Positions 1 through 55,470 of a stretch of DNA of 55,470 nucleotides are shown here, one piece after another (position 1 is the first letter of the stretch; the number at the start of each line of letters is the position of its first letter). The translations under genes were made by a program, and so were the position numbers. The notes beneath the pieces were generated by a model. That model saw nothing but the letters and a program-made list of their open reading frames with translations. It did no database searches and was not told the DNA's origin. Source of the DNA: a virus; the IMG/VR virus record IMGVR_UViG_3300045911_000113, positions 1 to 55,470 of that record. One strand, given 5' to 3'.

Positions 1-93
1 ACCGGTTTCAATGAAAGGCTCTCTAGCGGGACCAATGAGATCCACAAATCGATGAATCAATAGTGCATGCGTCTTGTCAGTGTTTTTTGCCAT
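1..93 (-). CDS. N-terminal 31 residues of an unidentified protein (partial)
   Basis: An ATG at 93 opens a frame that stays open to the window edge. GAGGAA lies 5 nt upstream, a good ribosome binding site. The 31 visible residues begin MAKNTDKTHALLIHRFVDLI and show no recognisable motif. A sigma70-like promoter (119-147) ends just upstream, so this is probably the first gene of a transcription unit. The function is unknown because the rest lies outside the window. Confidence 0.65.
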   Translation of the reverse strand, partial: MAKNTDKTHALLIHRFVDLIGPAREPFIETG

Positions 94-118
94 TTGAGTT
101 CCTCGGAAAGTTATAAAT

Positions 119-147
119 AAGGTAATTAGTGTTAAAATTTATGTCAA
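119..147 (-). promoter_or_regulatory. Sigma70-like promoter before the gene at 93
   Basis: On the minus strand TTGACA (147-142) is followed after exactly 17 bp by TACCTT (124-119). The -35 hexamer overlaps the last codons and stop of the VWA gene. The TTATTTATAA stretch just downstream (120-111) resembles the AT-rich motif seen at other starts in this window. Confidence 0.5.
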
Positions 148-2223
148 GGGGTCGGAGCTGACCATAAGTTTATTGAGTGTGCGAGCAATGCTGGTAATGT
201 TGGTCGGATCAATGAAATGTGCATCTTGACCATACATCTTACGAAACCCCACATGTTCCTCCTTGCTATGACCGATGTAATAACTCATTACCTGAATGCC
301 ACTGGCACGGAACTCCTGCATCATACGACGGGTGTGCGTGTATGCCGATTCGCCACGGTATGAGTAGTGACGACCCTTCCACTGAAATCCGTGAGCGGGC
401 TCACCGTCCGACAGATTGATGAAATACTTCTTAGCGCCCTTGCTCGTCTTGAGAATTTCTTCCTTGACGGCTTCAAAGCACAGCGCTTCCGGTGTTCCGC
501 CCGTCGCATCCAGGTATGGCACTACATCACGAACGCGCTGGAACTTGTGGCGCTTGCTGTCATAGATGATCGCCAGATGGGCGTGTGTCAAGTCACCGTC
601 ACGAACCGCAATCGTGCAATTCATTTTGCGATTCTTTTCCGCTGCGTAGGCAATAGCCACCGCAAGTGTCATCGCATTGCGGAACTTATCACCCGCCATC
701 GAACCGCTGAGATCGATATCAAGCCACACATCAACGGGTTGACGCTGTTCGGTAACAATATGATGGAACACCTTTTCGTTACCATATCCAAATCCCGAAA
801 TCAGTCGCTTATCAATACGCCCAGTTTCCTGACGGGTGAACTTCATAGGCGACTCGTCCTGCACCACGGAAATACGGGAGGCAAGAACCTGACCCATACG
901 AATGCCATCGGCAAGCGCACGCTCGGCATCGGGGTTGCGGTCACTATTGCGACCATAACTATGCGTATGGAATCGCATCGGGAACGAATTGCGTTGCACC
1001 GTCTGCTTGGTAACTTCCCGATAAATGATAATCGGACACTTGATGTCTCGGCCAAGAAAATTACCCTCAATCGCCTTGAACTCTGCCTTGGAATCCTCAA
1101 GCATCTGGAGATCTCGCATAATCCGATTTGGCAGCGTCTCCTTTTGTTCATTGAGCGCCGAGTGGTCAAGGAACTTACGCTGCTTGTTGAGCGCGTCGTC
1201 GAGTTCTTTACCGGACACGGGACGATATTCGACTTCACCGTCGCTGTTTTCGTTTGTCGGCGAAAAGTCCATATTCGGCATATCAGTAACAACCGTCTTG
1301 ACATTTTGCAACTTCATATCATCCGGCCGACCATTCTCACTTGTGACCGACTTGCTATTACGGACGATGATTTCCGCAATACGAAGCGCATCCGCAAACA
1401 ACAGAGGCAGATGATCGTGATTGACCGTGCCCAGACCAGCCCACCGACGCCATCCGAGATCCTCATCACCACGCGCAAACAAACCCTTGCGCGTGAAATT
1501 GATAATATCACGAATCTTGTCAAGATCTGGAAGTGCCGTAATATCGAAATGCTTGTTCGTCATATTGATAACGAACAATTCGTAATTACGAACGGATGGA
1601 TCGCGGAACTTGGGATCGCGCAGCGCATTATCAATCTCCGCACTGTGCCAGTATGCGTTATACAATGCTTGATAATACGGACGATACCCGCTCGCATTCT
1701 CGTACATCCACAGATCAATACGGCGATCTTCCATATAATTCATCATCATCTGAATGAGCTGATGAACATCTCGTTCGTTCATGCCGATCTTGGATGCATC
1801 CTCCAGAATCGTACTCTTGCCGACAAGATCACAGAAGTTCTTTTCCATCTTCGGAAGAAATGCCAACGACGCATTACTGAGAAGACAGTGCGAAGCTTCG
1901 TGCAGCGCCACACCGACCTGTACGTCAATTTTCAACGGATCAAGATCAGCGGAAATCACGACCTGCTTGCCGTCGGTGTAACTGAGCTGGCCACTTGAGA
2001 AAATCACGGGGATATTACGTCCCGTGACAATCTGAACGAAATTGCCGATGGCACGCTGCACGATGCGAAGCCGCCGCAAGTGTTCGGGCGAACCTATTTC
2101 GCACTGCGTCATCATTTCTTCGGCTTCATCGCCGAGCCAATAAACGCTGTGCTGTTCACGAGCCTTGGCAATCCGTTCTTGGATGCGCTTCTGAACGTAT
2201 GGATTCTGAATAGTAGTAGTCAT
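139..2223 (-). CDS. CobT-like von Willebrand A protein with an HExxH metallopeptidase-like motif
   Basis: 694 residues, ATG start. The C-terminal part carries a VWA domain with the MIDAS motif DIDLSGSMAG (about 502-511) and a downstream TGGTPE, as in CobT and other partners of MoxR/CobS ATPases. The N-terminal part holds ALHEASHCLL around 107-116, an HExxH zinc-protease signature (H108, E109, H112), followed by YMEDRRID near 163-170 as a possible third-ligand region. The CobS-like AAA+ gene lies 98 bp upstream, so the two probably form an ATPase-VWA chaperone or insertase pair. The charged linker (about 325-385) separates the two halves. Phage annotations often call this CobT, but cobalt chelation is not shown here; a protease or remodelling role is equally possible. 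Confidence 0.85.
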   Translation of the reverse strand: MTTTIQNPYVQKRIQERIAKAREQHSVYWLGDEAEEMMTQCEIGSPEHLRRLRIVQRAIGNFVQIVTGRNIPVIFSSGQLSYTDGKQVVISADLDPLKIDVQVGVALHEASHCLLSNASLAFLPKMEKNFCDLVGKSTILEDASKIGMNERDVHQLIQMMMNYMEDRRIDLWMYENASGYRPYYQALYNAYWHSAEIDNALRDPKFRDPSVRNYELFVINMTNKHFDITALPDLDKIRDIINFTRKGLFARGDEDLGWRRWAGLGTVNHDHLPLLFADALRIAEIIVRNSKSVTSENGRPDDMKLQNVKTVVTDMPNMDFSPTNENSDGEVEYRPVSGKELDDALNKQRKFLDHSALNEQKETLPNRIMRDLQMLEDSKAEFKAIEGNFLGRDIKCPIIIYREVTKQTVQRNSFPMRFHTHSYGRNSDRNPDAERALADGIRMGQVLASRISVVQDESPMKFTRQETGRIDKRLISGFGYGNEKVFHHIVTEQRQPVDVWLDIDLSGSMAGDKFRNAMTLAVAIAYAAEKNRKMNCTIAVRDGDLTHAHLAIIYDSKRHKFQRVRDVVPYLDATGGTPEALCFEAVKEEILKTSKGAKKYFINLSDGEPAHGFQWKGRHYSYRGESAYTHTRRMMQEFRASGIQVMSYYIGHSKEEHVGFRKMYGQDAHFIDPTNITSIARTLNKLMVSSDPLT

Positions 2224-2229
2224 ACTCTG

Positions 2230-2258
2230 AATCTAACGACTTGAATTGTAAAAATCAA
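2230..2258 (-). promoter_or_regulatory. Sigma70-like promoter of the VWA gene
   Basis: TTGATT (2258-2253) and TAGATT (2235-2230) on the minus strand are separated by 17 bp. The -10 lies 6 nt from the ATG of the VWA gene, which would give a leaderless or very short-leader mRNA if used as drawn. That closeness lowers confidence. Confidence 0.35.
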
Positions 2259-2321
2259 GTCTGGTTGTGTAACAAGTTTGTAACACCGAAATTACCGATT
2301 TTTGTATTTTTTCGTAATTGA

Positions 2322-3515
2322 TTATTCCCAGGGAAGGCTCTCGCCGTTTGGATCGTTCAGCGTGAACGGGCTCTTCACATCATCGAGACGAGTCGGCATG
2401 TGCTTCTGTACGATACTCTTGACGAATGTGCGTTCGCTATCCGTGCCGCCCGCATCGCTGAACGCGGGATACACCGTAACTTCCACTGCCTCGTCGAGCG
2501 TGAAACCATCATGCAACAGCTCGGCGATTTCGATGGTCATACGAGTGCTGACGATGTTGCTAACCTTGGGGTCATTCGACTTCGCATCGCGGCGAATATC
2601 ATTGGCGATATTGACCACCGCCTGAATCAGACGATCATTGACCTCAGGGAAACGTTCCTTGAGTAGATTGTATTCGTCGTCACGATTGAGCGGCTCCACT
2701 TCGATAACAGTGAAACGATCAATAAGTGCCGCGTCGAGCGTTCGCGTTGCCGTAAACGAGTGGCCGATGTTTGCCGTGGCGATAAATGTCACGCCGGGTG
2801 CCACTGCGATGGTCGGCGTATCGGGCGCTTCATCAATACGAAGGAAACGCTGCTTGTAGTCGAGCACGGGCATCAACAGGTTCCACGCATCGGGGTGAGC
2901 GCGAGTCAACTCGTCCAAAAGAACGATGGCATTTGGCGTCTTAATCGCATTTACGAAATACGATTCGGCCACGAACGTACCTTCGCCTTCCCGGAAATGC
3001 GTGTTACCAACAATCACGCTGCGGGGATCCTGTGTGGAACCGAGCGGAATATTGAAAATCGGACGATTGAGCACTTCGGAAAGTGTGAATGCGAGCACGG
3101 TCTTACCACAACCCTGCGGACCAGTAATCATCATATTCTTGCCACGAATTGCGGCGCGGATTGCAAATCGCCACTTGAGGTCGCTCATCTTGTACGATTG
3201 TGGCCGAATTGCGGCTGCGTTCGTGATGAACTTGACGATCTTGTTGTGATCCATTTCCAGATCATTGAAATTTCGGGTGGCATGATTCTTAGCCACTGCC
3301 TCATACTCGGCCATGCTGACCTTACGCCACTGCAAACCGTTCGCAGCTTCCGTGGCCTTGAGCGCCATATTTGCCTCGAATGCCCTGGCCATCTGATAAC
3401 TCTCGAACAGATCGGTCAAATCATCACCGTTCGTATTCATCGCATGATAACGGCTGCCATCCTTAGTGATCTTGACAATGGTTCCGACGAGATTCTTGTT
3501 TACGGTAGCGTTCAC
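2322..3515 (-). CDS. cobS: CobS/MoxR-type AAA+ ATPase
   Basis: 397 residues starting at GTG 3515, preceded by CCGAGGAATTACC, which places a good GAGG site before it. Walker A is GPQGCGKT (132-139), Walker B is IVLLDELTRA (D201, E202), and a sensor-like FIATANIGHS and an arginine-rich ALIDRFTV follow. This is the architecture of the CobS/MoxR branch of AAA+ ATPases, which act with VWA proteins to remodel or load metal into target enzymes. cobS homologues are common in T4-like cyanophages. The next gene encodes the VWA partner. A B12-dependent ribonucleotide reductase is encoded 43 kb away, so support of cobalamin supply is conceivable but is inference only. Confidence 0.88.
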   Translation of the reverse strand: MNATVNKNLVGTIVKITKDGSRYHAMNTNGDDLTDLFESYQMARAFEANMALKATEAANGLQWRKVSMAEYEAVAKNHATRNFNDLEMDHNKIVKFITNAAAIRPQSYKMSDLKWRFAIRAAIRGKNMMITGPQGCGKTVLAFTLSEVLNRPIFNIPLGSTQDPRSVIVGNTHFREGEGTFVAESYFVNAIKTPNAIVLLDELTRAHPDAWNLLMPVLDYKQRFLRIDEAPDTPTIAVAPGVTFIATANIGHSFTATRTLDAALIDRFTVIEVEPLNRDDEYNLLKERFPEVNDRLIQAVVNIANDIRRDAKSNDPKVSNIVSTRMTIEIAELLHDGFTLDEAVEVTVYPAFSDAGGTDSERTFVKSIVQKHMPTRLDDVKSPFTLNDPNGESLPWE

Positions 3516-3553
3516 GGTAATTCCTCGGTGGTTGGTCTTATGATTACAACTTA

Positions 3554-3582
3554 AAACTACTCAATAACAACGAAGAAGTCAA
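3554..3582 (-). promoter_or_regulatory. Sigma70-like promoter of the CobS-like gene
   Basis: TTGACT (3582-3577) and TAGTTT (3559-3554) on the minus strand are separated by 17 bp. It sits between the terminator at 3598-3624 and the GTG start at 3515, consistent with a new transcription unit. Confidence 0.5.
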
Positions 3583-3597
3583 TCCCCTATATGTAAC

Positions 3598-3624
3598 AAA
3601 AAAACCCGCTTTTAGGCGGGTTTT
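3598..3624 (-). terminator. Rho-independent terminator
   Basis: A 9-bp stem AAAACCCGC/GCGGGTTTT (3601-3609 with 3616-3624) encloses a 6-nt loop and is followed on the minus strand by a run of seven T. The stop codon of the 83-residue gene lies inside the loop. The structure could also work on the opposite strand. Confidence 0.88.
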
Positions 3625-3863
3625 GTTACAAATCGTTGAATTATATTATCTACTTGAATTTCTAATTGTTTTTGTTGAATTGGATCGTATACGCCGAAAC
3701 TTTCCCACGATGAAATCGTTTCATGTTCCATTCCCGGCGACCATTCTCGCGTTCCATCGGGTTTTACAACACACACAATCTTGCCATTTGATGCATATAA
3801 ATATGCACCGGTACGTTTCACATCCAATGTAGGCCACTCGGCGTGTTCATCATGCTCGTGCAT
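3612..3863 (-). CDS. Hypothetical 83-residue phage protein
   Basis: ATG at 3863, overlapping the end of the upstream gene by 14 bp, with GAG in the overlap as a weak ribosome binding site. The sequence is acidic at the N-terminus and includes WPTLDVKRTGAYLYASNG and REWSPGMEHETISSWE. No motif is recognised. Its stop lies inside the hairpin of the terminator, so it is the last gene of its transcription unit. Confidence 0.65.
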   Translation of the reverse strand: MHEHDEHAEWPTLDVKRTGAYLYASNGKIVCVVKPDGTREWSPGMEHETISSWESFGVYDPIQQKQLEIQVDNIIQRFVTKPA

Positions 3864-4317
3864 TTAACTCACTCAACGTATCGGGGTCATACATGTCATA
3901 TAATTGCTTTGCTAGACTTTTCGTTTCTCGAATCGCAAAGTTCATGTCTCGATAATTGACTACATGTGCTTGGTCGATACGTTTTGGTTTGAAGTCATGT
4001 TCACCCATAAAGTGGAATCCAATCCACCAACGGCGGATCGGCGGATTGAAAAAAAGATCTTCACTGGGTGCGATGCCCGCGAAACTTACACTATTATGAA
4101 CATCAACAAATTCAAATACGGTATGTGTTTTATTGGTCAAGTAAACAGGATGTTGTGGTGGAATACCTACAAAGGCACGCCAGGCACCACATTCGGGAAT
4201 TCGATGCATAACACAGGCAAATGATGTCGTTTCGTCTATCCAACGAACACAATCAGGTTCCTGTTGCCACGGTCCTGGTAGCCAATCCTCCTTGTCGTAT
4301 ATCTTCAGTTGGTACAT
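3850..4317 (-). CDS. Hypothetical protein of about 155 residues
   Basis: I chose the ATG at 4317 because GCGAGGAG lies 7 nt upstream; an earlier in-frame TTG at 4323 has worse spacing. The protein is rich in Trp, His and Pro (for example RRWWIGFHFMGEHDF). Its first 65 bp overlap the 3' end of the P-loop kinase gene in another frame, and its end overlaps the next gene, suggesting coupled translation. The family is not recognised. Confidence 0.65.
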   Translation of the reverse strand: MYQLKIYDKEDWLPGPWQQEPDCVRWIDETTSFACVMHRIPECGAWRAFVGIPPQHPVYLTNKTHTVFEFVDVHNSVSFAGIAPSEDLFFNPPIRRWWIGFHFMGEHDFKPKRIDQAHVVNYRDMNFAIRETKSLAKQLYDMYDPDTLSELNARA

Positions 4318-4840
4318 ACCCAATCTCCTCGCAAATCAGTTCGATAAGAGTATCTTCACCTAACTCATCATAATAGACAAATGGGATTTCATAAAGTTCT
4401 AGCAGATTGATAATTTGATTATCAATACTTACACTCTCGGTAAGAGAATGTATGCGTCCCATCATTGAGTGTGGATAATTACCATCACGACGAATAAAAA
4501 CGTTCATATTATTCAGTCGTTTGTGCTGTTCCAATACCAGTTTCACAAGATGCTCAGAGGTATTTGGATTATAAATAGCCGATAACAATAACGGGCTATC
4601 TATCACGGCGACCCGAGTATTTTTGTAAGCACACTGAACACGATACAACTGATTGGCAAATACATAGATTTGATTTGCTAATGCAGTTTTATTACCTTCG
4701 AGCACCAAGTCTTTTGGAAACTCAGCAACCAACTCGGTGTCTACATGTAGCTTCTTGAGCTTAACAAACAACGACGCGGCAGCCGTACTTTTGCCATTTC
4801 CCGGACCGGAGAAAAAATTTACACATATGCGATCTATCAT
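4253..4840 (-). CDS. P-loop NTPase/kinase-like protein
   Basis: 195 residues, ATG at 4840. A Walker A motif SGPGNGKST occurs at residues 11-19, immediately after the first beta strand, as in small kinases and adenylate-kinase-like NTPases. VAVIDSPLLLSAIY around residue 80 could be the Walker B region, and a positively charged stretch with RRDGNYPHSMMGR resembles a lid. A nucleotide or polynucleotide kinase role is possible; the substrate cannot be told from the sequence. No clear Shine-Dalgarno precedes the ATG. Confidence 0.7.
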   Translation of the reverse strand: MIDRICVNFFSGPGNGKSTAAASLFVKLKKLHVDTELVAEFPKDLVLEGNKTALANQIYVFANQLYRVQCAYKNTRVAVIDSPLLLSAIYNPNTSEHLVKLVLEQHKRLNNMNVFIRRDGNYPHSMMGRIHSLTESVSIDNQIINLLELYEIPFVYYDELGEDTLIELICEEIGYVPTEDIRQGGLATRTVATGT

Positions 4841-4965
4841 ATTAGATTTTTTGAATTGCGAGTTTGCGTTCTTTTTAAAAATGTCAGTGATTGGTTTCGT
4901 AAATTATCATAGCGACCTCCACCAATACTAATAATTAGTGTGGACCGCTATAAAGATTGACACCT

Positions 4966-5139
4966 CTATTTACGCCGCATTATTGCACGATTTTCTACTC
5001 GTTTTAGTCTTGCATCGAGGTGGCGAAATTTCATTTCATAGTCTCTAACAATTTGTTCAAGTTTACGAATACGTTTTTCTTTTTCAACCGATTCTCGTAT
5101 TAATTGTTCTATTTGTACTTTTTCTGGATCAAGTCGCAT
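4966..5139 (-). CDS. Small coiled-coil protein, 57 residues
   Basis: This gene fills most of the gap between thyX and the kinase gene. Three consecutive ATG codons occur; the third (5139) sits 7 nt after AAGG and is the likely start. It ends in TAG. The protein is highly charged with a heptad-like pattern (for example VEKEKRIRKLEQIVRDYEMK), predicting one long coiled coil, and has a basic tail ending RRK. Function unknown; it starts 3 bp after the thyX stop, so it is probably co-transcribed. Confidence 0.55.
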   Translation of the reverse strand: MRLDPEKVQIEQLIRESVEKEKRIRKLEQIVRDYEMKFRHLDARLKRVENRAIMRRK

Positions 5140-5141
5140 CA

Positions 5142-5966
5142 TCATACCTTATGATTATCAGGCACCCATTCGCTGATGCCATCAACGACAGCGTTGAGTT
5201 TGAAGTCACTAAAATAAGTTGGAGCAAGTGGTCGAACCACCGTAAACAAAACATCAGCCAACTGACGAATTTCAGGTTCGGCATGACGATTGCTTCGTGC
5301 CTCAATGAACCAACGAAGCGCTCGATAGTTCATTGTCCAAGTGCCTCGCGTCTCTAATCCATGTGGTAGAATGTTACGAGCCTTACCACGAGCCCACTTA
5401 CGCAAATCAAATCCCGTGAGATCGTTGGGATTTAACATTTCAAGATCAGCCACCTGTTCTGCATACAACTTGAATGCTCTTTCGGCTCCATCAAGGTATT
5501 CCTTGACCAAAACCACTTCAGGGATCAAGTCGTCATCCGTGACTTTCTTAGCAGGCATCCATCCACGGACGGGATCACGCGCGAACTTATGCTTACGAAA
5601 CAGATCAGCATAATATGGTTCAAGCACAATAGCACTATCTTCTTCTTTAGTATATCGCGTTGAACGTTGACTGATTGCAAATGGACGGTGACGATTCAAT
5701 TCAAGAGAAAGACCGCGAGTGATACCTTCAATGAAAAAACTCACGGTGGCGTGTTCAAGAACTGATCCATGACCATGCTCAAGAATTGCGGTTTGATTGT
5801 CGGTATTACTGCGGCCGTGCTTTCCACTGCTATCATAGCACACTTTTGCGGCAAAACTACCCAGTTTCTCAGCATCTGTGCCGTCCTCTGGAATTTCAAA
5901 TCTGTCTGTTGGGTAGAACTTAGTGTGTGCTACTATAGTAACCCTGGGTTCCAAGATGACCTTCAT
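5142..5966 (-). CDS. thyX: Flavin-dependent thymidylate synthase ThyX
   Basis: 274 residues from the ATG at 5966, which has GGGAG 5 nt upstream; a longer frame from GTG 6002 lacks such a site. The ThyX signature is present at 92-105 as RHRPFAISQRSTRY, a variant of the usual RHRxxSxxxxSxR with Ala in the central position. The enzyme converts dUMP to dTMP using methylenetetrahydrofolate, NADPH and FAD. With dUTPase, NrdJ and the dNMP kinase in the same window it belongs to the dNTP supply module. A sigma70-like promoter lies about 60 bp upstream. RibB of the riboflavin pathway is also encoded in this window. Confidence 0.93.
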   Translation of the reverse strand: MKVILEPRVTIVAHTKFYPTDRFEIPEDGTDAEKLGSFAAKVCYDSSGKHGRSNTDNQTAILEHGHGSVLEHATVSFFIEGITRGLSLELNRHRPFAISQRSTRYTKEEDSAIVLEPYYADLFRKHKFARDPVRGWMPAKKVTDDDLIPEVVLVKEYLDGAERAFKLYAEQVADLEMLNPNDLTGFDLRKWARGKARNILPHGLETRGTWTMNYRALRWFIEARSNRHAEPEIRQLADVLFTVVRPLAPTYFSDFKLNAVVDGISEWVPDNHKV

Positions 5967-6028
5967 GCATTCTCCCGTTTTAGTTTCAATCATTTGTTCC
6001 ACGACCCGTTGATTGTGGAAACTACTTC

Positions 6029-6057
6029 AAGTTACTATGTGGAGTTTGTTTTGTCAA
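6029..6057 (-). promoter_or_regulatory. Sigma70-like promoter of thyX
   Basis: TTGACA (6057-6052) and TAACTT (6034-6029) on the minus strand with a 17-bp spacer, directly after the stop of the winged-helix gene. This is one of the clearest early-type promoters in the window. Confidence 0.6.
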
Positions 6058-6058
6058 G

Positions 6059-6820
6059 TCAGTTCTGCGGCGGAACAATGCGATAACCCATACCACGAAC
6101 ACTTTGTAGCATTCCGCCCGCAGGTCCGAGGCGCTTTTTTAGTCGAGCCACATGCATATCCACGGTACGTGTCTGAACATCGGGGGCGGCACCCCACACT
6201 TTATCAAGAAGTGTTGATCGAGATACAACTTTATTCTGATTACCAGCAAGATAAGTGAGCAACTTAGATTCCGTCTTTGACAATTGTAGCGGTTCGCCAT
6301 TTAGAGTAACACTGCCTTCCTTGGGATCAATGGATAACGGACCCACATCTACGGTCAATTTCTTGGGTTGACCGCGTTCGATAGGTACCACGCGCAACTT
6401 AAATCCGTCAGGACCGGATTCAATGCTAATACTGGCATCTTTGTGTTTTTGCATGAGTGTTTTAATCATGCCAGGCAACTGACGAGCAGCGTCCTTATGC
6501 TTGATTTCATATTCACCTTGGCCGGTCGATAAACGTTTATTAATTTTATCCGGTACAGCATTAACCCGTGAGTCTGGTCCAATCATTTGATTTGGATCAC
6601 TCGGTTCCGTGTTTGTTGCTTTCTTTACATCGTTCGGCTGCAAGGCAACAAGTTTACCATTCTTGGTCTTGTGGGTAACTTTACCATCCTTACCCCAACG
6701 GCCAAAGCTCATATAATCCAAACCAAGCTTCTTTGCATCTTCGCTTGCCTTGCTTTCCATACGAACGTTAACGCGGCGAAGCTTCTCTCGGAGTCGTTGT
6801 CGAATTTGTTCGTTAGTCAT
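6059..6820 (-). CDS. Winged-helix (OmpR/PhoB C-terminal type) DNA-binding protein with a phage-specific N-terminus
   Basis: 253 residues. The C-terminal 95 residues match the Trans_reg_C fold of OmpR/PhoB regulators: LTYLAGNQNKVVSRSTLLDK, then RTVDMHVARLKKRLGPAG as recognition helix region, and the terminal hairpin VRGMGYRIV. There is no receiver domain. The N-terminus instead has MSFGRWGKDGKVTHKTKNGK (37-56), which resembles a stretch of the 699-residue protein two genes upstream (YYGPKGKRGKVPATHK). The gene starts 4 bp after the preceding stop, with no clear ribosome binding site, so coupling is likely. It may regulate phage or host genes, or be a virion protein with a borrowed DNA-binding fold. 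Confidence 0.8.
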   Translation of the reverse strand: MTNEQIRQRLREKLRRVNVRMESKASEDAKKLGLDYMSFGRWGKDGKVTHKTKNGKLVALQPNDVKKATNTEPSDPNQMIGPDSRVNAVPDKINKRLSTGQGEYEIKHKDAARQLPGMIKTLMQKHKDASISIESGPDGFKLRVVPIERGQPKKLTVDVGPLSIDPKEGSVTLNGEPLQLSKTESKLLTYLAGNQNKVVSRSTLLDKVWGAAPDVQTRTVDMHVARLKKRLGPAGGMLQSVRGMGYRIVPPQN

Positions 6821-6824
6821 GGTA

Positions 6825-7379
6825 TTAATTCGCGTAAAATGTAACGTGACCTTGACGATATTCTACAAGGTGACGGTCATTGGTGTGTTTAACATTGTTG
6901 AGGAAATATAACATGAGTTCATTGATTTGAACTTCAAGCAGTTCGGCAACGGTATTGATGTGCATACGCTTTTCCAGGGCTGGTCCAAAGCTATTACCTT
7001 GTTCACGAACGCGCTTGAACATTTCTGTAAAACATTCCTTACGAATTTCTTCTAGACCTTTTTCAATTTTTTTGTTGGTCTTTTCAATTTCTTCCTGCAA
7101 CTTTGCGTATTCTTCTTTAATGATACGCTTGAGGTCACTACGACTTATAGACTCCGACTTCATAGCCTTACTAATCGCGTTTCGACGGTTCTTGAGATAG
7201 GCGTCAGAGCTATCCGTGTCACCATCGTTATCTACGTCATCGTCTTCCTGTCCTACGGGGTCAAGATCCTCAGACTTTAGCCCTAATGCACGTTCTGTGT
7301 TCTGGACCATTTCTTGAAACGCGCTTGGGTTTCCATTGATGGGCTTCAGATCTACCAGCCCGAGCATACGAATAGGCAT
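6825..7379 (-). CDS. Hypothetical protein with EF-hand-like loop and coiled coil
   Basis: 184 residues, ATG at 7379, GAGAG about 7 nt upstream. An acidic EF-hand/dockerin-like calcium-binding loop DVDNDGDTDSSD lies near residue 48, followed by AYLKNRRNAISKAM and a long charged coiled coil (about 85-120). Such D-x-D-x-D-G loops occur in several T4-like phage structural proteins, but I cannot assign this one. It lies directly upstream of the winged-helix gene. Confidence 0.65.
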   Translation of the reverse strand: MPIRMLGLVDLKPINGNPSAFQEMVQNTERALGLKSEDLDPVGQEDDDVDNDGDTDSSDAYLKNRRNAISKAMKSESISRSDLKRIIKEEYAKLQEEIEKTNKKIEKGLEEIRKECFTEMFKRVREQGNSFGPALEKRMHINTVAELLEVQINELMLYFLNNVKHTNDRHLVEYRQGHVTFYAN

Positions 7380-7407
7380 ATTATATCTCTCAAAAAGAGG
7401 TGATTCT

Positions 7408-7422
7408 GTAATAAATAGTAAC
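7408..7422 (-). promoter_or_regulatory. AT-rich CTATTTAT-type motif upstream of the gene at 7379
   Basis: Minus strand GTTACTATTTATTAC, about 30 nt upstream of the ATG at 7379. It matches the recurrent CTAYTTATA pattern described in the findings. No -35 element is obvious. Confidence 0.35.
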
Positions 7423-8109
7423 TTATAGACTATTCAACATCTGAATGAGTTCTTTCTGTGGAAAACAATCAAACTTGTCGGGTCGAACTGAAGTGTGTGA
7501 CCAAACACCTGGATCTCCACGTAATGCCTCAGGGCAAATGTCAAAAATACGGTCACCCTTGTATTTGACGGGAATGTTCCATCGGTTCCCAAGGAAACGA
7601 ATGAGGTCACGGGTATTCTCCAGCTGAGCGTCGGTATACTTCTGGTAAAACTTAAATCCTTTATATGGACGATCAAGTTCTACGACCTGGTCATCAGGAA
7701 CTCGGCCGCCGGCGTAGTTAATGAATCCCTTATCGGTCTGTTTCAACTGACCCCAATTGCAGATTTCAATACCAATGCTTTCGCGATTGAGTTGTGTATT
7801 GGATAATGCGTTGGGTCCACCTACACGGAGATGTACTTGTTTCAATCCTAAATGCCATGCCCATCTACTACTATTAAATAGTTGAATGATATCCCCATCC
7901 TTCCATCGAGTTGAAGTACCAGGATGTCCCGCAATAATAAAACTGGTTGCTACGCGCTCGGGCGTGCTTTCCCACCATCGAATTACACCATATGGGTCAG
8001 GAGAACTTGCAGTGTGATGAATGTAAATTTGCTTTTTGGTTGTATTTTCGTTGATGTAGTGTTGTGTTCCAAATGGCACCATAGTAATCTTTTTTAATAT
8101 ATCAGACAT
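7423..8109 (-). CDS. N-acetylmuramoyl-L-alanine amidase (endolysin-like)
   Basis: About 228 residues from the ATG at 8109, which has AAGGAGATAATC upstream; an ATG at 8151 in frame lacks a site. The Amidase_2/PGRP fold is shown by YIHHTASSPDP near the N-terminus (first zinc His), RESIGIEICNWG in the centre and SHTSVRPDKFDCFP near the end (second zinc His and Asp/Cys ligand region). It would cleave the amide bond between MurNAc and the stem peptide. There is no signal peptide, so export would need a holin; a holin-like membrane protein is encoded about 2.3 kb upstream. A second amidase lies at 30620-31165. Confidence 0.88.
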   Translation of the reverse strand: MSDILKKITMVPFGTQHYINENTTKKQIYIHHTASSPDPYGVIRWWESTPERVATSFIIAGHPGTSTRWKDGDIIQLFNSSRWAWHLGLKQVHLRVGGPNALSNTQLNRESIGIEICNWGQLKQTDKGFINYAGGRVPDDQVVELDRPYKGFKFYQKYTDAQLENTRDLIRFLGNRWNIPVKYKGDRIFDICPEALRGDPGVWSHTSVRPDKFDCFPQKELIQMLNSL

Positions 8110-8111
8110 GA

Positions 8112-10172
8112 TTATCTCCTTTTTATTTTCATCTTTGCGTCGTTTTGACATGGGTTGCCATTTCTAATATTCGCGCGCGTGGCCGGCACCGTGAACGCAT
8201 TAAGTTCTTGGTTCGGCATTTTATTACCATCAGGTAAATCTTTTAAATTTTTATAGAATTTGAACTTTGACGCACTTAGTTTTGATAATCCGTCCGCAAT
8301 ATGAATTGCACCATTTTTCTTATAAACGTGCGTAGAATAATTTTGAAAGTTTACCATTTTATTGTGTACAGCATCTGTGGCATACCCCAACACACTCCAT
8401 AGTTGCCACGATTCGGCATTAGCTGGATTGGTATTAAGTGGCGCTGCTAATTCAGGTGCCGCAACGGGCGATCCGTTGGGACCACAAATTGGTGGTTTGC
8501 CGGTACTCAATAATTTTACAATGTCTTTTGTTTCAATATTTCTATCCAATCCATAGTAATCAGCAATAATGTCTTTATAGTTTTCGACAAATGAAAATAT
8601 TTGTGTTTTGGAATCTCGGAATGGTTGTGATTCTGTCTTACTGAATAAACTTTTTCTAAGTTGAGACACAGCCAATAGATCGCTTTTTACATTAGTATAT
8701 TTTTTACCACTATAATCGGTATAAAATTCTGTTTCTTCATACTTGGTATAATTCGAACTTGCACTGCCTTCGCCTAGCTTAGTAGATACAGAAATTTGAT
8801 CAAGATCAAACTCGGGCTCAATATCTTCTGTATCTACCAATACAAAACTAATTTTATTAGCCAATTCTATGGGATTTTTGGTTGGAGTATCACTGCCCAA
8901 TCCAATCATGTCTACTAACTTGTATGAATCATCTGCGGGAATAATAACTTCACCTTTAGTGTGTACTTGGTGAATGGCCGAGAAAATTTCTGACACATAG
9001 GGTAACGCGGCTGACATTTCCGGTGGTGCATTATTAATGAATTTGGCATACGATTTAAAAAGATCTTTCACGTCCTTTGCATAAAAGATATCATTAACAA
9101 TAGCTCTGAGCATTTGAAAGTCATCATCATTTGTTGTATTATTACGAATGGCATTTATTAGTGCTGTAGTAATTTGCCTTGCGCCTTCAGTACCAGTAAA
9201 CCGGTATGCAGGTAAATCTTGAATTTGTTTGAGTTTTTCAATTTTATGTTGATGTATCTTTATTGAAGATTCTGCAATATTACGTGCTTCTTTTAATTGT
9301 TCCGCCGTTGCGTTTGGATGATTTTTACGAGCTTCTTCCATAACAAGGTCAATAAAATTCTGGGGATATTTTATTTCATAGAATACACTACTACCAATTT
9401 TTACTCCACCGTCAAATCCTTCGGCTGAGATGAGTTGTACGGCGTCTTTGCCAAATAGATTTGTGGCTTTAAACGCTTCTTTACCCTTCTTTTTGCTAAC
9501 TGCGGAAGCATCAAGATCTTTAGCTGGAATGTCTACACCTAAATCACGGATTGCTTTTGCTACCAAACGACCGAATTCTCGCCCGGCCGGACTTTCACCG
9601 AATGGCTTGCGCTCGGCATCTCCGGAAGTAGCTTTTCCCATAATTGTACCAACATACAACTTGTTGTTATTAAACATCATATTGTACGTGTCTTGCAAGT
9701 ATTGTGCGGAAGCCTTGGTTGGATTCTGGAGAAACTTCAAAAATATCGGATCTTTACGGAGCGGATGATTTTTGGGACCAGGCACCTTGTCAATGTTTAT
9801 ATTGATAGCTTGTACCTTTCCGGCGTTAGTCTTTGCGGTTGGCTGGACGGTCGGGGTCGGTTTAGCTGCTTTGGCTGCTAACCGTGATGCCGGCTTCTTC
9901 GTTGGTGTTACCTGCGCATCATAATCCCTTGCAGCTTGTTGTTTTTCTTTTGCTGTGAGCGGAACAATCTTTCCATCAACGGATTTGTGGGTAGCTGGAA
10001 CCTTACCACGCTTGCCTTTAGGACCGTAGTATATGTTTCCGTAGTGTTCAAGACCCTGCGATGCGGCTGCTCTACTTAAACGCAAATTTGATGCCGGTGC
10101 CTCGGTTAGAGACTCGGACAACAATAGAAATTTATTGACAAAATTTACGATTTTCTTTGAGCGTACAAACAT
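8112..10172 (-). CDS. Large unknown protein of about 686 residues
   Basis: The frame opens at ATG 10211, but ATG 10172 has GGTGA 6 nt upstream and lies outside the hairpin at 10193-10229, so I favour it. N-terminal residues contain YYGPKGKRGKVPATHK, resembling the N-terminus of the winged-helix protein at 6059-6820. A Pro/Lys/Ala-rich linker (about 100-135) follows, then a long mostly helical region without recognised motifs. It ends 2 bp before the amidase start and its last codons provide the amidase ribosome binding site. It could be a virion or lysis-associated protein; this is only positional inference. Confidence 0.7.
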   Translation of the reverse strand: MFVRSKKIVNFVNKFLLLSESLTEAPASNLRLSRAAASQGLEHYGNIYYGPKGKRGKVPATHKSVDGKIVPLTAKEKQQAARDYDAQVTPTKKPASRLAAKAAKPTPTVQPTAKTNAGKVQAININIDKVPGPKNHPLRKDPIFLKFLQNPTKASAQYLQDTYNMMFNNNKLYVGTIMGKATSGDAERKPFGESPAGREFGRLVAKAIRDLGVDIPAKDLDASAVSKKKGKEAFKATNLFGKDAVQLISAEGFDGGVKIGSSVFYEIKYPQNFIDLVMEEARKNHPNATAEQLKEARNIAESSIKIHQHKIEKLKQIQDLPAYRFTGTEGARQITTALINAIRNNTTNDDDFQMLRAIVNDIFYAKDVKDLFKSYAKFINNAPPEMSAALPYVSEIFSAIHQVHTKGEVIIPADDSYKLVDMIGLGSDTPTKNPIELANKISFVLVDTEDIEPEFDLDQISVSTKLGEGSASSNYTKYEETEFYTDYSGKKYTNVKSDLLAVSQLRKSLFSKTESQPFRDSKTQIFSFVENYKDIIADYYGLDRNIETKDIVKLLSTGKPPICGPNGSPVAAPELAAPLNTNPANAESWQLWSVLGYATDAVHNKMVNFQNYSTHVYKKNGAIHIADGLSKLSASKFKFYKNLKDLPDGNKMPNQELNAFTVPATRANIRNGNPCQNDAKMKIKRR

Positions 10173-10192
10173 AAGATCACCAAAAAAAGAAC

Positions 10193-10229
10193 CCCCGATA
10201 TCCACCATCATAAATAGTAGATATCGGGG
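10193..10229 (-). promoter_or_regulatory. Hairpin with CTATTTATG motif in its loop and T-run downstream
   Basis: A perfect 10-bp stem CCCCGATATC/GATATCGGGG (10193-10202 with 10220-10229) encloses a 17-nt loop. On the minus strand the loop contains CTATTTATG and the stem is followed by GTTCTTTTTTT, so it looks like a terminator with a promoter-like motif inside. It precedes the start at 10172. Confidence 0.6.
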
Positions 10230-10251
10230 ACTCTGTTGCGAAAATCAAAGT

Positions 10252-10428
10252 TTATCGTGTATACTTTGATTCATGCACCTTTTGGGATTCTCGACGAATT
10301 CGTCCCTCTTGACGACGTTTCTGGGATTGTTCGTCTATACCTTTCACTGCTTTTGGTCGATGTTTGATACGTTCAAAAGAACTTACTTCGTCTTGCCAAT
10401 CATCATCGAGATATTCTAAGCCGCGCAT
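10252..10428 (-). CDS. Small charged protein, 58 residues
   Basis: I place the start at ATG 10428, which has CGGAG 6 nt upstream. The protein begins MRGLEYLDDDWQDEVSSFER and ends in a basic region rich in Arg, Lys and Gln. The start lies 13 bp after the stop of the membrane protein gene. No family recognised beyond a general resemblance to small conserved phage proteins. Confidence 0.6.
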   Translation of the reverse strand: MRGLEYLDDDWQDEVSSFERIKHRPKAVKGIDEQSQKRRQEGRIRRESQKVHESKYTR

Positions 10429-10441
10429 TTTTGCTCCGTTA

Positions 10442-10801
10442 TTATACGGTTGGAGGAGGTGGAGTTTTCTTCTTGAGGCCGGCCGCACGTAAGCCCACTG
10501 CGGCAGTTGCGGTCAATACGACATTGACGGTATCTGGGTTCCAATCAAGTGGATTATCTGGCAGTTGGAGGCCGAGAAAGGTTTCAACCTTGACGACCAA
10601 AAATGCCAAAACCGCGATAATGGCGAGCTTCACTACTTCTGGCAGCTTTGCCACCAATTCAGAACCGCGTTCGAGTAACTTTACTACGCTGCCGACAAGA
10701 GCGCCAACACCAAGAGACACTAAGTAAAAAACAAGTTCTACACCTGTTGTTGGGGTCGGGATTGCCGGAACTGTATCGGCAACTACCTGTAATAATAACA
10801 T
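10442..10801 (-). CDS. Small membrane protein, holin candidate
   Basis: 119 residues, ATG 10801 with CGAGGAG 8 nt upstream. Hydrophobic segments at about 21-40 (VELVFYLVSLGVGALVGSVV) and 57-72 (VKLAIIAVLAFLVVKV), a third weakly hydrophobic stretch near 90-106, and a basic C-terminal tail KKKTPPPPTV. Size, multiple membrane spans, charged tail and location in the same block as the amidase fit a holin, which would release the signal-less amidase. Holins are not defined by motif, so this remains a candidate. Confidence 0.55.
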   Translation of the reverse strand: MLLLQVVADTVPAIPTPTTGVELVFYLVSLGVGALVGSVVKLLERGSELVAKLPEVVKLAIIAVLAFLVVKVETFLGLQLPDNPLDWNPDTVNVVLTATAAVGLRAAGLKKKTPPPPTV

Positions 10802-10837
10802 TGAAAATCTCCTCGGGAAGTGACTGAACCAACTACT

Positions 10838-10851
10838 CTTATAAATATCAG
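10838..10851 (-). promoter_or_regulatory. AT-rich motif upstream of the holin-like gene
   Basis: Minus strand CTGATATTTATAAG, about 40 nt upstream of ATG 10801 and overlapping the stop of the HAD gene. It is a variant of the recurrent CTAYTTATA pattern. Confidence 0.3.
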
Positions 10852-11585
10852 TTTACTGTTACAAAACTACGATCCAACGATATAATAGTAGGTAATTCAG
10901 TTACACTCTTCAAGCGATATCTTGGCAAATGATATTGGTTCTCATACGCCCAAGTCCCTGTGGCATCTTCAATGAGAATATTGTTGATACCCAGCATTTG
11001 AGCCGAACGAATATCATCTCGTAAACTATCCCCAATGACCACGGTTTCGCTTGCGAGTAGTTCGTGATCGTTCAAGATTTGAGCGAGTTCTGCCGGAGTC
11101 TTTTGTGGATTTATATAAATCTTGTCATGATCAAAAATATTGTCAAGACCATTGTTCACGATTTTCCGCATTTGTATTGTGTAATCACCTTTAGTCAAGA
11201 TGAACATATTAAATCCAGCCGATTTATATGCGTGTAGTGTGTCTATTACACCATCGAATAAATCGTATGGTTCATTGAATACACTATCGCCAATGAACCA
11301 ACTGCGTTCTGCGGCTTCGTCATCTATGGGATTACCCATCATGATGTCAAGTGTAGCACTTGCGGCGGCAAAAGCTCGAGGAAAACGATTCTTGCTGAAC
11401 CCTTCCGGAGTTTCCGTGAATATGACATCAATACTTTTAAGCAAATTGAGACAGAATTGTTCTGTGTGACCCGTGCGTTCGAATTGATATTTCGCAAATT
11501 CGTTCTGCTTTTGTTTGTAAAAGATTGAACAATTACAAATAGTATTATCGAGATCAAAAATCAAATTCTTTGTTCTGGTTAACAT
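10848..11585 (-). CDS. HAD-superfamily hydrolase
   Basis: 245 residues. Motif I IFDLDNTIC gives nucleophile D11 and acid/base D13; motif II is MFILTKGD (Thr), a lysine of motif III lies in the YINPQKTP region, and motif IV is VVIGDSLRDDI. This is a typical phosphatase of the phosphoglycolate-phosphatase-like branch. It probably dephosphorylates a small metabolite such as a nucleotide or sugar phosphate. Its ATG follows the TGA of the dNMP kinase gene after one base, so the two are coupled, hinting at nucleotide metabolism. Confidence 0.82.
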   Translation of the reverse strand: MLTRTKNLIFDLDNTICNCSIFYKQKQNEFAKYQFERTGHTEQFCLNLLKSIDVIFTETPEGFSKNRFPRAFAAASATLDIMMGNPIDDEAAERSWFIGDSVFNEPYDLFDGVIDTLHAYKSAGFNMFILTKGDYTIQMRKIVNNGLDNIFDHDKIYINPQKTPAELAQILNDHELLASETVVIGDSLRDDIRSAQMLGINNILIEDATGTWAYENQYHLPRYRLKSVTELPTIISLDRSFVTVN

Positions 11586-11586
11586 A

Positions 11587-12135
11587 TCAGTTTACATTCG
11601 TATCAAGAAACCGACGAATCTGCGATTCTAGGTCTTGATCGGGGTCGTTGTTTATGAAGAAGTCAAATTTAGTATATGTGTCCAGAGCCGTTTCACTGAT
11701 GTGTAATCGAGCCTCTACAGTCAGAGAATTATTTTCTGAACGGGTGGGAGCAATAACACGAATGACTTGACCTCCGAAGCGGCTTTGAATGAATTCGACT
11801 TCATTTGGAAATCTACAATCGGTTATGCAAAACTTGTTTATGCCCCAAGTTTTTGAAAGATGGTGCATCCATGTTGCAGCAGTTTCTAACCAAACATTTT
11901 CTCCATATATGTTACGGCCTTGTTCAGTTCCATTAATTTGTAATGCTTTACGTACATGAGGCGGTTTTGTATGAAACACTTCATCATAAGTTGCTTGACC
12001 CTTACCCACAGTCCAAATTTTGAAGTGATCGGCCAACGCCCAACGATGATACCCCCGTGGTCGCAGGTAATTCTCATAGATGTAATCTTTACCAGAACCC
12101 GCTTTTCCGCTTAATGCAATAACCTCAATATCCAT
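11587..12135 (-). CDS. Deoxynucleoside monophosphate kinase-like protein (T4 gp1-like)
   Basis: 182 residues from the ATG at 12135, chosen for its strong AAGGAGATACGC site. P-loop GKAGSGKD (10-17) follows the first strand MDIEVIALS. KFCITDCRFPNEVEFIQ is a Walker B-like strand with the D-x-R-x-x-N-E pattern typical of phage dNMP kinases, and the end FFINNDPDQDLESQI resembles the family C-terminus. The enzyme would phosphorylate dNMPs from degraded host DNA. It is coupled to the downstream HAD gene and has its own sigma70-like promoter. Confidence 0.8.
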   Translation of the reverse strand: MDIEVIALSGKAGSGKDYIYENYLRPRGYHRWALADHFKIWTVGKGQATYDEVFHTKPPHVRKALQINGTEQGRNIYGENVWLETAATWMHHLSKTWGINKFCITDCRFPNEVEFIQSRFGGQVIRVIAPTRSENNSLTVEARLHISETALDTYTKFDFFINNDPDQDLESQIRRFLDTNVN

Positions 12136-12161
12136 GCGTATCTCCTTAGAGTTCAATATGA

Positions 12162-12190
12162 ACGGTAATGCCACGCATAATTTTTGTCAA
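12162..12190 (-). promoter_or_regulatory. Sigma70-like promoter of the dNMP kinase gene
   Basis: TTGACA (12190-12185), 17 bp, TACCGT (12167-12162) on the minus strand, in the 91-bp gap between the glycosyltransferase and kinase genes. It separates the glycan island from the following block. Confidence 0.5.
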
Positions 12191-12226
12191 CCCCAATTTT
12201 CTTTGAACAAATGTGTATATAAATCT

Positions 12227-13054
12227 TTATATACCTTTTCCGATGCCCCGATAATTACCATCGGGAAGCTTTCGGTTGGTACCAGGTTGATTGTGTGGGA
12301 GAAAGCCCCATTTCCACTCAAATTCGTTAAAGGCTTGAGATTCCCTATCCCTAAATTGTTGTGATTCTGCATTTTTTCTGGTGGCTACAGATCCAAAGTG
12401 ATAAAGTCGGAGTGCTCGGGTGCGTGGAAATCGAAAGTCAAGTAACTCATACTTTAACATGTGATCCCAATCACACACATTAGGACTGTTGTAGAATGTA
12501 TCAAATCCGCCCACCGCCATATAATAACGTTTGGCTACCACGAATGGAAAAATATGACCGTCTTCGGCTGTGGGTTGGTCGCCTTGTCGCGCCAATTCAA
12601 TTTCCAGAAAACGTTCATAGTCGAATGTTTGTAGGTCTTGACCGATATCCACTACTGGGAAATGAAACATACCTGGTCCTGTGGGTTCTATTTGATCCAC
12701 CGTCAATACAAATCGGTCGCCATATGTCTCGGTGACTTCCCGAATCTGTTCTTGCAGGCGACGGTCCCACTCCGTAGGAAACACATTATCATCATTAACA
12801 ATGAATACAAATGGGTTACTTGCTTGCATGACACCGGCATTCAAGGCAAATTGCATACCTCTGTTTGCGCCAAGATCAAGATACAATATTTCGCTATACT
12901 TCTCTAATACTTCACGACTTTCTTCAAAGAAGCCATCAACAACAACAAGAATTTCGGTTTCTGGATCTTTGCTATTCTCCACCGCAGATCGCAAACACAA
13001 ATCAAGATACTTGGGGTTACGATATGATGGAATGATTACGCTAACATTATTCAT
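12227..13054 (-). CDS. Family 2 glycosyltransferase
   Basis: 275 residues. The GT-A nucleotide-binding start VSVIIPSYRNPKYLDLCLRS is followed by ILVVVDG and the DXD-type motif FIVNDDNVFP (about 87-96). A GGFDTFYNSPNVCDWD segment resembles the acceptor region of galactosyltransferase-like GT2 enzymes. It would transfer a sugar from a nucleotide donor. It starts just after the RNase H stop and is the most downstream gene of the glycan island. Confidence 0.85.
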   Translation of the reverse strand: MNNVSVIIPSYRNPKYLDLCLRSAVENSKDPETEILVVVDGFFEESREVLEKYSEILYLDLGANRGMQFALNAGVMQASNPFVFIVNDDNVFPTEWDRRLQEQIREVTETYGDRFVLTVDQIEPTGPGMFHFPVVDIGQDLQTFDYERFLEIELARQGDQPTAEDGHIFPFVVAKRYYMAVGGFDTFYNSPNVCDWDHMLKYELLDFRFPRTRALRLYHFGSVATRKNAESQQFRDRESQAFNEFEWKWGFLPHNQPGTNRKLPDGNYRGIGKGI

Positions 13055-13056
13055 AT

Positions 13057-13458
13057 TTAATGACCGAGTCGTTTTACGAGTTCTGATCTAGGTACCCACT
13101 CCAATTTTATTTTATACCCTTGTCTTAGCATGTCATTCATTTTTTTAATTGCTTGTTCATAAAGATAAACAAGTCTTTTATTTTTAACTTTCCATTTTCC
13201 CGTAACCTGCGACACCACAAGTTGACTGTCCATTCTAATTGTCGCTTGTTTGTGTTGATGTTCTTTCAAAAAGCTGAGACATTCGACGAATGCCAAATAT
13301 TCGGCCTCATTGTTGGTAGTAAAGTTACCTGTTTCGCTAATACGCTTTGCTACAACCGGCCGGCTATGATTTTCGTCATAGACCGACCAGTAAATACCGG
13401 CGAACGTTTTACCGTTCTGTCCCAGTGTTCCGCCATCGGCGTAGAGTATTTGTGTCAT
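13057..13458 (-). CDS. Ribonuclease HI-like protein
   Basis: 133 residues from ATG 13458; upstream extension would overlap the epimerase gene. RNase H fold: ILYADGGT gives D8, NNEAEYLAF gives E51, IRMDSQLVV gives D77. The C-terminus aligns as EWVPRSELVKRLGH, where the family normally has VPRxxNxxADxLA, so the fourth catalytic Asp appears to be replaced. It would degrade RNA in RNA:DNA hybrids such as primers, but activity is uncertain without the fourth carboxylate. It is out of place within a glycan gene cluster. Confidence 0.8.
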   Translation of the reverse strand: MTQILYADGGTLGQNGKTFAGIYWSVYDENHSRPVVAKRISETGNFTTNNEAEYLAFVECLSFLKEHQHKQATIRMDSQLVVSQVTGKWKVKNKRLVYLYEQAIKKMNDMLRQGYKIKLEWVPRSELVKRLGH

Positions 13459-13505
13459 AATCAAGTCTTGCGTATAGTTCTTGAATTCGTTGTTCGCTCT
13501 GAAGA

Positions 13506-14540
13506 TTACACATGAACTGGCATCTTCCAGTATCCATCTTTGAGTGCCGCTGGCTTCCAATATTCATAGAGTCCTTTGTCTAATTCATATTCTTTCCAAA
13601 TAAAGCGTTCGCGCTTGGGTTGTGTTTTTGCCCACTCCCACATATTTTTTATGCCTTCGTATATATCGGTCTTGTGTTCAAATCCAAGAATCTCCACCGA
13701 CTTCTGATATGTTGGGTATGCGTGTCGCACTTCGTGCCGAGGCGGCAAGTGAATGATATTCACGCCAGACAATTCCTTTACGATTTCAGCAACTTCTAAA
13801 ATTGTAGTCTCTTTGATACCACCGAGATTGATGATTTGTCTACTAGCTTTGGCATCAATTCCCGCAATCCAAAGTGGTTCCAAACTATCGGTCATTTCAC
13901 TAAATGCCCGTGTTTGCAATCCATCGCCGTATACAGTGATTGGATCGCCCACCAATCCTTTGTAAATAGCTATGCCGCCGAAGTTCCGATAACTATCCCA
14001 AATGTTTTGATTGCGGCCATAAACATTGTGCGGACGAATGATGCACCAGTCAAGCCCGTGTTGTTCTCCTGCAATCTCAATATCGCGTTCCGCTGCCGCT
14101 TTAGCTACGCCATATGGGTCCACAGGATTACGCATCATATCTTCGTTGAATGGTGGGGTACTGTCTCCATATACAGCCATACTGGAAGTGAACACAAGTC
14201 GCTTGACACCATACTTGATGGACGCATTGATAATACTGGCAGTGCCTACCAAGTTATTGATATAGTTGAATCTACGAATGAACGGACTTACACACTCGGC
14301 AGCATATGCAGCAAAATGATACACGATATCAATTTCATTTGTTTCAAAGATTCTATCAATACTCTCGGGCTTATTTGCGATGTCATACCTGTAAAATATG
14401 ACACCTTCCGGTACATTCTCAGCATATCCACCAGAGAGATCGTCTACTCCAATCACGGTGACACCTGGTTTATTTTTGAGAATGTATTCGGCTAGTCGTG
14501 AACCTATCAATCCTGCGCAACCTGTGATCAATACCTTCAT
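13506..14540 (-). CDS. NAD-dependent sugar epimerase/dehydratase
   Basis: About 344 residues from ATG 14540, which has GGAGGAACAT upstream. Extended SDR fold: MKVLITGCAGLIGS contains GxxGxxG, GVDDLSGG follows the second strand, and PYGVAKAAAE gives the catalytic YxxxK. Similar to UDP-glucose 4-epimerase-like enzymes that interconvert nucleotide sugars, supplying donors to neighbouring glycosyltransferases. The exact sugar is not evident. Confidence 0.88.
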   Translation of the reverse strand: MKVLITGCAGLIGSRLAEYILKNKPGVTVIGVDDLSGGYAENVPEGVIFYRYDIANKPESIDRIFETNEIDIVYHFAAYAAECVSPFIRRFNYINNLVGTASIINASIKYGVKRLVFTSSMAVYGDSTPPFNEDMMRNPVDPYGVAKAAAERDIEIAGEQHGLDWCIIRPHNVYGRNQNIWDSYRNFGGIAIYKGLVGDPITVYGDGLQTRAFSEMTDSLEPLWIAGIDAKASRQIINLGGIKETTILEVAEIVKELSGVNIIHLPPRHEVRHAYPTYQKSVEILGFEHKTDIYEGIKNMWEWAKTQPKRERFIWKEYELDKGLYEYWKPAALKDGYWKMPVHV

Positions 14541-14563
14541 ATGTTCCTCCAACAAAAGTTTCA

Positions 14564-14573
14564 TTATAAATAG
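14564..14573 (-). promoter_or_regulatory. CTATTTATAA motif upstream of the epimerase gene
   Basis: Minus strand CTATTTATAA ends 23 nt upstream of ATG 14540, with the GGAGGA site between. It is a close match to the recurrent motif, without an obvious hairpin. Confidence 0.4.
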
Positions 14574-14590
14574 AAGTTCAATACCAAGTA

Positions 14591-14800
14591 TTAACCATGA
14601 AGAATTTTCTTTCCTGCAATGTGTGGAGGAATTTCTGTTTTAGGAGATTGATCTGATAAAAGTTTACGAAGTTCTTCATTCTCTTCAGTAAATTTCTTGT
14701 TTACTTCTTTCAACAACTTAATTTCAATTCGGTTCAAGATAAGTAGAACCACGACATAGATCGCGATGCACGATAGTATAATTTTAGCAAAAAGATTCAC
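14591..14800 (-). CDS. Small single-span membrane protein with coiled coil
   Basis: I prefer GTG 14800, since GGAGA lies 7 nt upstream; an in-frame TTG at 14806 is too close to the site. Residues 4-23 form a membrane helix (AKIILSCIAIYVVVLLILNR), followed by a charged heptad stretch (LLKEVNKKFTEENEELRKLL). It could be an inner-membrane spanin-like protein or a membrane anchor; sequence alone does not decide. It has its own sigma70-like promoter. Confidence 0.65.
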   Translation of the reverse strand: MNLFAKIILSCIAIYVVVLLILNRIEIKLLKEVNKKFTEENEELRKLLSDQSPKTEIPPHIAGKKILHG

Positions 14801-14829
14801 AGTCAATTCTCCGTAGTATAATTTTATTA

Positions 14830-14863
14830 AAGATAATAGACCCTCTCAACAAAGTCAAGAGGG
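14830..14863 (-). promoter_or_regulatory. Sigma70-like promoter overlapping a hairpin
   Basis: TTGACT (14858-14853), 17 bp, TATCTT (14835-14830) on the minus strand. The -35 lies in the loop of a CCCTCT/AGAGGG hairpin (14841-14846 with 14858-14863) that follows the stop of the upstream glycosyltransferase and may act as a weak terminator. Confidence 0.5.
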
Positions 14864-14878
14864 GATAAAATGATATTT

Positions 14879-15877
14879 TTATACGTGAACCAAATTATTC
14901 ACAAATGTTTGTGTAGTCGATACCCAACTAAATTTTTCTGCTGATCTAACCACGGCTTCCCGATCCAGTTGCATGGCAGGTCTGATATAATCCCCCAGCC
15001 GTTCCGTGGGATGGACCAAATATCCATTGACACCATGTTCTATGATATCCGGCGCAGCGCCGGTGTGGTAAGCAATGACAGGTGCGCCCGACGCGAGTGC
15101 TTCTAACATTACAATACCGAAGGTATCTGATAAGGACGGAAATACAAATACCGATGCTTGATGATATTCTGCAATGAGTGCATCACCACACTTTTTACCG
15201 ACGAATTTTGTATTGTTGTGTGTTCTTTCATCGAGGTCAATTAATTTTAATAAATGTGGACCATCACCTACTAGATGCTTTTTCATTCCTTCGGGTGGAA
15301 CTATCCGGATGAATTCATCCAGATTCTTTTCTTTCGATACGCGACTCACACACAAAATAGTATTTCGTATAGTAAACTGTGTTTTGCGGAATTTATTGTG
15401 ATCTACTCCACGACCCCACACCACGGTATTACAATCAAGATGGTTTTGTGCATCTCGACTGGGAACTAACACCACTGATGCGGGGCCGTGAAACCAATTC
15501 AAATATTTTCTAATGTGGTCTGGTGCGACACCCCACCACATATTTGCATATGATGCAAAATCGGTATGATACGAAGTAGTAAACTGTAATCCGCGTTGTA
15601 AGCAATATCTTCTTGCAGCAATACCCAATGGACCCTCGGTAGCAATATGAATATGCGTAGGATCAACACGACAAAATAGTTCCGGAAATTTCCACAAGTT
15701 TAATGATATGGAAATTTCTTTGTAAAATGGCAACCGAATGCAACGAAAGTTCTGAGGAGAAATGATGTGAACTTCCCATTTCATGTGTTCCATTTCGCGG
15801 ATAGTGTTCTGAAATGTAGTAACCACGCCATTTACTTGGGGTTCCCACGCATCAGTAACCAGTAATAATTTGTTCAT
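14879..15877 (-). CDS. Family 4 glycosyltransferase
   Basis: About 332 residues from ATG 15877, with TTGGA 8 nt upstream. GT-B fold: LLLVTDAWEPQVNGVVTTFQ at the N-terminus, THIHIATEGPLGIAARRYC, and C-terminal donor site MLEALASGAPVIAYHTGAAP with the conserved EX7E-like region. Resembles alpha-mannosyltransferases of the MgtA/SQD2 type. Part of the glycan island; acceptor unknown. Confidence 0.87.
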   Translation of the reverse strand: MNKLLLVTDAWEPQVNGVVTTFQNTIREMEHMKWEVHIISPQNFRCIRLPFYKEISISLNLWKFPELFCRVDPTHIHIATEGPLGIAARRYCLQRGLQFTTSYHTDFASYANMWWGVAPDHIRKYLNWFHGPASVVLVPSRDAQNHLDCNTVVWGRGVDHNKFRKTQFTIRNTILCVSRVSKEKNLDEFIRIVPPEGMKKHLVGDGPHLLKLIDLDERTHNNTKFVGKKCGDALIAEYHQASVFVFPSLSDTFGIVMLEALASGAPVIAYHTGAAPDIIEHGVNGYLVHPTERLGDYIRPAMQLDREAVVRSAEKFSWVSTTQTFVNNLVHV

Positions 15878-15930
15878 AATTTTGTCCAATGGATATTCTC
15901 ATACGACATCGGTTGTGGAGTTCGAAATTC

Positions 15931-16677
15931 TTACTTAGTCCAAACAGACGCGAAATTGTAATTACCATATAAACAAGTCAATCCCGATTGCCGTAAGTTG
16001 TTATGAACTGCTTGGATATCACAGTTGTAATGCATCGGCATATCATCGGTGTGTCCCGATAAATCAACGATCATATACAGCAATCCACCCACATTCAACG
16101 CATTTGCTAATTTCGTTCCATAAGAAATTTGCTTATCGGGAGGCAAGTGCTCCCATACAGCATCAGTAAATAGCATATCATATGTTTGTTTGAATTCGAA
16201 ATTCTCTTGAGGAATTATATGCATCGTAATGGGTAATTCGTATTTTTTGATACGCCACCGAGCAAACTCGGTAATGTAACTTTCAATATCAATATAATGC
16301 ACTTCCACATCAGGACGAAGTTTTGTAATGATATCGCAAAACACGCCCGTCCCGGCGCCAAAATCAGCAAAGGTTTTACCTGGATGTTGATGTATATTTT
16401 TTAGTCCATTGGGTATAAACTTATTAATTTTATTGGCCAGCCCTTGTAAATTTGAATTGGCTGTCAAGATATCATAAATATATGTTTTCGAATCGCTATA
16501 AAACCGTTCCAATGATTCATGTGATTTTACATCCACGGCATTAAGAGATCTATGCATTCGCATTTTATCAGAGATTTCCCACAACTCTTCACCGCTGAAT
16601 TCAGCAAAATCTTTTACAACACTACAATTAATTGTTAGCATCGGTTCTGGTTTAAAATTGAAAAAATCATATTCCAT
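15931..16677 (-). CDS. Class I SAM-dependent methyltransferase
   Basis: 248 residues; ATG 16677 shares a base with the TAA of the upstream gene (TAATG), indicating coupled translation. Motif I FADFGAGTGVFCDII, motif II VHYIDIES and motif IV MLFTDAVWEHLPP are evident. It probably methylates a sugar or glycan intermediate, given its position between glycosyltransferases. Confidence 0.82.
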   Translation of the reverse strand: MEYDFFNFKPEPMLTINCSVVKDFAEFSGEELWEISDKMRMHRSLNAVDVKSHESLERFYSDSKTYIYDILTANSNLQGLANKINKFIPNGLKNIHQHPGKTFADFGAGTGVFCDIITKLRPDVEVHYIDIESYITEFARWRIKKYELPITMHIIPQENFEFKQTYDMLFTDAVWEHLPPDKQISYGTKLANALNVGGLLYMIVDLSGHTDDMPMHYNCDIQAVHNNLRQSGLTCLYGNYNFASVWTK

Positions 16678-17600
16678 TATAACGCCTCGATTCTGTCGAT
16701 AATTTGTTGACATAATTCTTCATCGTTTAAATAGGGGTTGAGATCTACGTGATTCACGCCGGTATACTCATAGAATCGTGGCCCCAGTTGCGGTTCAGGT
16801 AAAACTTTACGAATTACTCCGTTTGGTCCATAGAGTTGCCATACAAATGCACTGTCTAATATTGTGGGACATCTCACACCATAAGCAATATTAGCCAATC
16901 CACCTTCGGCCCCTACAAATGCGTTGGAATTTTTTATAATTGCAGCATCAATTTCCAGAGAATTAATATTTTGGATGCTTAGGCTATCATATTGATTTAC
17001 TCCGTCTGGTAATCCTACGGGAATAACACAGAATTGTTCCGATAAAGTATCTATAATCTTTGGTATATTTCTGAGTCGTCCGCCATAACCTTTATAGGGT
17101 ACATCTATCCCTCTCCAATATTCCTCTTCGGTAAAACTGAACGCTTTGGACTGCCAATTAGACATCACGGTAATAATAGGCGTTGTAGGTGAATACGACT
17201 CATTTCGTAAATTTATCATTTGTTCCAATACCATATCGTTAATTTCTGGTCTTATATAGGTTGTAAAACCGGCATCTAATGTTTTACAGCCCGCCATACG
17301 TTTTACTTGTAATGGTGGTGGTTCAGTGAAATCAAATGTTCCCAATCTAATAATAGCGTCGTATCTATCATTAATATTTTTTATGTTATAAGTCGGAGTG
17401 GGGCCGGGCGTATTTGACACATACACGTTTCTTATGAATGGATTATTATTCATCAATTGTTGCATTTGGGGAAATCCTATGACAAAATCCACATATTCAT
17501 ATTGTCCGTCAAGCACGAATCGTTCGGCTATACTAGAAGCAAATAGTATATCCCCGAAAAATCCATGAGTAACTACTAGAACCGATTTAGTATTAACCAT
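16677..17600 (-). CDS. Family 9-like glycosyltransferase (heptosyltransferase fold)
   Basis: 307 residues. The start VLVVTHGFFGDILFASSIAE and the donor-side GAEGGLANIAYGVRCPTI fit the GT-B fold of GT9 heptosyltransferase-like enzymes. Only a weak AGTAGA site precedes the ATG. Ends in TAATG overlap with the methyltransferase, so the two act in one operon. Confidence 0.72.
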   Translation of the reverse strand: MVNTKSVLVVTHGFFGDILFASSIAERFVLDGQYEYVDFVIGFPQMQQLMNNNPFIRNVYVSNTPGPTPTYNIKNINDRYDAIIRLGTFDFTEPPPLQVKRMAGCKTLDAGFTTYIRPEINDMVLEQMINLRNESYSPTTPIITVMSNWQSKAFSFTEEEYWRGIDVPYKGYGGRLRNIPKIIDTLSEQFCVIPVGLPDGVNQYDSLSIQNINSLEIDAAIIKNSNAFVGAEGGLANIAYGVRCPTILDSAFVWQLYGPNGVIRKVLPEPQLGPRFYEYTGVNHVDLNPYLNDEELCQQIIDRIEAL

Positions 17601-17614
17601 TTTTTTCTACTAAT

Positions 17615-18283
17615 CTATGATTGTCGAATAATTTGATATGGAATATGAATGAGATTCATTGGTATATTTCTTTCCATCATATGATGATAAAGTAAAATCT
17701 CATCACAGAACGGTATATTTCTATTATACAAATTATCCATATTGTTGTATAAATCACCATAGTGCGACATTACTTTGGAATTTCCAAATCCAAATTGATC
17801 ATTGATGCTATTGTCGTGGGGAGAATCATCGGGACAATTAAGCGCAGAGAGTTCAAAATCTACAACTTCAACAGGTATTTGTATGCCCCAATCAAAACGA
17901 ATACGAATAATACAGTCATATTGATACGGCAAAGCTAAATTTATAGATTCGAAAACCGAATATCGTTGACTAATACTATTTTCAGGTTTTATACCTGGAT
18001 ATTTTCTCTCTTCATACCGAGAGCCATCAAAATGTTTTTGTGGCTCAAAAATATATTTTTTAGGATTATATAAATCCAATATGATTTGATCAATATTTTG
18101 TGGAATTATGTTGCTGGCAATGAAATTACCCGAGTTAATGAACGGTTTTCCCACAATATCTTCACTGATCCACGAATGAATGAAAACATCTGCATTATTT
18201 GGTTCAATTAGATTTTCGTAAATATATGGGTATGTGTATTGGACATTACGCGGTTGTCCACTAATACATAAAGCTACTTTCAT
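17615..18283 (-). CDS. Glycosyltransferase-like protein (surface-glycan family)
   Basis: 222 residues beginning MKVALCISGQPRNVQYTYPY, a signature found in small phage and bacterial proteins linked to surface polysaccharide synthesis. IIRIRFDWGIQIPVEVV may contain the D-rich donor site. It ends in TAG, showing that TAG is a normal stop in this genome. Activity is inferred from neighbours. Confidence 0.6.
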   Translation of the reverse strand: MKVALCISGQPRNVQYTYPYIYENLIEPNNADVFIHSWISEDIVGKPFINSGNFIASNIIPQNIDQIILDLYNPKKYIFEPQKHFDGSRYEERKYPGIKPENSISQRYSVFESINLALPYQYDCIIRIRFDWGIQIPVEVVDFELSALNCPDDSPHDNSINDQFGFGNSKVMSHYGDLYNNMDNLYNRNIPFCDEILLYHHMMERNIPMNLIHIPYQIIRQS

Positions 18284-18325
18284 GGTCTGATAATCTTATA
18301 TGGAATGTTATTTGGCTTATATCGT

Positions 18326-19228
18326 TTATGGGGTCTGCGTCTGCCTATCAGCAACGATACTAGTATCCAATCCAACCTTACTCCTGAATTCTGTATACAA
18401 CTTTTCCCCCAATCCGTCCATCTGTTCAAAAAATGAAATGGTAAGATTATGATTCTTCGTATCTACAGTTACGAGGTCATTTGCGTAATCACCTTCAATG
18501 ACCATCGGTTTCCAAAGTGCATTGAATTCAACATATTCTTGCTCTGTCATACTGTCAAATACCCGAGCGCCGATGGTCGGAACTGTACCCGCCTCCACCG
18601 AACGACGTAGGCCGTCAAAAGTACGCATACTACCGGCAATAATAAACTGATTTCTATCAAACGCACCGTAACGTTGATTCACAAATCGAAGGTGCTGGTC
18701 GGAATTGATCCCTACCTCCTCCATTCGACCCGGAATAATACTGACATAAGTTACACTTGGATACGAGAAGCACCGAAGTGCTGTTGCTGCATCACTTACA
18801 CCTGTAACATTAATCTGTGTCGTTTCATTGAGTCGGAGTTGTGTAACTTGATCGAGGATGTGCTTGTATGGCGGTATCTTCATACCAATATGAGTACGAC
18901 CATCCCCAAGACGCTTGAGTAGATGTACCCATGTGAATAGTTCCGTACCAGTCGCTTTGCTATTGGGAAGTTGAAAATATACTACACCACTTCTATCTCC
19001 ACGAATATCAGTCGTGAGCTTTGTGAGCTTATAAGCCAACAACTCTAGCTTTTCTAAATTATCACATTCAACCTTAGCTAGTGCATTGGGATTGGTCGTA
19101 ACACCCAAGAATGATGATGGCTGCACACCGTTCTTGAGCAACTTGTCCCAAGTACGCTTGATGTAGTCAACATCGGCGGTATCAATAAAAAACTTTGGCA
19201 TTTTTTGAATTGTTTGTAACATAATCAT
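18326..19228 (-). CDS. Transaldolase-like protein
   Basis: 300 residues, ATG 19228 with CGAGGA upstream. FFIDTAD (14-19 region) and GVTTNPN (42-48) are the N-terminal signatures of transaldolases; K117 in GMKIPP is the expected Schiff-base lysine, followed by INVTGVSDAATA and IIPGRMEE. It would transfer dihydroxyacetone units in the pentose phosphate pathway. TalC transaldolases are known auxiliary metabolic genes of T4-like cyanophages, but this protein is longer and more divergent than short TalC. Here it lies inside the glycan island next to sugar activation genes, so it may serve sugar precursor supply. Confidence 0.8.
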   Translation of the reverse strand: MIMLQTIQKMPKFFIDTADVDYIKRTWDKLLKNGVQPSSFLGVTTNPNALAKVECDNLEKLELLAYKLTKLTTDIRGDRSGVVYFQLPNSKATGTELFTWVHLLKRLGDGRTHIGMKIPPYKHILDQVTQLRLNETTQINVTGVSDAATALRCFSYPSVTYVSIIPGRMEEVGINSDQHLRFVNQRYGAFDRNQFIIAGSMRTFDGLRRSVEAGTVPTIGARVFDSMTEQEYVEFNALWKPMVIEGDYANDLVTVDTKNHNLTISFFEQMDGLGEKLYTEFRSKVGLDTSIVADRQTQTP

Positions 19229-19231
19229 ATA

Positions 19232-19678
19232 TTAATTGTCCTCGGAACTTTTATTGTGTGTCAGATCTTTCTGCATACTGAACAATTTCTTTCGAGATTC
19301 AGAGCTTCTGATTCCGCCACTTTGAATTATGGAGTCAACCAACTGTGTCGTATGTTCCCAGTTACCCGGAACATGATTAATTGCAGCATCATTAATGAAT
19401 ATATCAGCATGTGGAGCGGACCACCATATTTCATCATATGGAATTTCAAATTTGTCCAACCAAGAAAATAAATTCTTTGCTTGTTTAGCTAAAACTTTTC
19501 CCTGGTTACCATCACAAGTTTTCATATGACGAGCAGTATATAAAATGATATAATGTCCTTCCGCCTTCCAGCGTTTTATCGTTTCAACTGCTCCTGGTTG
19601 GGGCCGTTCATTACCATATTCTTCGTCGGATGATTTACAGAAATTTATTGTATCATCAATATCTAAACATATTCTCAT
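19232..19678 (-). CDS. HAD-like phosphatase
   Basis: 148 residues. RICLDIDDTINF gives motif I (D5, D7), IILYTARH motif II, and the region HADIFINDAAI motif IV. Short HAD enzymes of this form occur in capsule biosynthesis clusters. Its start overlaps the stop of the nucleotidyltransferase gene by 4 bp (ATGA type), placing it in a coupled trio with that gene and the kinase. Confidence 0.78.
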   Translation of the reverse strand: MRICLDIDDTINFCKSSDEEYGNERPQPGAVETIKRWKAEGHYIILYTARHMKTCDGNQGKVLAKQAKNLFSWLDKFEIPYDEIWWSAPHADIFINDAAINHVPGNWEHTTQLVDSIIQSGGIRSSESRKKLFSMQKDLTHNKSSEDN

Positions 19679-20448
19679 ACTTGAAACCTCTGAACATCTT
19701 CAGGAGTTCCTAATGGAACCACATCGGTAATCGTGTGAACAAATACAGGCCGGCCTTGTTTTATATGTGATCTTGGCACTTGACTTATGAAAAACTCTTC
19801 TCTTCCAGGCCAACCAGTACGTTCACCGCTTCTGAGAATTTTATCTGCATGATCCATAAACTGATTTGTATTATGAAACCAAAATGTTCCAACCAACGGC
19901 TTGCCACCTCTATCCAATGCCGAGACATCTTTTTCACAAATCTCAATTGCGAGATTACCTTCGGCGATCACAAATGACCATTTATCGCTGCGGTCTTGTG
20001 GTTCAAAACAAGTTACAACCATGCTATCATCAAAGTCATAAGCTTCAGATATCGTATTGAGAAAACCTGTTCCATCATACTTGTTGTCGCTATCCAGCAC
20101 TAATAGTGGATCGTCTTCGTTGTCTATCAAGGCAGCCACAAAGTAGGCGGTTTCCAAATTACCACGAGTACTTTTCTTGAAACTGACGATATTGATGTCA
20201 CTACCATATACACGCTTGAGATAGTCTGACATTCCATATTGTTCATGTTCTTCTCGGATTGCAAAATAAAGTTGCTCAGAGTAGATGGGAACATCTATGG
20301 TCTGATCCATATGTTGAATAAACGGCAGTGAACGAGTCGTCCATTCTAAAATGGTTTTGTTGTTGACTTCTACCAACGGCTTCGGCGTGGTGATTCCAGC
20401 TTCGGTAAACCTCCGCCCTTCACCGGCCATCAATACAATAATGTTCAT
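19675..20448 (-). CDS. Nucleotidyltransferase (sugar- or alcohol-phosphate activating)
   Basis: 257 residues. MNIIVLMAGEGRRFTEAG and TPKPLVEVNN form the GxGxRF...KP signature of NTP_transferase enzymes; LLVLDSDNKYDG supplies the metal-binding Asp. It would couple a phosphorylated substrate to an NTP to give a nucleotide-activated donor. The upstream overlapping gene encodes a kinase, so the pair recalls LicA/LicC (kinase plus cytidylyltransferase) or sugar kinase plus pyrophosphorylase. The substrate is unknown. Confidence 0.83.
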   Translation of the reverse strand: MNIIVLMAGEGRRFTEAGITTPKPLVEVNNKTILEWTTRSLPFIQHMDQTIDVPIYSEQLYFAIREEHEQYGMSDYLKRVYGSDINIVSFKKSTRGNLETAYFVAALIDNEDDPLLVLDSDNKYDGTGFLNTISEAYDFDDSMVVTCFEPQDRSDKWSFVIAEGNLAIEICEKDVSALDRGGKPLVGTFWFHNTNQFMDHADKILRSGERTGWPGREEFFISQVPRSHIKQGRPVFVHTITDVVPLGTPEDVQRFQV

Positions 20449-21413
20449 AGTTCCAGTGCTTCGTTGAGTAATCGAACGCCCGTAGCATACATCACAGTTT
20501 GTCGAGCCAAACTATCATAATGACGAGCACACATACCGATGTAAATACAGCCTTGAAGAATCTTGATTTCTTTCTGATTATATTTTGGAAAGAAATGTTT
20601 CTCGAATTCTCCTAAGGCCCGTTCTGCTTCTTGCCACCGATGGAATTTTAGTTCTAGATCGGCACCGTGAGTTGTAACAGTAAACCTATCATTGATGATG
20701 AAGTCATACATTCCATCTACAGAATGATACAGCTTCGCAATATCGTACCGACGGTCGCCATATATACCGAGTTTTCCAAAACTACCGCGAGGATCAATGA
20801 AACGTACCATCCCGTCCGAATAAAAAATATTACTAAAACAACAATCACCATGAATGAGTACAGAATCATAGTCCAACATATGTTGTTCTATATAATCACG
20901 TATCTCGGGCCAAATAATATGAAAATTTGAGTATGGACGATTATTGATACTAATGGCGGTTTCATCGAATAAATTACCAATCTGATCCGACCAACCATAC
21001 TTGAATTTATTATACTCGCTTTGTGTTTTTGTGATATACATTTCACGAGCATAATCTTTCTTACCTGACTGTGGATCCTTCACGGTGTCCCATTCATTCA
21101 TCACGCTAGACAAATCGCGAAACACATTATCCCACCAAATCAGATGTTCAATCTTACCTAGAACGAGATCCGACAGGGTGGGATAACAAAGATATTCGAG
21201 CGAAAACCAATATTCATCACCAGCATCCGATGAACGAGTGCCGAAATCAACAAATCGCGGAAAATACACGGCCTGATCAGGACAATCCCGATTGATAGCA
21301 ATATAGTAACCACGTTCATCACGAAGGCGCGGTTCCTTGCTTATCTTCGTGATGATTCCTTTAGGAAAACTCGTTTCAAATCGGTTGTAAGCGCGAGTAA
21401 CCAATTGCGTCAT
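20445..21413 (-). CDS. APH/choline-kinase-family phosphotransferase
   Basis: 322 residues. SVLIHGDCCFSNIFY is the Brenner motif HGDxxxxN of the aminoglycoside/choline kinase fold, and VRFIDPRGSFG is the metal-binding Asp loop. It would phosphorylate a small hydroxylated substrate. It overlaps the nucleotidyltransferase gene by 4 bp, so the product is probably its substrate. In a phage, an aminoglycoside resistance role is unlikely. Confidence 0.82.
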   Translation of the reverse strand: MTQLVTRAYNRFETSFPKGIITKISKEPRLRDERGYYIAINRDCPDQAVYFPRFVDFGTRSSDAGDEYWFSLEYLCYPTLSDLVLGKIEHLIWWDNVFRDLSSVMNEWDTVKDPQSGKKDYAREMYITKTQSEYNKFKYGWSDQIGNLFDETAISINNRPYSNFHIIWPEIRDYIEQHMLDYDSVLIHGDCCFSNIFYSDGMVRFIDPRGSFGKLGIYGDRRYDIAKLYHSVDGMYDFIINDRFTVTTHGADLELKFHRWQEAERALGEFEKHFFPKYNQKEIKILQGCIYIGMCARHYDSLARQTVMYATGVRLLNEALEL

Positions 21414-21416
21414 AAT

Positions 21417-22070
21417 TCAGATAGCTAGTGAAGTTTCGATACCATATTTATCAAGATATTCAATAATCTCGTCAATAGAAATCATAGATAGTTGCCATCT
21501 CTCCGCATATGGCACTAGATCAGGCACCCGAGCCATACTACCATCGTCGTTCATAATCTCACAGATAATAGCAACAGGCTTGAGACCAGCCAAAATACAA
21601 AGCTGAACTGAAGCTTCGGTATGTCCTTGTCGTTCACGTAGTAGGCCGGGTCGTGGACGAAGTGGAAATAAATGACCGGGATATGCAAGTTGATCAGGCT
21701 GTGTTGTTGGATCAAGAACTAATCCTATTGTAACCATACGATCATCCACGGAAACGCCAGTTGTCACACCGTCTTTGGCATCAATACTCACCGTAAATGG
21801 TGTACTAAACTTATCGTTGTTATTACTGGGACTCATTGGAATTTGTAGTCGGTCGAGAATTTCACCGGCTGTTGGGATACACATGATTCCACGAGCTTCC
21901 TTTGCAATAAATGCCAGCGTTTCTGGTGAGGCTTTTTCCGCCGCAATCATTAGGTCGCCTTCATTTTCCCGATCATAACTATCTACGATAATAAGCGGTT
22001 GGCCGAGGTGAATGGCGTGCAACGCTTTTGATATTTTATTGTCAAGTTCCGAACCATCCGAAAAAAACAT
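21417..22070 (-). CDS. ribB: 3,4-dihydroxy-2-butanone-4-phosphate synthase
   Basis: 217 residues, AAGAGG site 8 nt before the ATG. The family signatures are all present: YDRENEGD (32-39), GIMCIP, GVTTGVSVDDR (101-111) and ERQGHTEA (146-153). RibB converts ribulose 5-phosphate into formate and the four-carbon precursor of riboflavin. There is no GTP cyclohydrolase II domain. A stand-alone ribB in a phage glycan island is unusual. It may boost flavin supply (for example for ThyX) or feed a sugar modification; both are inferences. It overlaps the upstream gene by one base. Confidence 0.92.
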   Translation of the reverse strand: MFFSDGSELDNKISKALHAIHLGQPLIIVDSYDRENEGDLMIAAEKASPETLAFIAKEARGIMCIPTAGEILDRLQIPMSPSNNNDKFSTPFTVSIDAKDGVTTGVSVDDRMVTIGLVLDPTTQPDQLAYPGHLFPLRPRPGLLRERQGHTEASVQLCILAGLKPVAIICEIMNDDGSMARVPDLVPYAERWQLSMISIDEIIEYLDKYGIETSLAI

Positions 22071-23536
22071 TATAAAATCCTCTTAAAAATTCTATTATGA
22101 CCGACCGCAAAAACTTCAACAAATCGAGAATCTTTTTCCAACACATCTCGGGTGGCTTGAGATACATCTTCTAAGCCCTTCCAATTGGCTCGAATTAAGT
22201 TATCTGGAATGTTCAGATAGTTACTGGAGTCGTCAACAACAATATGTCCATTAATAGTAACCATCTCTCTATAATTAGTCAAGTCTGACACCACTACATC
22301 GTAATCATGACATCCATCTACAAAGACTAAATCATATGGTGCTGAATTGCGAACCGAACCGATGATGTCCGAATCATTACTATATCCTTCTATTAAAACC
22401 AAATCACTGGCATCCAGACCAAATTGAGCATAAATGGTAGCAATGGCTTCTTCATAGTCAATATCGGGGTGTGTTGCATATTTGTCACCTGACTTATTCA
22501 GTGGTGTGACGGCATACACGGATCCGTTTTTTCCGAGTATTTTGTTTAAAAGTGATATCAGACTAATTATCTGACCCTTGAATACGCCAATCTCAAGAAA
22601 CTTAAAGTTTTCAGGCGCTTGTCGTACTAGTATATACCACATCCAGTGAAATGCTCGATTGCCATATCCCCAGTTGTTATTGATTACAAAATCTCTATGA
22701 TCTTTTAAAAATGTGGTATTGTTTACTAAATTCTTCATATTTCGCCAGATATATTCGTGTTTCTCAGGCGAATCTTGATAAAACTTAGAAAGTTCTTCGA
22801 CACTACATAGCGGACGAATTTCTTCTGTAAACACCAGCAAATTACGAACTTTAATATGCCGTAATGAATCCAGAGATGTCCGAACGGAAACCGATGTAAG
22901 ATTTTGTGTATTTACACCAGAGAACAAATAATTTCTCCAGTTGGAGAATATCATTTGATTTCTTTGAAAATTCTCGTCTTCTAGACCTGGATTGGAATCG
23001 GGATGTGGTAGTGCTTGAAATGTTCCGTCATTACGACTCACTGATAATCCATAATGTTTGATGCGCTCTCTTAGGTCGGCATCTTCAAGTCCCCACCCGT
23101 TATATAACGAGTTGAAACCATTAATTTTGAAAAATGCCTCCTTGCGAAATACTGTCACCGCACCATAAAAATCATCGTCTACACTGTTTTTGAAATGTCG
23201 GTATCCGGTTGGAATATCTGACTCGGCGCGCGGTGTTCCATCCATATTGATGAAATTGACCCGTTTAACCGGTTGAACCACATCGGTATCACCGTAATAA
23301 CAATCCACCGATTCCGGTAGATAATCTACATCATGTAATGCAACGAGATCATATTTCGCAAGTTTTACACCTTCATTCAATAATACGCCTCTCTTAAATC
23401 GTTCTTCATCGTCCTGTTCCACGATAATAATTTCATGTTTAATATCACTAAATAATGATGTAATATGTGGAACGAACCGTCGAAGATGATCTTCGCGATT
23501 TCTATAACATACAATTATACTAATTGGTTGATTCAT
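22070..23536 (-). CDS. Glycosyltransferase-methyltransferase fusion
   Basis: 488 residues. The N-terminal half is a GT2/galactosyltransferase-type domain: PISIIVCYRNREDHLRRFVP, LVALHDVDYLPE (DXD) and NGWGLEDADLRERI, which is the WGxEDxD signature of beta-1,4-galactosyltransferases. The C-terminal part (about 310-488) is a class I methyltransferase with FLEIGVFKGQIISL and VFVDGCHDYDVVVSDL, like Methyltransf_24 enzymes. It could add and methylate a sugar. It overlaps its neighbours at both ends by 1-4 bp. Confidence 0.85.
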   Translation of the reverse strand: MNQPISIIVCYRNREDHLRRFVPHITSLFSDIKHEIIIVEQDDEERFKRGVLLNEGVKLAKYDLVALHDVDYLPESVDCYYGDTDVVQPVKRVNFINMDGTPRAESDIPTGYRHFKNSVDDDFYGAVTVFRKEAFFKINGFNSLYNGWGLEDADLRERIKHYGLSVSRNDGTFQALPHPDSNPGLEDENFQRNQMIFSNWRNYLFSGVNTQNLTSVSVRTSLDSLRHIKVRNLLVFTEEIRPLCSVEELSKFYQDSPEKHEYIWRNMKNLVNNTTFLKDHRDFVINNNWGYGNRAFHWMWYILVRQAPENFKFLEIGVFKGQIISLISLLNKILGKNGSVYAVTPLNKSGDKYATHPDIDYEEAIATIYAQFGLDASDLVLIEGYSNDSDIIGSVRNSAPYDLVFVDGCHDYDVVVSDLTNYREMVTINGHIVVDDSSNYLNIPDNLIRANWKGLEDVSQATRDVLEKDSRFVEVFAVGHNRIFKRIL

Positions 23537-24435
23537 AAAAACTTTGACTCTACAATTTGTTTGATCTCAGGCACCCGATCCCACTGATGAACGATGTGAA
23601 ATGGTTTTTCATACGGCATACTCAATACTACACCGTTTACAACCCTAGGTTGTGTATCTACAAGATAAGGAACATAATGTGCCTTTTCCGGGTCTAGCAC
23701 TGTACCACACTGGCATGCCCATCCGTCAGAATGTTGCGTCTTTAGAAAATTCCTCGGCATTGTTTCATTGACAAGAATGTTGTAAGCTGACTGATCACTG
23801 GGAATATAACGCCCGACGGTCATGTTGTAAAGAGTCAGGAATAACCCCATCATATCCCGTGACTTACCCACCACTACACCAACATTATAAATTGTCCAAT
23901 CTTTTGCGGTTTCTAATACAATGGGACCAAATCCGTTTAACATATTATCGGCTCCCCACGGTTCATCACCATATTTGATGCCTTCACTTGATGCAATGAA
24001 CGACTGTGCTGTAAATGAATGATCGAGACGACTCACGCCATATTTGGGGGTAAGCCATTCTTGTGGATTTTTTTGAAACCAGACATCTCGAACATCGGTG
24101 ATCATTACATGTGTATAATTTTCCCAGTTGTTACCTTCATTGAGAAATTGCCATGCATGAAAGAATCGCATCTGATGGGCCTGCGTGTCTCGGCCACGAC
24201 TATTGTGCAAAATTGCTTGACCGAACGAATCGTGGCCGATTTGATATACTTCAATTCCCAACTTTTCACAGTTTTCTATAACATCGGGCTGGATGCGATA
24301 TGCCAACAATATCACATCACCGGTAAATCCACTTTCCTTGATAGAACGTGCCCACACTTTAATTTGATCCCAACCATACAAATCGGCGGCACCAATGAGT
24401 AGATCGGGTTTATTATTTGGCGACATTAATAACAT
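23533..24435 (-). CDS. Glycosyltransferase-like protein (GT-A fold)
   Basis: 300 residues, ATG 24435 with AAGAGG upstream. YTHVMITDVRDVWFQKNP supplies a D-V-R-D metal-binding loop as in GT-A enzymes that act on surface glycans; WGADNMLNGFGPIV and PSDQSAYNIL follow. The precise family is not recognised. Coupled to the downstream fusion gene by a 4-bp overlap. Confidence 0.68.
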   Translation of the reverse strand: MLLMSPNNKPDLLIGAADLYGWDQIKVWARSIKESGFTGDVILLAYRIQPDVIENCEKLGIEVYQIGHDSFGQAILHNSRGRDTQAHQMRFFHAWQFLNEGNNWENYTHVMITDVRDVWFQKNPQEWLTPKYGVSRLDHSFTAQSFIASSEGIKYGDEPWGADNMLNGFGPIVLETAKDWTIYNVGVVVGKSRDMMGLFLTLYNMTVGRYIPSDQSAYNILVNETMPRNFLKTQHSDGWACQCGTVLDPEKAHYVPYLVDTQPRVVNGVVLSMPYEKPFHIVHQWDRVPEIKQIVESKFL

Positions 24436-24547
24436 CTATAACCTCTTGTAAATTTTGTGTTTCTTTAATTCTTAAAAATTTACATCCAAGAAACGATTCG
24501 ATTTCTGCCTCGCGGATATGTTTTTTTTCATACTTTAGACCAATCAA
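24413..24547 (-). pseudogene. Possible relic of a homing endonuclease C-terminus
   Basis: In the gap between two glycosyltransferase genes an open frame without an ATG encodes about 44 residues including KYEKKHIREAEIESFLGCKF and LRIKE. The pattern (charged helix with H, then LxCKFxRI) resembles the C-terminal end of Vsr/homing-endonuclease-like proteins. The frame overlaps both neighbours by about 20 bp and has no ribosome binding site. Confidence 0.3.
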
Positions 24548-25241
24548 TCAAGGGACTTGCCCATAAAGGTTCACAGTGAGTAGATAGACCCGGAATAGGC
24601 GTAATTAAGGATCTACCGCGTTCTCTTAATTTTAAAAATGCGGCGAAGTCGTTTGGATGTGATCCCATAGTAAATTGTTCCCAGATCGGTCTATCTTCTA
24701 TAAGTGTGTTCATTGTTGTTGCAAATGTCATAGTTGTAGAATTCGTTAGACGCCAATGTGTAGAGTTTGTAAGAAACACTTTCGTAAGTTCGCCACCATC
24801 TTCGTCGATGAACGGATTACCACCTTTAGATGCAGGAATATACTTGTCATTATGGTCGTAGAGACTCACATAATCAGCAATCTGGATCCCTTCTAAAATT
24901 GCCTTTTCGGAACCTGACAAGTGAAGATAGTCGTCTTCAAGGAAATATACAATATCGTCATCGTTGAAATTTTGAAGAGCGTAGTTGAATACGTGACGCC
25001 AACTACCCGCCGAACTACCACCTACATAATAGTTTAAATCGCCGAAGAATCGCGATAGATCAATTTCTTCTATAGCCTTTCGGGTGGTATCTAGAAGATT
25101 GGTCTCGTCTACAAACAAATGTACATTGTTAACGTCGAAATGTTCTAGACAATTTTCCAAACAATGAATCTTAGTTGCATTAGGAAATTTGACCTTGGCG
25201 TATCCATTATCACTGAGTCTATATACGACATTTACACTCAT
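24528..25241 (-). CDS. Glycosyltransferase-like protein with EDD motif
   Basis: 237 residues; GGAGAAC lies before ATG 25241. The central IVYFLEDDYLHLSGSEKAIL places an E-D-D cluster after a hydrophobic strand, as in GT-A enzymes. AGSWRHVFNYALQNF precedes it. Function as a glycosyltransferase is inferred from this motif and from its neighbours. Confidence 0.62.
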   Translation of the reverse strand: MSVNVVYRLSDNGYAKVKFPNATKIHCLENCLEHFDVNNVHLFVDETNLLDTTRKAIEEIDLSRFFGDLNYYVGGSSAGSWRHVFNYALQNFNDDDIVYFLEDDYLHLSGSEKAILEGIQIADYVSLYDHNDKYIPASKGGNPFIDEDGGELTKVFLTNSTHWRLTNSTTMTFATTMNTLIEDRPIWEQFTMGSHPNDFAAFLKLRERGRSLITPIPGLSTHCEPLWASPLIDWSKV

Positions 25242-25639
25242 AGTTCTCCATGACCTCGTTCATCAATTTGGTAGTCAAGTCGGCGAAGCCTTTGTATCTT
25301 TTCTAACTTATATGTTCTGTAGCAGTCAATTTTTTTGATGGTGTTGGTATCCAAGACCAGTTTGTAAAAATCTTGCGCGTTGTCTCCAACTTTTCGCTTT
25401 GATACAACTTCTACCATCAAGTCTCTTCTATTGATGACATTCATAGCCAGTCCATGCAGCAACTTATGCCAGGCAGGATTGACCACAAACACAGTGCGCT
25501 CTTCTCCGTCGTATAAAAATCGAATAACATCGCCCGGAAGTACCATACTTATATCTATTTTTCGTTCATTCGATAGATACGAGCGATGACTTGGTAGTTC
25601 GTCACGAGTTTTAGACAGTTGGTTGGATAGATTCTTCAT
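25238..25639 (-). CDS. Hypothetical 133-residue protein
   Basis: ATG 25639 lies within the 3' end of the upstream glycosyltransferase gene (29-bp overlap). A beta-rich core DVIRFLYDGEERTVFVVNPA and HKLLHGLAMNVINRRDLMVE is visible; the ends are charged. No known family. Overlaps with both neighbours suggest a role tied to the glycan operon, but its fold looks like a small regulatory or structural domain. Confidence 0.65.
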   Translation of the reverse strand: MKNLSNQLSKTRDELPSHRSYLSNERKIDISMVLPGDVIRFLYDGEERTVFVVNPAWHKLLHGLAMNVINRRDLMVEVVSKRKVGDNAQDFYKLVLDTNTIKKIDCYRTYKLEKIQRLRRLDYQIDERGHGEL

Positions 25640-26939
25640 TTACAACTTTCTTCGTAATTTTGTTTAGTTTAGGCAATACTACTGGAGCCGGAACGGCCAT
25701 CTTCGGTACATACTTTTCAAGTAAATCTTTAGTACGATCCTTGATCACTGCATAATTGAACTTGTCACGAACGGATTTTGCCAACTGCTTAGCTGGCAAA
25801 ACGAGATTATCATACTTCCTGAATGCAAAAAGCATTGCACTGCCCGCTGCATCAGGATTGACATTAAACCATTGTGATTCTGGGATGATGACATTTTCCC
25901 AGACCGCGCTGGCGTCTACATTTTTGAGTTCACCGGGCAACAAGATACACTTTTCCTTTTCTAAGAAGTCAATAGGACCTGACCAACCAGAGGCAATTAT
26001 TGGTTTGCCGCTTTGTGTGGCTTCCAACAATGGGCGTCCGAATCCTTCGCCTTTAGTCAAACTGATATGTACCTTGACCTTGGGATGATTGTAAAGACTA
26101 TTCATTTCTGCTTCGGTCAATTCACCGTGAATTAAGTATACATTTGGACAGTTTGGACCAATGCTAGATCGAATGTCTTTGATTTTTCTGAGAATATCTT
26201 CTCGGTCTAACAAACTAAATCCAGCACCAGAAGTCTTGAGAATTAGTGCTGGTTTGTTTGTTGATACTGTATCCTTGAACGCTTGACAAAAAATGCTAAC
26301 TAACAAACCCACATTTTTTCGGTCTTCACCGATATTACCCTGCAACCAGTGTCCAACAAACAAGAATGCAAATTTTTCCTTTACCTTAGTAAACATCTCA
26401 CGAACTTTTGGTTCAATAAGTTCCGGTGGTATTTTCTTGAAAATTTCCGTATTGATACAGTTATGCAACACCTCAACCGGTACAGTAACCTTATGATTGG
26501 CTATGGTCCGTCCATCAGGGGTACGTTCTTCTATGCCCGTGGATTCAATGACTAATTTTGAATGTTGTGAAATAGTCCAGACCGTATTCATGCGGTTACA
26601 TCCTTGTACCCACGGTAGGCTAATTGCCGTAGTTTCAATGCCGGCGGTGATACCAATATTGTATTTACCGACCGGTTGGAATTCATTAGGTACACTAATT
26701 TGGATAAACAACTCGGGTTGACGTGGAAGTTGAACCGGATGCGGCACTATACGCTTAATCAACTCAGTGTCTTTTTCTGGGTCGAGTGCATTCATCGGTG
26801 TCATACCCCAACCCATACTCACTAATTTCACATCATAAAGATCAAGTTCAATGATATGACGGCAAATGTCTCGTGACATGTCTCCATATCCAGAACGAGT
26901 TTCAAGTGGGCTCTGAATAACACACATTGGCTTTATCAT
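25611..26939 (-). CDS. Family 4 glycosyltransferase
   Basis: 442 residues. VCVIQSPLETRSGYGDMSRD is an N-terminal GT-B loop; the donor site KGEGFGRPLLEATQSGKPII with SGWSGPIDFL is the GT4 EX7E region. Resembles the second large GT4 protein at 27206-28741, so the two may be paralogues acting in sequence. Confidence 0.85.
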   Translation of the reverse strand: MIKPMCVIQSPLETRSGYGDMSRDICRHIIELDLYDVKLVSMGWGMTPMNALDPEKDTELIKRIVPHPVQLPRQPELFIQISVPNEFQPVGKYNIGITAGIETTAISLPWVQGCNRMNTVWTISQHSKLVIESTGIEERTPDGRTIANHKVTVPVEVLHNCINTEIFKKIPPELIEPKVREMFTKVKEKFAFLFVGHWLQGNIGEDRKNVGLLVSIFCQAFKDTVSTNKPALILKTSGAGFSLLDREDILRKIKDIRSSIGPNCPNVYLIHGELTEAEMNSLYNHPKVKVHISLTKGEGFGRPLLEATQSGKPIIASGWSGPIDFLEKEKCILLPGELKNVDASAVWENVIIPESQWFNVNPDAAGSAMLFAFRKYDNLVLPAKQLAKSVRDKFNYAVIKDRTKDLLEKYVPKMAVPAPVVLPKLNKITKKVVNEESIQPTV

Positions 26940-26942
26940 CTA

Positions 26943-27260
26943 TTACCTCTTTGGTCCATATAACGGTTCAATCACAATAATGACATTAGAATTTTTTTGT
27001 AAGGCGGGATTGAATGGCAACTCAGATTTCATACGATTTAAATATTGAGTGCCGCTCTCACCGGTATGTGGATGTCTGAAGTCTTCCCACTTCAATCGCC
27101 ACAATTGTTCGTCAAACTCTTCCTTTTTATACTCTCGCAATACAAGGTCCGTAACAGAGGTATTCGAGATGATTTTTCTGACTTTCGGATCTTCATCCGG
27201 CGGAATTACTCCGCTTTGAAGATGCCTACTCGATCTCTTGGTTCCCAATTTTCGAAACAC
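26943..27260 (-). CDS. Hypothetical protein of up to 105 residues
   Basis: The frame opens at GTG 27260, inside the 3' end of the upstream gene (55-bp overlap), and no good ribosome binding site fits; the real start may be further downstream. Residues include RLKWEDFRHPHTGESGTQYL and end with VIIVIEPLYGPKR. No family recognised. It lies between two GT4 genes, with 3 bp to the next. Confidence 0.5.
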   Translation of the reverse strand: MFRKLGTKRSSRHLQSGVIPPDEDPKVRKIISNTSVTDLVLREYKKEEFDEQLWRLKWEDFRHPHTGESGTQYLNRMKSELPFNPALQKNSNVIIVIEPLYGPKR

Positions 27261-28741
27261 TCGTCAAATGCCTCCATAAATCTACGACTCATTTCATCTG
27301 TGGTCATACCTGCTGGACCCATTGCAAACTCTCGTCCCAACTTTCCACGCCGAGCACGTTCTTCCGGTCCCATGTCATACACTTGTCGCAATGCCTTTGC
27401 GGCATCACGATAGTCACAGCGGTCATCAAATATGTATGGCGTTGGTGGAGAACCAATGAGAGAACGATTATTCGGGAATACCGGTACAACCCATTCCCCG
27501 TGATTCTTGTAACGACCATCAGCATTTGTGCCCCACTCGGCATTAAAATGCTTGTCTTCCCTAAGTAATTCACCATTCTCGTCGCGGAAGCCCATCTGGT
27601 CTTGTAGTCCACCTGTAACATTGGCAATGATCATTCGTTCTGACATCATTGCTTCCAGTGTACCAATACCAAATCCTTCATTTGATGCAATATTGATGAC
27701 AACATCAACATTGTTATAGATGTCCACCATCGAACGGGGATCGAGTCGTGCCGTTGAAAACACAGCATTAACTTCCGGGGCCACGTCACGAAGCACGGCA
27801 TACAAATCGGTACCATTATCGTCTACAGGTGCGGTATGTAATAGCAGTCGGCACTCGGCCCGCATCTTTTCTGGTAGTCCCAATAAAAAGTCACGATAGG
27901 CGAGAATAACATCACTAGTCATCTTACGACGAATATTTCTGTTATTATAAAACACTACAAACTTAACCGTGTCAGCCTCTTCGCCAAACATGTTCTTTCT
28001 GATTTGTGCAACGCGGTCAAGGTCTTCTTTTTCGGTATATCGCTTCCAAAGATTTGGGTTTACACCGTGTGGAATATATTTGACTTGCCACGGCTTTGGG
28101 GGGTCTTTCTTCCACACTTGTTGTACTATGTTATATGTCTGTTTGGAAATTGCATAAATGGCATCACAACTACGATAGAAATTTTCGTTATACTTTGGAT
28201 ATGGGGTATCATCCCACACATGATAAAATAATAACGGTGTGGTATCGCGGAACTCATGCTCCATTTGATATAACCAAACCCAAAATCGCGGGTCGGTAAA
28301 ATGCATGATGGCATCGGGCCGTTCATTATTAATCAACCAACGTAGAATAGGTGGATCGCCATATCCATTATATGGGAAGATACGAACATAAGGATCTTTG
28401 ATACCATATTCCGTTTCTATGGAAGCACTGATATCAATTCCTCGGCCGGCTTCTGGATGATTGATAGCGGCTCCCAACTGGACCCAATTGATTCGATGCG
28501 CCGTTCCTAACACAATTTCACGAGACATAACACCGACACCAGACGGCATTCGAAGATCATCAGATAGCAGTAAGATCTTTTTACGTTGATCTTTTGGAAT
28601 CCAACCATCGCGTTGTTCATGACTACCAACAACTTGATTTTTGATGTCTTCCATTGCACCTGACTGTAGTGTTGTTATTCCGTTCGAATCAAACCGACCG
28701 GTTCCTGCTACTTCTGATTCTTGTAGTAACGTGTCCGTCAT
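27206..28741 (-). CDS. Family 4 glycosyltransferase
   Basis: About 511 residues from ATG 28741, AAGAGG 6 nt upstream. ILLLSDDLRMPSGVGVMSRE is the N-terminal GT-B loop; SNEGFGIGTLEAMMSERMII with NVTGGLQDQ is the donor-binding EX7E region. First gene of the glycan island in transcription order, downstream of the GIY-YIG gene. Confidence 0.86.
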   Translation of the reverse strand: MTDTLLQESEVAGTGRFDSNGITTLQSGAMEDIKNQVVGSHEQRDGWIPKDQRKKILLLSDDLRMPSGVGVMSREIVLGTAHRINWVQLGAAINHPEAGRGIDISASIETEYGIKDPYVRIFPYNGYGDPPILRWLINNERPDAIMHFTDPRFWVWLYQMEHEFRDTTPLLFYHVWDDTPYPKYNENFYRSCDAIYAISKQTYNIVQQVWKKDPPKPWQVKYIPHGVNPNLWKRYTEKEDLDRVAQIRKNMFGEEADTVKFVVFYNNRNIRRKMTSDVILAYRDFLLGLPEKMRAECRLLLHTAPVDDNGTDLYAVLRDVAPEVNAVFSTARLDPRSMVDIYNNVDVVINIASNEGFGIGTLEAMMSERMIIANVTGGLQDQMGFRDENGELLREDKHFNAEWGTNADGRYKNHGEWVVPVFPNNRSLIGSPPTPYIFDDRCDYRDAAKALRQVYDMGPEERARRGKLGREFAMGPAGMTTDEMSRRFMEAFDECFENWEPRDRVGIFKAE

Positions 28742-28814
28742 CACAACCTCTTATTTTGAACTAAGCGAAATTTCATTGGTTACTTCTTCTAACTCGAATA
28801 CACTGAGTCATATA

Positions 28815-29294
28815 TTACCTCGGTACGGCGCTACCCGATGTACTACCTGATACAGCTTGGAGAAACAAATTTTCGATGAATCGACCGATCTTATAACCTT
28901 TACGATTACAAAAATCAGTTACTTGTTCTTTGATATCATTTCTAATTTGAATTGTGGCATATTCAGACCTTATAATTTTTGACTTTGGCTTATCTTTTGC
29001 TAAAACATTGGTCAATATGCCGCCGACATCTTTTGTTGATCGACCATACTTTTTGATAAGATCGGCTTCAAAATTAATAGCTTCTTCCTCGGAAAGATTC
29101 TTTGCCACTATCTTTACTTCTACTGATTGTCCAGAAAGCTTTATATCTTCCAGTATTACTCGAGTATGTGACGTTATTCTTGAATCTTGTTTGTAATATT
29201 CTTTAAAACGATCACCTATACCCTTACCAACATAAAATGGCTTGGATGTTCTTGGATCTATTAACTCGTAAACATAAAAATCCGATCTAGCCAT
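28815..29294 (-). CDS. GIY-YIG endonuclease with C-terminal ribbon-helix-helix-like domain
   Basis: 159 residues, AGGAGAGTCGC before ATG 29294. FYVYELIDP and KPFYVGKGIGDRFKEYY form the GIY-YIG core with its Arg, and INFEADLIKKYG carries the catalytic Glu. The C-terminal part YATIQIRNDIKEQVTDFCNR resembles a ribbon-helix-helix DNA-binding domain. It is probably a free-standing homing endonuclease or a repair-type nuclease. Its own hairpin and AT-rich motif upstream, and its position between unrelated genes, support mobility. Confidence 0.82.
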   Translation of the reverse strand: MARSDFYVYELIDPRTSKPFYVGKGIGDRFKEYYKQDSRITSHTRVILEDIKLSGQSVEVKIVAKNLSEEEAINFEADLIKKYGRSTKDVGGILTNVLAKDKPKSKIIRSEYATIQIRNDIKEQVTDFCNRKGYKIGRFIENLFLQAVSGSTSGSAVPR

Positions 29295-29308
29295 GCGACT
29301 CTCCTAAA

Positions 29309-29348
29309 ATCTACTATCAGAAAAACGACTCTACTATAAGTAGTAGAT
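29309..29348 (-). promoter_or_regulatory. Hairpin with CTACTTATAG motif before the GIY-YIG gene
   Basis: Arms ATCTACTA (29309-29316) and TAGTAGAT (29341-29348). The minus strand reads CTACTACTTATAGTAG (29346-29331), matching the recurrent motif. The 3' arm on the minus strand lies next to the AGGAGA ribosome binding site. Confidence 0.5.
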
Positions 29349-29384
29349 GTTTGGTAGAAAAACGAAAATCCCTCAAGATTTCTG

Positions 29385-29654
29385 CTAATCTACTTGTTTC
29401 ATCAGTTCTCGGTATCGTGCTTGAAGAAGAATCTGAACATGTTGTTCTTTTTGACTTAGATGTTCACGTAGTTCAGATTTTTGTTCATCAGACACGGCAA
29501 TAAAATTTTCTTCTCCAAACAGCGACAATTCTCCACAGTAAAAACACATACTGATGTCTCCGACTTGTGGAGTAATGTTTTCATCATTTGAGGCGGCGTC
29601 AAGAATATTTGCACAGTATGGACATTGCCGCTTGTTAAATCGAACAGTATTCAT
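29385..29654 (-). CDS. Small zinc-ribbon-like protein
   Basis: 89 residues. Two CxxC pairs, CPYC (C11, C14) and CFYC (C37, C40), predict a zinc ribbon, followed by a helical charged tail rich in Gln and Glu. Such proteins may bind nucleic acid or protein partners. It lies between the GIY-YIG gene and the RecB-like nuclease gene; function unknown. Confidence 0.65.
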   Translation of the reverse strand: MNTVRFNKRQCPYCANILDAASNDENITPQVGDISMCFYCGELSLFGEENFIAVSDEQKSELREHLSQKEQHVQILLQARYRELMKQVD

Positions 29655-29724
29655 TTTACGAACTCAATGGTTAAAATTTGGATTGTTCTTTCTGTTGAAA
29701 TTCCTTAGAATAGAAATCAACATA

Positions 29725-30651
29725 TTATCCTCTACGGATGACCTTCTTTTTATTTGAGGGCAAATACCAAGAAAATGAACACAACGATGCATCATTCCTA
29801 AAGGGACACCACTTGCAGTTCTTCTCGGAGGGAGTGGCCTTCTGTTCGGGGCGAGGATTGCCTTCTTCGTCGAACGCTTCATTAAGAAATTTTTGAAACC
29901 GCGCGGCAGCACGATTCATGCTAACCTTGCCGTGACTAGGTTCAAATCCCGCTACATGTTTTATCGGAAAATCAGAATTTTCGGGCAGTTTACGCTTAAG
30001 AATAATGAATTTAACAATGATATTGTCTACAGGCACACCGAACAAATCAGCATAGAATCTCTTGTATAGTATGAGCTGATCAGTTTTGTTAACATCCGTT
30101 TTCTCGTATGACCAACCACGGGTGCTGGTCTTAAAATCATAAATGTAATACGTCTTGGTGGCCTTGTGATACATCACCACGTCAATGTAACCACGAAATA
30201 AAATTCCTTTTTCCAATTCTTTCTCAAGAGGCACTTCTACACCAATCAATTCTCGATTGGGTGGAAACCACTCTTTGTGGTGTTGACGGATATGTTCGAG
30301 AATATTACATCCATCAGCATAAAACTCAGCTACTTCTTTCTGCGTAGTCAGTGGTTCACGACCTTCGAGCATGAGTTCATCTCTGACCAATTCTATGAGT
30401 TGCTCCTTGAGCATCGCGTTCATATCGAAAACACGAGCCTTGAGTTTATCGTCACCATACAAAAGACCAAGCCAATGTTGAATTACATTGTGCATGGCCG
30501 TACCAAAAACCAGATTGATACCGGAATCTTGTTTATGGCCGTCTACATATTGCAATTTCCACTGATGCGGACAAGTCATCCACTTCGTATATTGCGAATA
30601 TGACACAGAGCGCTTCTTTTCAATGACTTGTTCTTCCTTTAGATCTTCCAT
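29725..30651 (-). CDS. PD-(D/E)XK nuclease of the RecB/Cas4-like class
   Basis: 308 residues. SYSQYTKWMTCPHQWKLQYV is the N-terminal motif with the first Cys; FRGYIDVVMYH and YYIYDFKTS give the catalytic D and DxK; KNCKWCPFRNDASLCSF provides three more Cys, so a Fe-S cluster as in AddB/Cas4 nucleases is likely. It may act as a 5'-3' exonuclease in recombination or host DNA degradation. Its start overlaps the amidase gene by 32 bp. Confidence 0.83.
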   Translation of the reverse strand: MEDLKEEQVIEKKRSVSYSQYTKWMTCPHQWKLQYVDGHKQDSGINLVFGTAMHNVIQHWLGLLYGDDKLKARVFDMNAMLKEQLIELVRDELMLEGREPLTTQKEVAEFYADGCNILEHIRQHHKEWFPPNRELIGVEVPLEKELEKGILFRGYIDVVMYHKATKTYYIYDFKTSTRGWSYEKTDVNKTDQLILYKRFYADLFGVPVDNIIVKFIILKRKLPENSDFPIKHVAGFEPSHGKVSMNRAAARFQKFLNEAFDEEGNPRPEQKATPSEKNCKWCPFRNDASLCSFSWYLPSNKKKVIRRG

Positions 30652-31165
30652 TATTGAGTTTCTCTAAATAACTGTGAAATTTGTTCCAGTCGAAATGTTC
30701 GCCTGGGTCATTTTTTCTACCTCTAGGCCACGCTACATCGGAATGACCTATAATGGGTCGGCTCCTACTATCAGGATAACGCTTTTGTAATTGAAACACA
30801 AGCCACGATAAACGGTCGTATTGAATTTCTGTGTAGGCTTCTGGTGGACTATTTTGCAAACAGATGCCTATACTGACTTTATTCATGCGCCAGTGACCAT
30901 CATAATATGAAAGACCGGCATGGCCGGCCTCATATTTCGGGTCAACGAGCCGGTATATAGTACCGGTGCGACTAATGTAGTAGTGATACGAGTTTTGCTT
31001 GCGCCGCAACCACCGAAACGTGGTATTTGGGTCAGAACTACTATCATTGTGAATTACAATATAATTGATCGTGGTATCTCTACGATCACGGGCCGGAAAT
31101 GGTCGATTGACAATACGTGGTTGTGCGACTACTGATAACCATAGTGCTGCCGTAATTGTCAACAT
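30620..31165 (-). CDS. Second N-acetylmuramoyl-L-alanine amidase, with N-terminal hydrophobic signal
   Basis: 181 residues, TAGGAGATAGT before ATG 31165. A short hydrophobic N-terminus (LTITAALWLSVVAQP) suggests a signal peptide or signal-anchor. The Amidase_2 domain follows: INYIVIHNDSSSDP (zinc His), VSIGICLQNS, IIGHSDVAWPRG (second His) and KNDPGEHFDW (Asp ligand). It would act in the periplasm, independent of a holin. Together with the signal-less amidase at 7423-8109 the phage has two differently routed cell wall enzymes. Confidence 0.86.
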   Translation of the reverse strand: MLTITAALWLSVVAQPRIVNRPFPARDRRDTTINYIVIHNDSSSDPNTTFRWLRRKQNSYHYYISRTGTIYRLVDPKYEAGHAGLSYYDGHWRMNKVSIGICLQNSPPEAYTEIQYDRLSWLVFQLQKRYPDSRSRPIIGHSDVAWPRGRKNDPGEHFDWNKFHSYLEKLNNGRSKGRTSH

Positions 31166-31173
31166 ACTATCTC

Positions 31174-31944
31174 CTAATCTTGATATCTCACAAGTTCCAT
31201 TGTTCCATCAAAATGCTCAGCTATTGCTGTTCTGTTACCGATCCAGTCTCCGCAGTTTAAATATAATACGCCGTCAATCATTTTACAAGCCGGAGTATGA
31301 ATATGACCTGTAATAACTCCATAACAGTTTCGTTCCTTGGCGCGGTCTACAATAATGTTTTCAAAGTGGGTAATAAACTTAACAGCATCTTTTACGCGGT
31401 GTTTAATGAATTCACTGAAGCTCCAATGCTTCATTCCCAGAAATGATCGTAGTCTATTAATCTGGATATTCATTATGATTAAAAGTTCATATGCAATTGT
31501 GCCCACAAGTGCGAGACGCGGATGAAGAGTAACTACACCGTCGGCTTCGTCACCATGAGTAATATAGTATCTCTTACCATCGGCAGCCACAAATATATCA
31601 TCGCGCTTAATGGCGATTTCACCAAATGGAACACCAACAATTTCACGAAATTCTTCATCATGGTTTCCTGGAATAAAAATAACAGGCACCTTATTCGACC
31701 GCTTGAGAATCCAACGAATGAGATTATTGTTGTTTCGGTTCCATCTCATTCCACGCCCAAGCAATCGGAGGTCAATGATATCACCAACAAAATAGTATTG
31801 TTCAGCCGGATTGTGTTTCAGAAATTCCAGTAGATCCCCCGACCGGCAACCCGCCGACCCGATGTGAACATCGCTGATAAATAATGTTCGATACTTCGCG
31901 GTCTTCTGTTCTTTTATTAAAGATTCTTTCCCAGTTTGATTCAT
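31174..31944 (-). CDS. Metallophosphoesterase (LpxH-like)
   Basis: 256 residues from ATG 31944, CGAGAAACAT upstream; an earlier TTG is unlikely. The calcineurin-like motifs are complete: FISDVHIGS, YYFVGDIIDL, IPGNHDEE, ITHGDEAD and ITGHIHTPA. The arrangement resembles UDP-2,3-diacylglucosamine hydrolases but also other two-metal phosphoesterases encoded by phages. Possible substrates include cyclic nucleotides, nucleotide sugars or lipid A precursors; none can be chosen from sequence. Confidence 0.85.
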   Translation of the reverse strand: MNQTGKESLIKEQKTAKYRTLFISDVHIGSAGCRSGDLLEFLKHNPAEQYYFVGDIIDLRLLGRGMRWNRNNNNLIRWILKRSNKVPVIFIPGNHDEEFREIVGVPFGEIAIKRDDIFVAADGKRYYITHGDEADGVVTLHPRLALVGTIAYELLIIMNIQINRLRSFLGMKHWSFSEFIKHRVKDAVKFITHFENIIVDRAKERNCYGVITGHIHTPACKMIDGVLYLNCGDWIGNRTAIAEHFDGTMELVRYQD

Positions 31945-32002
31945 ATGTTTCTCGATCAATTAGAATCGGTCGTGGCTTACTACCCTTTCCATTTTGCGTC
32001 AT
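31802..32002 (-). CDS. Small conserved phage protein, 66 residues
   Basis: Begins MTQNGKGSKPRPILIDRETY, a pattern common in short proteins of T4-like phages, followed by SNWERIFNKR. The 3' two thirds overlap the metallophosphoesterase gene by 143 bp in another frame, and its ATG overlaps the gp62 stop by 4 bp. The conserved N-terminus supports it as real; the overlapping C-terminus may be unconserved. Confidence 0.6.
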   Translation of the reverse strand: MTQNGKGSKPRPILIDRETYESNWERIFNKRTEDREVSNIIYQRCSHRVGGLPVGGSTGISETQSG

Positions 32003-32445
32003 AACTTTGCCCTCTTAATTTTTTTGGATTCTAATCCATATCCTTCAAGAATAGACCTGAGTTCTTGGCGTCCTTTATCGGACTTGTAAAATACCCGAAG
32101 ATACGAAATGGCTTCATCCTTAGACACACGAAAATGTTGTGCTACTAACTCGACAAGCCACGGTTCATAGTCTTCAACTTTTTTACCCTTGATCCACTTA
32201 TTGAACTGCTTACCTTTGGGGAGCAACTGACTGTAAAATAAGTATACTTCACGCGGACCCATTTGATCCCAATACTTGTTGACTTCATTGACATATAGCA
32301 AGAAGTCAGGATTCATACTAATCCCCATATTGATGACGTATGGCGTGAACGTTTTACGGTCAGCCTCACTTAGTTCATCATAATAGCCGATTTTCTGACT
32401 AGTAAAAATTGCATTGATGTGATCAAATGGTGTCTTGGGGGGCAT
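31999..32445 (-). CDS. 62: Clamp loader small subunit gp62
   Basis: 148 residues. KTPFDHINAIF, MNPDFLLYVNEVNKYW, LPKGKQFNKWIKGKKVEDYE and VSKDEAISYLRVFY match gp62 of T4-like phages. gp62 joins four gp44 subunits to load the gp45 clamp. gp44 and gp45 lie upstream in the same direction, as in T4, with two small genes between gp44 and gp62. Confidence 0.85.
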   Translation of the reverse strand: MPPKTPFDHINAIFTSQKIGYYDELSEADRKTFTPYVINMGISMNPDFLLYVNEVNKYWDQMGPREVYLFYSQLLPKGKQFNKWIKGKKVEDYEPWLVELVAQHFRVSKDEAISYLRVFYKSDKGRQELRSILEGYGLESKKIKRAKL

Positions 32446-32448
32446 GGT

Positions 32449-32742
32449 TTAGTATTCTGCGGGGATAAATGTTTCGTGCTTTGCACCGACAGGAACGCTC
32501 TGGGTTCGATCCATAACATTAGCAGCATCGGCACAATTTTTGTACATGACAGATACCATCATATCGCCGTAATTTGGTGAACTTCCTACTTTTACAAATG
32601 GCATTAGTGCTCGTTCTAGTTCGTTGACCCGAGCAACTAATACACTAATATGCTTAACCGCAGTAGCACTGTCAAGTCCATCCGGATATCCTTTACGGAT
32701 AATGTTTTTGATTTCGTCGGCGGGTTGTGAATAATTTGCCAT
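32449..32742 (-). CDS. Hypothetical 97-residue protein
   Basis: Mostly helical; DGLDSATAVKHISVLVARVN followed by ELERALMPFVKVG suggests a coiled coil. Ends 3 bp before the gp62 ATG, so it is co-translated with the clamp loader genes. No family recognised. Confidence 0.65.
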   Translation of the reverse strand: MANYSQPADEIKNIIRKGYPDGLDSATAVKHISVLVARVNELERALMPFVKVGSSPNYGDMMVSVMYKNCADAANVMDRTQSVPVGAKHETFIPAEY

Positions 32743-32753
32743 TATGATTCTCC

Positions 32754-33056
32754 TCAGATTAAACCGAGTTTGGGTTTTTCTGCGTCCGCAGAAGTTGTGT
32801 TGGCACCGGTGCGCCCCAATGCTTCATCACGAATGAATGGCGGGATAACCTGGTCAGGTACGGCTCCGCAAGCGTTACACGCAAATGACATCATGGGAAT
32901 GATGGCATCCTTACCGTTGGGTGATAACAATGCAGGAAGAACTCGAAGAAAACTAATCTGTGTAAAAGTATGGTTTCCACACTTACAGACTAGAGCCTTT
33001 GTTTTTCCTATATCAATAGAAACTTGTCCGGCGTCGGGACTAACAATTTTACTCAT
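32754..33056 (-). CDS. Hypothetical zinc-ribbon protein, 100 residues
   Basis: ALVCKCGNHTFTQIS near residues 17-32 and FACNACGAVPDQVIPPF later give two Cys pairs of a zinc ribbon. Similar small ribbon proteins are found in T4-like phages near the clamp loader. Function unknown. GAGG lies 7 nt before the ATG. Confidence 0.65.
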   Translation of the reverse strand: MSKIVSPDAGQVSIDIGKTKALVCKCGNHTFTQISFLRVLPALLSPNGKDAIIPMMSFACNACGAVPDQVIPPFIRDEALGRTGANTTSADAEKPKLGLI

Positions 33057-33068
33057 GTATACCTCTAT

Positions 33069-33095
33069 TAGTAGGTTTCTACTATAAGTAGCTGG
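33069..33095 (-). promoter_or_regulatory. CTACTTATAG motif with adjacent short hairpin
   Basis: Minus strand CAGCTACTTATAGTAG (33094-33079), overlapped by a perfect 6-bp hairpin TAGTAG/CTACTA with a 4-nt loop (33069-33084). It lies about 25 nt upstream of ATG 33056 and downstream of the gp44 stop. Confidence 0.45.
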
Positions 33096-33166
33096 TTAGT
33101 TGCTTTTGGTAAGCTTTGAACCAACCCAGATACCAATTACAAAAAAATAGCGCCGCTGTGATCATA

Positions 33167-34522
33167 TTACCCTATTGTTTGTAGAATGTTGATAATCGTT
33201 GCCATCATATTAATTTCCTTGTTGACCACCTGCGCGTCGTATTTCTGACCCTCAGCAATGTGTAAAATTACTTGACTAATATTTCCTTTAGCGTAGGTAT
33301 CTACATTGGAGTATAAAAGACTATAAAATTCAGTAAAGTCACGAATACCAGCATCAGCGAACAGTTGACGAATTTCCGTGAATCGCTTCTTAGCATCGCC
33401 CTTCTGTCCAAGAAGTTCAATGACACGAAGTTTAATATCAGAAGCAACTACTTCCTCGGCATCAATTGACAATTTCCCGTCATTAACGGCCAACGAAGCT
33501 TCACCGATAATCTTACGAATATCGGGATAATAAGCATCTACGAGCAACTTGATGTCGTCCGGCTTATACGACACGCTTTCCTGTTTCAAGATACCAGCGA
33601 GGTGCTTGGCTACCTCAATCTTATTCGGCGGAACTACGTGGAACTGCTGAGTTCTGCTGATGATCGGGTCAATAATGCGTTCTACATAATTACAAGTCAA
33701 GATGAATCGGCACGACCGACTAAACGTTTCCATAACGTTACGAAGTGCTGCTTGTGCGTTCGGCGTCATATAATCACAATTATGAGTCAATGTTTGTGTC
33801 CGTCCAATAAAAAAGTTATGATTTCCTTGAACGGATAAATCATATACACGTCTTTGTACGTCGAGTTTTTTTATTTTCGTAATTTTGACAGTTTTTAATT
33901 CCACTTCTGGGGATAGTATGTGGGAATAAGCGTCCAATTCTGATGTTTTAACCACTAGTATCTCGCCTGTGTCTGATCGAACATACCATTTGTGATCCGC
34001 CGTACAGATTACGACCTCACCGTTCTCTAACTCAAGTTCATACACATCTTGTAAACCTTTATCAAATTTATCAAATTGTCTCCACTCAATTCGATTGTGG
34101 ACTGTATTCCACGATTTCACTAAATCCGTCAACGGATTTACATCTTTTATAGCCACTGCGGTTTCTGACCCCTCACGAAGTACCCACACCAATGTATTTT
34201 CGTCCAAACACTCATCTAAAATGATGACTTTGAGATCTGTAAACCCCACGGTCGAGGCAAATCCCCTTATCTTGTTTCGGACGGTATCTACATTGTTCTC
34301 ATCGGACGCATTGATATACAAGCTTTCACACTCAATGTTCTTGACAATAATCTTGGCCACTGTGGTCTTGCCTGTTCCTGGTGGTCCACTCAACAAGATG
34401 TGTGGAACATCACCCTCGGCAATAAACTTGCCAACCTTGGCCTTCATGCTATCGTTGCCGATGTAATTATCAAGTGTGGTAGGACGATATTTTTCTACCC
34501 ATATACTGTGTGTAGCGTTCAT
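33167..34522 (-). CDS. 44: Clamp loader large subunit gp44 with an in-frame intein
   Basis: 451 residues in the precursor. AAA+ motifs: Walker A SGPPGTGKTT (45-54), Walker B VIILDE (99-104), then an intein of 144 residues, then the host protein resumes as CDYMTPNAQAALRNVMETFS with the sensor I region FILTCNYVERI. Without the intein the mature protein is about 307 residues, close to T4 gp44 (319). gp44 with gp62 opens and loads the gp45 clamp using ATP. The intein interrupts the ATPase site directly after the catalytic DE, so the precursor must splice to be active. The ATG is preceded by TATAAATAATATG with only a weak ribosome binding site. Confidence 0.92.
   Translation of the reverse strand: MNATHSIWVEKYRPTTLDNYIGNDSMKAKVGKFIAEGDVPHILLSGPPGTGKTTVAKIIVKNIECESLYINASDENNVDTVRNKIRGFASTVGFTDLKVIILDECLDENTLVWVLREGSETAVAIKDVNPLTDLVKSWNTVHNRIEWRQFDKFDKGLQDVYELELENGEVVICTADHKWYVRSDTGEILVVKTSELDAYSHILSPEVELKTVKITKIKKLDVQRRVYDLSVQGNHNFFIGRTQTLTHNCDYMTPNAQAALRNVMETFSRSCRFILTCNYVERIIDPIISRTQQFHVVPPNKIEVAKHLAGILKQESVSYKPDDIKLLVDAYYPDIRKIIGEASLAVNDGKLSIDAEEVVASDIKLRVIELLGQKGDAKKRFTEIRQLFADAGIRDFTEFYSLLYSNVDTYAKGNISQVILHIAEGQKYDAQVVNKEINMMATIINILQTIG
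33779..34210 (-). mobile_element. Mini-intein in gp44 (residues 105-248)
   Basis: Starts CLDENTLVWV (C1), has the block B motif ICTADHKWY, and ends NHNFFIG then TLTHN before extein +1 Cys249. At 144 residues there is no room for an endonuclease domain. All canonical splicing residues (C1, TxxH, penultimate His, terminal Asn, +1 Cys) are present, so splicing should be active. Confidence 0.92.
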
Positions 34523-34577
34523 ATTATTTATACCATTTTCGTTGATTTTCTAGCCACGGAATCATTAACTGTATGAT

Positions 34578-35747
34578 TCATCTCCCTACCTGTGCGATAT
34601 ATTTGGTTTTGAATTCTTCCCAACCCAAAGAAATAGCGTCATTATAAAACAAGATATCTGGATTGACGCGATTTTCTTCCACCAACTTTCGATATCTATT
34701 TTCTGCTTTGTTTTGCCACCACGATACAATATCCGTAAGGTCATTACGAAGATTATCTTGTAGAACTAACGAGTCTGCTGAAATTTCTTGACGAAGAAAT
34801 TCCCGTGTATTCTTATACACCGGCGCAAAATACACACCGCGCTTGAATCCATGCTCGTATTGCGTTGTAGTAAGACCACAATCCTTGTAAATCATATCTA
34901 TAATATTTTGTTTTTTGTTGGTGGAGTAGCCGTCTTTCATTGTCACCACGTTATAATATTCTATGGGATACTTTTTCTTGATAAAATCATGCATAATATC
35001 ATAGTAGTCTTTGTTAGGCTTGAGACTGACTTTGCCTGCTGTCTCGCCTAACGACTTCCACCATTTGATGCCGTTATACATACTACCATCACCGTATAAT
35101 GACATAGTAGTAAATCCCACCAATACATTACCATATTCGCGTTGCCATATATCACGAACATATTTTGATATTAACAATGATGCTATCAACTTACCACCAA
35201 GAAAGTTGTAACCTAGTGGTTGTGTAGGAGCAATGGTAGTAGCAACTGCGGTATAATTGAGCATACCCGATTCTTTTTGTATATCTGTCCATCCAATCCA
35301 ACGGTCACGAGCACCAAGATTCATTACATCACTTGATAAACTCGCAAATCCTAAAATTCGGCCATCTTGGTCTTCCGCGACGAATCGTAAAAAGCGACCG
35401 GGATTTTTATCAAAGTCAGCGGTATGACCAAACACGCGCAGAGTTCTCCACATATCAATACCTTCTCGGTCATCTTTTTCAATGAATCGAATACGTGGTT
35501 GTATGTGGAGAATTTCCTGCACAGTTTGATCTACATTCATTATATCGGTAGGACGCCAAATTCTGGCTTTGACACAGGACGCTCGATTGTACCACGTCTT
35601 ATAAAAACTCTGTATTTCTTGATGTTTCTTGTACAAGGTCAGTTCTCTCACATCCATAGATTTTAACATATCCATATGTGCAAGAAACGCGGAACGCTTG
35701 TCATCAAATGTTTCTTCTTCTACATCAAAGAAATCAGAAATTGGCAT
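34578..35747 (-). CDS. DruA/DUF4338-like protein between gp45 and gp44
   Basis: 389 residues, ATG shares a base with the gp45 stop (TAATG). The central part FASLSSDVMNLGARDRWIGW, then YGNVLVGFTTMSLYGDGSMY and IKWWKSLGETAGK follow the order of the DUF4338 signature (DRxxxIGW, YG..-V-LxxTF, G..Y.A.NW..vG.T.G). DruA of the Druantia defence system carries this domain. N-terminal residues 1-130 and the C-terminal 120 are specific. A second such protein lies at 42376-43137. The role in the phage is unknown; coupling with gp45 suggests action at the replication fork or on DNA. Confidence 0.62.
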   Translation of the reverse strand: MPISDFFDVEEETFDDKRSAFLAHMDMLKSMDVRELTLYKKHQEIQSFYKTWYNRASCVKARIWRPTDIMNVDQTVQEILHIQPRIRFIEKDDREGIDMWRTLRVFGHTADFDKNPGRFLRFVAEDQDGRILGFASLSSDVMNLGARDRWIGWTDIQKESGMLNYTAVATTIAPTQPLGYNFLGGKLIASLLISKYVRDIWQREYGNVLVGFTTMSLYGDGSMYNGIKWWKSLGETAGKVSLKPNKDYYDIMHDFIKKKYPIEYYNVVTMKDGYSTNKKQNIIDMIYKDCGLTTTQYEHGFKRGVYFAPVYKNTREFLRQEISADSLVLQDNLRNDLTDIVSWWQNKAENRYRKLVEENRVNPDILFYNDAISLGWEEFKTKYIAQVGR

Positions 35748-36472
35748 TAGTCTTCAAGCTGAATAACTGGAAGATAATATGTGACAGAAAAATCAACGAT
35801 TTCAAATGTTACACGAGCAATACCCTGCGATGATACTTCAATCTTACCCTTATCTGCTTCCTTGTTTGCTACAAGAATATCCTTGAGATATCGGGCGTGG
35901 AAGTTGATGGGTTCAATCTTATCCATCGTTGATGCCGGCAGAGGTAATGTGACACGATTGGTATTCATCTTACTATGACCAATAACAATCTGTGCCGACT
36001 TACCATCACACAACACCGTAAACGTTTCTACATCGGGCAATGCGTTCTTAGCCTTGATGAATCGTTCCACGAACACCTTATCGAGAGTGGACACGACTTC
36101 AAAATTTGGCATGGCCTTCTTGGCGACAGGCGCCCTTGGAATGTTATCTTCAGACGCCAACACAAAGTTGGTCTTTACGCCGCTGTTGTCACTAAACGAC
36201 AACGATGTATTCTTACCATTCACGGTAACAACCTTGACCGTGATATCCTCGTCCAATACACCGAGCATACTACGAAGCTGTGGCGTATCATATACAGCAT
36301 ACGAGCCTGGGTCCATCTGTAGTTGTGTGGTGCTGACTTCGCCTACCACGCTCTTGTCGTCACTGATAAAAGTCGTGGATAGACTCTTACCATCGGACTT
36401 GAGAATGACAGCATTAGCCACGCCACCAAGATTATACTTGGAAATAAACCGTTCAAGAATACTTTTCTTCAT
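35747..36472 (-). CDS. 45: DNA polymerase sliding clamp gp45
   Basis: 241 residues from ATG 36472, AGAGGAAACA upstream. Sequence from KKSILERFISKYNLGGVANA through VVGEVSTTQLQMDPGSYAVY to the terminal FSVTYYLPVIQLED fits the two-domain clamp of T4-like phages, and the gene lies with gp44 and gp62. It forms a trimeric ring that tethers gp43 to DNA and, in T4, activates late transcription. A sigma70-like promoter and a hairpin lie upstream. Confidence 0.87.
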   Translation of the reverse strand: MKKSILERFISKYNLGGVANAVILKSDGKSLSTTFISDDKSVVGEVSTTQLQMDPGSYAVYDTPQLRSMLGVLDEDITVKVVTVNGKNTSLSFSDNSGVKTNFVLASEDNIPRAPVAKKAMPNFEVVSTLDKVFVERFIKAKNALPDVETFTVLCDGKSAQIVIGHSKMNTNRVTLPLPASTMDKIEPINFHARYLKDILVANKEADKGKIEVSSQGIARVTFEIVDFSVTYYLPVIQLED

Positions 36473-36491
36473 TGTTTCCTCTGTAAAAGTG

Positions 36492-36533
36492 AGAACACCA
36501 TATAAATGTAACATCTATATGGTGTTCTGTCAA
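36492..36533 (-). promoter_or_regulatory. Promoter within a 12-bp hairpin upstream of gp45
   Basis: A perfect inverted repeat AGAACACCATAT/ATATGGTGTTCT (36492-36503 with 36517-36528). On the minus strand TTGACA (36533-36528), 17 bp, TACATT (36510-36505) forms a sigma70-like promoter whose -10 lies in the loop, and CATTTATATGG resembles the AT-rich motif seen elsewhere. A transcript started here would lack the 5' arm of the hairpin. Confidence 0.6.
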
Positions 36534-36536
36534 GGG

Positions 36537-37181
36537 TTAGTATCGCGTTATCTTGGGATCGGTAAGCTTCGATCCCAATGACATAGATTTGATGGAATTG
36601 AACAATTGTGTCTTCAATTCTAGTGACGGATCATACCCATATCGGACGTATTTGATCATACGATTGAATACAGCATCAGCATTAAATTCTTTGTGGCTAT
36701 CATATCGAAGAATTTTTTCATTAAAATCCGAAAAGAACATCGGATGATAGACCAGTCTATATTCGCCATTTTCAACTATTGCAGCGCACTTGACCACCGT
36801 AAAGTCGAAATCACTCAAAACGTGTTCAGGCGTACCGTAATCTCGCATAATTAAGTCAATGTTGACCTTAGTTTCTACGTTTTGGTACGATATGGTATTT
36901 GCATTTGCATGCGAATAAACATACGGAGGATTTTCTTTTTCAGATAGCTCTGTAAATCTCGTCATCATCCGTGTATGTTCGGCGTCGTTGTAAAAGAATA
37001 CGTCAATATCCTTGGGGCTAAAATCTTCGCCAGGTGCAAATACCGTCTTAAATACCCCACCGGCTACGAACGAACGATTTTCAAATACAAGCGGCTTGAT
37101 TAATGACAACTTATGTCGTATGTGTTTTTCCGAAATGTTCTTTACATCGAGTCTTAGATACGATGGTAGTAGTGAGCTCAT
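36537..37181 (-). CDS. Nucleotidyltransferase-fold protein
   Basis: 214 residues. FVAGGVFKTVFAPGEDFSPK followed by DIDVFFYN is the GG...DxD motif of the pol-beta-type nucleotidyltransferase superfamily; VNIDLIM could supply the third carboxylate. Similar proteins are found in several T4-like phages. The substrate is unknown. Ends just before the gp45 promoter hairpin. Confidence 0.75.
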   Translation of the reverse strand: MSSLLPSYLRLDVKNISEKHIRHKLSLIKPLVFENRSFVAGGVFKTVFAPGEDFSPKDIDVFFYNDAEHTRMMTRFTELSEKENPPYVYSHANANTISYQNVETKVNIDLIMRDYGTPEHVLSDFDFTVVKCAAIVENGEYRLVYHPMFFSDFNEKILRYDSHKEFNADAVFNRMIKYVRYGYDPSLELKTQLFNSIKSMSLGSKLTDPKITRY

Positions 37182-37235
37182 AACCGTGATAGTGTTCAGA
37201 CAATGAATAGTCGGCTATTGAAAGCATGGGGCGAT

Positions 37236-37523
37236 TTACTTGAGTTTCACAACGCCTTTTGTGAATCCACCCTTGAGCTTACGCTTGGCCTTTCGTTTGG
37301 TGTCTAGTTCTTTCGTATCAATTTTGTATAATTCAATAATCCCATCCAATACGTCAAGCACGTCTCCGATTTCTTCTATAAGATTATTATGATCCATCGC
37401 CACCAAAACCTCCGAGGCTTCCTCAACTAATTTTGCACGGAGCAAAATCTTAAATTCTGTTTCCGATTCTGTTTTTCGACTCTTTAGTCGTTCGGGATCA
37501 TAATTGTCTCTTACAAGTTTCAT
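37236..37523 (-). CDS. MazG-like NTP pyrophosphohydrolase
   Basis: 95 residues. MKLVRDNYDPERL and LLRAKLVEEASEVLVAM with NNLIEEIGDVLDVLDGI match the EExxE...ExxD helices of MazG-like all-alpha NTP pyrophosphatases. It may hydrolyse non-canonical dNTPs or influence the alarmone pool. The basic C-terminus RKAKRKLKGGFTKG is typical of the short phage forms. Confidence 0.8.
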   Translation of the reverse strand: MKLVRDNYDPERLKSRKTESETEFKILLRAKLVEEASEVLVAMDHNNLIEEIGDVLDVLDGIIELYKIDTKELDTKRKAKRKLKGGFTKGVVKLK

Positions 37524-37545
37524 ATATTATCTCATTGTGTTGTAA

Positions 37546-37830
37546 TTACACCTCGACAATTTCCCATTCACTTTCGATAAATGTGTTAAGTCGTGATACC
37601 AACCACGGGTACAGTGCTGTTGACGAGGGATGTACGTCAAGATGATTCCAAAATCCCCCACTAATATATTTGAAGCTAGGCCGATTTTGATAGACCTTGC
37701 CGGTCTTGCTTAGATTACTCTTGACATAATTGTTGAACTTGCGACCGTCTGTGGGCCGCGTCCACGTTCCTTTGATTTCACGCGACGGACAGAAATACAG
37801 ACCCGTGGGTTTGTGTAGTAGTTTATACAT
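37546..37830 (-). CDS. Hypothetical protein of 94 residues
   Basis: I chose ATG 37830, which has GAGG 8 nt upstream; other in-frame ATGs lie at 37836 and 37842. Sequence KLLHKPTGLYFCPSREIKGT and TKGK-free basic stretches such as NNYVKSNLSKTGKVYQNRPS look like a small DNA- or RNA-associated phage protein. No family recognised. Confidence 0.6.
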   Translation of the reverse strand: MYKLLHKPTGLYFCPSREIKGTWTRPTDGRKFNNYVKSNLSKTGKVYQNRPSFKYISGGFWNHLDVHPSSTALYPWLVSRLNTFIESEWEIVEV

Positions 37831-37886
37831 CGTCATCCTCATGAGGCAGATTTTATGTCGATCCCCGTATGTAACAATGTGTAACA

Positions 37887-38561
37887 CTACGGAATTGTAA
37901 CTATTTTTACACTGTCTTTGAAAATTCCGCTATTGGTAGTCCACGATATTGCAAACCAATTTGGATTGCTTCTGAGTGTATCACGAAATACGAGTTGACC
38001 CGTATTACCTTCCATCAAAACCGATTGAATTAAGGAATAGTCGGTAAATGAGTATGTGAATCGTGGTGCTGATACGATTACTCCAGAGCTAGTTCGTGCA
38101 TATGCACGGAATAATACAGTATCGCCGGATCGGGCCACGGTATCCGTCACCATCAATAAGGCTTGCTGTCCAGGTCGCCACGGTAGTGGTGCCGGCCGTT
38201 CAATAAATCTCACTCGTATGGAATCACGAAACACCCCACTTAGAGTTTGCCACCTAATATGAATGGTTGCTTGACGATTTGTGCTCTGACTGATCAGACC
38301 AACGCTGTTACCTGTAAATAACGCCGTTGCTGTGCTATCAAACACAATGTTCCACCGGAGAAGCGGATTTGTCACCGGAACACCGGCGCTGGTGCGTGCA
38401 TAGCCGTTGAATATAACCGTATCTCCGATTGGAATGGAGTCTGGTCGCGGCCAAATAAGAACTTGTTGCCCTCTCTGCCAAGTCTGTGCCTCAGAAGTTG
38501 AAAAAGCCGCGAAGAACGCGAACAGGAGAGAGAATTTTAGTATTTTGGATAGTTGTGCCAT
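37887..38561 (-). CDS. Secreted protein with two tandem Ig-like repeats
   Basis: About 224 residues from ATG 38561. A signal peptide (ILKFSLLFAFFAAFSTSEAQ) precedes two repeats of about 95 residues, each starting W-x-x-GQQ (TWQRGQQVLIW and PWRPGQQALLM) and including GDTV-F--YARTS-GV and a closing SG-F-DS. Immunoglobulin-like beta sandwiches of this kind mediate adhesion on phage surfaces or host envelopes. A signal peptide is unusual for a phage protein and suggests export into the periplasm or outer surface of the infected cell. No Shine-Dalgarno is visible; the start lies 7 bp after the preceding stop. Confidence 0.7.
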   Translation of the reverse strand: MAQLSKILKFSLLFAFFAAFSTSEAQTWQRGQQVLIWPRPDSIPIGDTVIFNGYARTSAGVPVTNPLLRWNIVFDSTATALFTGNSVGLISQSTNRQATIHIRWQTLSGVFRDSIRVRFIERPAPLPWRPGQQALLMVTDTVARSGDTVLFRAYARTSSGVIVSAPRFTYSFTDYSLIQSVLMEGNTGQLVFRDTLRSNPNWFAISWTTNSGIFKDSVKIVTIP

Positions 38562-38568
38562 TGTTTTA

Positions 38569-38874
38569 TTATTTGTTAAGGGTTGTGGGTGATTGGTGGT
38601 ACTTTGTCTGTTGCAGTTGTTCATTTATTGATCGATTAACTCGTCCGAGGATGAACTTTTTTACCCTCATCTGTGATATACAAGTCGGTCCCGATATAAC
38701 GGCATCAGAGGAAATTACTTGCTTGGTAGACATATCCAGGCTTCCCCAATATACCGTTTTTCCAAGTAAAGAAAACTTTACATGGGGGTGTATTGGTTTT
38801 GAGGAAAACCGACTCCTTATTTTTTGGCGTATATTCTTACATATAGGCTTTATTGTGAATTTTGTGATGTCCAC
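38569..38874 (-). CDS. Hypothetical 101-residue protein, GTG start
   Basis: GTG 38874 is preceded by GGAGG with 8 nt spacing, a strong site. The product is basic (KNIRQKIRSRFSSKPIHPH) with a beta-like core SLLGKTVYWGSLDMS and the tail NRSINEQLQQTKYHQ. It ends 7 bp before the start of the Ig-repeat protein. No family recognised; the site and tight spacing support it as real. Confidence 0.5.
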   Translation of the reverse strand: MDITKFTIKPICKNIRQKIRSRFSSKPIHPHVKFSLLGKTVYWGSLDMSTKQVISSDAVISGPTCISQMRVKKFILGRVNRSINEQLQQTKYHQSPTTLNK

Positions 38875-38922
38875 TCGTCTGGCCTCCACTCACCTTTGAG
38901 ATAGTATATTTTGTGAAAAACA

Positions 38923-39723
38923 CTACTTTTTACGTTTCCATCCGGTGTCTTCCCCTTGCAATACCTCAATCTTTTCAACTTCACCATCTTTTACATACAC
39001 CTTTCTAATAACCTGTGTCGGATGTTTGATTTCGGAATATGGTAGTATAGGCAACTTTAGCATTTTTTTGAGTCGTTTGGTTTCTCGTTTATCTGTAAGA
39101 AAATAAATATATCTATGCTTAGATGAATCTTCCTTTTGCCAGAACGTGTGACCAATTCTTTTAGCGAGACTCTTGATGTTTTTATTACCGAATTTTGACG
39201 CAACACTACGACTATGAATCCACTCGCCATCTTCGGTGAGCTTGATGCTATAGTCGGGCATGAGTTTACTGATTCCGCACCCTTGATATAGCCAGTTTGT
39301 TGCTCTATAGATGCGGCCTGTATGTCCGACTTCAGGATCGGCATAACTAATTAAGACCTTCACCTTGGGGTCGTTTGCACGTAACCATTCAAAACTCTGT
39401 CCAATTACAAAGCTTTCAATGTTTTTATCATTGGGAAGATCTTTTACATATAGTCTAACCAGTTCCAACACTTCGTCGTTTTTTAAAATTGAAGGTCCAC
39501 AAATACTATCAACTGTTTTATTACTTACCGGATGTGCATATACTATAACCCCCACCAATTCTTCATCGATATCAAAGAATCCATTAGTAGAAGTTTTATA
39601 ATACACACCCAACGCATATTTACATCCATTGAGATTTTTAGTATAGTGATATTTTCGTATCATATCACGAGCAACATCATTAGAAATTCGTCTAATTGAT
39701 ATTTTTGTTTTGTCTATGAACAT
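38923..39723 (-). CDS. Mom-like acyltransferase-fold protein
   Basis: 266 residues. RKYHYTKNLNG near the N-terminus, ELVGVIVYAHPVS, LELVRLYVKDLPNDKNIESF and VLISYADPEVGHTGRIYRAT followed by NWLYQG reproduce the order of conserved blocks in phage Mu Mom and its GNAT-like relatives. Mom alters adenines in phage DNA and blocks restriction. The C-terminal 100 residues are phage-specific and basic. Located directly downstream of DNA polymerase, it may modify replicated DNA; activity is inferred from similarity of motifs. Confidence 0.65.
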   Translation of the reverse strand: MFIDKTKISIRRISNDVARDMIRKYHYTKNLNGCKYALGVYYKTSTNGFFDIDEELVGVIVYAHPVSNKTVDSICGPSILKNDEVLELVRLYVKDLPNDKNIESFVIGQSFEWLRANDPKVKVLISYADPEVGHTGRIYRATNWLYQGCGISKLMPDYSIKLTEDGEWIHSRSVASKFGNKNIKSLAKRIGHTFWQKEDSSKHRYIYFLTDKRETKRLKKMLKLPILPYSEIKHPTQVIRKVYVKDGEVEKIEVLQGEDTGWKRKK

Positions 39724-39770
39724 TGGCGACCAGTTTGCAAAATGTTTAGTTTCTTAAAAATGAGTTGTTA

Positions 39771-42404
39771 TTAGAACTCGAAGAACTTACTAGCAGATTG
39801 GTTGACATCGGTTGGTAATTTACCCCATTTTAATGCTGAATAGAAATCTTCGATCTTGTTTTTCAACTCGTTTTCAAACAAGGCATCGTAATCTATGTAC
39901 TTGTTAACAAACTCGACCAGTTCTGGTGGGTCGTCATATCCCTTCAATGCCATCGTATCAATACCGAGATCATTCTTTTTCAGATAGGTCCACTTGATTT
40001 TATCACCATCTTTGATGACTTCATAGCTCTTATCCAGATTGTGGTGACGTAACCACCGATTGTATGCAATACTAGCTTTAACGTGCGCCGGCGTACCCTT
40101 ATCAAAGATTTTGAATCCCTTGACCTTCTTGTTATCGAATTCACTGATGTTCTTGACTCCGGTATTACGTGCCACCGCCTCAAACGGCATGGTATTCAAT
40201 ACAGAACGGAAGTTCAAAATCATATCATCGAGTGTGACCTTATCCTTCTTGTTTAGAATGGCGTCCAAGCACTCTGACATGGTCTTCTGAAAAGCCGGTG
40301 GAAAACTTGACCGAACCGTATCTAATCCTTTTACGACCAGTTTCGCCTTTTCTAAGTCAATACCACTTTCAAGGTCATATACTTTCTTCATTGCGTATCG
40401 CTTTTTGGTTACCCAAAACGCGGTTTCACACACAGCTTCACCCTTGATTACAAATCGGTGGTTTTCATTACAGAAGAACAATTTACGCGCCATTGTATCG
40501 TAAAACTCGTTGAGTTGACGTTCCATATCACGGGCCAACTCTAAAGTGAATTGTTTCATATCCGATACATTCTTTCCCACAGACATAGCCGAGAAATACA
40601 CAGAATCAGTGTCAATATAAATACAATGATCATTGGGACTCATCAACTTATCCGCTTCTTCACGAGTCAGTCTACCTTTTTTGACTTCTGTATCCAAGAC
40701 TTCTTTGTATTCAAACAACCACGATTCCGACTTGGGTTCTGCTCCCATCTTTACATACTGATTCGAAAGAAATCTCGCACTGGTTTTGATTACATCTTGA
40801 CCCGTAGCCGTCACTGCCAACGCATTGTCCAAGTCGTAGAATCGAAAGAGGGGCAGACCCAACGCGCCGTAAATAGAATTCAGAAGAATTTTTTGTACGT
40901 GCTGGCGTCGATCATAATAGTCAGCCAGTTCATCATTACCTTCCTTCTTGTACTTCTTCATCAAACCCTTGTATTCGACACGTTGCTTGAACCAGACATC
41001 AAGAATTTCTGGAATTACCCCGGTCTTGTCTGCACGATATAATACACCGTTGGAACTCAACATAAAACGATTAGTTTCCATAAAATCCGCGAACTCCTCA
41101 CGGTTCATGCTTACTTCCACATCATCAATTTTAAGTTGAAGATCCATCAAGGTGTTCTTCATAAACTGTTCGACGTTCCAATTTGTGACATACCCCATCT
41201 TTGTTTCTGGGCTAATGTTCAACGTCATAATGATTGACGGATACAGACTCTGCAAGTCGAGATTATATACCCAATCATACAGACCCGGCATCGGCGGCTT
41301 TACGAACGCGCCGGCGAAACCTTCATCATCATCCTCGAGCTTCTGGTCAAATTCTTCACGACCCTCGGGACGCTTGTTTGGCACTACGATATTCTTACGA
41401 TGTAGGTATACCAGAATGGTCCCTTCGATATACTTGGAACTATACTTGTAGTCTTCGTATTGCGTATGACCAACGTGACTAATGTTCTTGACCAAATCAA
41501 TGAGTTTCATCTTTCGGTCGAGCGCCACTACGATACGCACGTCTTGCAAGTTGTATTCAATGAATTTTTCAAGATCACTTGCGTATAGATCATCAAGTGT
41601 TCCTTCATATTCAATCTTACCCATACCAACTTCATACATACCAATAGCATCAAGTCGATAACTTGGACGACGAGCAAACGTAAACTTCTGATACATTTCC
41701 AAGTAGTCGAGACAGCTCACGCCCGCCAACTGATACTGACGACGAAGCTTGCTATACTTTATCATACCAATAGGACTCAACATATTTGCAGTGTCGTCAT
41801 CAAAAATTACTGACAGACGACGATACAAATATGGAATATCGAACTGCGAAATGTTCCATCCCGTGAGAATAGTTGGCGCGTAGTCACTATAATAAGCCAT
41901 AAATGCTTCGAGCAATTCCGCCTCGGAAGCAAAGGTCACAACGGTTTCGTTTTTGACTTGTCGCCGGTTATCCATACGAGAATCACGATCCAGCAAAAAT
42001 ACTACATATTCATCCTTGGCCTGTGCGTAGCAGCCGATAGCATTAATTACGCCATCGGCACGTTCAATATTTGCAAACTCACCGTTGACCTTTTCTACCT
42101 CAATGTCAAAAAATAATACACGATGATTTTTTGCTACCTCATCGCTGTCTTGGTATAAATCTGTCAATACGCGAGTTTCACGCGGGACATCGCTCTCAAA
42201 GATACCGGGCTGACCTTCTTTCCAACGAAATGTTTTTGATACACGATCACCAAAAATTGTTACTTTGTCTCCTTTAGGATCAAGTCTGTATGCATAATCA
42301 AAATCAGCATACGGATAGGTGACGAGTCCGGCGTTGTCATCCCAAATATATACCGTTGCAGGACTGTCTTCAGTTTTATTTGTTATGAATATGTTCTGGT
42401 ACAA
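39771..42404 (-). CDS. 43: Family B DNA polymerase gp43, TTG start
   Basis: 877 residues. Exonuclease motifs: VLFFDIEVE (D100, E102), TGWNISQFDI (D189) and YNLQDVRIV (D288). Polymerase motifs: A NLDLQSLYPSI (D383), B KILLNSIYGALG (505-516), C YIDTDSVYF (D598, D600). Start: a TAA lies in frame directly before TTG 42404, no ATG is available before conserved sequence, and GGGGGAAG lies 6-10 nt upstream, so a TTG start is well supported. The first 29 bp overlap the DruA-like gene. No intein is present. It copies the phage genome with gp45 and gp44/62. Confidence 0.95.
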   Translation of the reverse strand: MYQNIFITNKTEDSPATVYIWDDNAGLVTYPYADFDYAYRLDPKGDKVTIFGDRVSKTFRWKEGQPGIFESDVPRETRVLTDLYQDSDEVAKNHRVLFFDIEVEKVNGEFANIERADGVINAIGCYAQAKDEYVVFLLDRDSRMDNRRQVKNETVVTFASEAELLEAFMAYYSDYAPTILTGWNISQFDIPYLYRRLSVIFDDDTANMLSPIGMIKYSKLRRQYQLAGVSCLDYLEMYQKFTFARRPSYRLDAIGMYEVGMGKIEYEGTLDDLYASDLEKFIEYNLQDVRIVVALDRKMKLIDLVKNISHVGHTQYEDYKYSSKYIEGTILVYLHRKNIVVPNKRPEGREEFDQKLEDDDEGFAGAFVKPPMPGLYDWVYNLDLQSLYPSIIMTLNISPETKMGYVTNWNVEQFMKNTLMDLQLKIDDVEVSMNREEFADFMETNRFMLSSNGVLYRADKTGVIPEILDVWFKQRVEYKGLMKKYKKEGNDELADYYDRRQHVQKILLNSIYGALGLPLFRFYDLDNALAVTATGQDVIKTSARFLSNQYVKMGAEPKSESWLFEYKEVLDTEVKKGRLTREEADKLMSPNDHCIYIDTDSVYFSAMSVGKNVSDMKQFTLELARDMERQLNEFYDTMARKLFFCNENHRFVIKGEAVCETAFWVTKKRYAMKKVYDLESGIDLEKAKLVVKGLDTVRSSFPPAFQKTMSECLDAILNKKDKVTLDDMILNFRSVLNTMPFEAVARNTGVKNISEFDNKKVKGFKIFDKGTPAHVKASIAYNRWLRHHNLDKSYEVIKDGDKIKWTYLKKNDLGIDTMALKGYDDPPELVEFVNKYIDYDALFENELKNKIEDFYSALKWGKLPTDVNQSASKFFEF

Positions 42405-43137
42405 TTATTTCTTCCCCCGATAACGGCTTGTTTAACTTGCTTTTCCAATCTTTTGTGAGTGGTTTCACGAAAATCAACTTCTGTGTGCTATCGGTGACGA
42501 CATAATGTTCTCGACCAACTGCATATTTGGCAATCGCAGCTTTTGGATCAGTTCTGGCCAATTCGCCTCTAGCGCTGGTTTCCTTTTGCCATAACAACAC
42601 CGGTGCTTTTTTTACGCTGTTGCCAGAGGTTCGTCCCACAAAAGTCCAGTTATCAGCCAAATACACGGCCCCATTTCTCTTATTATCTGAACCGTCGATC
42701 TCGGGTTGAACATAAGTTTCTAGTAATACAAGTTCATCACCATACTTTTCTTGCCAACGACGAGCGCCGTTCTCACGCAATAATCTTAAACTCATAGTTC
42801 CAAGATTTTTTACACCACTGTTAGGTATTAAACAAAACCGATAGTTGTTAGCAACATTGTTGCTATGAAGCAATCGCGTCGTTGCGTCCCATCCTATATA
42901 TCGGTCGCGATCACCGACGGCCAATACACAACTACTAAGTCCCACCGCACCCAACAAATCACCGCCATCACTTTTATAAATGAGCCAGTTAATTCTGCGT
43001 TGAGGAACACACTTAAACTTTACATAACTGTGATATCTATTTATGGTTTTGGCAAATAATCTGTTTTGCGCAGAGGAAACACATTCCTCGAAGAATATGG
43101 GATAATTGTATAAGTCTCTGTAATCGAAAAATGACAT
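42376..43137 (-). CDS. DruA/DUF4338-like protein next to DNA polymerase
   Basis: 253 residues. RINWLIYKSDGGDLLGAVGL, then GDRDRYIGWDATTR, NNYRFCLIPNSGVKNLGTMS, YGDELVLLETYV and GAVYLADNWTFVGRTSGN match the ordered motifs of DUF4338, the domain of DruA. The other member at 34578-35747 is more diverged. It overlaps the polymerase start by 29 bp and so is probably co-translated. Function in phages unknown; possibilities include DNA modification or anti-defence. Confidence 0.72.
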   Translation of the reverse strand: MSFFDYRDLYNYPIFFEECVSSAQNRLFAKTINRYHSYVKFKCVPQRRINWLIYKSDGGDLLGAVGLSSCVLAVGDRDRYIGWDATTRLLHSNNVANNYRFCLIPNSGVKNLGTMSLRLLRENGARRWQEKYGDELVLLETYVQPEIDGSDNKRNGAVYLADNWTFVGRTSGNSVKKAPVLLWQKETSARGELARTDPKAAIAKYAVGREHYVVTDSTQKLIFVKPLTKDWKSKLNKPLSGEEIIVPEHIHNK

Positions 43138-43141
43138 ATGA

Positions 43142-43618
43142 CTAAATTAAATTTAGATGTTTGTAGAGTTTCTTTCTTGAAGCGGTTTTATTATTTTCAG
43201 TAATTATCCCATGCTGTTTTAAAGAAATTACTTCATCCGTAGTAAGAAATACAAATTTCCATACATTATAATTTGTATAGTCTACCAAACACCATAGATC
43301 AACATTTTGTAATTTTTTTTCCCATCCACCATCGGTGTACTTCCTTCCCTTACCTACTTCATTTGATGGTGCAAATGAAACGCGATCATACATTGATCGA
43401 ACTTCAATCTTAAGGCCGTCGGGCGAGACATTATCGTAAGAACAATTCTCATTTCCGGCCCGCTTACCTATTCCAAGAGATTCAATAATAAACTCTGCAT
43501 ATCGGCCAACTATACGACCATCATTAAAAAATTTACTAAGCAGTTCGACCGACAAACCACCATTTACCGATGCCATAGCCGGTATAGATACATCGTATTC
43601 AAAGTTTTTCGGCTTCAT
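43142..43618 (-). CDS. Hypothetical protein, possibly nuclease-like
   Basis: 158 residues from ATG 43618 with CGAGGAG upstream. The stretch GLKIEVRSMYDRVSF and NVDLWCLVDYTN...FVFLTTDEV could be the strand-ExK-like core of a restriction-endonuclease-type fold (E-V-R), as seen in some PD-(D/E)XK proteins lacking the Lys. No closer assignment. It precedes the DruA-like gene by 4 bp. Confidence 0.55.
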   Translation of the reverse strand: MKPKNFEYDVSIPAMASVNGGLSVELLSKFFNDGRIVGRYAEFIIESLGIGKRAGNENCSYDNVSPDGLKIEVRSMYDRVSFAPSNEVGKGRKYTDGGWEKKLQNVDLWCLVDYTNYNVWKFVFLTTDEVISLKQHGIITENNKTASRKKLYKHLNLI

Positions 43619-43652
43619 CAGTATAACTCCTCGATAATCCCTAAAAATCAAG

Positions 43653-43952
43653 TCACTCTGAGAGTGTTACACTTTCGTTACAATTGATCTCAATAATTTT
43701 TAACAATTCAGTTGCACGGTCTTGACCGATCCAATGGATTAGCTCAGACTTAAATCTATCGTCTGTTTTATTTTCTGTCAAGACCATTTCAAATGCAACA
43801 ATTTCGTCTATTCTACTTCCAAATGCTCTAGGCATTCCGACCCAGGAAACACCACCGTCCGCAGACACCAAAAGATCATAGGTGCCCCACGGACGGATGT
43901 TGTTTCGTTTGAATTGGAAGTTTTGTTCGTTAATCCAATCAGTTAATGTCAT
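43653..43952 (-). CDS. Hypothetical 99-residue protein
   Basis: Begins MTLTDWINEQNFQFKRNNIR and contains RPWGTYDLLVSADGGVSWVG, then an acidic helical C-terminus. No family recognised. It lies between dut and the nuclease-like gene, same strand, with a 34-bp gap downstream. Confidence 0.6.
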   Translation of the reverse strand: MTLTDWINEQNFQFKRNNIRPWGTYDLLVSADGGVSWVGMPRAFGSRIDEIVAFEMVLTENKTDDRFKSELIHWIGQDRATELLKIIEINCNESVTLSE

Positions 43953-44016
43953 ATGTTGGTTTTATGAGATTGTATGTCTGGACCGTTCAGCCACTTTAAA
44001 TATTCATTATAGATAT

Positions 44017-44451
44017 CTATCTGCCAGTTGAACCAAACCCATCTAAATTTCTATCAGTTTTACCAGAAAATTCAAAAATTTCAATAGGTTCTACAATAAT
44101 ACACTCTTGAAGAACCATTTGTGCAATCTTATCACCTGGCAAGAAATGAATTTTTGTATCATTTGGGTTGAAGAACGCCACAATAATCTCGGCCCGATAG
44201 CCTGGATCAATCACGCCGGCAACGGTAAACACTTCTTTCTTCGTAGCCACACTAGAACGATCCTTGATAATCCCACCGACATTCTCTGGAAACTGCACCG
44301 CAATGCCCGTCCGTACCTTGGTAACCACGCCGGGTTCCAATGTCACCGATTCCAATGTGTGTAAATCAAATCCCAAATCATCTTTATGTGCTTTACTTGG
44401 AATTGTTGCTCGACTATCTAGCTTACAAAAACCAATTGTGAGTTTGTTCAT
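44017..44451 (-). CDS. dut: dUTPase
   Basis: 144 residues. All five trimeric dUTPase motifs are visible: DDLGFDLH (I), KDRSSVA (II), GVIDPGYRAEI (III), LPGDKIAQMVL (IV) and RNLDGFGSTGR (V, with Asn-Leu-Asp in place of the usual Gly-rich start). It hydrolyses dUTP to dUMP for ThyX and keeps uracil out of DNA. The ATG is preceded by TGAGGATAT, whose TGA is the stop of the broken VWA gene, so translation was coupled to it. Confidence 0.95.
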   Translation of the reverse strand: MNKLTIGFCKLDSRATIPSKAHKDDLGFDLHTLESVTLEPGVVTKVRTGIAVQFPENVGGIIKDRSSVATKKEVFTVAGVIDPGYRAEIIVAFFNPNDTKIHFLPGDKIAQMVLQECIIVEPIEIFEFSGKTDRNLDGFGSTGR

Positions 44452-44457
44452 ATATCC

Positions 44458-44778
44458 TCAGAATGTTAACATGTTGAGTTTCTTTTCAATAGCTTCTACC
44501 GTGGTATCACCGTAGATAAACTGCGATGCTCGACCATCACGATAGAATACTGTCATTGGTATGGCTTTGATTCGAGCACGTTCCTTAAACTGGAACAGTG
44601 TGACCTCAGTTTCGCCACCTAATTCAGCATTTCAACGTAATACACCAAACTGTTCATTGATGCCATCTACGGTCTGCTTTTCAATGCGTCTCATTGAACC
44701 TGAACGGTCAATGACTAATGCTACATACGTCTTTTTTTCGTTCTTCTTGACCTTCTTGGTCTTTTTTGTTGTAACCAT
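44458..44778 (-). pseudogene. Broken VWA-domain gene with in-frame TGA
   Basis: ATG 44778 has a perfect GGAGGAG site. The frame encodes a basic N-terminus, then KKTYVALVIDRSGSMRRIEK with MIDAS DRSGSM (24-29) and TVDGINEQFGVLR. Codon 49 (44634-44632) is TGA; the same frame continues with NAELGGETEVTLFQFKERAR and stops at 44458 after 106 codons. A full VWA domain needs about 180 residues and the TxxxDA region is missing, so the gene is both interrupted and truncated. TGA is an ordinary stop elsewhere in this window, so read-through is not assumed. Confidence 0.75.
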
Positions 44779-44996
44779 TATCGTACTCCTCCGTATGTGA
44801 AGCCTAATTTTTCAAGACTGTCATACGTGAAGCCTAATTTTTCAAGACTGTTTTGTTTTTTTGTTGTGGTAACTGTTATGGTTGTGGTGGTTTCTGGGAG
44901 GGGGACAAGTCCAATCCATCGTGGACGACACCAGTAACACGAATGACAGCATGAATTACAAGAGTGACAGCATGAATTACAAGAGTGACAGCACAT
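44778..44996 (-). CDS. Repeat-built Cys-rich small ORF
   Basis: 72 codons from ATG 44996, which has GGTGGAG 7 nt upstream. The N-terminus is a cysteine repeat (MCCHSCNSCCHSCNSCC), encoded by two perfect 21-bp tandem copies. The centre is Thr-rich. The C-terminus is two copies of SLEKLGFTY(D/G), encoded by two 30-bp tandem repeats. Its end resembles the end of the upstream gene (FDKLGMKPGGV versus EKLGFTYGGVR). The DNA in both cases supplies the next ribosome binding site. It may be a non-functional product of repeat expansion. Confidence 0.4.
   Translation of the reverse strand: MCCHSCNSCCHSCNSCCHSCYWCRPRWIGLVPLPETTTTITVTTTKKQNSLEKLGFTYDSLEKLGFTYGGVR
44791..44850. repeat. Two 30-bp tandem repeats
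   Basis: 44791-44820 and 44821-44850 are identical at 27 of 30 positions, sharing gtgaagcctaatttttcaag. They encode SLEKLGFTY twice on the minus strand. Confidence 0.9.
44951..44992. repeat. Two perfect 21-bp tandem repeats
   Basis: 44951-44971 and 44972-44992 are identical copies of a 21-bp unit starting atgaattacaagagtgacag. A partial unit precedes them at 44941-44950. They encode CHSCNSC-type repeats on the minus strand. Confidence 0.92.
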
Positions 44997-44997
44997 A

Positions 44998-45552
44998 TCA
45001 TACTCCACCGGGTTTCATACCCAGCTTATCGAAAATGTTTGTAGGTGTTGTCTGCGACACGGAGTTTGCGAGGGTGATTAATCCCGATACACCAAGACTT
45101 CTAACCATTGATGAAACTTGTGGTGATACCCAAATAGCATTTGCAGTGCCAAATGGGATGTTGGGATCTACTGATTCTACTTTGGCCGAGAATGAACCAG
45201 TAAGAGCACCTCCTGTGAGTACACAACTATAGTTTTGAGCTCTTGCAAGTACCACTAGGTCTTCTCTGGAAAGGCCGGTACGAGCACTGTTTTGATACAA
45301 TGTCGTACCGGAAATACCATCCACGCCTTTCCAGTTTGGGTTGTTTTCGCCAACGCGAGTTTTTAGTTGGCAACCACATGACGTAGAACGACCTTTGACC
45401 AATGAGTATACATCGGCACGTTTTACACTACCACATACACACTGTACATCCATTTGAGCAGGACTGTCGTAAATGACTCCATCCACTACAGTCCATGACC
45501 CAAATGTATCACCGGCTTTGAATTTTCCTACGTACTTTGGTTTTCTACCCAT
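44998..45552 (-). CDS. HNH-homing-endonuclease-like protein, catalytic residues eroded
   Basis: 184 residues, GGAGGTTAT before the ATG. The N-terminal half has a Cys-rich DNA-binding module seen in phage homing endonucleases: FGSWTVVDG, VQCVCGSVKRADVYSLVKGR and STSCGC. The C-terminal half NYSCVLTGGALTGSF...VESVDPNIPFGTANAIWVSP lines up with the HNH pattern C..tG..L....VDri....GY...N..wV, but the key His residues are absent. It is probably a decayed or DNA-binding-only derivative. The hairpin at 45561-45613 lies over its ribosome binding site. Confidence 0.6.
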   Translation of the reverse strand: MGRKPKYVGKFKAGDTFGSWTVVDGVIYDSPAQMDVQCVCGSVKRADVYSLVKGRSTSCGCQLKTRVGENNPNWKGVDGISGTTLYQNSARTGLSREDLVVLARAQNYSCVLTGGALTGSFSAKVESVDPNIPFGTANAIWVSPQVSSMVRSLGVSGLITLANSVSQTTPTNIFDKLGMKPGGV

Positions 45553-45560
45553 ATAACCTC

Positions 45561-45613
45561 CTGGCAGACATCTATAAGTAGTGTCGTTTTTCGTAAAACG
45601 CTTATTCTGCCAG
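45561..45613 (-). promoter_or_regulatory. RBS-adjacent hairpin with CTACTTATAG motif
   Basis: Arms CTGGCAGA/TCTGCCAG (45561-45568 with 45606-45613), with an inner CGTTTT/AAAACG hairpin (45585-45600). On the minus strand the 3' arm ends at CCAG directly followed by GAGG of the ribosome binding site. CACTACTTATAG (45583-45572) lies inside, so RNA started there would not fold this hairpin. Confidence 0.6.
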
Positions 45614-45633
45614 AAATCATTGTTCGAATTATC

Positions 45634-45821
45634 CTAGATTGTACAACCACCGGCCACACATGCAAGATTTTCTGCTAGAGCCGTATCATCCTCGGTTTCA
45701 ACAACCTTGGTGAGATCAAGTGTATGTAGGTGTGCAAATAGTTCTTCATATCGTTAGCAACATAAGTCTTCTTCGCCGTTGATTTCTTCGGCAACTTGAC
45801 CTTGATTTTCTTTACCGCCAT
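45634..45821 (-). pseudogene. Chimeric remnant: VWA-type N-terminus joined to an old NrdJ tail
   Basis: ATG 45821 with AAGAGG starts MAVKKIKVKLPKKSTAKKTY VA (read without gap), resembling the start of the broken VWA gene. At 45755 the sequence switches, out of frame, to an NrdJ C-terminal tail: the frame HLHTLDLTKVVETEDDTALA then ENLACVAGGCTI ending in TAG at 45634. The first 53 bp of this tail are identical to the active nrdJ tail at 46462-46514, the rest is diverged. As read from the ATG only 48 codons are open. Confidence 0.7.
45703..45755. repeat. 53-bp direct repeat, copy 1
   Basis: Identical to 46462-46514. Lies in the chimeric remnant and derives from the 3' end of nrdJ. Confidence 0.93.
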
Positions 45822-45830
45822 ATAAACCTC

Positions 45831-46388
45831 TTACTTTTGAAAGGTATGTTTGTAAACATCCATCACGGCTTGTAATCCGTTATCAGTGATGTCTCTTGTG
45901 CCTATGCCGGCAAAGTGTTTAGTTCTCAACTTCGGTATTCCTGTGAATATGGAGAACCTACCGTTGTGATGGTCATATTCATACCATGATTCTGTGGGCT
46001 GGTCGTAAAAGAATATCGGCTTTCCGTTATTTACGGCCATTTGAACGGCCCAACCTGTGCCACCATCAACGCGCGTGTATGTATCGTCGTAAAATTTACC
46101 AATGGCAAAGATAGTCTCTCCATTTTTCACTTGATACCAATTTCTACTGATTAAACACTTGGTATATCGTGGCGCGGATAGGAGATTTCGTTTGAATTGC
46201 ACATTCACATCTAATGCATGTGCCAATCCTTCATGTAATTCAGCATCTGATAAGATGACGGGATTTTTTCCATACTGTTTGTGACCAGAGAAAGAATAGG
46301 CGTATGTCACCACGCCGTATTCTTCTCCAGCAGTTTCCCATGCCATATCAGCGCCAGGACACCCGCCACTGTGACATACATAACCCAT
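45831..46388 (-). CDS. SLOG/DprA-like Rossmann protein
   Basis: 185 residues. The N-terminus HSGGCPGADMAWETAGEEYG is a glycine-rich nucleotide-binding loop like that of SLOG/LOG-type proteins; the sequence continues VVTYAYSFSGH, TIFAIGKFYDDT, VDGGTGWAVQMAV and KPIFFYDQ, giving a Rossmann order with a second GGTGW loop. SLOG domains bind nucleotide-derived ligands and occur in defence and anti-defence proteins. It sits between the nrdJ C-terminal gene and the chimeric remnant, so it may have arrived with the recombination that made that scar. Confidence 0.6.
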   Translation of the reverse strand: MGYVCHSGGCPGADMAWETAGEEYGVVTYAYSFSGHKQYGKNPVILSDAELHEGLAHALDVNVQFKRNLLSAPRYTKCLISRNWYQVKNGETIFAIGKFYDDTYTRVDGGTGWAVQMAVNNGKPIFFYDQPTESWYEYDHHNGRFSIFTGIPKLRTKHFAGIGTRDITDNGLQAVMDVYKHTFQK

Positions 46389-46389
46389 A

Positions 46390-47073
46390 TTAGACTATCT
46401 CACAAGCTCCACCGCTGCAAGCAACGGTTTGTTGTAGTTCAGTTTCATCTTCTGTTTCAATAACCTTGGTGAGATCAAGTGTATGTAGGTGTGCAAATAG
46501 TTCTTCATATCGTTCCTTGGTAATGTCTTGGAACGGCGCCTGGATATAAGTGTGGTCGTCGTGTGGTAATACACTCAATGCGGTGTAGTTCTCTCGATTC
46601 GCCCACATCCACTCAAATACATCCTGCCACTCATCCTTTTTAATAGATACTGTGGTGGATACGTTGTTAATGTTTGCACCCTTACGATGTCCTACCTTGA
46701 CCCATTCCTTCCACACCTTACCTACGCGCTCAAGGAGGTCAAGAGCAGATTCATTGCGGAGAATAGCACCGTCTGGCGCCTTTTGTGGTACACTGATTAC
46801 CGCAGTCTTGTGTGGAGCAAAGAAATCGTCTTCCAACAACTCTGGATGTGCTTGTTGGAGATATCCATACACAGCTTCATTCTTGCCAACGCGGATGGTA
46901 CGAACGTAGTAGTCGTTGTGCCATGCGTGAATACCCGAAGAACTGCCTACTACAAGTGAGGTGGTGTTATGCACGACCGCGCCGTTCTTTAGTTGATAGG
47001 TATGTGTTCCCGACACCTCAATATCTACAGTTATTTTTTTCTCGGGATTCTTTCTAATTGTTTTGATTCTCAT
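46390..47073 (-). CDS. nrdJ: NrdJ C-terminal fragment preceded by C-terminal split-intein half
   Basis: 227 residues, TGGAGAAAATAA before the ATG. Residues 1-36 are a C-intein ending GTHTYQLKNGAVVHN; residue 37 (Thr) is the +1 extein residue. The extein TTSLVVGSSSGIHAWHNDYY continues the class II ribonucleotide reductase barrel and ends with the redox cysteines VACSGGACEIV (C218, C223). It must be joined to the middle fragment at 47130-47924 by protein trans-splicing. The nearest upstream gene on the strand is that fragment, 56 bp away. Confidence 0.92.
   Translation of the reverse strand: MRIKTIRKNPEKKITVDIEVSGTHTYQLKNGAVVHNTTSLVVGSSSGIHAWHNDYYVRTIRVGKNEAVYGYLQQAHPELLEDDFFAPHKTAVISVPQKAPDGAILRNESALDLLERVGKVWKEWVKVGHRKGANINNVSTTVSIKKDEWQDVFEWMWANRENYTALSVLPHDDHTYIQAPFQDITKERYEELFAHLHTLDLTKVIETEDETELQQTVACSGGACEIV
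46462..46514. repeat. 53-bp direct repeat, copy 2
   Basis: Identical to 45703-45755. This copy is inside the functional nrdJ C-terminal gene, covering codons for YEELFAHLHTLDLTKV. Confidence 0.93.
46966..47073 (-). mobile_element. C-intein of NrdJ split intein 2
   Basis: 36 residues, MRIKTIRKNPEKKITVDIEV to AVVHN, with intein blocks F and G. The penultimate His and terminal Asn are present and the +1 residue is Thr. Pairs with the N-intein at 47133-47450; the split site is in the usual position. Confidence 0.9.
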
Positions 47074-47129
47074 TTATTTTCTCCAAAAGATATTGATGTG
47101 TTCCATCTTTGTTGGTAATATAATATTAC

Positions 47130-47924
47130 TCAGTAAGAAATTATTTCGTCGGTTTCCACCAACTCATCGGCACGAACCCAACCACGAGCAGTCAAGAATT
47201 TGTGATTTGGTGTTACCGATACTACCAACCCGTCTTCCATTTCAATATCCCAAACTTCAGATACACCATTGACATAAAGAGATATAATCTTTTGTTCTTG
47301 ATTGTTTTCATCCAAGACGGTAACATCTCTATCAAATGGAATAAACGTCTTTTCTTCAATTTGTGATGGATCAACACCAATCATATCAAACAAACTTTTC
47401 AATGTTACTGATCCGTTTGTTGTCTTCACTTCTGTTTCAGGCACCACGCAGCCTTCGGGCTTGACCGTAGTAGTACGAGCGGCTTTGTTGATACCCAACA
47501 TTTCAGCAACACGAGCATTTTCTTCCTTGACAATCTTTGCTGCTTCGGCAAGATTGAGATTCAACACTTCACCAGAAGCAATACCCGTCATAGATACACC
47601 GATCAATGCTTCCTTCTCAGTGGTCTTCTTCCAAATATCACGGAGATAGTGGAAATTCGTGTAAGTTGCCTGCAACGTACCAATAAACGAGGCAACACGA
47701 GCACGAAGGTTGAGGTCGTTTTGATCAACAATATCCGATGCATTAATTGTTGTCAAATTACAGAACTGATTGGGGCGAAGACTAATTTCTGCGCAATTGT
47801 GTACTAATAGTCCGTTTGCAAAGAAGTTATGATTTTTTCTTATGGTCAAGTCATAAACATCTTCATTTTCCCTGATTGTCTTTTTTACGATTCTAGATTT
47901 AACAATCTGTTTTGCTTCCACCAT
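47130..47924 (-). CDS. nrdJ: NrdJ middle fragment flanked by two split-intein halves
   Basis: 264 residues. Residues 1-43 form a C-intein ending KNHNFFANGLLVHN. The extein (44-158) begins CAEISLRPNQFCNLTT, whose first Cys is the predicted thiyl-radical cysteine of the reductase, and ends ARTTTVKPEG. Residues 159-264 form an N-intein starting CVVPETEVKT. The protein therefore needs two trans-splicing reactions, one at each end. The start overlaps the end of the upstream endonuclease gene by 40 bp. Confidence 0.93.
   Translation of the reverse strand: MVEAKQIVKSRIVKKTIRENEDVYDLTIRKNHNFFANGLLVHNCAEISLRPNQFCNLTTINASDIVDQNDLNLRARVASFIGTLQATYTNFHYLRDIWKKTTEKEALIGVSMTGIASGEVLNLNLAEAAKIVKEENARVAEMLGINKAARTTTVKPEGCVVPETEVKTTNGSVTLKSLFDMIGVDPSQIEEKTFIPFDRDVTVLDENNQEQKIISLYVNGVSEVWDIEMEDGLVVSVTPNHKFLTARGWVRADELVETDEIISY
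47133..47450 (-). mobile_element. N-intein of NrdJ split intein 2
   Basis: 106 residues from C159, CVVPETEVKTTNGSVTLKSL onward, with block B VTPNHKFLT and ending in ADELVETDEIISY, a normal end for a naturally split N-intein. Inserted after KPEG, before the TTS that helps bind substrate phosphate. Confidence 0.9.
47796..47924 (-). mobile_element. C-intein of NrdJ split intein 1
   Basis: 43 residues starting MVEAKQIVKSRIVKKTIREN and ending LLVHN, strongly like C-inteins of the known NrdJ/gp41 split intein group. +1 residue is Cys. Pairs with the N-intein at 48760-49110. Confidence 0.92.
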
Positions 47925-48694
47925 TTTAATTCCCCCAAGTATGTATTTCCATCCAAAAACGGAGTAATGTTATCTATTAAACAAAACTCAACGTTTTTTA
48001 AAGATGGGTCTTTTTTAAGTTCTTCAAACTTCCACACCCTATTTTTGAAATATCCCTTGACTTCTATTATCTTTACAAGTTTTCCGGCTTCATATATAAA
48101 AAAATCAGGTCTATATGATTCTGCCCCTAACATCCATTGTTGAGATTCTACATCCCAATCAAATTTATTTTTATCTAACCATTTGGCTAGAATATATTCA
48201 TATGTTGACCGAAGCCATACATATTTTTGTCTTGATTTGTTAAAGAAGTAACCTGTAACCCCACGTTCTGTGTTCTTATTCTTGGTTCGTCTGTTTCTCC
48301 AACCGCCAGATTTTATTGCATTTTCACTTCTAACTCGTTTTAGATTTTCTGTAACAACATTATATCCTTTACGAATTGGTATGTTTATATATTCTAGGAG
48401 CCTACGCATTTTTGTGTAGCTAATGTTTAGTTCTCTTGCCATTAACTTTAATCCAACTCCGTCATGTTCATACTTTTGGCGCACCGATGATACAAAATAA
48501 TTCCACTCATCTGCATAAACTTCTTGGAGTTTTTTTCTAATAAAGGTTTTCTTTACAAACCCTCTAGCTCCGTTTCCATACAATTTATACTGCTCTTTAA
48601 AAAATTCTCGGTATTCTGTTTGCCACTCGTTACGAATGTCACGATACCCATCCAACTCTATAAACTTACGATATAAGGTATTCAAGTCTAACAT
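47885..48694 (-). CDS. Free-standing PD-(D/E)XK putative homing endonuclease between split-intein halves
   Basis: 269 residues from ATG 48694; an upstream TTG frame runs through the hairpin and is unlikely. A helical N-terminal part (helix-turn-helix-like, ARELNISYTKMRRLLEYINI) is followed by a segment GVTGYFFNKSRQKYVWLRST, YEYILAKWLDKNKFDW and the nuclease core YRPDFFIYEAGKLVKIIEVKGYF (PD...ExK). The gene lies exactly between the N- and C-intein halves of NrdJ split intein 1, the place expected for the element that fractured the gene. The protein at 54723-55470 has the same layout. Confidence 0.78.
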   Translation of the reverse strand: MLDLNTLYRKFIELDGYRDIRNEWQTEYREFFKEQYKLYGNGARGFVKKTFIRKKLQEVYADEWNYFVSSVRQKYEHDGVGLKLMARELNISYTKMRRLLEYINIPIRKGYNVVTENLKRVRSENAIKSGGWRNRRTKNKNTERGVTGYFFNKSRQKYVWLRSTYEYILAKWLDKNKFDWDVESQQWMLGAESYRPDFFIYEAGKLVKIIEVKGYFKNRVWKFEELKKDPSLKNVEFCLIDNITPFLDGNTYLGELKWWKQNRLLNLES

Positions 48695-48698
48695 AGGG

Positions 48699-48744
48699 TT
48701 CCCCGCAATAGGTTCTACATATAAATAGTGTCTATTGTGGGGAA
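48699..48744 (-). promoter_or_regulatory. Hairpin with CTATTTATA motif over the endonuclease RBS
   Basis: Stem TTCCCCGCAATAG/CTATTGTGGGGAA (48699-48711 with 48732-48744), 13 bp with one G-U pair. The minus-strand 3' arm contains the GCGGGGAA ribosome binding site of ATG 48694. The loop holds ACACTATTTATATG, so transcription started there would leave the site free. Confidence 0.65.
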
Positions 48745-48756
48745 ACAACCCATATG

Positions 48757-50472
48757 TTATTTAATATTCACCAAAATATCTTCTTCGGTCAATTGAGCGG
48801 CCTCCACCCAACCACGATTTTCAGTAAATACCTTGTGGTCCGGAGTTAGCTTTAGAGTCTCACCAGTATCAAGGGTCAATTCAATAATTGATGTCTTTTC
48901 GCGGGTAAGAGCAGCATTATCCAACACATCCCACTCCAACTGCTTTAGCTCTGTATTATACGAAAGCACCATTGGTGGTAATGTAGTGGTTTCGTAGAGT
49001 TCTACGAGCTGTTTAAGTGGAATCTGATATACTCCGCCTTCTGCGACAACTTCACCGTCGGAGATGATATCGTGATCTCTGACTGTAATGAGAGCATCTC
49101 CGGTAATGCATGGGTTGAGTCCCCATTCCTTGTCATTCGTCATAAAGAAGCCAGGTTCACCAGAACCCGATGCTTCAATCTTCTTCCATAGATCATAGAA
49201 GGTTTCCTTATCAATCTTGTGACGAAGAATGGTGGCGCTATTATTAGCACGTTGTCTCTGTGGATTCAATTCCCAGAAATTACCAAACTTACAAGTCAAC
49301 ATTTCTTCATCATCAAGATCGAATAGACTGATCATTGCGGAACGACGAATACCACCAGCTAATACCGCATCAGCAATATAACAGTTGATGTCATGTACAT
49401 CAATTGGCTCTAGTTGTTCGCCGTCTTCCTTACGTTCAAAAATCTTCTTGATGTTGTGTAACGCATCATTGAGAGGTTCTGGTCCCGGTGCCTTACCGCC
49501 AGAAGTGATAAGCTTTGCACCTTTGGGACGTATATCACGAAAATCAAAATCAGGTATAGGCTTGCCTTCAAAATAGGCACGAACAAGTACCTTTACTGCG
49601 TCTGACCATCCTTCAATACTATCTCCTACAACAAATCGACGAGTCTTCTTATTCTTACGAATAGCTGGTAGCTGTTCAATGTGATGACGCTGAACTGAAT
49701 ATCCTACTCCCACACCAGATAACAACAAGAACATGAGTTCGGAAAATGATGCGGGGTGGTTCATTGGCAAAAATGAACAGTTCCCTGTAACTTCCCCCGT
49801 TGCCAATACAAAGCTGCGATCATCTTCAACTTCTAAACACCACACCGGTTCCTTTCCAGATGGTACGATACTCTTGACAACAAAGCTCATATTCGTTTCA
49901 GGAGTAGATTCTTCATAGATAAATTGATCAAAGATTACCGGTGCAGATGCTAACTTATCTCCAACTTTTAGTGAAGTAGTTTCTGTTCCGTCCTTAAGAA
50001 TCCACCGATGATTCGATGTGGCTCTGGTCACATGTGAATGTCGTCCCCGAATAATCGTAATATCATACAACTCATCAACACCGTAGTTTCGTACTGTGGC
50101 CTTCTTCCAATTACCTTTGTGGGTAAGAACGTATGTGGTATCACCATCTGTAAAATCATTAAAAGATTTTACACCATCTCTCGTAACGAAACGGGTATCG
50201 GCGCTTAGACAATTGTAAATTCTAGCAGGGTTTAACTCAATCGGCTTTCCAGCAAATTGTAACGAACGCATAGACGGCAAAACCTTACGTTCAAAAACTA
50301 ATTTGTAAGCTTCACGAATTTCCTGTTCAAGTGCAGGAAATTTCTTGATGTGCATATCCATATTACGTGTGACTACTTCATCCCATGTCTCACGACGTTG
50401 GAGTTCTGGAATGAACTTGGCATATTTCATATGCACCGTGAGATCTGACAAAATTTGGGTGCTAAGTTCCAT
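48757..50472 (-). CDS. nrdJ: NrdJ N-terminal fragment with a cis intein and a terminal N-intein
   Basis: 571 residues. Extein 1-87 ends NPARIYN; a complete intein (88-231) follows; the extein resumes CSFLPMNHPASFSELMFLLL, through VLAGGIRRSAMISLFDLDD, to WGLNP at 454; residues 455-571 are an N-intein. This is the N-terminal part of the B12-dependent class II ribonucleotide reductase. After cis splicing here and two trans-splicing steps with the fragments at 47130-47924 and 46390-47073, the mature enzyme would have about 616 residues (87+223+115+191). It reduces ribonucleoside di- or triphosphates to deoxy forms using adenosylcobalamin. Confidence 0.94.
   Translation of the reverse strand: MELSTQILSDLTVHMKYAKFIPELQRRETWDEVVTRNMDMHIKKFPALEQEIREAYKLVFERKVLPSMRSLQFAGKPIELNPARIYNCLSADTRFVTRDGVKSFNDFTDGDTTYVLTHKGNWKKATVRNYGVDELYDITIIRGRHSHVTRATSNHRWILKDGTETTSLKVGDKLASAPVIFDQFIYEESTPETNMSFVVKSIVPSGKEPVWCLEVEDDRSFVLATGEVTGNCSFLPMNHPASFSELMFLLLSGVGVGYSVQRHHIEQLPAIRKNKKTRRFVVGDSIEGWSDAVKVLVRAYFEGKPIPDFDFRDIRPKGAKLITSGGKAPGPEPLNDALHNIKKIFERKEDGEQLEPIDVHDINCYIADAVLAGGIRRSAMISLFDLDDEEMLTCKFGNFWELNPQRQRANNSATILRHKIDKETFYDLWKKIEASGSGEPGFFMTNDKEWGLNPCITGDALITVRDHDIISDGEVVAEGGVYQIPLKQLVELYETTTLPPMVLSYNTELKQLEWDVLDNAALTREKTSIIELTLDTGETLKLTPDHKVFTENRGWVEAAQLTEEDILVNIK
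48760..49110 (-). mobile_element. N-intein of NrdJ split intein 1
   Basis: 117 residues from C455 (CITGDALITVRDHD) with block B LTPDHKVFTENRGWV and end LTEEDILVNIK. Inserted between Pro and the radical Cys of the NPC motif. Confidence 0.92.
49780..50211 (-). mobile_element. Cis mini-intein in NrdJ (residues 88-231)
   Basis: 144 residues, CLSADTRFVTRDGVKSFNDF to FVLATGEVTGN, with block B RATSNHRWIL. The penultimate residue is Gly rather than His (TGN then +1 Cys), a known but less common variant. It sits before the cysteine of RIYNCSF, predicted to be one of the redox-active pair. Confidence 0.9.
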
Positions 50473-50514
50473 CTTTTACATCTCAAATCAAAAAGGTTGA
50501 ACATGGTAGGTAAA

Positions 50515-50564
50515 GAATAAGTAGTCCTTCAAAGCGCACAATCGCGTTTCTGTGAAAGACTACT
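50515..50564 (-). promoter_or_regulatory. Hairpin and CTACTTATTC motif upstream of nrdJ
   Basis: Arms AGTAGTCCTTC/GAAAGACTACT (50520-50530 with 50554-50564, one mismatch). The minus strand reads GGACTACTTATTC (50527-50515), at the end of the hairpin and about 45 nt before the nrdJ ATG. A terminator function for gp41 is also possible. Confidence 0.4.
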
Positions 50565-50578
50565 ATTGTTCAATTTAA

Positions 50579-52021
50579 TTATCCTAAATCAATATCATCT
50601 AATGTATCTTCTCTCAATGCTTTATTGGTGGACATGGGATCGAGTAGTCGTTTTCTTAACATGGCATTCACCTTGCCAGCGCCATTCTCCATCTGGTTCT
50701 TGACACGGAGACCATCTGGTGAATTTTCATCATATACTTCAATTTTGCCGTGACTTAAATCCATATATGCTGGAAACGTCATGCCGTCAGCCCCGAAACG
50801 ATTCTTGATAACGTGGAATCGTGCCGTGTTGCTCATCTTGTCAGCAAGTTTACGACTTACCGACGCAACGAAATCCGCCACGAAAATCTTTGAATACGCA
50901 CCGGCAATTTTATCGGCTTCTACAACATCATCCTGCAAAGCCGAGCGCTGACTTTGTGAGGCCGTCCATCCTGGAATCTTGAGTTCACCTAACATACCAC
51001 GAATATCTTCATAAATGAAGCCCAGTTCTTCGTGACGAGCATTTGACTTTTCCGTGGACCGCATAAGGTCGGCATAGTCAATGATGACCAAATCAGGCTT
51101 ATAACCCAATTGTGTCATACGATTGATGTGAGCCGACAAATGATTTACTGATGCGGTGCGAGTTGGAAAATATTTGATGATTAGTTCTCCGTCAATTTGA
51201 TCAATCGCAGCACGAACCCGTTCTTTATTCTTACAAATTTCTCTGCTTTCTATGCCGGTAAAGATGCTATCATATCGTAGACCAACATAATTTTCTGACA
51301 ACTCAAACGTATAATCTACGACGCGCTTACCTCGCCGCAATGCTTCAGCAGCAATAGCACGAAGCACCCACGACTTACCAATACCAGACGGCGCAATAAT
51401 ACAACCCAGTTCCCCTGGTCCAAGGCCACCATCAAGCAATTCATTGATACACGGCCATGGTGTCGCCACCGTATCACGTGCGATCTTCGACAATCGAACA
51501 TCAATCTCGTTGACCCAATCGTGGCCGAGATTACGTTCTTGTCCGGCACGCATGGCACGATCAATCATACTCTTGATTTCTTCGTATTTACCCTTCTGAA
51601 CAAACTCTGCGCCCCTCAAGATAGCATTCTTGATGGCCTGATTTTTACAGAAATCTAAGAACTCCTTCTTGTGATATGCAAGATCGGTAGCCTTGGTATT
51701 CTTGTAAATAGACTTGAGCTGTTCTACCACCGACACGCGAAGCAAGTCCGCTTCTTTGTTACCTTGAAGCTTATCGCTCTCCCGCTTGAATACGTCTGGT
51801 GTGGGAATATCTCGATATTGTGTATAGTGCTCAAGAATCTTGTTTACAATCCACTTATTCGGTTCACTCTCAAAGTAGTGAGGCACAACAATATCAAATG
51901 TCTGTTCAAGAAATGTTTTATCCGTGAGCATAGACGCAATGGCCTTACTCTGAAATGTGGAACCATATTTCTGTAAAGTGTCAAGATTGTCTTTATCAAG
52001 ATCTTGTTTTACATCCGTCAT
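50579..52021 (-). CDS. 41: Replicative DNA helicase gp41 (DnaB family)
   Basis: 480 residues, uninterrupted. Walker A is APSGIGKS (210-217); Walker B LVIIDYADLM (D315); RRGKRVVDYTFELSENYVGL and WTASQSQRSALQ fit the RecA-like core of T4 gp41. The N-terminal 180 residues form the helical oligomerisation part. It unwinds DNA at the fork with the primase. Split-intein versions of gp41 are known from environmental phages, but this copy carries none. Confidence 0.92.
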   Translation of the reverse strand: MTDVKQDLDKDNLDTLQKYGSTFQSKAIASMLTDKTFLEQTFDIVVPHYFESEPNKWIVNKILEHYTQYRDIPTPDVFKRESDKLQGNKEADLLRVSVVEQLKSIYKNTKATDLAYHKKEFLDFCKNQAIKNAILRGAEFVQKGKYEEIKSMIDRAMRAGQERNLGHDWVNEIDVRLSKIARDTVATPWPCINELLDGGLGPGELGCIIAPSGIGKSWVLRAIAAEALRRGKRVVDYTFELSENYVGLRYDSIFTGIESREICKNKERVRAAIDQIDGELIIKYFPTRTASVNHLSAHINRMTQLGYKPDLVIIDYADLMRSTEKSNARHEELGFIYEDIRGMLGELKIPGWTASQSQRSALQDDVVEADKIAGAYSKIFVADFVASVSRKLADKMSNTARFHVIKNRFGADGMTFPAYMDLSHGKIEVYDENSPDGLRVKNQMENGAGKVNAMLRKRLLDPMSTNKALREDTLDDIDLG

Positions 52022-52022
52022 A

Positions 52023-53093
52023 TTAAGATTTCTCGCTGTATCGCGTTAGTGGAACAAAGGTTGTAGTCAACCACTCGTCTAAGTTTGTAAACCCTCCTAG
52101 CAATCTATGCTTGACGAACAGTTGTGTCAAGTTCAACTTGTTTAGACTGTTTATAGGCGCGTCAAATTGCTCTAAAACCTTGATACGAGTATGACCGCTC
52201 ATATGTTGTTCGTCCAATCGCATGAGTGTCATATTACGTTCAATAATTTCTTTATTATCTAAAATGATCTGACACGCCACATTTTTCTTTTTAACTTGTT
52301 TCGCGGCTTCAATTTTTTCTTCGCACTGCGAATAGATGTGCGCCCACGGAATTTGTTTATCCGTGGCAAGCTCAGGAAAGTTTTTAATTAGAGTTGCCGG
52401 TCCTACACCTTTAACACCAGGAATGTTATCACTGCTATCACCATCAATCGTGCGAAAAATCATAAAATTTGATGGGTGAATGCCGTATTCTTCCACTACG
52501 GCATCTTCGGTATAGATTTTCTTTTTGGTGGGATTGTAGACACGAATTTTCGTATCTACAAGTTGTAAGAAATCTTTGTCGTTTGACATGATATAAGCAT
52601 CGCCGCCACGCTCGGATACAAGTTTTGCCAAATAGGCAAGCACATCATCGGCTTCTACGTTATCAACAGAAATCACTGTGAGTGGGAGAAACGTCATAGC
52701 CTCTACGAGCTGAATCAACTGACGTTTCTGATTTTCTAATTCAGCTTCTTTCGTGTCAAAATCATATGCACGATTGAGCTTCGTCATAGACTTGCGATTT
52801 TCTTTATATTCACTGAATATTTCTCGGCGTTTCTTACTGCCGCCACGACCATCGAATACTACCACACACCGTGACGGACGAATAATACGAATGGCTTGGC
52901 CGATGGAACGAAGAAATCCCGTGAATCCACCGATATGTTCTCCATTATCATTTAGCGTTGGGATAGCTGCAAAACAACGTATAAATACGTTGAGCTAAAG
53001 CCCATCAATTAATAGAACTTTACTGTCTCTATTAATGACGGGCGATTCCTCCATATTTTTTTGAAATGTTTTTAATTTCTCAGCTAAGTCCAT
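52023..53093 (-). pseudogene. 5'-3' exonuclease (T4 RNase H/FEN-like) interrupted by in-frame TAG
   Basis: ATG 53093 has TTGGAGA upstream. The frame encodes a helical leader, then KVLLIDGL followed by TAG at codon 33 (52997-52995), then LNVFIRCFAAIPTLNDNGEH, IGGFTGFL, CVVVFDGRGGSKKRREIFSE, VDNVEADDVLAYLAKL and GVKGVGPATLIKNF. All belong to one 5'-3' exonuclease in a single frame. Comparison with the usual IDGxNxFIR pattern suggests a 6-bp insertion (CTTTAG) created the stop. The reading frame after it is open for 324 codons. A start at GTG 52865 would lose the first catalytic Asp (D30). Either the gene is dead, a suppressor reads TAG, or the N-terminus acts separately. Confidence 0.75.
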
Positions 53094-53157
53094 GTTTGAT
53101 ATTCTCCAAAACTTCGGCATTTTTTGCTAATTGTATAATTCCACGTGATCCATAACA

Positions 53158-53200
53158 AACTCCCCACTACTAAACAGTTATTTATAAGTGGTGGGGAGTT
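53158..53200 (-). promoter_or_regulatory. 14-bp hairpin with TATAAATAA in the loop, upstream of the exonuclease
   Basis: Arms AACTCCCCACTACT/AGTGGTGGGGAGTT (53158-53171 with 53187-53200), one G-U pair. The minus strand reads CCACTTATAAATAACTG across the 5' arm and loop; this contains TATAAATA, the T4 late promoter core. It follows the stop of the gene at 53252 and precedes the exonuclease start by about 65 bp. The following TTTGTT could also allow termination. Confidence 0.55.
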
Positions 53201-53251
53201 GCGGTGAAAGATCGTATATAAAGATGATTCGTCATTAATGGTTCAGAATCA

Positions 53252-53485
53252 TCAATCTTCTGAAATTAGACACACCGCATCTTCCGAACCATCAATATTG
53301 ATATTTTCATCGTCAATCAAGTCGTCTTCACTGACAAAATCAGTTGCTCCTGACTCGTCTTCAATCCAATACCCCACAATGAGTTCATCAAGTGGTGAGA
53401 TTCGTGTTTGACTGGCGTTTGATAGAATTACTACTGCTTGAGGATTACATCCCGAAAGTATATCAATAAGTTCTTCAACTGTCAT
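53252..53485 (-). CDS. Small acidic protein, 77 residues
   Basis: TVEELIDILSGCNPQAVVIL near the start matches small phage and bacterial proteins with the T-V-x-E-L-I..L...P.a.V pattern; the rest is very acidic (SEDDLIDDENINIDGSEDA). ATG overlaps the uvsX stop by 4 bp, so it is coupled to uvsX. Function unknown. Confidence 0.65.
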   Translation of the reverse strand: MTVEELIDILSGCNPQAVVILSNASQTRISPLDELIVGYWIEDESGATDFVSEDDLIDDENINIDGSEDAVCLISED

Positions 53486-54726
53486 TCTTCAACTCCCACC
53501 GAAACTTCGCGGTCTTCCGAAGATAGTGATTCTGATGAATAGCTCATAATATGTGCGGCTGCCATCTTTTCATAAATTTCCGACTGGAGTTCTGGATTTG
53601 TCTCCAACCAATTACGCCACTCCTTGCTCTCCATTCTATGATCGGTGCCTTCATTATCTGTATATGTGATATATGCACCACCAGTGCTGACAATGTTTTT
53701 GGCCTTACAATAGTCTTTCCATGATGTCAGATCATCAATACCGCGATCAAAGTATACATCAAACTCAGCAGTGCGGAATGGTGGACCAAGGCGATTCTTA
53801 ATCACCGATGCCTTGACGTTCACACCAAGCACTTCCTTGTTCTTGTTAGTAATCTTCCCCGTAACAGACAAACGCAAACGAGTTGAGGCGTGGAATGCAA
53901 TTGCCTTACCACCCGAAGTCGTCCAAGGATCACTAAATGCCGGAGCATTCAATTTCTGGCGAAGCTGATTGGTGAATACTAGTGCAATCTTTTGTTTAGC
54001 AATGAGTTGAGTGACTTTACGCATCGCCTTGCTCAAGATAATAGCCTTGCCTGTTGCATATCCGTCTTTATTATAGTCGGATTCAAGTTCAGCGGCAGTT
54101 GGTACACCAGCAACAGAGTCCACTACAATAATGACCTTCTTATCCGCGTTACCGCCTTTACGTACCGTTTCAATGATCTTTTCGATCATTATGAAAATGT
54201 CTTCTAAAGTTTCTGGTTGAGCATATACCATCTTATTGAAGTCAAGACCAATGGCTTCATAAAATTCTGCGTTGACGGCATTTTCTGTGTCAATTAACAC
54301 AGATACACCACCTTCACGTTGAACATTTGCCATCATATGTGCTGCCAACAAACTCTTACCTGAATTGTGATTTAACATGCCATTACCAAAATACGCATGT
54401 TCATCATCATCCACAGTAATATCTACAATTGGATATTGACCGATAAATTCTACGGACACAACTTTAGAATATGTCCCATCATCACATAAAACCGAGTGTA
54501 ATCCAACTCGTAAATGTTGTGTTTCAACCCAACCAGCATTTGTGAAAAACTTATGTTCTTTTGATGTTTTTATGGAATAGGAATTTTCTAGAGTAACCAA
54601 AAATGTATCAAGTATTCCTTTCTCTATGTAGTTAGAAATTGGTGAATATGTACCATTTCTAGTTTTTACCTTAACCGTCTTTCCTTCGGATAACAGTTTT
54701 TTAACTTCTCGGATTTCAATTATCAT
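53482..54726 (-). CDS. uvsX: UvsX recombinase C-terminal fragment preceded by a long C-terminal split-intein part
   Basis: 414 residues. Residues 1-121 are intein sequence lacking only the first block: TSKEHKFFTNAGWVE corresponds to block B and DEHAYFGNGMLNHN is the C-terminal end. The extein (122-414) starts SGKSLLAAHMMANVQ, that is the last part of Walker A, and continues with VSVLIDTENAVNAEF, VIIVVDSVAGVPTAAEL and IALVFTNQLRQKLNAPAF, all RecA/UvsX motifs. The N-terminal UvsX part and a short N-intein must lie beyond the right edge. UvsX forms filaments on single-stranded DNA for recombination-dependent replication. ATG overlaps the stop of the upstream endonuclease gene by 4 bp. Confidence 0.92.
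   Translation of the reverse strand: MIIEIREVKKLLSEGKTVKVKTRNGTYSPISNYIEKGILDTFLVTLENSYSIKTSKEHKFFTNAGWVETQHLRVGLHSVLCDDGTYSKVVSVEFIGQYPIVDITVDDDEHAYFGNGMLNHNSGKSLLAAHMMANVQREGGVSVLIDTENAVNAEFYEAIGLDFNKMVYAQPETLEDIFIMIEKIIETVRKGGNADKKVIIVVDSVAGVPTAAELESDYNKDGYATGKAIILSKAMRKVTQLIAKQKIALVFTNQLRQKLNAPAFSDPWTTSGGKAIAFHASTRLRLSVTGKITNKNKEVLGVNVKASVIKNRLGPPFRTAEFDVYFDRGIDDLTSWKDYCKAKNIVSTGGAYITYTDNEGTDHRMESKEWRNWLETNPELQSEIYEKMAAAHIMSYSSESLSSEDREVSVGVEE
54364..54726 (-). mobile_element. Atypically split UvsX intein, long C-terminal part (121 residues)
   Basis: Starts MIIEIREVKKLLSEGKTVKV, which corresponds to intein sequence after about the first 25-30 residues, and includes blocks B, F and G. The last residues are NHN with +1 Ser122. 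Only a short N-intein (block A) is missing, so this belongs to the split-near-N-terminus class known from TerL and UvsX inteins in environmental data. Confidence 0.88.
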
Positions 54727-55470
54727 ATGTTTTTTATTAGTCGAGTGTAATTTTTTTCACTGATTGCTAACTTATTCTGAGATATTAATTCATCGATCCA
54801 CTGAATAGTTAGTATTGGTAAATTGTATGTATGTTCTGTTATGAAGTCTGCGAAAAGATTTCGTTCACGACAGTAATTTTGCAATGCAATAAATTTTGTT
54901 TGTACTTCTTCATTAGAAGTTAATTTAGATGGCTTTATTTCATATATTGTATTGTCAATCACTATATCAGGACAATAGGTTCTATCTGCTTCTTTATATG
55001 AATATGGTATTCTATGTGTAGATAATACAAACCGAATATTATTTAAATCTAAATACAAATATACTCGTAACTCTAACATACTTCTAAAATGTACTTTATG
55101 ACCGTTAATAAGTATCCACCCAGAGATTCCACTTCCCGCCGACAATGCTGGACTGCGGCCGTACATAGAATTTAAATTTCCCGTTTGTGGATTTTCGTTT
55201 GGTACTCCTATTAACTTACAAAGTTGATAATATTTTCTTTCACCATATCCAAATACATTTTGTAATTCTTTACGAATTTGCCATTTGTATTTACCGGCGT
55301 CAATTTGTTCTTTAAACCAAGTTTGGATATCGGAAGACAGTGGTTTTAGTTCAACGGATTTTAATACATCGGAAGATTTTTTACCATTAGTCTTTGCTAT
55401 ATGTGATCTTTTAATTTTCCAGTTGTAAGAAACTTTATCATACAAATTATAAAATATTAGATATGATTTT
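54723..55470 (-). CDS. Free-standing PD-(D/E)XK putative homing endonuclease (5' end beyond window)
   Basis: At least 248 residues; no ATG is found before the edge and the frame stays open, so the true start is outside. A helical N-terminal region (WQIRKELQNVFGYGERKYYQ) precedes SGISGWILINGHKVHFRSML, ELRVYLYLDLNNIRF, and the core YCPDIVIDNTIYEIKPSKL (PD...ExK). It has the same order of elements as the endonuclease between the NrdJ intein halves. It lies between the UvsX C-terminal gene and the expected N-terminal gene, again at the break. Confidence 0.75.
   Translation of the reverse strand, partial: KSYLIFYNLYDKVSYNWKIKRSHIAKTNGKKSSDVLKSVELKPLSSDIQTWFKEQIDAGKYKWQIRKELQNVFGYGERKYYQLCKLIGVPNENPQTGNLNSMYGRSPALSAGSGISGWILINGHKVHFRSMLELRVYLYLDLNNIRFVLSTHRIPYSYKEADRTYCPDIVIDNTIYEIKPSKLTSNEEVQTKFIALQNYCRERNLFADFITEHTYNLPILTIQWIDELISQNKLAISEKNYTRLIKNI

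Follow-up and report, generated by a model that had tools for sequence, protein, structure and literature searches.

A second, untranslated nrdJ 3′ end in a viral genome as a probable scar of out-of-register recombination

Why should a virus carry, close behind its gene for the class II ribonucleotide reductase NrdJ, another copy of the last part of that same gene? The question arises from the virus record IMGVR_UViG_3300045911_000113, whose 55,470 nucleotides are hereafter called the window, and for which the original prediction had reported 53 bp of identity between 45703-45755 and 46462-46514. This identity proved exact on both copies, which read on the minus strand (copy A, 46514-46462; copy B, 45755-45703) and are nested in a 97-nt pair with 86% identity that corresponds to the duplicated nrdJ 3′ end. 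With an 18-base seed and a length of at least 30, the nrdJ-tail pair is the sole direct-repeat family in the 55 kb window, and the chance expectation for the 27-base core of the 53-bp repeat is 0.00. Among the exact repeats of at least 18 bp listed with positions, the remaining ones are short tandem units, which also fall within this interval (44.79-44.99 kb; Table 1).

Copy A belongs to the functional gene end (tail A). The C-terminal part of NrdJ shares 68% identity with that of a more distant relative, IMGVR_UViG_3300049846_001293 (L087), and the C-x4-C end of tail A is common to other viral NrdJs. The second nrdJ end, tail B, spans 45755-45634 on the minus strand and reads RYEELFAHLHTLDLTKVVETEDDTALAENLACVAGGCTI up to its stop codon. 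In the NrdJ frame there is a TAA at the junction and no downstream start codon, which rules out the translation of tail B as NrdJ. The original prediction had described tail B as diverged and as joined out of frame to a VWA-like N-terminus, and we read the same sequences, with the VWA stub MAVKKIKVKLPKKSTAKKTYVA fused to tail B in a dead-end ORF of <50 codons. The joint at 45755/45756 sits in unique sequence, passing from VWA codon 22 to nrdJ, and not within a repeat; inspection by eye gave no convincing microhomology at this point, and the window contains no tRNA that could provide an attachment site.

Tail B also retains the C-x4-C end found on other viral NrdJs, which argues that it derives from a genuine nrdJ allele and is not a random decay product. 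Partial gene duplication by out-of-register (illegitimate) recombination occurs in phages, and the locus resembles such duplications in having a truncated gene-end copy fused out of frame to the start of another gene, but differs from them in that the last ~20 codons are not the same in the two copies. This difference suggests that two nrdJ alleles took part, and a simple tandem duplication of one allele is unlikely, since the last 60-70 bp of tails A and B are far apart beside the 53-72 bp of identity that precede them. Tail B as the downstream exon of a group I intron is ruled out, as no Rfam match was obtained in 43000-51000 at E up to 1.

Table 1. Features of the nrdJ-dut interval, in window coordinates and in the order read on the minus strand
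Feature	Positions	Strand	Evidence or remark
NrdJ C-terminal part (class II ribonucleotide reductase): intein C-half, then last extein, ending in tail A (...ETEDETELQQTVACSGGACEIV, stop)	46390..47073	-	ORF
53-bp repeat copy A, in frame in nrdJ	46462..46514	-	Exact-repeat listing
SLOG/DprA-like gene (185 aa), cargo of the inserted segment	45831..46388	-	PHROG 768, E 5e-14
First 22 codons of VWA gene (MAVKKIKVKLPKKSTAKKTYVA), cut at the junction	45756..45820	-	Resembles intact L087 VWA start (by eye)
53-bp repeat copy B; 45755/45756, apparent rearrangement joint	45703..45755	-	Exact repeat; same joint in L082 and L095
Diverged end of tail B (ETEDDTALAENLACVAGGCTI, stop), untranslatable here	45634..45702	-	6 SNPs in 66 bp vs L082
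HNH-like endonuclease ORF (184 aa), probable free-standing homing endonuclease or relative	44998..45552	-	PHROG 374 HNH, E 2e-9
Short tandem repeats: 21-bp unit near 44944-44990, 30-bp unit at 44794-44851	44790..44992	-	Repeat listing
Decayed gene: VWA N-terminus with in-frame TGA, fused to thioredoxin C-terminus	44459..44780	-	phmmer
dut (dUTPase), intact	44017..44451	-	Pfam PF00692, E 1e-21; 0 SNPs vs L082

The joint was seen in three records. Besides the window, it is present in IMGVR_UViG_3300044961_000066 (dataset 3300044961; G001, contig L082), which is 98.6-100% identical to the window in aligned blocks and shows the same order of tail A, SLOG, VWA start and tail B, without the HNH gene and the VWA-thioredoxin ORF, and in 3300045902_000096 (G003, contig L095), which starts just ahead of the joint and also misses the HNH block. 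The latter is identical to L082 over 1733 bp and may represent the same strain. An exact search of IMG/VR with the 27-base repeat core matched only these two records. In L087 the order is nrdJ, trx, Ig, HNH, VWA, dut, gp99 and polB, with neither the tail duplication nor SLOG, and the VWA gene is intact and starts, compared by eye, like the 22-codon stub (MAVKK...KKTYIA; at greater length MAVKKKVTPKK..NKKTYIA). The VWA start and the nrdJ end that are fused in the window are therefore separate in this undisturbed relative, with nrdJ before VWA, and the position of VWA between nrdJ and dut bears out the ancestral order put forward in the original prediction. In other relatives, too, nrdJ, thioredoxin and dut are neighbours, accompanied by varied inserts. 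The window holds a duplicated gene part of which one copy is untranslatable, at a junction that is absent from the undisturbed L087.

In our view, the locus is probably a recombination scar and not a functional element, left when two related phages recombined out of register. We infer a two-parent event, in which parent 1 would have carried nrdJ with tail A, SLOG and VWA between nrdJ and dut, and parent 2 nrdJ with tail B, HNH, VWA, trx and dut. An out-of-register crossover or end-joining may have connected VWA codon 22 of parent 1 to the nrdJ of parent 2 some 120 bp short of its end, with the outcome that a working NrdJ would be kept with tail A, SLOG would be gained, and the nrdJ end of parent 2 would be stranded as untranslated debris. 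The trigger may have been double-strand breaks made by homing endonucleases, of which HNH, VSR-like, LAGLIDADG and GIY-YIG types occur in or near the interval. In outline, this agrees with the earlier proposal that recombination brought in a new nrdJ end together with the SLOG gene and left the old tail behind; what has to be revised is the meaning given to the 53-bp length. Neither a parent with intact nrdJ-tail A-SLOG-VWA nor one with nrdJ ending in tail B was found in the scanned collections (SLOG, VWA, HNH, dut and NrdJ queries; exact repeat core in IMG/VR), an absence that does not exclude their existence.

The length of the repeat is strain-specific, as the two copies within L082 are identical over 64 bp, and copy B of L082 matches copy A of the window over about 72 bp. 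Comparing the window with L082, a single SNP is present in 46449-45703 (747 bp), followed by six in 45702-45637 (66 bp, about 9% divergence); L082 lacks the window block between 45634 and 44486, six further SNPs lie in 44482-44461, and dut then has none. Both flanks of the HNH block (9-24% divergent) are too divergent for the 1% background (p about 1e-10). Since the joint at 45755/45756 is shared and these flanks are divergent, the block 45702-44461 appears to have been exchanged or deleted separately in one lineage, and a later exchange or deletion may have removed or replaced it, with the HNH and VWA-thioredoxin genes, in some strains. This separate, strain-specific exchange sets the 45703 edge and with it the length of 53 bp. 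Read from the alignments, the two edges of the repeat appear to have different origins, the 45755 edge being the rearrangement joint and the 45703 edge a strain-specific exchange boundary. The original prediction had taken the 53 bp for a recent conversion boundary; this needs revising, since the identity does not represent a single conversion tract and its 45755 edge is the joint found in all three records. Gene conversion between the two copies is unnecessary, and a recent event fits their identity. The contrast between the low-SNP SLOG segment and the adjacent nrdJ is real (p 3e-4), but as proof of a recent sweep of this segment it is weak, SNP density being patchy across the whole alignment.

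A more specific account is that mis-homing of the HNH gene made the scar, the gene and a co-converted tail B flank having landed behind the VWA start of a recipient. This is a special case of out-of-register recombination that names the trigger, and we regard it as possible, though rather unlikely. In the window, the HNH gene lies directly after tail B, and HNH-like genes sit close behind nrdJ in L011, L015 and L040; the divergence of the HNH-block flanks from L082 is also what co-conversion would give. However, L082 and L095 have the joint without this gene, meaning that it arrived later or was lost, and its catalytic motif is unusual. In HNH proteins, WVH is expected after the DRID motif; by eye, the L011 relative has DRID where the window has KVESVD, and WVSP is found in both the window and the L087 forms, the latter being the gene in the corresponding place of L087, with 47% identity. 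On these motifs, the HNH protein seems to depart from the usual catalytic signature, and its activity is uncertain.

Several further features were observed around the HNH gene. A hairpin at 45555-45615 (CTGGCAGA...TCTGCCAG), only slightly stabler than shuffles (z -1.9), lies right before the HNH start and could cover its ribosome site. On the other side, a small Cys/His-rich ORF at 44778-45008 (MEYDMCCHSCNSCCHSCNSCCHSCYWC...) has an end, NSLEKLGFTY(x2)GGVR, that resembles the HNH end NIFDKLGMKPGGV. In the decayed ORF at 44780-44459, downstream of HNH, residues 2-65 match the L087 VWA (phmmer, E 1e-18) and the C-terminal 42 residues match the thioredoxin of L010 (phmmer, E about 1e-10), a fusion not included in the original prediction. 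A different VWA deletion, with about 28 codons joined to IEKKLNMLTF and a stop, is found in L097:1-160, which points to repeated decay at the same place.

The interval is a homing-endonuclease hotspot. Its nucleases include HNH-like genes in L011, L015, L040 and L087, and GIY-YIG-like and VSR-like genes in L010 and L005, respectively (both typed by eye). Near-identical strains differ by the VSR-like gene in an nrdJ intein and the HNH block, and also by a LAGLIDADG-like gene that follows dut and an HNH-like one that precedes polB.

Some of these differences deserve description in their own right. The nrdJ intein at 47885-48774 is split in the window by a VSR/PDDEXK-like endonuclease ORF (...LTEEDILVNIK and a stop on one side, MVEAKQIVKSR... 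on the other), and its counterpart in L082:4380-4520 is contiguous, in an 835-aa open frame (LTDEDIGVKVVEAKKIVKSR), L082 being about 99% identical around there. The two records form a natural split/unsplit intein pair that differs by the insertion or loss of 841 bp, and this polymorphism is more interesting than the tail duplication. A second nrdJ intein, at 47073-47130, is split in L082 as well as in the window, its halves being separated by no endonuclease; a further one nearer the N-terminus is a contiguous mini-intein. Behind dut, L082:7240-8120 encodes a LAGLIDADG-like ORF (282 aa), of which the window retains only the last ~20 codons at 44011-43950 (YNEYLKWLNGPDIQSHKTNI), a deletion remnant. 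The HNH-like insert before polB is present in L095:3092-3895 and L097:2176-2979, and absent in the window (42307-42428). In polB, the comparison of window 40535-41214 with L113 (G003) reveals about 1 kb extra and a 73%-identical flank in G003, a difference suggestive of an inserted intein or endonuclease whose flanks were co-converted.

Certain integrating elements restore the 3′ end of the gene that they enter, and the segment from tail A through SLOG to the VWA start could be a discrete mobile cassette of this kind; it would bring a substitute nrdJ end, and the 53-72 bp repeat would represent its attachment site or a target duplication. The identical sequence at both ends, the new target 3′ end and the old end beyond the insert would suit such an element, but we consider it improbable, as the 759-bp unit, whose last part is a truncated VWA start, encodes neither an integrase nor any other mobility gene, no second site with the unit and no empty site was found, and the SLOG relatives inspected in other places lack the flanks of the window locus. 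The SLOG protein is 100% identical at the amino acid level in L082 and 50% in L083; as a DprA-like domain it also occurs in jumbo phages and crAss-like phages, and a close-match scan of bacterial genomes gave no relative.

It is very hard to credit that tail B acts as a reserve 3′ end, swapping with tail A via the repeats to change the NrdJ C-terminus reversibly and gain or lose SLOG, for although its C-x4-C redox end is preserved and crossing over within the repeat would yield an intact NrdJ with tail B, no record in the IMG/VR search with the repeat core has nrdJ ending directly in tail B, such a crossover would delete SLOG, and tail B lies amid a stretch full of broken genes. An assembly chimera at the 53-bp repeat, a concern already raised with the original prediction, is highly implausible: the window is an IMG/VR-type virus record and the ends of several related contigs fall in this interval, which differences between strains would lead one to expect, but the joint lies where repeat collapse could not easily make it and recurs in G001 and G003, one of which differs by SNPs and the whole HNH block.

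Recombination between two related phages, out of register, can be set beside known systems. Published work places homing endonuclease genes in the vicinity of ribonucleotide reductase genes and where phage gene exchange has its boundaries (PMC10448857, Barth et al. 2023; PMC3653736). The present locus resembles the systems of PMC10448857 in having nucleases that lie close to a ribonucleotide reductase gene, are surrounded by mosaic divergence and are present or absent between close strains; unlike in those systems, the exchange here left behind part of the adjacent gene as an untranslated copy, and homing is only putative. In T4-like phages and Aeh1, mobE lies between or in nrd genes (PMC3653736), which is similar to the present case in that a nuclease gene is found beside or inside a phage nrd gene; here, in contrast, the gene is the class II nrdJ and not nrdA, and the working gene is whole at this end, the duplicate being debris. 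In the literature on partial duplications made by phage homing endonucleases, we found nothing closer than these two studies (PMC10448857, PMC3653736).

The stranded nrdJ tail is a fresh example of an already known type of event, an ordinary leftover of virus DNA swapping, and it does not change the understanding of how NrdJ works. It shows cleanly how the phage gene neighbourhood of a ribonucleotide reductase gene is reshuffled, near-identical strains preserving intermediate states, and adds to the view of nuclease-rich intervals as breakpoints in phage gene exchange.

Follow-up and report, generated by a model that had tools for sequence, protein, structure and literature searches.

The window, which designates here the whole stretch of DNA that was analysed, is the 55,470 nt virus record IMGVR_UViG_3300045911_000113, a metagenome assembly like all the loci compared with it. 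According to its open reading frames, three minus-strand genes at 50472-46390 hold successive parts of a class II ribonucleotide reductase (NrdJ). An initial annotation had delimited these genes and their inteins, and its coordinates, junctions and lengths all proved correct when re-read from the sequence. It had also presented the three genes as consecutive, but an endonuclease gene sits between genes 1 and 2. The anatomy of the locus, as read from the sequence, is the following.

48757..50472, minus strand: gene 1 (571 aa), made of extein 1, the cis intein, extein 2 and the N-half of intein 1
50212-50472, minus strand: extein 1, in gene 1
49780-50211, minus strand: cis mini-intein (144 aa, gene 1 residues 88-231), at YN^C, with RTPR Cys119 as the next extein residue (site 0)
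49111-49779, minus strand: extein 2, in gene 1
48760-49110, minus strand: N-half of split intein 1 (117 aa, NrdJ-1 family, net charge -13), at NP^C (site 1)
48689..48759, minus strand: RNA hairpin (z -5.7) in which the ribosome site and start codon for the endonuclease are base-paired
47885..48694, minus strand: free-standing endonuclease gene between the intein 1 halves (YRPDFF...EVKGY; ORF up to 48748)
47130..47924, minus strand: gene 2, the middle fragment (264 aa), made of the C-half of intein 1, extein 3 and the N-half of intein 2
47796-47924, minus strand: C-half of split intein 1, at the start of gene 2 (net charge +3)
47451-47795, minus strand: extein 3, in gene 2
47133-47450, minus strand: N-half of split intein 2, at the end of gene 2 (net charge -13; site 2)
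47074..47129, minus strand: spacer between the intein 2 halves (56 nt, ribosome site GGAG, without endonuclease)
46390..47073, minus strand: gene 3 (227 aa), made of the C-half of intein 2 and extein 4
46966-47073, minus strand: C-half of split intein 2, at the start of gene 3 (net charge +4)
46393-46965, minus strand: extein 4, in gene 3, with the C-terminal CSGGAC redox pair
45637..45753, minus strand: duplicate of the last 39 nrdJ codons, downstream of a DprA-like ORF

An intact nrdJ elsewhere, which the initial annotation had held to contradict its reading, was not found: apart from the 39-codon duplicate of the 3' end, the 55,470-base record, which is possibly incomplete, contains no second copy of the gene.

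The joined reductase

Joining the exteins (residues 1-87 and 232-454 of gene 1, 44-158 of gene 2 and 37-227 of gene 3) gives a protein of 616 aa, the length previously proposed for the mature enzyme, which aligns without gaps over its full length with intact phage NrdJs. Intact viral NrdJs cover its residues 1-616 (up to 72%, for L001 and L002), and phage records match residues 1-615 in a single stretch, with 63% for Microcystis phage Mel-JY01. The joined protein also matches the L. leichmannii reductase 1L1L (E 1e-36). Residues C119, C408, E410, C419, C731 and C736 of 1L1L all align with the same residues in the window protein, in which the thiyl Cys408, the redox cysteines C119/C419 and the C-terminal C731/C736 of RTPR are therefore present. 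Membership in the monomeric-type class II reductase family (RTPR, TIGR02505) is thereby supported, and adenosylcobalamin-dependent activity is predicted. Considering the insertion points, site 0 immediately precedes C119, site 1 immediately precedes C408 and site 2 lies within the KPxG^TT loop. The window exteins differ from those of the related locus L081 by about 26 synonymous and 6 non-synonymous changes, and bear at the sequence level the mark of purifying selection.

By comparison with Pfam, NCBIfam and PDB entries together, the reductase and both split inteins are recognised. Taken one by one, the fragments score 122.7, 46.0 and 46.3 bits against the RTPR family cut-off of 340, so an annotation based on this cut-off would miss the enzyme. 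The PF02867 profile has zero matches in the record; since NCBIfam and PDB do recognise the reductase, this miss is not evidence of absence. A search of the genome collection returned weak matches limited to short stretches of the query.

Intein families and the endonuclease gene

The complete 144-residue intein described inside gene 1 was borne out. It ends in TGN, with a penultimate Gly instead of His, which is typical of its family; inteins related to it, found at YN^C of other NrdJs, also end in TGN and have a long insert at the endonuclease position. Judging from its sequence, this cis intein, whose parts have net charges of -1/-3, belongs to a third family distinct from both split inteins. 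Cys1, the TxxH block, the terminal HN and the +1 nucleophile, which had been listed with the two junctions, are complete in the two split inteins (VHN; +1 Cys/Thr); the cis intein departs from them by its Gly-Asn end. The TxxH blocks read TPDH, TPNH and TSNH.

In the comparison that had been suggested, split intein 1 aligns with NrdJ-1 (8UBS, structure known; E 3.5e-24); the phage collection contains no close relative of this split intein. The NCBIfam model NF006207 (intein-bearing B12-dependent RNR) aligns across the boundary between the C-half and the extein, and a cis intein near site 1 is therefore probably already known in cells. At junction 2, the halves are separated by a TGA and the 56 nt with their ribosome site, and the same junction recurs in L081, where the intein 2 C-half is identical to that of the window. 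A single sequencing error or frameshift at junction 2 was considered and rejected, the halves being in different frames and every frame closed. In a tree of N-halves (computed without support values), all the site-2 halves group together, apart from those of site 1, and the N-halves of inteins 1 and 2 are 33% identical over 43 alignable residues. Such separate families are consistent with orthogonal site-1 and site-2 halves, though they fall short of proof.

The endonuclease gene probably starts at ATG 48694, an upstream TTG at 48748 being less likely, and overlaps gene 2 with its stop at 47885. Its pattern Y-x-P-D-F...E-x-K-G is invariant across relatives and points to a PD-(D/E)xK-type enzyme, which would cleave DNA. 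Among PHROGs, its matches are phage endonucleases and Holliday resolvases; the phage collection contains no relative of it, and a profile search gave no match to the Vsr family. The AlphaFold model is moderate (pLDDT 73), with no Foldseek match in the PDB below E 0.001; matches to viral structures have low TM-scores, the better ones being partly nucleases. Given these weak structural matches, it is chiefly the conserved motif that supports the assignment. In another locus, L232, a weak Vsr match was seen. The gene is under purifying selection (dN/dS 0.08-0.13, window versus L084). The hairpin, also detected in L084 (z -6.9) and L085 (z -4.2), pairs the ribosome site and start codon, which suggests that translation of the endonuclease from the nrdJ message would be held down. 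With an endonuclease between the intein 1 halves, junction 1 is a "fractured gene" of known kind.

Movement, fusion and recurrence of the split inteins

Across relatives, these sites are found empty, with a cis intein or with a split one. Mobility into empty alleles is seen directly at site 2, by comparing L082 with L109 and L111, whose matching stretches are 98.3-99.6% identical: site 2 is occupied in L082 and empty in L109/L111. L109 reads AAA CCC TCA GGC ACA TCT TCT, and L082 reads AAA CCC AGT GGG, then the cassette, then ACC TCC TCT. The insertion, read from these sequences, is exact: about 1.6 kb composed of N-half, endonuclease and C-half, the endonuclease differing from that of the window. 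The short changes on both flanks look like co-conversion. At site 1, L109 has a full-length endonuclease gene and the L082 copy has an internal deletion of about 0.55 kb, a sequence record of decay. For site 1 of the window, mobility is read from divergence only. The exteins of the window and L084 have 63-70% nucleotide identity with saturated dS, and the site-1 halves and endonuclease have 75-87%; the cassette being far closer than the host genes, it has, by sequence, moved horizontally and as a unit.

The reverse step, fusion, is recorded in L081, which is 98.5% identical to the window at 52000-48775 and 47933-45635. In L081 these two stretches abut, and the 841 bp that it lacks correspond to the endonuclease gene of the window with its flanking DNA. 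The halves are joined in frame, so that L081 has an uninterrupted intein 1 within a single gene of 834 aa, and site 2 is still split; by this comparison, site 1 of L081 has most likely reverted from split to cis. The linker reads GGA GTT AAA GTG GTG GAA in L081 versus GGA ATT AAA ATG GTG GAA in the window, and looks like a relic of the gene 2 ribosome site and start codon (ATG, now GTG). In L084-L087, the endonuclease gene is found where the window has it and overlaps the C-half in the same way. Together with this relic, the split state of L084-L087 makes a split ancestor most likely. In the N-half tree, L209 stands among split relatives and appears to carry another cis form of the site-1 intein that arose independently.

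The initial annotation knew of no comparable case with three inteins. In the open literature covered, which does not include the central 2009 paper on fractured genes, no published description of such a gene was found, nor any gene with two split inteins. It does not hold among viral contigs, where about a dozen other groups are multi-split: in about 14 contig groups, window included, an RNR gene is broken by split inteins at two or three places. These comprise (i) the NrdJ loci of the window, L082, L083, L188, L103, L122, L307, L314, L315 and L317, (ii) the dimeric-type NrdJs L275, L232 and L240 and (iii) a class I NrdA-like gene, L176. On the extein tree, the NrdJ cases lie dispersed between intact genes. 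The L083 and L122 genes are each in four pieces (up to three split inteins). The count comes from profile scans of fetched loci aimed at intein carriers, with some incomplete contigs, and is therefore no frequency estimate.

Interpretation and comparison with known systems

The gapless product, the intein motifs and the state of the sites in relatives support the proposal that this NrdJ carries two split inteins and one cis intein. We consider it very probable that three intein families have invaded NrdJ at active-site positions, and that two trans-splicing reactions and one cis reaction would yield the 616-residue reductase. The cis mini-intein occupies site 0, and the split inteins at sites 1 and 2 divide the gene into three parts, whose polypeptides would associate through their N-halves (net charge -13) and C-halves (+3/+4). 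The middle fragment begins with a C-half and ends with an N-half, the layout by which proteins are cyclised in the laboratory. Inteins 1 and 2 must consequently not cross-react, and a ring trap is possible.

The pieces might instead work unspliced, as a non-covalent multi-chain enzyme like Aeh1 NrdA, and phage NrdA split by mobE is indeed functional without splicing (PMC3653736, PMC10448857). This is highly improbable here: complete conserved intein halves are present at every break, C- and N-halves are conserved across diverged loci, and without splicing intein residues would sit directly before C119 and C408. A decaying pseudogene with dead inteins, in a phage that no longer needs NrdJ, would account for the heavy fragmentation, but the purifying selection on the exteins, the retention of all catalytic residues, the identity of the intein 2 C-half in L081 and the open re-fused frame of that locus make it very unlikely. 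The chance that a chimera, a frameshift or another assembly or sequencing artefact made the breaks is practically negligible even with metagenomic contigs only. Indeed, the site-1 split with its endonuclease is found in many independent contigs, four of them with 77-80% identical endonucleases, L081 and unrelated loci also have the site-2 split, and the halves have their own ribosome sites and different frames.

One alternative concerns only the direction of change: the cis intein of L081 could be ancestral and the window endonuclease a recent insertion, as the two loci differ by one clean 841-bp segment. We hold this to be unlikely, given the same gene, place and C-half overlap in L084-L087 and the apparent relic ribosome site and former ATG that persist inside the fused intein. 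Under the preferred reading, of two trans-splicings and one cis-splicing with a split ancestor at site 1, the cassette of N-half, endonuclease and C-half would home as a block into RNR alleles that are still empty. Decay of the endonuclease would then leave split halves without it (site 2 of the window) or a re-fused cis intein (site 1 of L081). Taken as a whole, we lean towards the view that phage split inteins form a class of self-contained mobile elements that home pre-split and whose sites go round a complete cycle, from empty to broken with an endonuclease, then broken after its loss, and finally re-fused as a cis intein. In this view, repeated invasion by families each specialised for another active-site position would have produced RNRs that need two or three mutually orthogonal trans-splicings, with a middle fragment laid out as for cyclisation.

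If true, several split inteins act side by side in one enzyme made from three or four pieces. The loci would offer candidate mutually orthogonal pairs for protein engineering, together with a large family whose splicing would have to take place after proline, and the near-identical pairs window/L081 and L082/L109 make gene breaking and healing directly testable. With fragments below the family cut-off, such enzymes have probably been overlooked in viral annotation.

Among known systems, phage enzyme genes interrupted by a split intein whose halves flank a free-standing endonuclease gene were reportedly described by Dassa et al. in 2009, a Vsr-like endonuclease being said to occur in about half of the published fractured-gene loci and not to be required. 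Both window junctions share with fractured genes a split intein in a conserved enzyme gene, with an endonuclease at junction 1 only. The window differs from them by its two split inteins plus one cis intein and by a junction 2 without endonuclease; its relatives have up to three split inteins. Among fractured genes, 2 nrdJ cases interrupted by inteins have been reported, as cited in PMC3653736, and a split PolB with an HNH endonuclease has been described in phage MIJ3.

NrdJ-1 (8UBS) is homologous to window intein 1 and lies in the same gene, beside the same active-site Cys. However, NrdJ-1 is inserted at NPC^SEI (+1 Ser), and window intein 1 lies one codon upstream, at NP^CAEI (-1 Pro, +1 Cys). 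NrdJ-1 splicing is reported to lose fidelity with Pro at -1 (PMC13123727), which leaves the inteins at NP^C either adapted or poor at splicing. Both registers (NP^C and NPC^S) are common across dereplicated loci, and adaptation to the -1 Pro is likely since about 20 locus groups share NP^C. RTPR (1L1L) is of the same sequence family and has all the catalytic residues, the window's reductase being encoded in three pieces. In Aeh1, the phage RNR gene (NrdA) is also broken by a homing endonuclease, but the pieces stay separate and are described as functional without a self-splicing element. Finally, crAss-like, Jug and Brochothrix phages also have single genes in several fragments, RNR genes included, mainly through group I introns or cis inteins rather than two split inteins per gene.

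Insertion registers and endonucleases of the split inteins

Considering all loci, the inteins at site 1 (in the window, directly before the active-site cysteine C408 of NrdJ) belong to a single family and occupy two insertion registers, NP^C and NPC^C/S, one codon apart. At site 2 (the KPxG^T loop), the endonucleases of five related loci on other metagenome contigs (L103, L307, L317, L082 and L188) come from different families, namely GIY-YIG/SegE, HNH-like and REase-like MTES_1575; the endonuclease is therefore exchangeable at one split-intein site, the intein family remaining constant. In a further related locus, L083, a third split intein has its two halves separated by a short ORF:

L083:3676-3891, 72-aa ORF, zinc-ribbon domain of TnpB/Cas12f-like type (PF07282, E 4.7e-11)

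Its presence there suggests that a TnpB-type nuclease once occupied the usual homing-endonuclease position.

Region downstream of nrdJ

Two features were found beyond the nrdJ 3' end in the window:

45637-46388, minus strand, DprA-like ORF followed downstream by a duplicate of the last 39 nrdJ codons
44486-45634, minus strand, HNH-endonuclease-like ORF (phrog_374)

The first arrangement looks as if the nrdJ 3' end had undergone cassette replacement. Similar duplications of nrdJ ends occur in L110 and in L315, where the copy sits behind a GIY-YIG gene. The near-identical L081 lacks the segment that holds the HNH-like ORF; this is the second endonuclease that the window has and this relative does not.

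Further inteins in the window and its relatives

33170-34522, minus strand, clamp-loader ATPase carrying an additional cis mini-intein
53485-55469, minus strand, a second gene of the fractured type, at the end of the contig
L176:467-3506, class I NrdA-like gene divided into three or more pieces and carrying split inteins
L084:2665-3834, helicase-like gene starting within an intein (long C-part)

With the clamp-loader mini-intein, the window record contains at least five inteins. The second fractured gene encodes a RecA/UvsX-like protein that begins with the greater part of an intein (an atypical split with a long C-part), the N-part lying beyond the contig end; upstream is a PD-(D/E)xK-like endonuclease gene with a weak PF05367 match. 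In the relatives, the first piece of the NrdA-like gene itself starts within an intein, and the helicase-like gene, which adjoins nrdJ, represents another atypically split intein.

What the first reader, a model, noticed from the sequence alone, without database searches (positions are those of the whole stretch)
53482..55470. UvsX cut inside Walker A by an atypically split intein with a very short N-part
The gene starts with 121 residues of intein containing all blocks except A, then UvsX resumes at SGKS. An endonuclease gene overlaps its start by 4 bp. This predicts that just beyond 55470 an N-terminal UvsX fragment ends with G-(P/E)-x-(G/S) plus an N-intein of only about 25-30 residues. Atypically split inteins with short N-parts have been described for UvsX and TerL from environmental sequences and are valued for splicing properties.
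Basis: partly seen in the sequence, partly recalled or inferred. Interest (0 to 1): 0.9.

Follow-up and report, generated by a model that had tools for sequence, protein, structure and literature searches.

The report
Split-intein phage recombinase, very short N-piece
In a group of uncultured phages the DNA-repair recombinase UvsX is made as two separate proteins that a self-splicing intein should stitch together; the intein piece on the first half is only 13-14 amino acids long, shorter than any natural one reported in the papers I could read, so it is of interest for evolution and for protein labelling.

Summary
Window 53482-54726 (-) encodes 121 residues of intein lacking block A, then UvsX from SGKS; an endonuclease gene running off the contig overlaps its start by 4 bp. 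The missing half was found in related IMG/VR contigs. L002, 99.3% identical to the window over 4.5 kb, carries upstream a 91-aa gene ending ...TGLEG|CVTEDTLIDVEIE*, so the N-intein is most likely 13 aa, not the predicted 25-30. I found 11 split loci at this Walker A site (eight with 13 aa, three with 14): six keep a whole endonuclease between the halves, five only its C-terminal remnant. Three further lineages carry the intein unbroken; 54 loci have the empty site. No RNA intron was detected. The window's UvsX is closest to empty-site phages but its intein to those of distant phages, which suggests horizontal acquisition. Best explanation: an atypically split class 1 intein in a fractured gene, with protein trans-splicing restoring UvsX. 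The kind is known (VidaL 16 aa, PolB16 15 aa); 13-14 aa lies below the 15-37 aa range stated in a 2026 paper. Splicing is untested, and the window's own N-part is inferred.

The parts
53482..54726 (-). C-part gene: C-intein plus UvsX C-terminal part, 414 aa
54364..54726 (-). C-intein, 121 aa (blocks B, F, G; ends NHN)
   Evidence: Pfam Intein_splicing/PT-HINT; alignment with contiguous homologues L060, L073, L074
54553..54555 (-). block B His (residue 58, S-x-x-H), invariant in the family
54361..54369 (-). C-terminal splice junction H120-N121 | S+1
   Evidence: empty sites GLEG|SGKS in L005 and L059
53485..54363 (-). UvsX C-extein from SGKS of the Walker A motif to its end
   Evidence: Pfam RecA 2.9e-44; 72-73% identical to L005/L059
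54723..55469 (-). endonuclease gene, 3' part (5' part beyond the contig): PD-(D/E)XK type, conserved E..PD..ExK and an NPQTGxLNxMYGxSP motif
54723..54726 (-). ATGA overlap of the endonuclease stop and the C-part start

Best explanation
A naturally split class 1 mini-intein (about 13 + 121 aa) sits in the Walker A motif of phage UvsX at GLEG|SGKS. The N-half of UvsX (78 aa in L002) is translated with a 13-aa N-intein tail (CVTEDTLIDVEIE in L002). A mobile endonuclease gene follows, then the C-half gene, which begins with the 121-aa C-intein. The short tail should complete the fold of the C-intein as its first strands; Cys1, the block B and penultimate His, Asn121 and Ser+1 then carry out trans-splicing and give unbroken UvsX with an intact P-loop. 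The endonuclease is probably the homing engine that spread the intein; it lies between blocks A and B. Shown from sequence: the gene order, the constant split position, the conserved catalytic residues, the empty sites, and loss of the endonuclease with the split retained. Inferred: trans-splicing activity, homing, and that the window has the same N-part as L002.
For: L002, 99.3% identical to the window over 4535 b, has the N-part ending TGLEG|CVTEDTLIDVEIE*. Ten further split loci have 13-14 aa N-inteins at the same site. Contiguous homologues show that N-tail and C-part are halves of one intein. Empty sites read GLEGSGKS. The modelled contiguous homologue L060 has the intein fold: Foldseek E 5e-10 to VidaL, Z 14.8 to NpuDnaB and 14.3 to VidaL. 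N-intein codon differences concentrate at third positions, 413 of 679, permutation p about 0.0005, not corrected for relatedness. Five loci keep the split although only an endonuclease remnant is left. Mobility: window UvsX is nearest empty-site L005/L059 (72-73%), its intein nearest L064 (65%), whose UvsX is 46% identical.
Against: No splicing assay. The window's own N-part is off the contig. L002 is a deletion derivative around the endonuclease, so its upstream half is assumed, not shown, to match the window's. A 13-aa natural N-intein is shorter than any characterised one found in the papers held.
Confidence: 0.9

Rival explanations
1. The break is an RNA intron (group I or II) carrying the endonuclease; RNA splicing joins the two frames into a contiguous intein-UvsX gene.
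For: Phage endonuclease genes often lie in group I introns (general knowledge).
Against: No Rfam match in seven related loci at gathering scores nor in window 46000-55470 at E up to 1. The gap between the halves is only about 100 nt or less in L003 and L083. The C-part has its own ATG start overlapping the endonuclease stop.
Confidence: 0.03
2. The halves are decaying fragments: uvsX is dead, or another recombinase does the work.
For: Endonuclease remnants show that decay happens at these loci.
Against: All intein catalytic residues and the UvsX frames stay open in 11 diverged split loci; N-intein changes are mostly at third codon positions; the split position is constant.
Confidence: 0.05
3. 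The two halves are read as one protein through stop-codon readthrough, frameshifting or ribosome bypassing.
For: In L002 the two halves happen to lie in the same frame (3536 and 4001).
Against: N-part stops differ (TAA, TAG, TGA); the halves lie in different frames in L003; a whole endonuclease gene of about 1.1 kb lies between them in six loci.
Confidence: 0.01
4. The order is an assembly artefact.
For: All records are metagenome contigs, and the window contig ends in the endonuclease.
Against: Eleven contigs show the same break position with diverged sequence and whole or remnant endonuclease between the halves.
Confidence: 0.01

Closest known systems
VidaL intein (PDB 6vgv; atypically split, IntN 16 aa per PMC13014065)
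   Same: Class 1 intein with a very short N-part, split after the first strands (S1 site); top Foldseek match, E 5e-10; phmmer E 1.8e-7, and its solved chain also continues into SGK.
   Different: Only about 22-23% identical; IntN 16 against 13-14 aa; host gene not verified here.
PolB16 OarG intein (IntN 15 aa, PMC10189870)
   Same: Natural atypical split close to the N-terminus; its IntN was called the shortest characterised.
   Different: Ser1 and Ser+1 chemistry in a PolB-type polymerase, larger IntC (168 aa); here Cys1 and Ser/Thr+1 in UvsX.
AceL-TerL and GOS-TerL split inteins
   Same: Short N-part inteins from phage-type genes; Vibrio phage Va1 carries a distant relative of this intein in its terminase gene, 34% identical.
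   Different: Split later, after helix alpha1 (S2 site; PMC13014065).
Fractured genes of Dassa et al. 2009 (from memory; cited in PMC13014065, paper not held)
   Same: Enzyme gene broken by a split intein with a free-standing endonuclease gene between the halves.
   Different: Much shorter N-part than the usual roughly 100 aa; the endonuclease here matches TnsA and T7 endonuclease I models weakly rather than a named Vsr-like family.

Membership tests
Class 1 intein (HINT fold) | Cys1 (or Ser1) at the N-junction | tested here: met
   Cys1 in all 11 split N-parts and 3 contiguous lineages; in the window itself not visible
Class 1 intein (HINT fold) | Block B His, penultimate His, C-terminal Asn, nucleophile at +1 | tested here: met
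   H58, H120, N121 invariant, +1 Ser/Thr; block B is S-x-x-H rather than T-x-x-H
Class 1 intein (HINT fold) | Intein fold | tested here: met
   model of contiguous homologue L060: Foldseek E 5e-10, Z up to 14.8
Class 1 intein (HINT fold) | Splicing activity | not testable with these tools
   needs an expression assay
Atypically split intein (short IntN) | Natural split giving a short IntN and a long IntC | tested here: met
   13-14 aa and about 120 aa in 11 loci; shorter than the 15-37 aa range in PMC13014065
Atypically split intein (short IntN) | Split at S1 (after strand beta2) or S2 (after helix alpha1) | tested here: met
   split lies in the turn between model strands 34-38 and 42-46, consistent with S1
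Fractured gene | Free-standing endonuclease gene between the two halves | tested here: met
   whole in L062, L064, L066, L067, L070, L071, 3' part in the window; remnant in five more
Fractured gene | Endonuclease of the Vsr-like family (from memory) | tested here: inconclusive
   best fold match TnsA E 4e-3; Pfam Phage_endo_I and TnsA-like about 1e-5
Mobile (homing) intein | Intein and host gene have different closest relatives; empty sites exist | tested here: met
   window UvsX nearest empty-site L005/L059, its intein nearest L064; L070 UvsX 26-33% but intein about 50% identical to the others; the intein tree itself is poorly resolved
Mobile (homing) intein | Endonuclease cleaves the empty allele | not testable with these tools
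   needs a cleavage assay

The most novel reading that the evidence does not exclude
A phage family of natural UvsX split inteins with 13-14 aa N-inteins, the shortest natural ones, seen in one sequence set in empty, contiguous, fractured and endonuclease-decayed states; in L062 UvsX is cut into three genes by two inteins with N-parts of 13 and 15 aa.
Probability: 0.7. Interest if true: 0.65.

Novelty: new member of a known kind. Interest (0 to 1): 0.58.

Why it matters
A natural 13-aa N-intein can be made by routine peptide synthesis and would be a very small tag for protein labelling; the 2023 record was 15 aa (PMC10189870) and the range stated in 2026 is 15-37 aa (PMC13014065). The set of empty, contiguous, fractured and endonuclease-free loci at one site gives a direct view of how inteins become split and shows that the split persists after the endonuclease decays. 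It would also make a recombinase on which homing itself depends in T4 (PMC2988022) dependent on protein splicing.

Tried and rejected
RNA intron: no Rfam hit and gaps too short in L003 and L083. Bacterial and archaeal genomes: no relative by pattern scan. Endonuclease query by short patterns in viral contigs: none confirmed, although relatives were found later through the intein. Exact DNA from the window's endonuclease in other viral contigs: none, so the window's missing right side could not be read. Exact N-junction DNA: only the L002 contig. Intein tree: too poorly supported to tell whether split or contiguous is ancestral. Dassa 2009 and Sekar 2022 are not held.

Full report
What is in the window. 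The minus-strand gene 53482-54726 encodes 414 residues: 121 of intein lacking block A, then UvsX from SGKS to its C-terminus. The preceding gene, open at the contig end, is an endonuclease whose stop overlaps the C-part start as ATGA. The record is a 55470-base linear virus record, so the N-part cannot be read in it.

The missing half. A scan of IMG/VR with the C-intein gave L002, whose C-part is identical in protein and whose DNA is 99.3% identical to the window over 4535 b. L002 carries 3536-3811, a 91-aa gene: 78 aa of UvsX N-terminus ending TGLEG, then CVTEDTLIDVEIE and a stop. The N-intein is 13 residues. In L002 the endonuclease is deleted except for its C-terminal end, while the window keeps far more of it. 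That the window has the same N-part is an inference from this near-identity.

A family of split loci. Wider scans brought the total to 11 split loci: L002 13 aa, L003 13, L061 14, L062 13, L064 14, L066 13, L067 13, L070 13, L071 14, L081 13, L083 13. L062, L064, L066, L067, L070 and L071 have a whole endonuclease between the halves. L002, L003, L061, L081 and L083 have only a remnant of its C-terminal end (best E 2e-4 to 3e-27). N-part stop codons differ (TAA, TAG, TGA), so a shared readthrough signal is unlikely. L060, L073 and L074/L075 carry the same intein unbroken. Fifty-four loci, among them L005 and L059, have the empty site.

Structure. The contiguous homologue L060 was modelled with the other rows as alignment (mean pLDDT 74.7). 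It matches inteins with Foldseek E down to 5e-10 (VidaL first) and Z up to 14.8 (NpuDnaB; VidaL 14.3). Cys1 is model residue 28; the split falls in the turn between strands 34-38 and 42-46. This is consistent with the S1 position described for VidaL and PolB16 (PMC13014065).

Selection and mobility. N-intein codons differ mostly at third positions (relatedness not corrected). The window's UvsX is nearest the empty-site phages L005 and L059 (72-73%), while its intein is nearest L064 (65%), whose UvsX is 46% identical. The L070 UvsX is only 26-33% identical to the others but its intein about 50%. Both point to horizontal transfer of the intein; the intein tree itself is weakly supported. The endonuclease family has a conserved E..PD..ExK core and an NPQTGxLNPMYGKSP motif; Pfam and fold matches are Phage_endo_I and TnsA, all weak.

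Mechanism. Most likely the two products meet, the 13-residue tail completes the C-intein, and class 1 splicing joins GLEG to SGKS. Endonuclease decay with retention of the split in five loci suggests that these phages now depend on trans-splicing. Splicing and homing are inferred, not shown.

Rivals. An RNA intron is not supported: no Rfam match and gaps of about 100 nt or less in L003 and L083. Dead fragments are unlikely given open frames and conserved catalytic residues in 11 loci. Readthrough or bypassing does not fit the differing stops, frames and the whole endonuclease gene between the halves. An assembly artefact does not fit the repeated, diverged examples.

Comparison. Natural inteins with a short IntN and fractured genes are known kinds. 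In the papers I could read, the shortest characterised natural IntN is 15 aa (PMC10189870) and the stated range is 15-37 aa (PMC13014065). The members here have 13-14 aa. An artificially split intein with an 11-aa N-part exists (M86, PMC13014065). I file this as a new member of a known kind with an unusually short N-part, pending an activity test and a check of literature not held.

Right on the break in Walker A, the atypical split and the endonuclease between the halves; wrong on the N-intein length (25-30 aa) and on the N-part lying just beyond 55470.

Noticed in passing
window 46390-50472 (-): Ribonucleotide reductase is in three gene pieces: 48757-50472 (one contiguous mini-intein plus the N-part of a second intein), an endonuclease-like gene 47885-48748, 47130-47924 (C-part ending LLVHN|CAEIS, then the N-part of a third intein starting KPEG|CVVPETEV), and 46390-47073 (C-part ending VVHN|TTSLVVG). 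Two trans-splicing events and one cis event would be needed. Relative L005 lacks the second insertion.
   Followed up: partly
L060:4733-6420 and L062:4736-6425: A second short-IntN split intein in the same UvsX: GDK[WY]|CVDPFTTKIKIRYKV* (15 aa), then another ORF, then a C-part ending NHN|T[TV]SGGKA. In L062 UvsX is thus in three genes.
   Followed up: partly
L064:3200-3245, L066:3357-3430, L067:1754-1825, L070:3344-3425, L071:3349-3410: The endonuclease start region folds into a hairpin in five of six loci (z -1.5 to -3.1; none in L062), like the hairpins that restrain translation of T4 homing endonucleases (PMC2988022).
   Followed up: partly
L062, L064, L066, L067, L071, L003: 9-17 nt after the N-part stop: TATTTATA or a one-mismatch form, i.e. 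the T4 late-promoter word TATAAATA on the opposite strand. Meaning unknown; may be part of the hairpin.
   Followed up: no
L003:7492-8292: The DnaB/gp41-type helicase ORF ends in an intein N-part inside its Walker A motif (GTGK|CVGSNTKIEIQYTEIG...).
   Followed up: no
window 53150-53200 (-): Downstream of uvsX an inverted repeat (ctccccaccact ... agtagtggggag) encloses TATAAATA: a terminator-like hairpin with a late-promoter-like loop.
   Followed up: no
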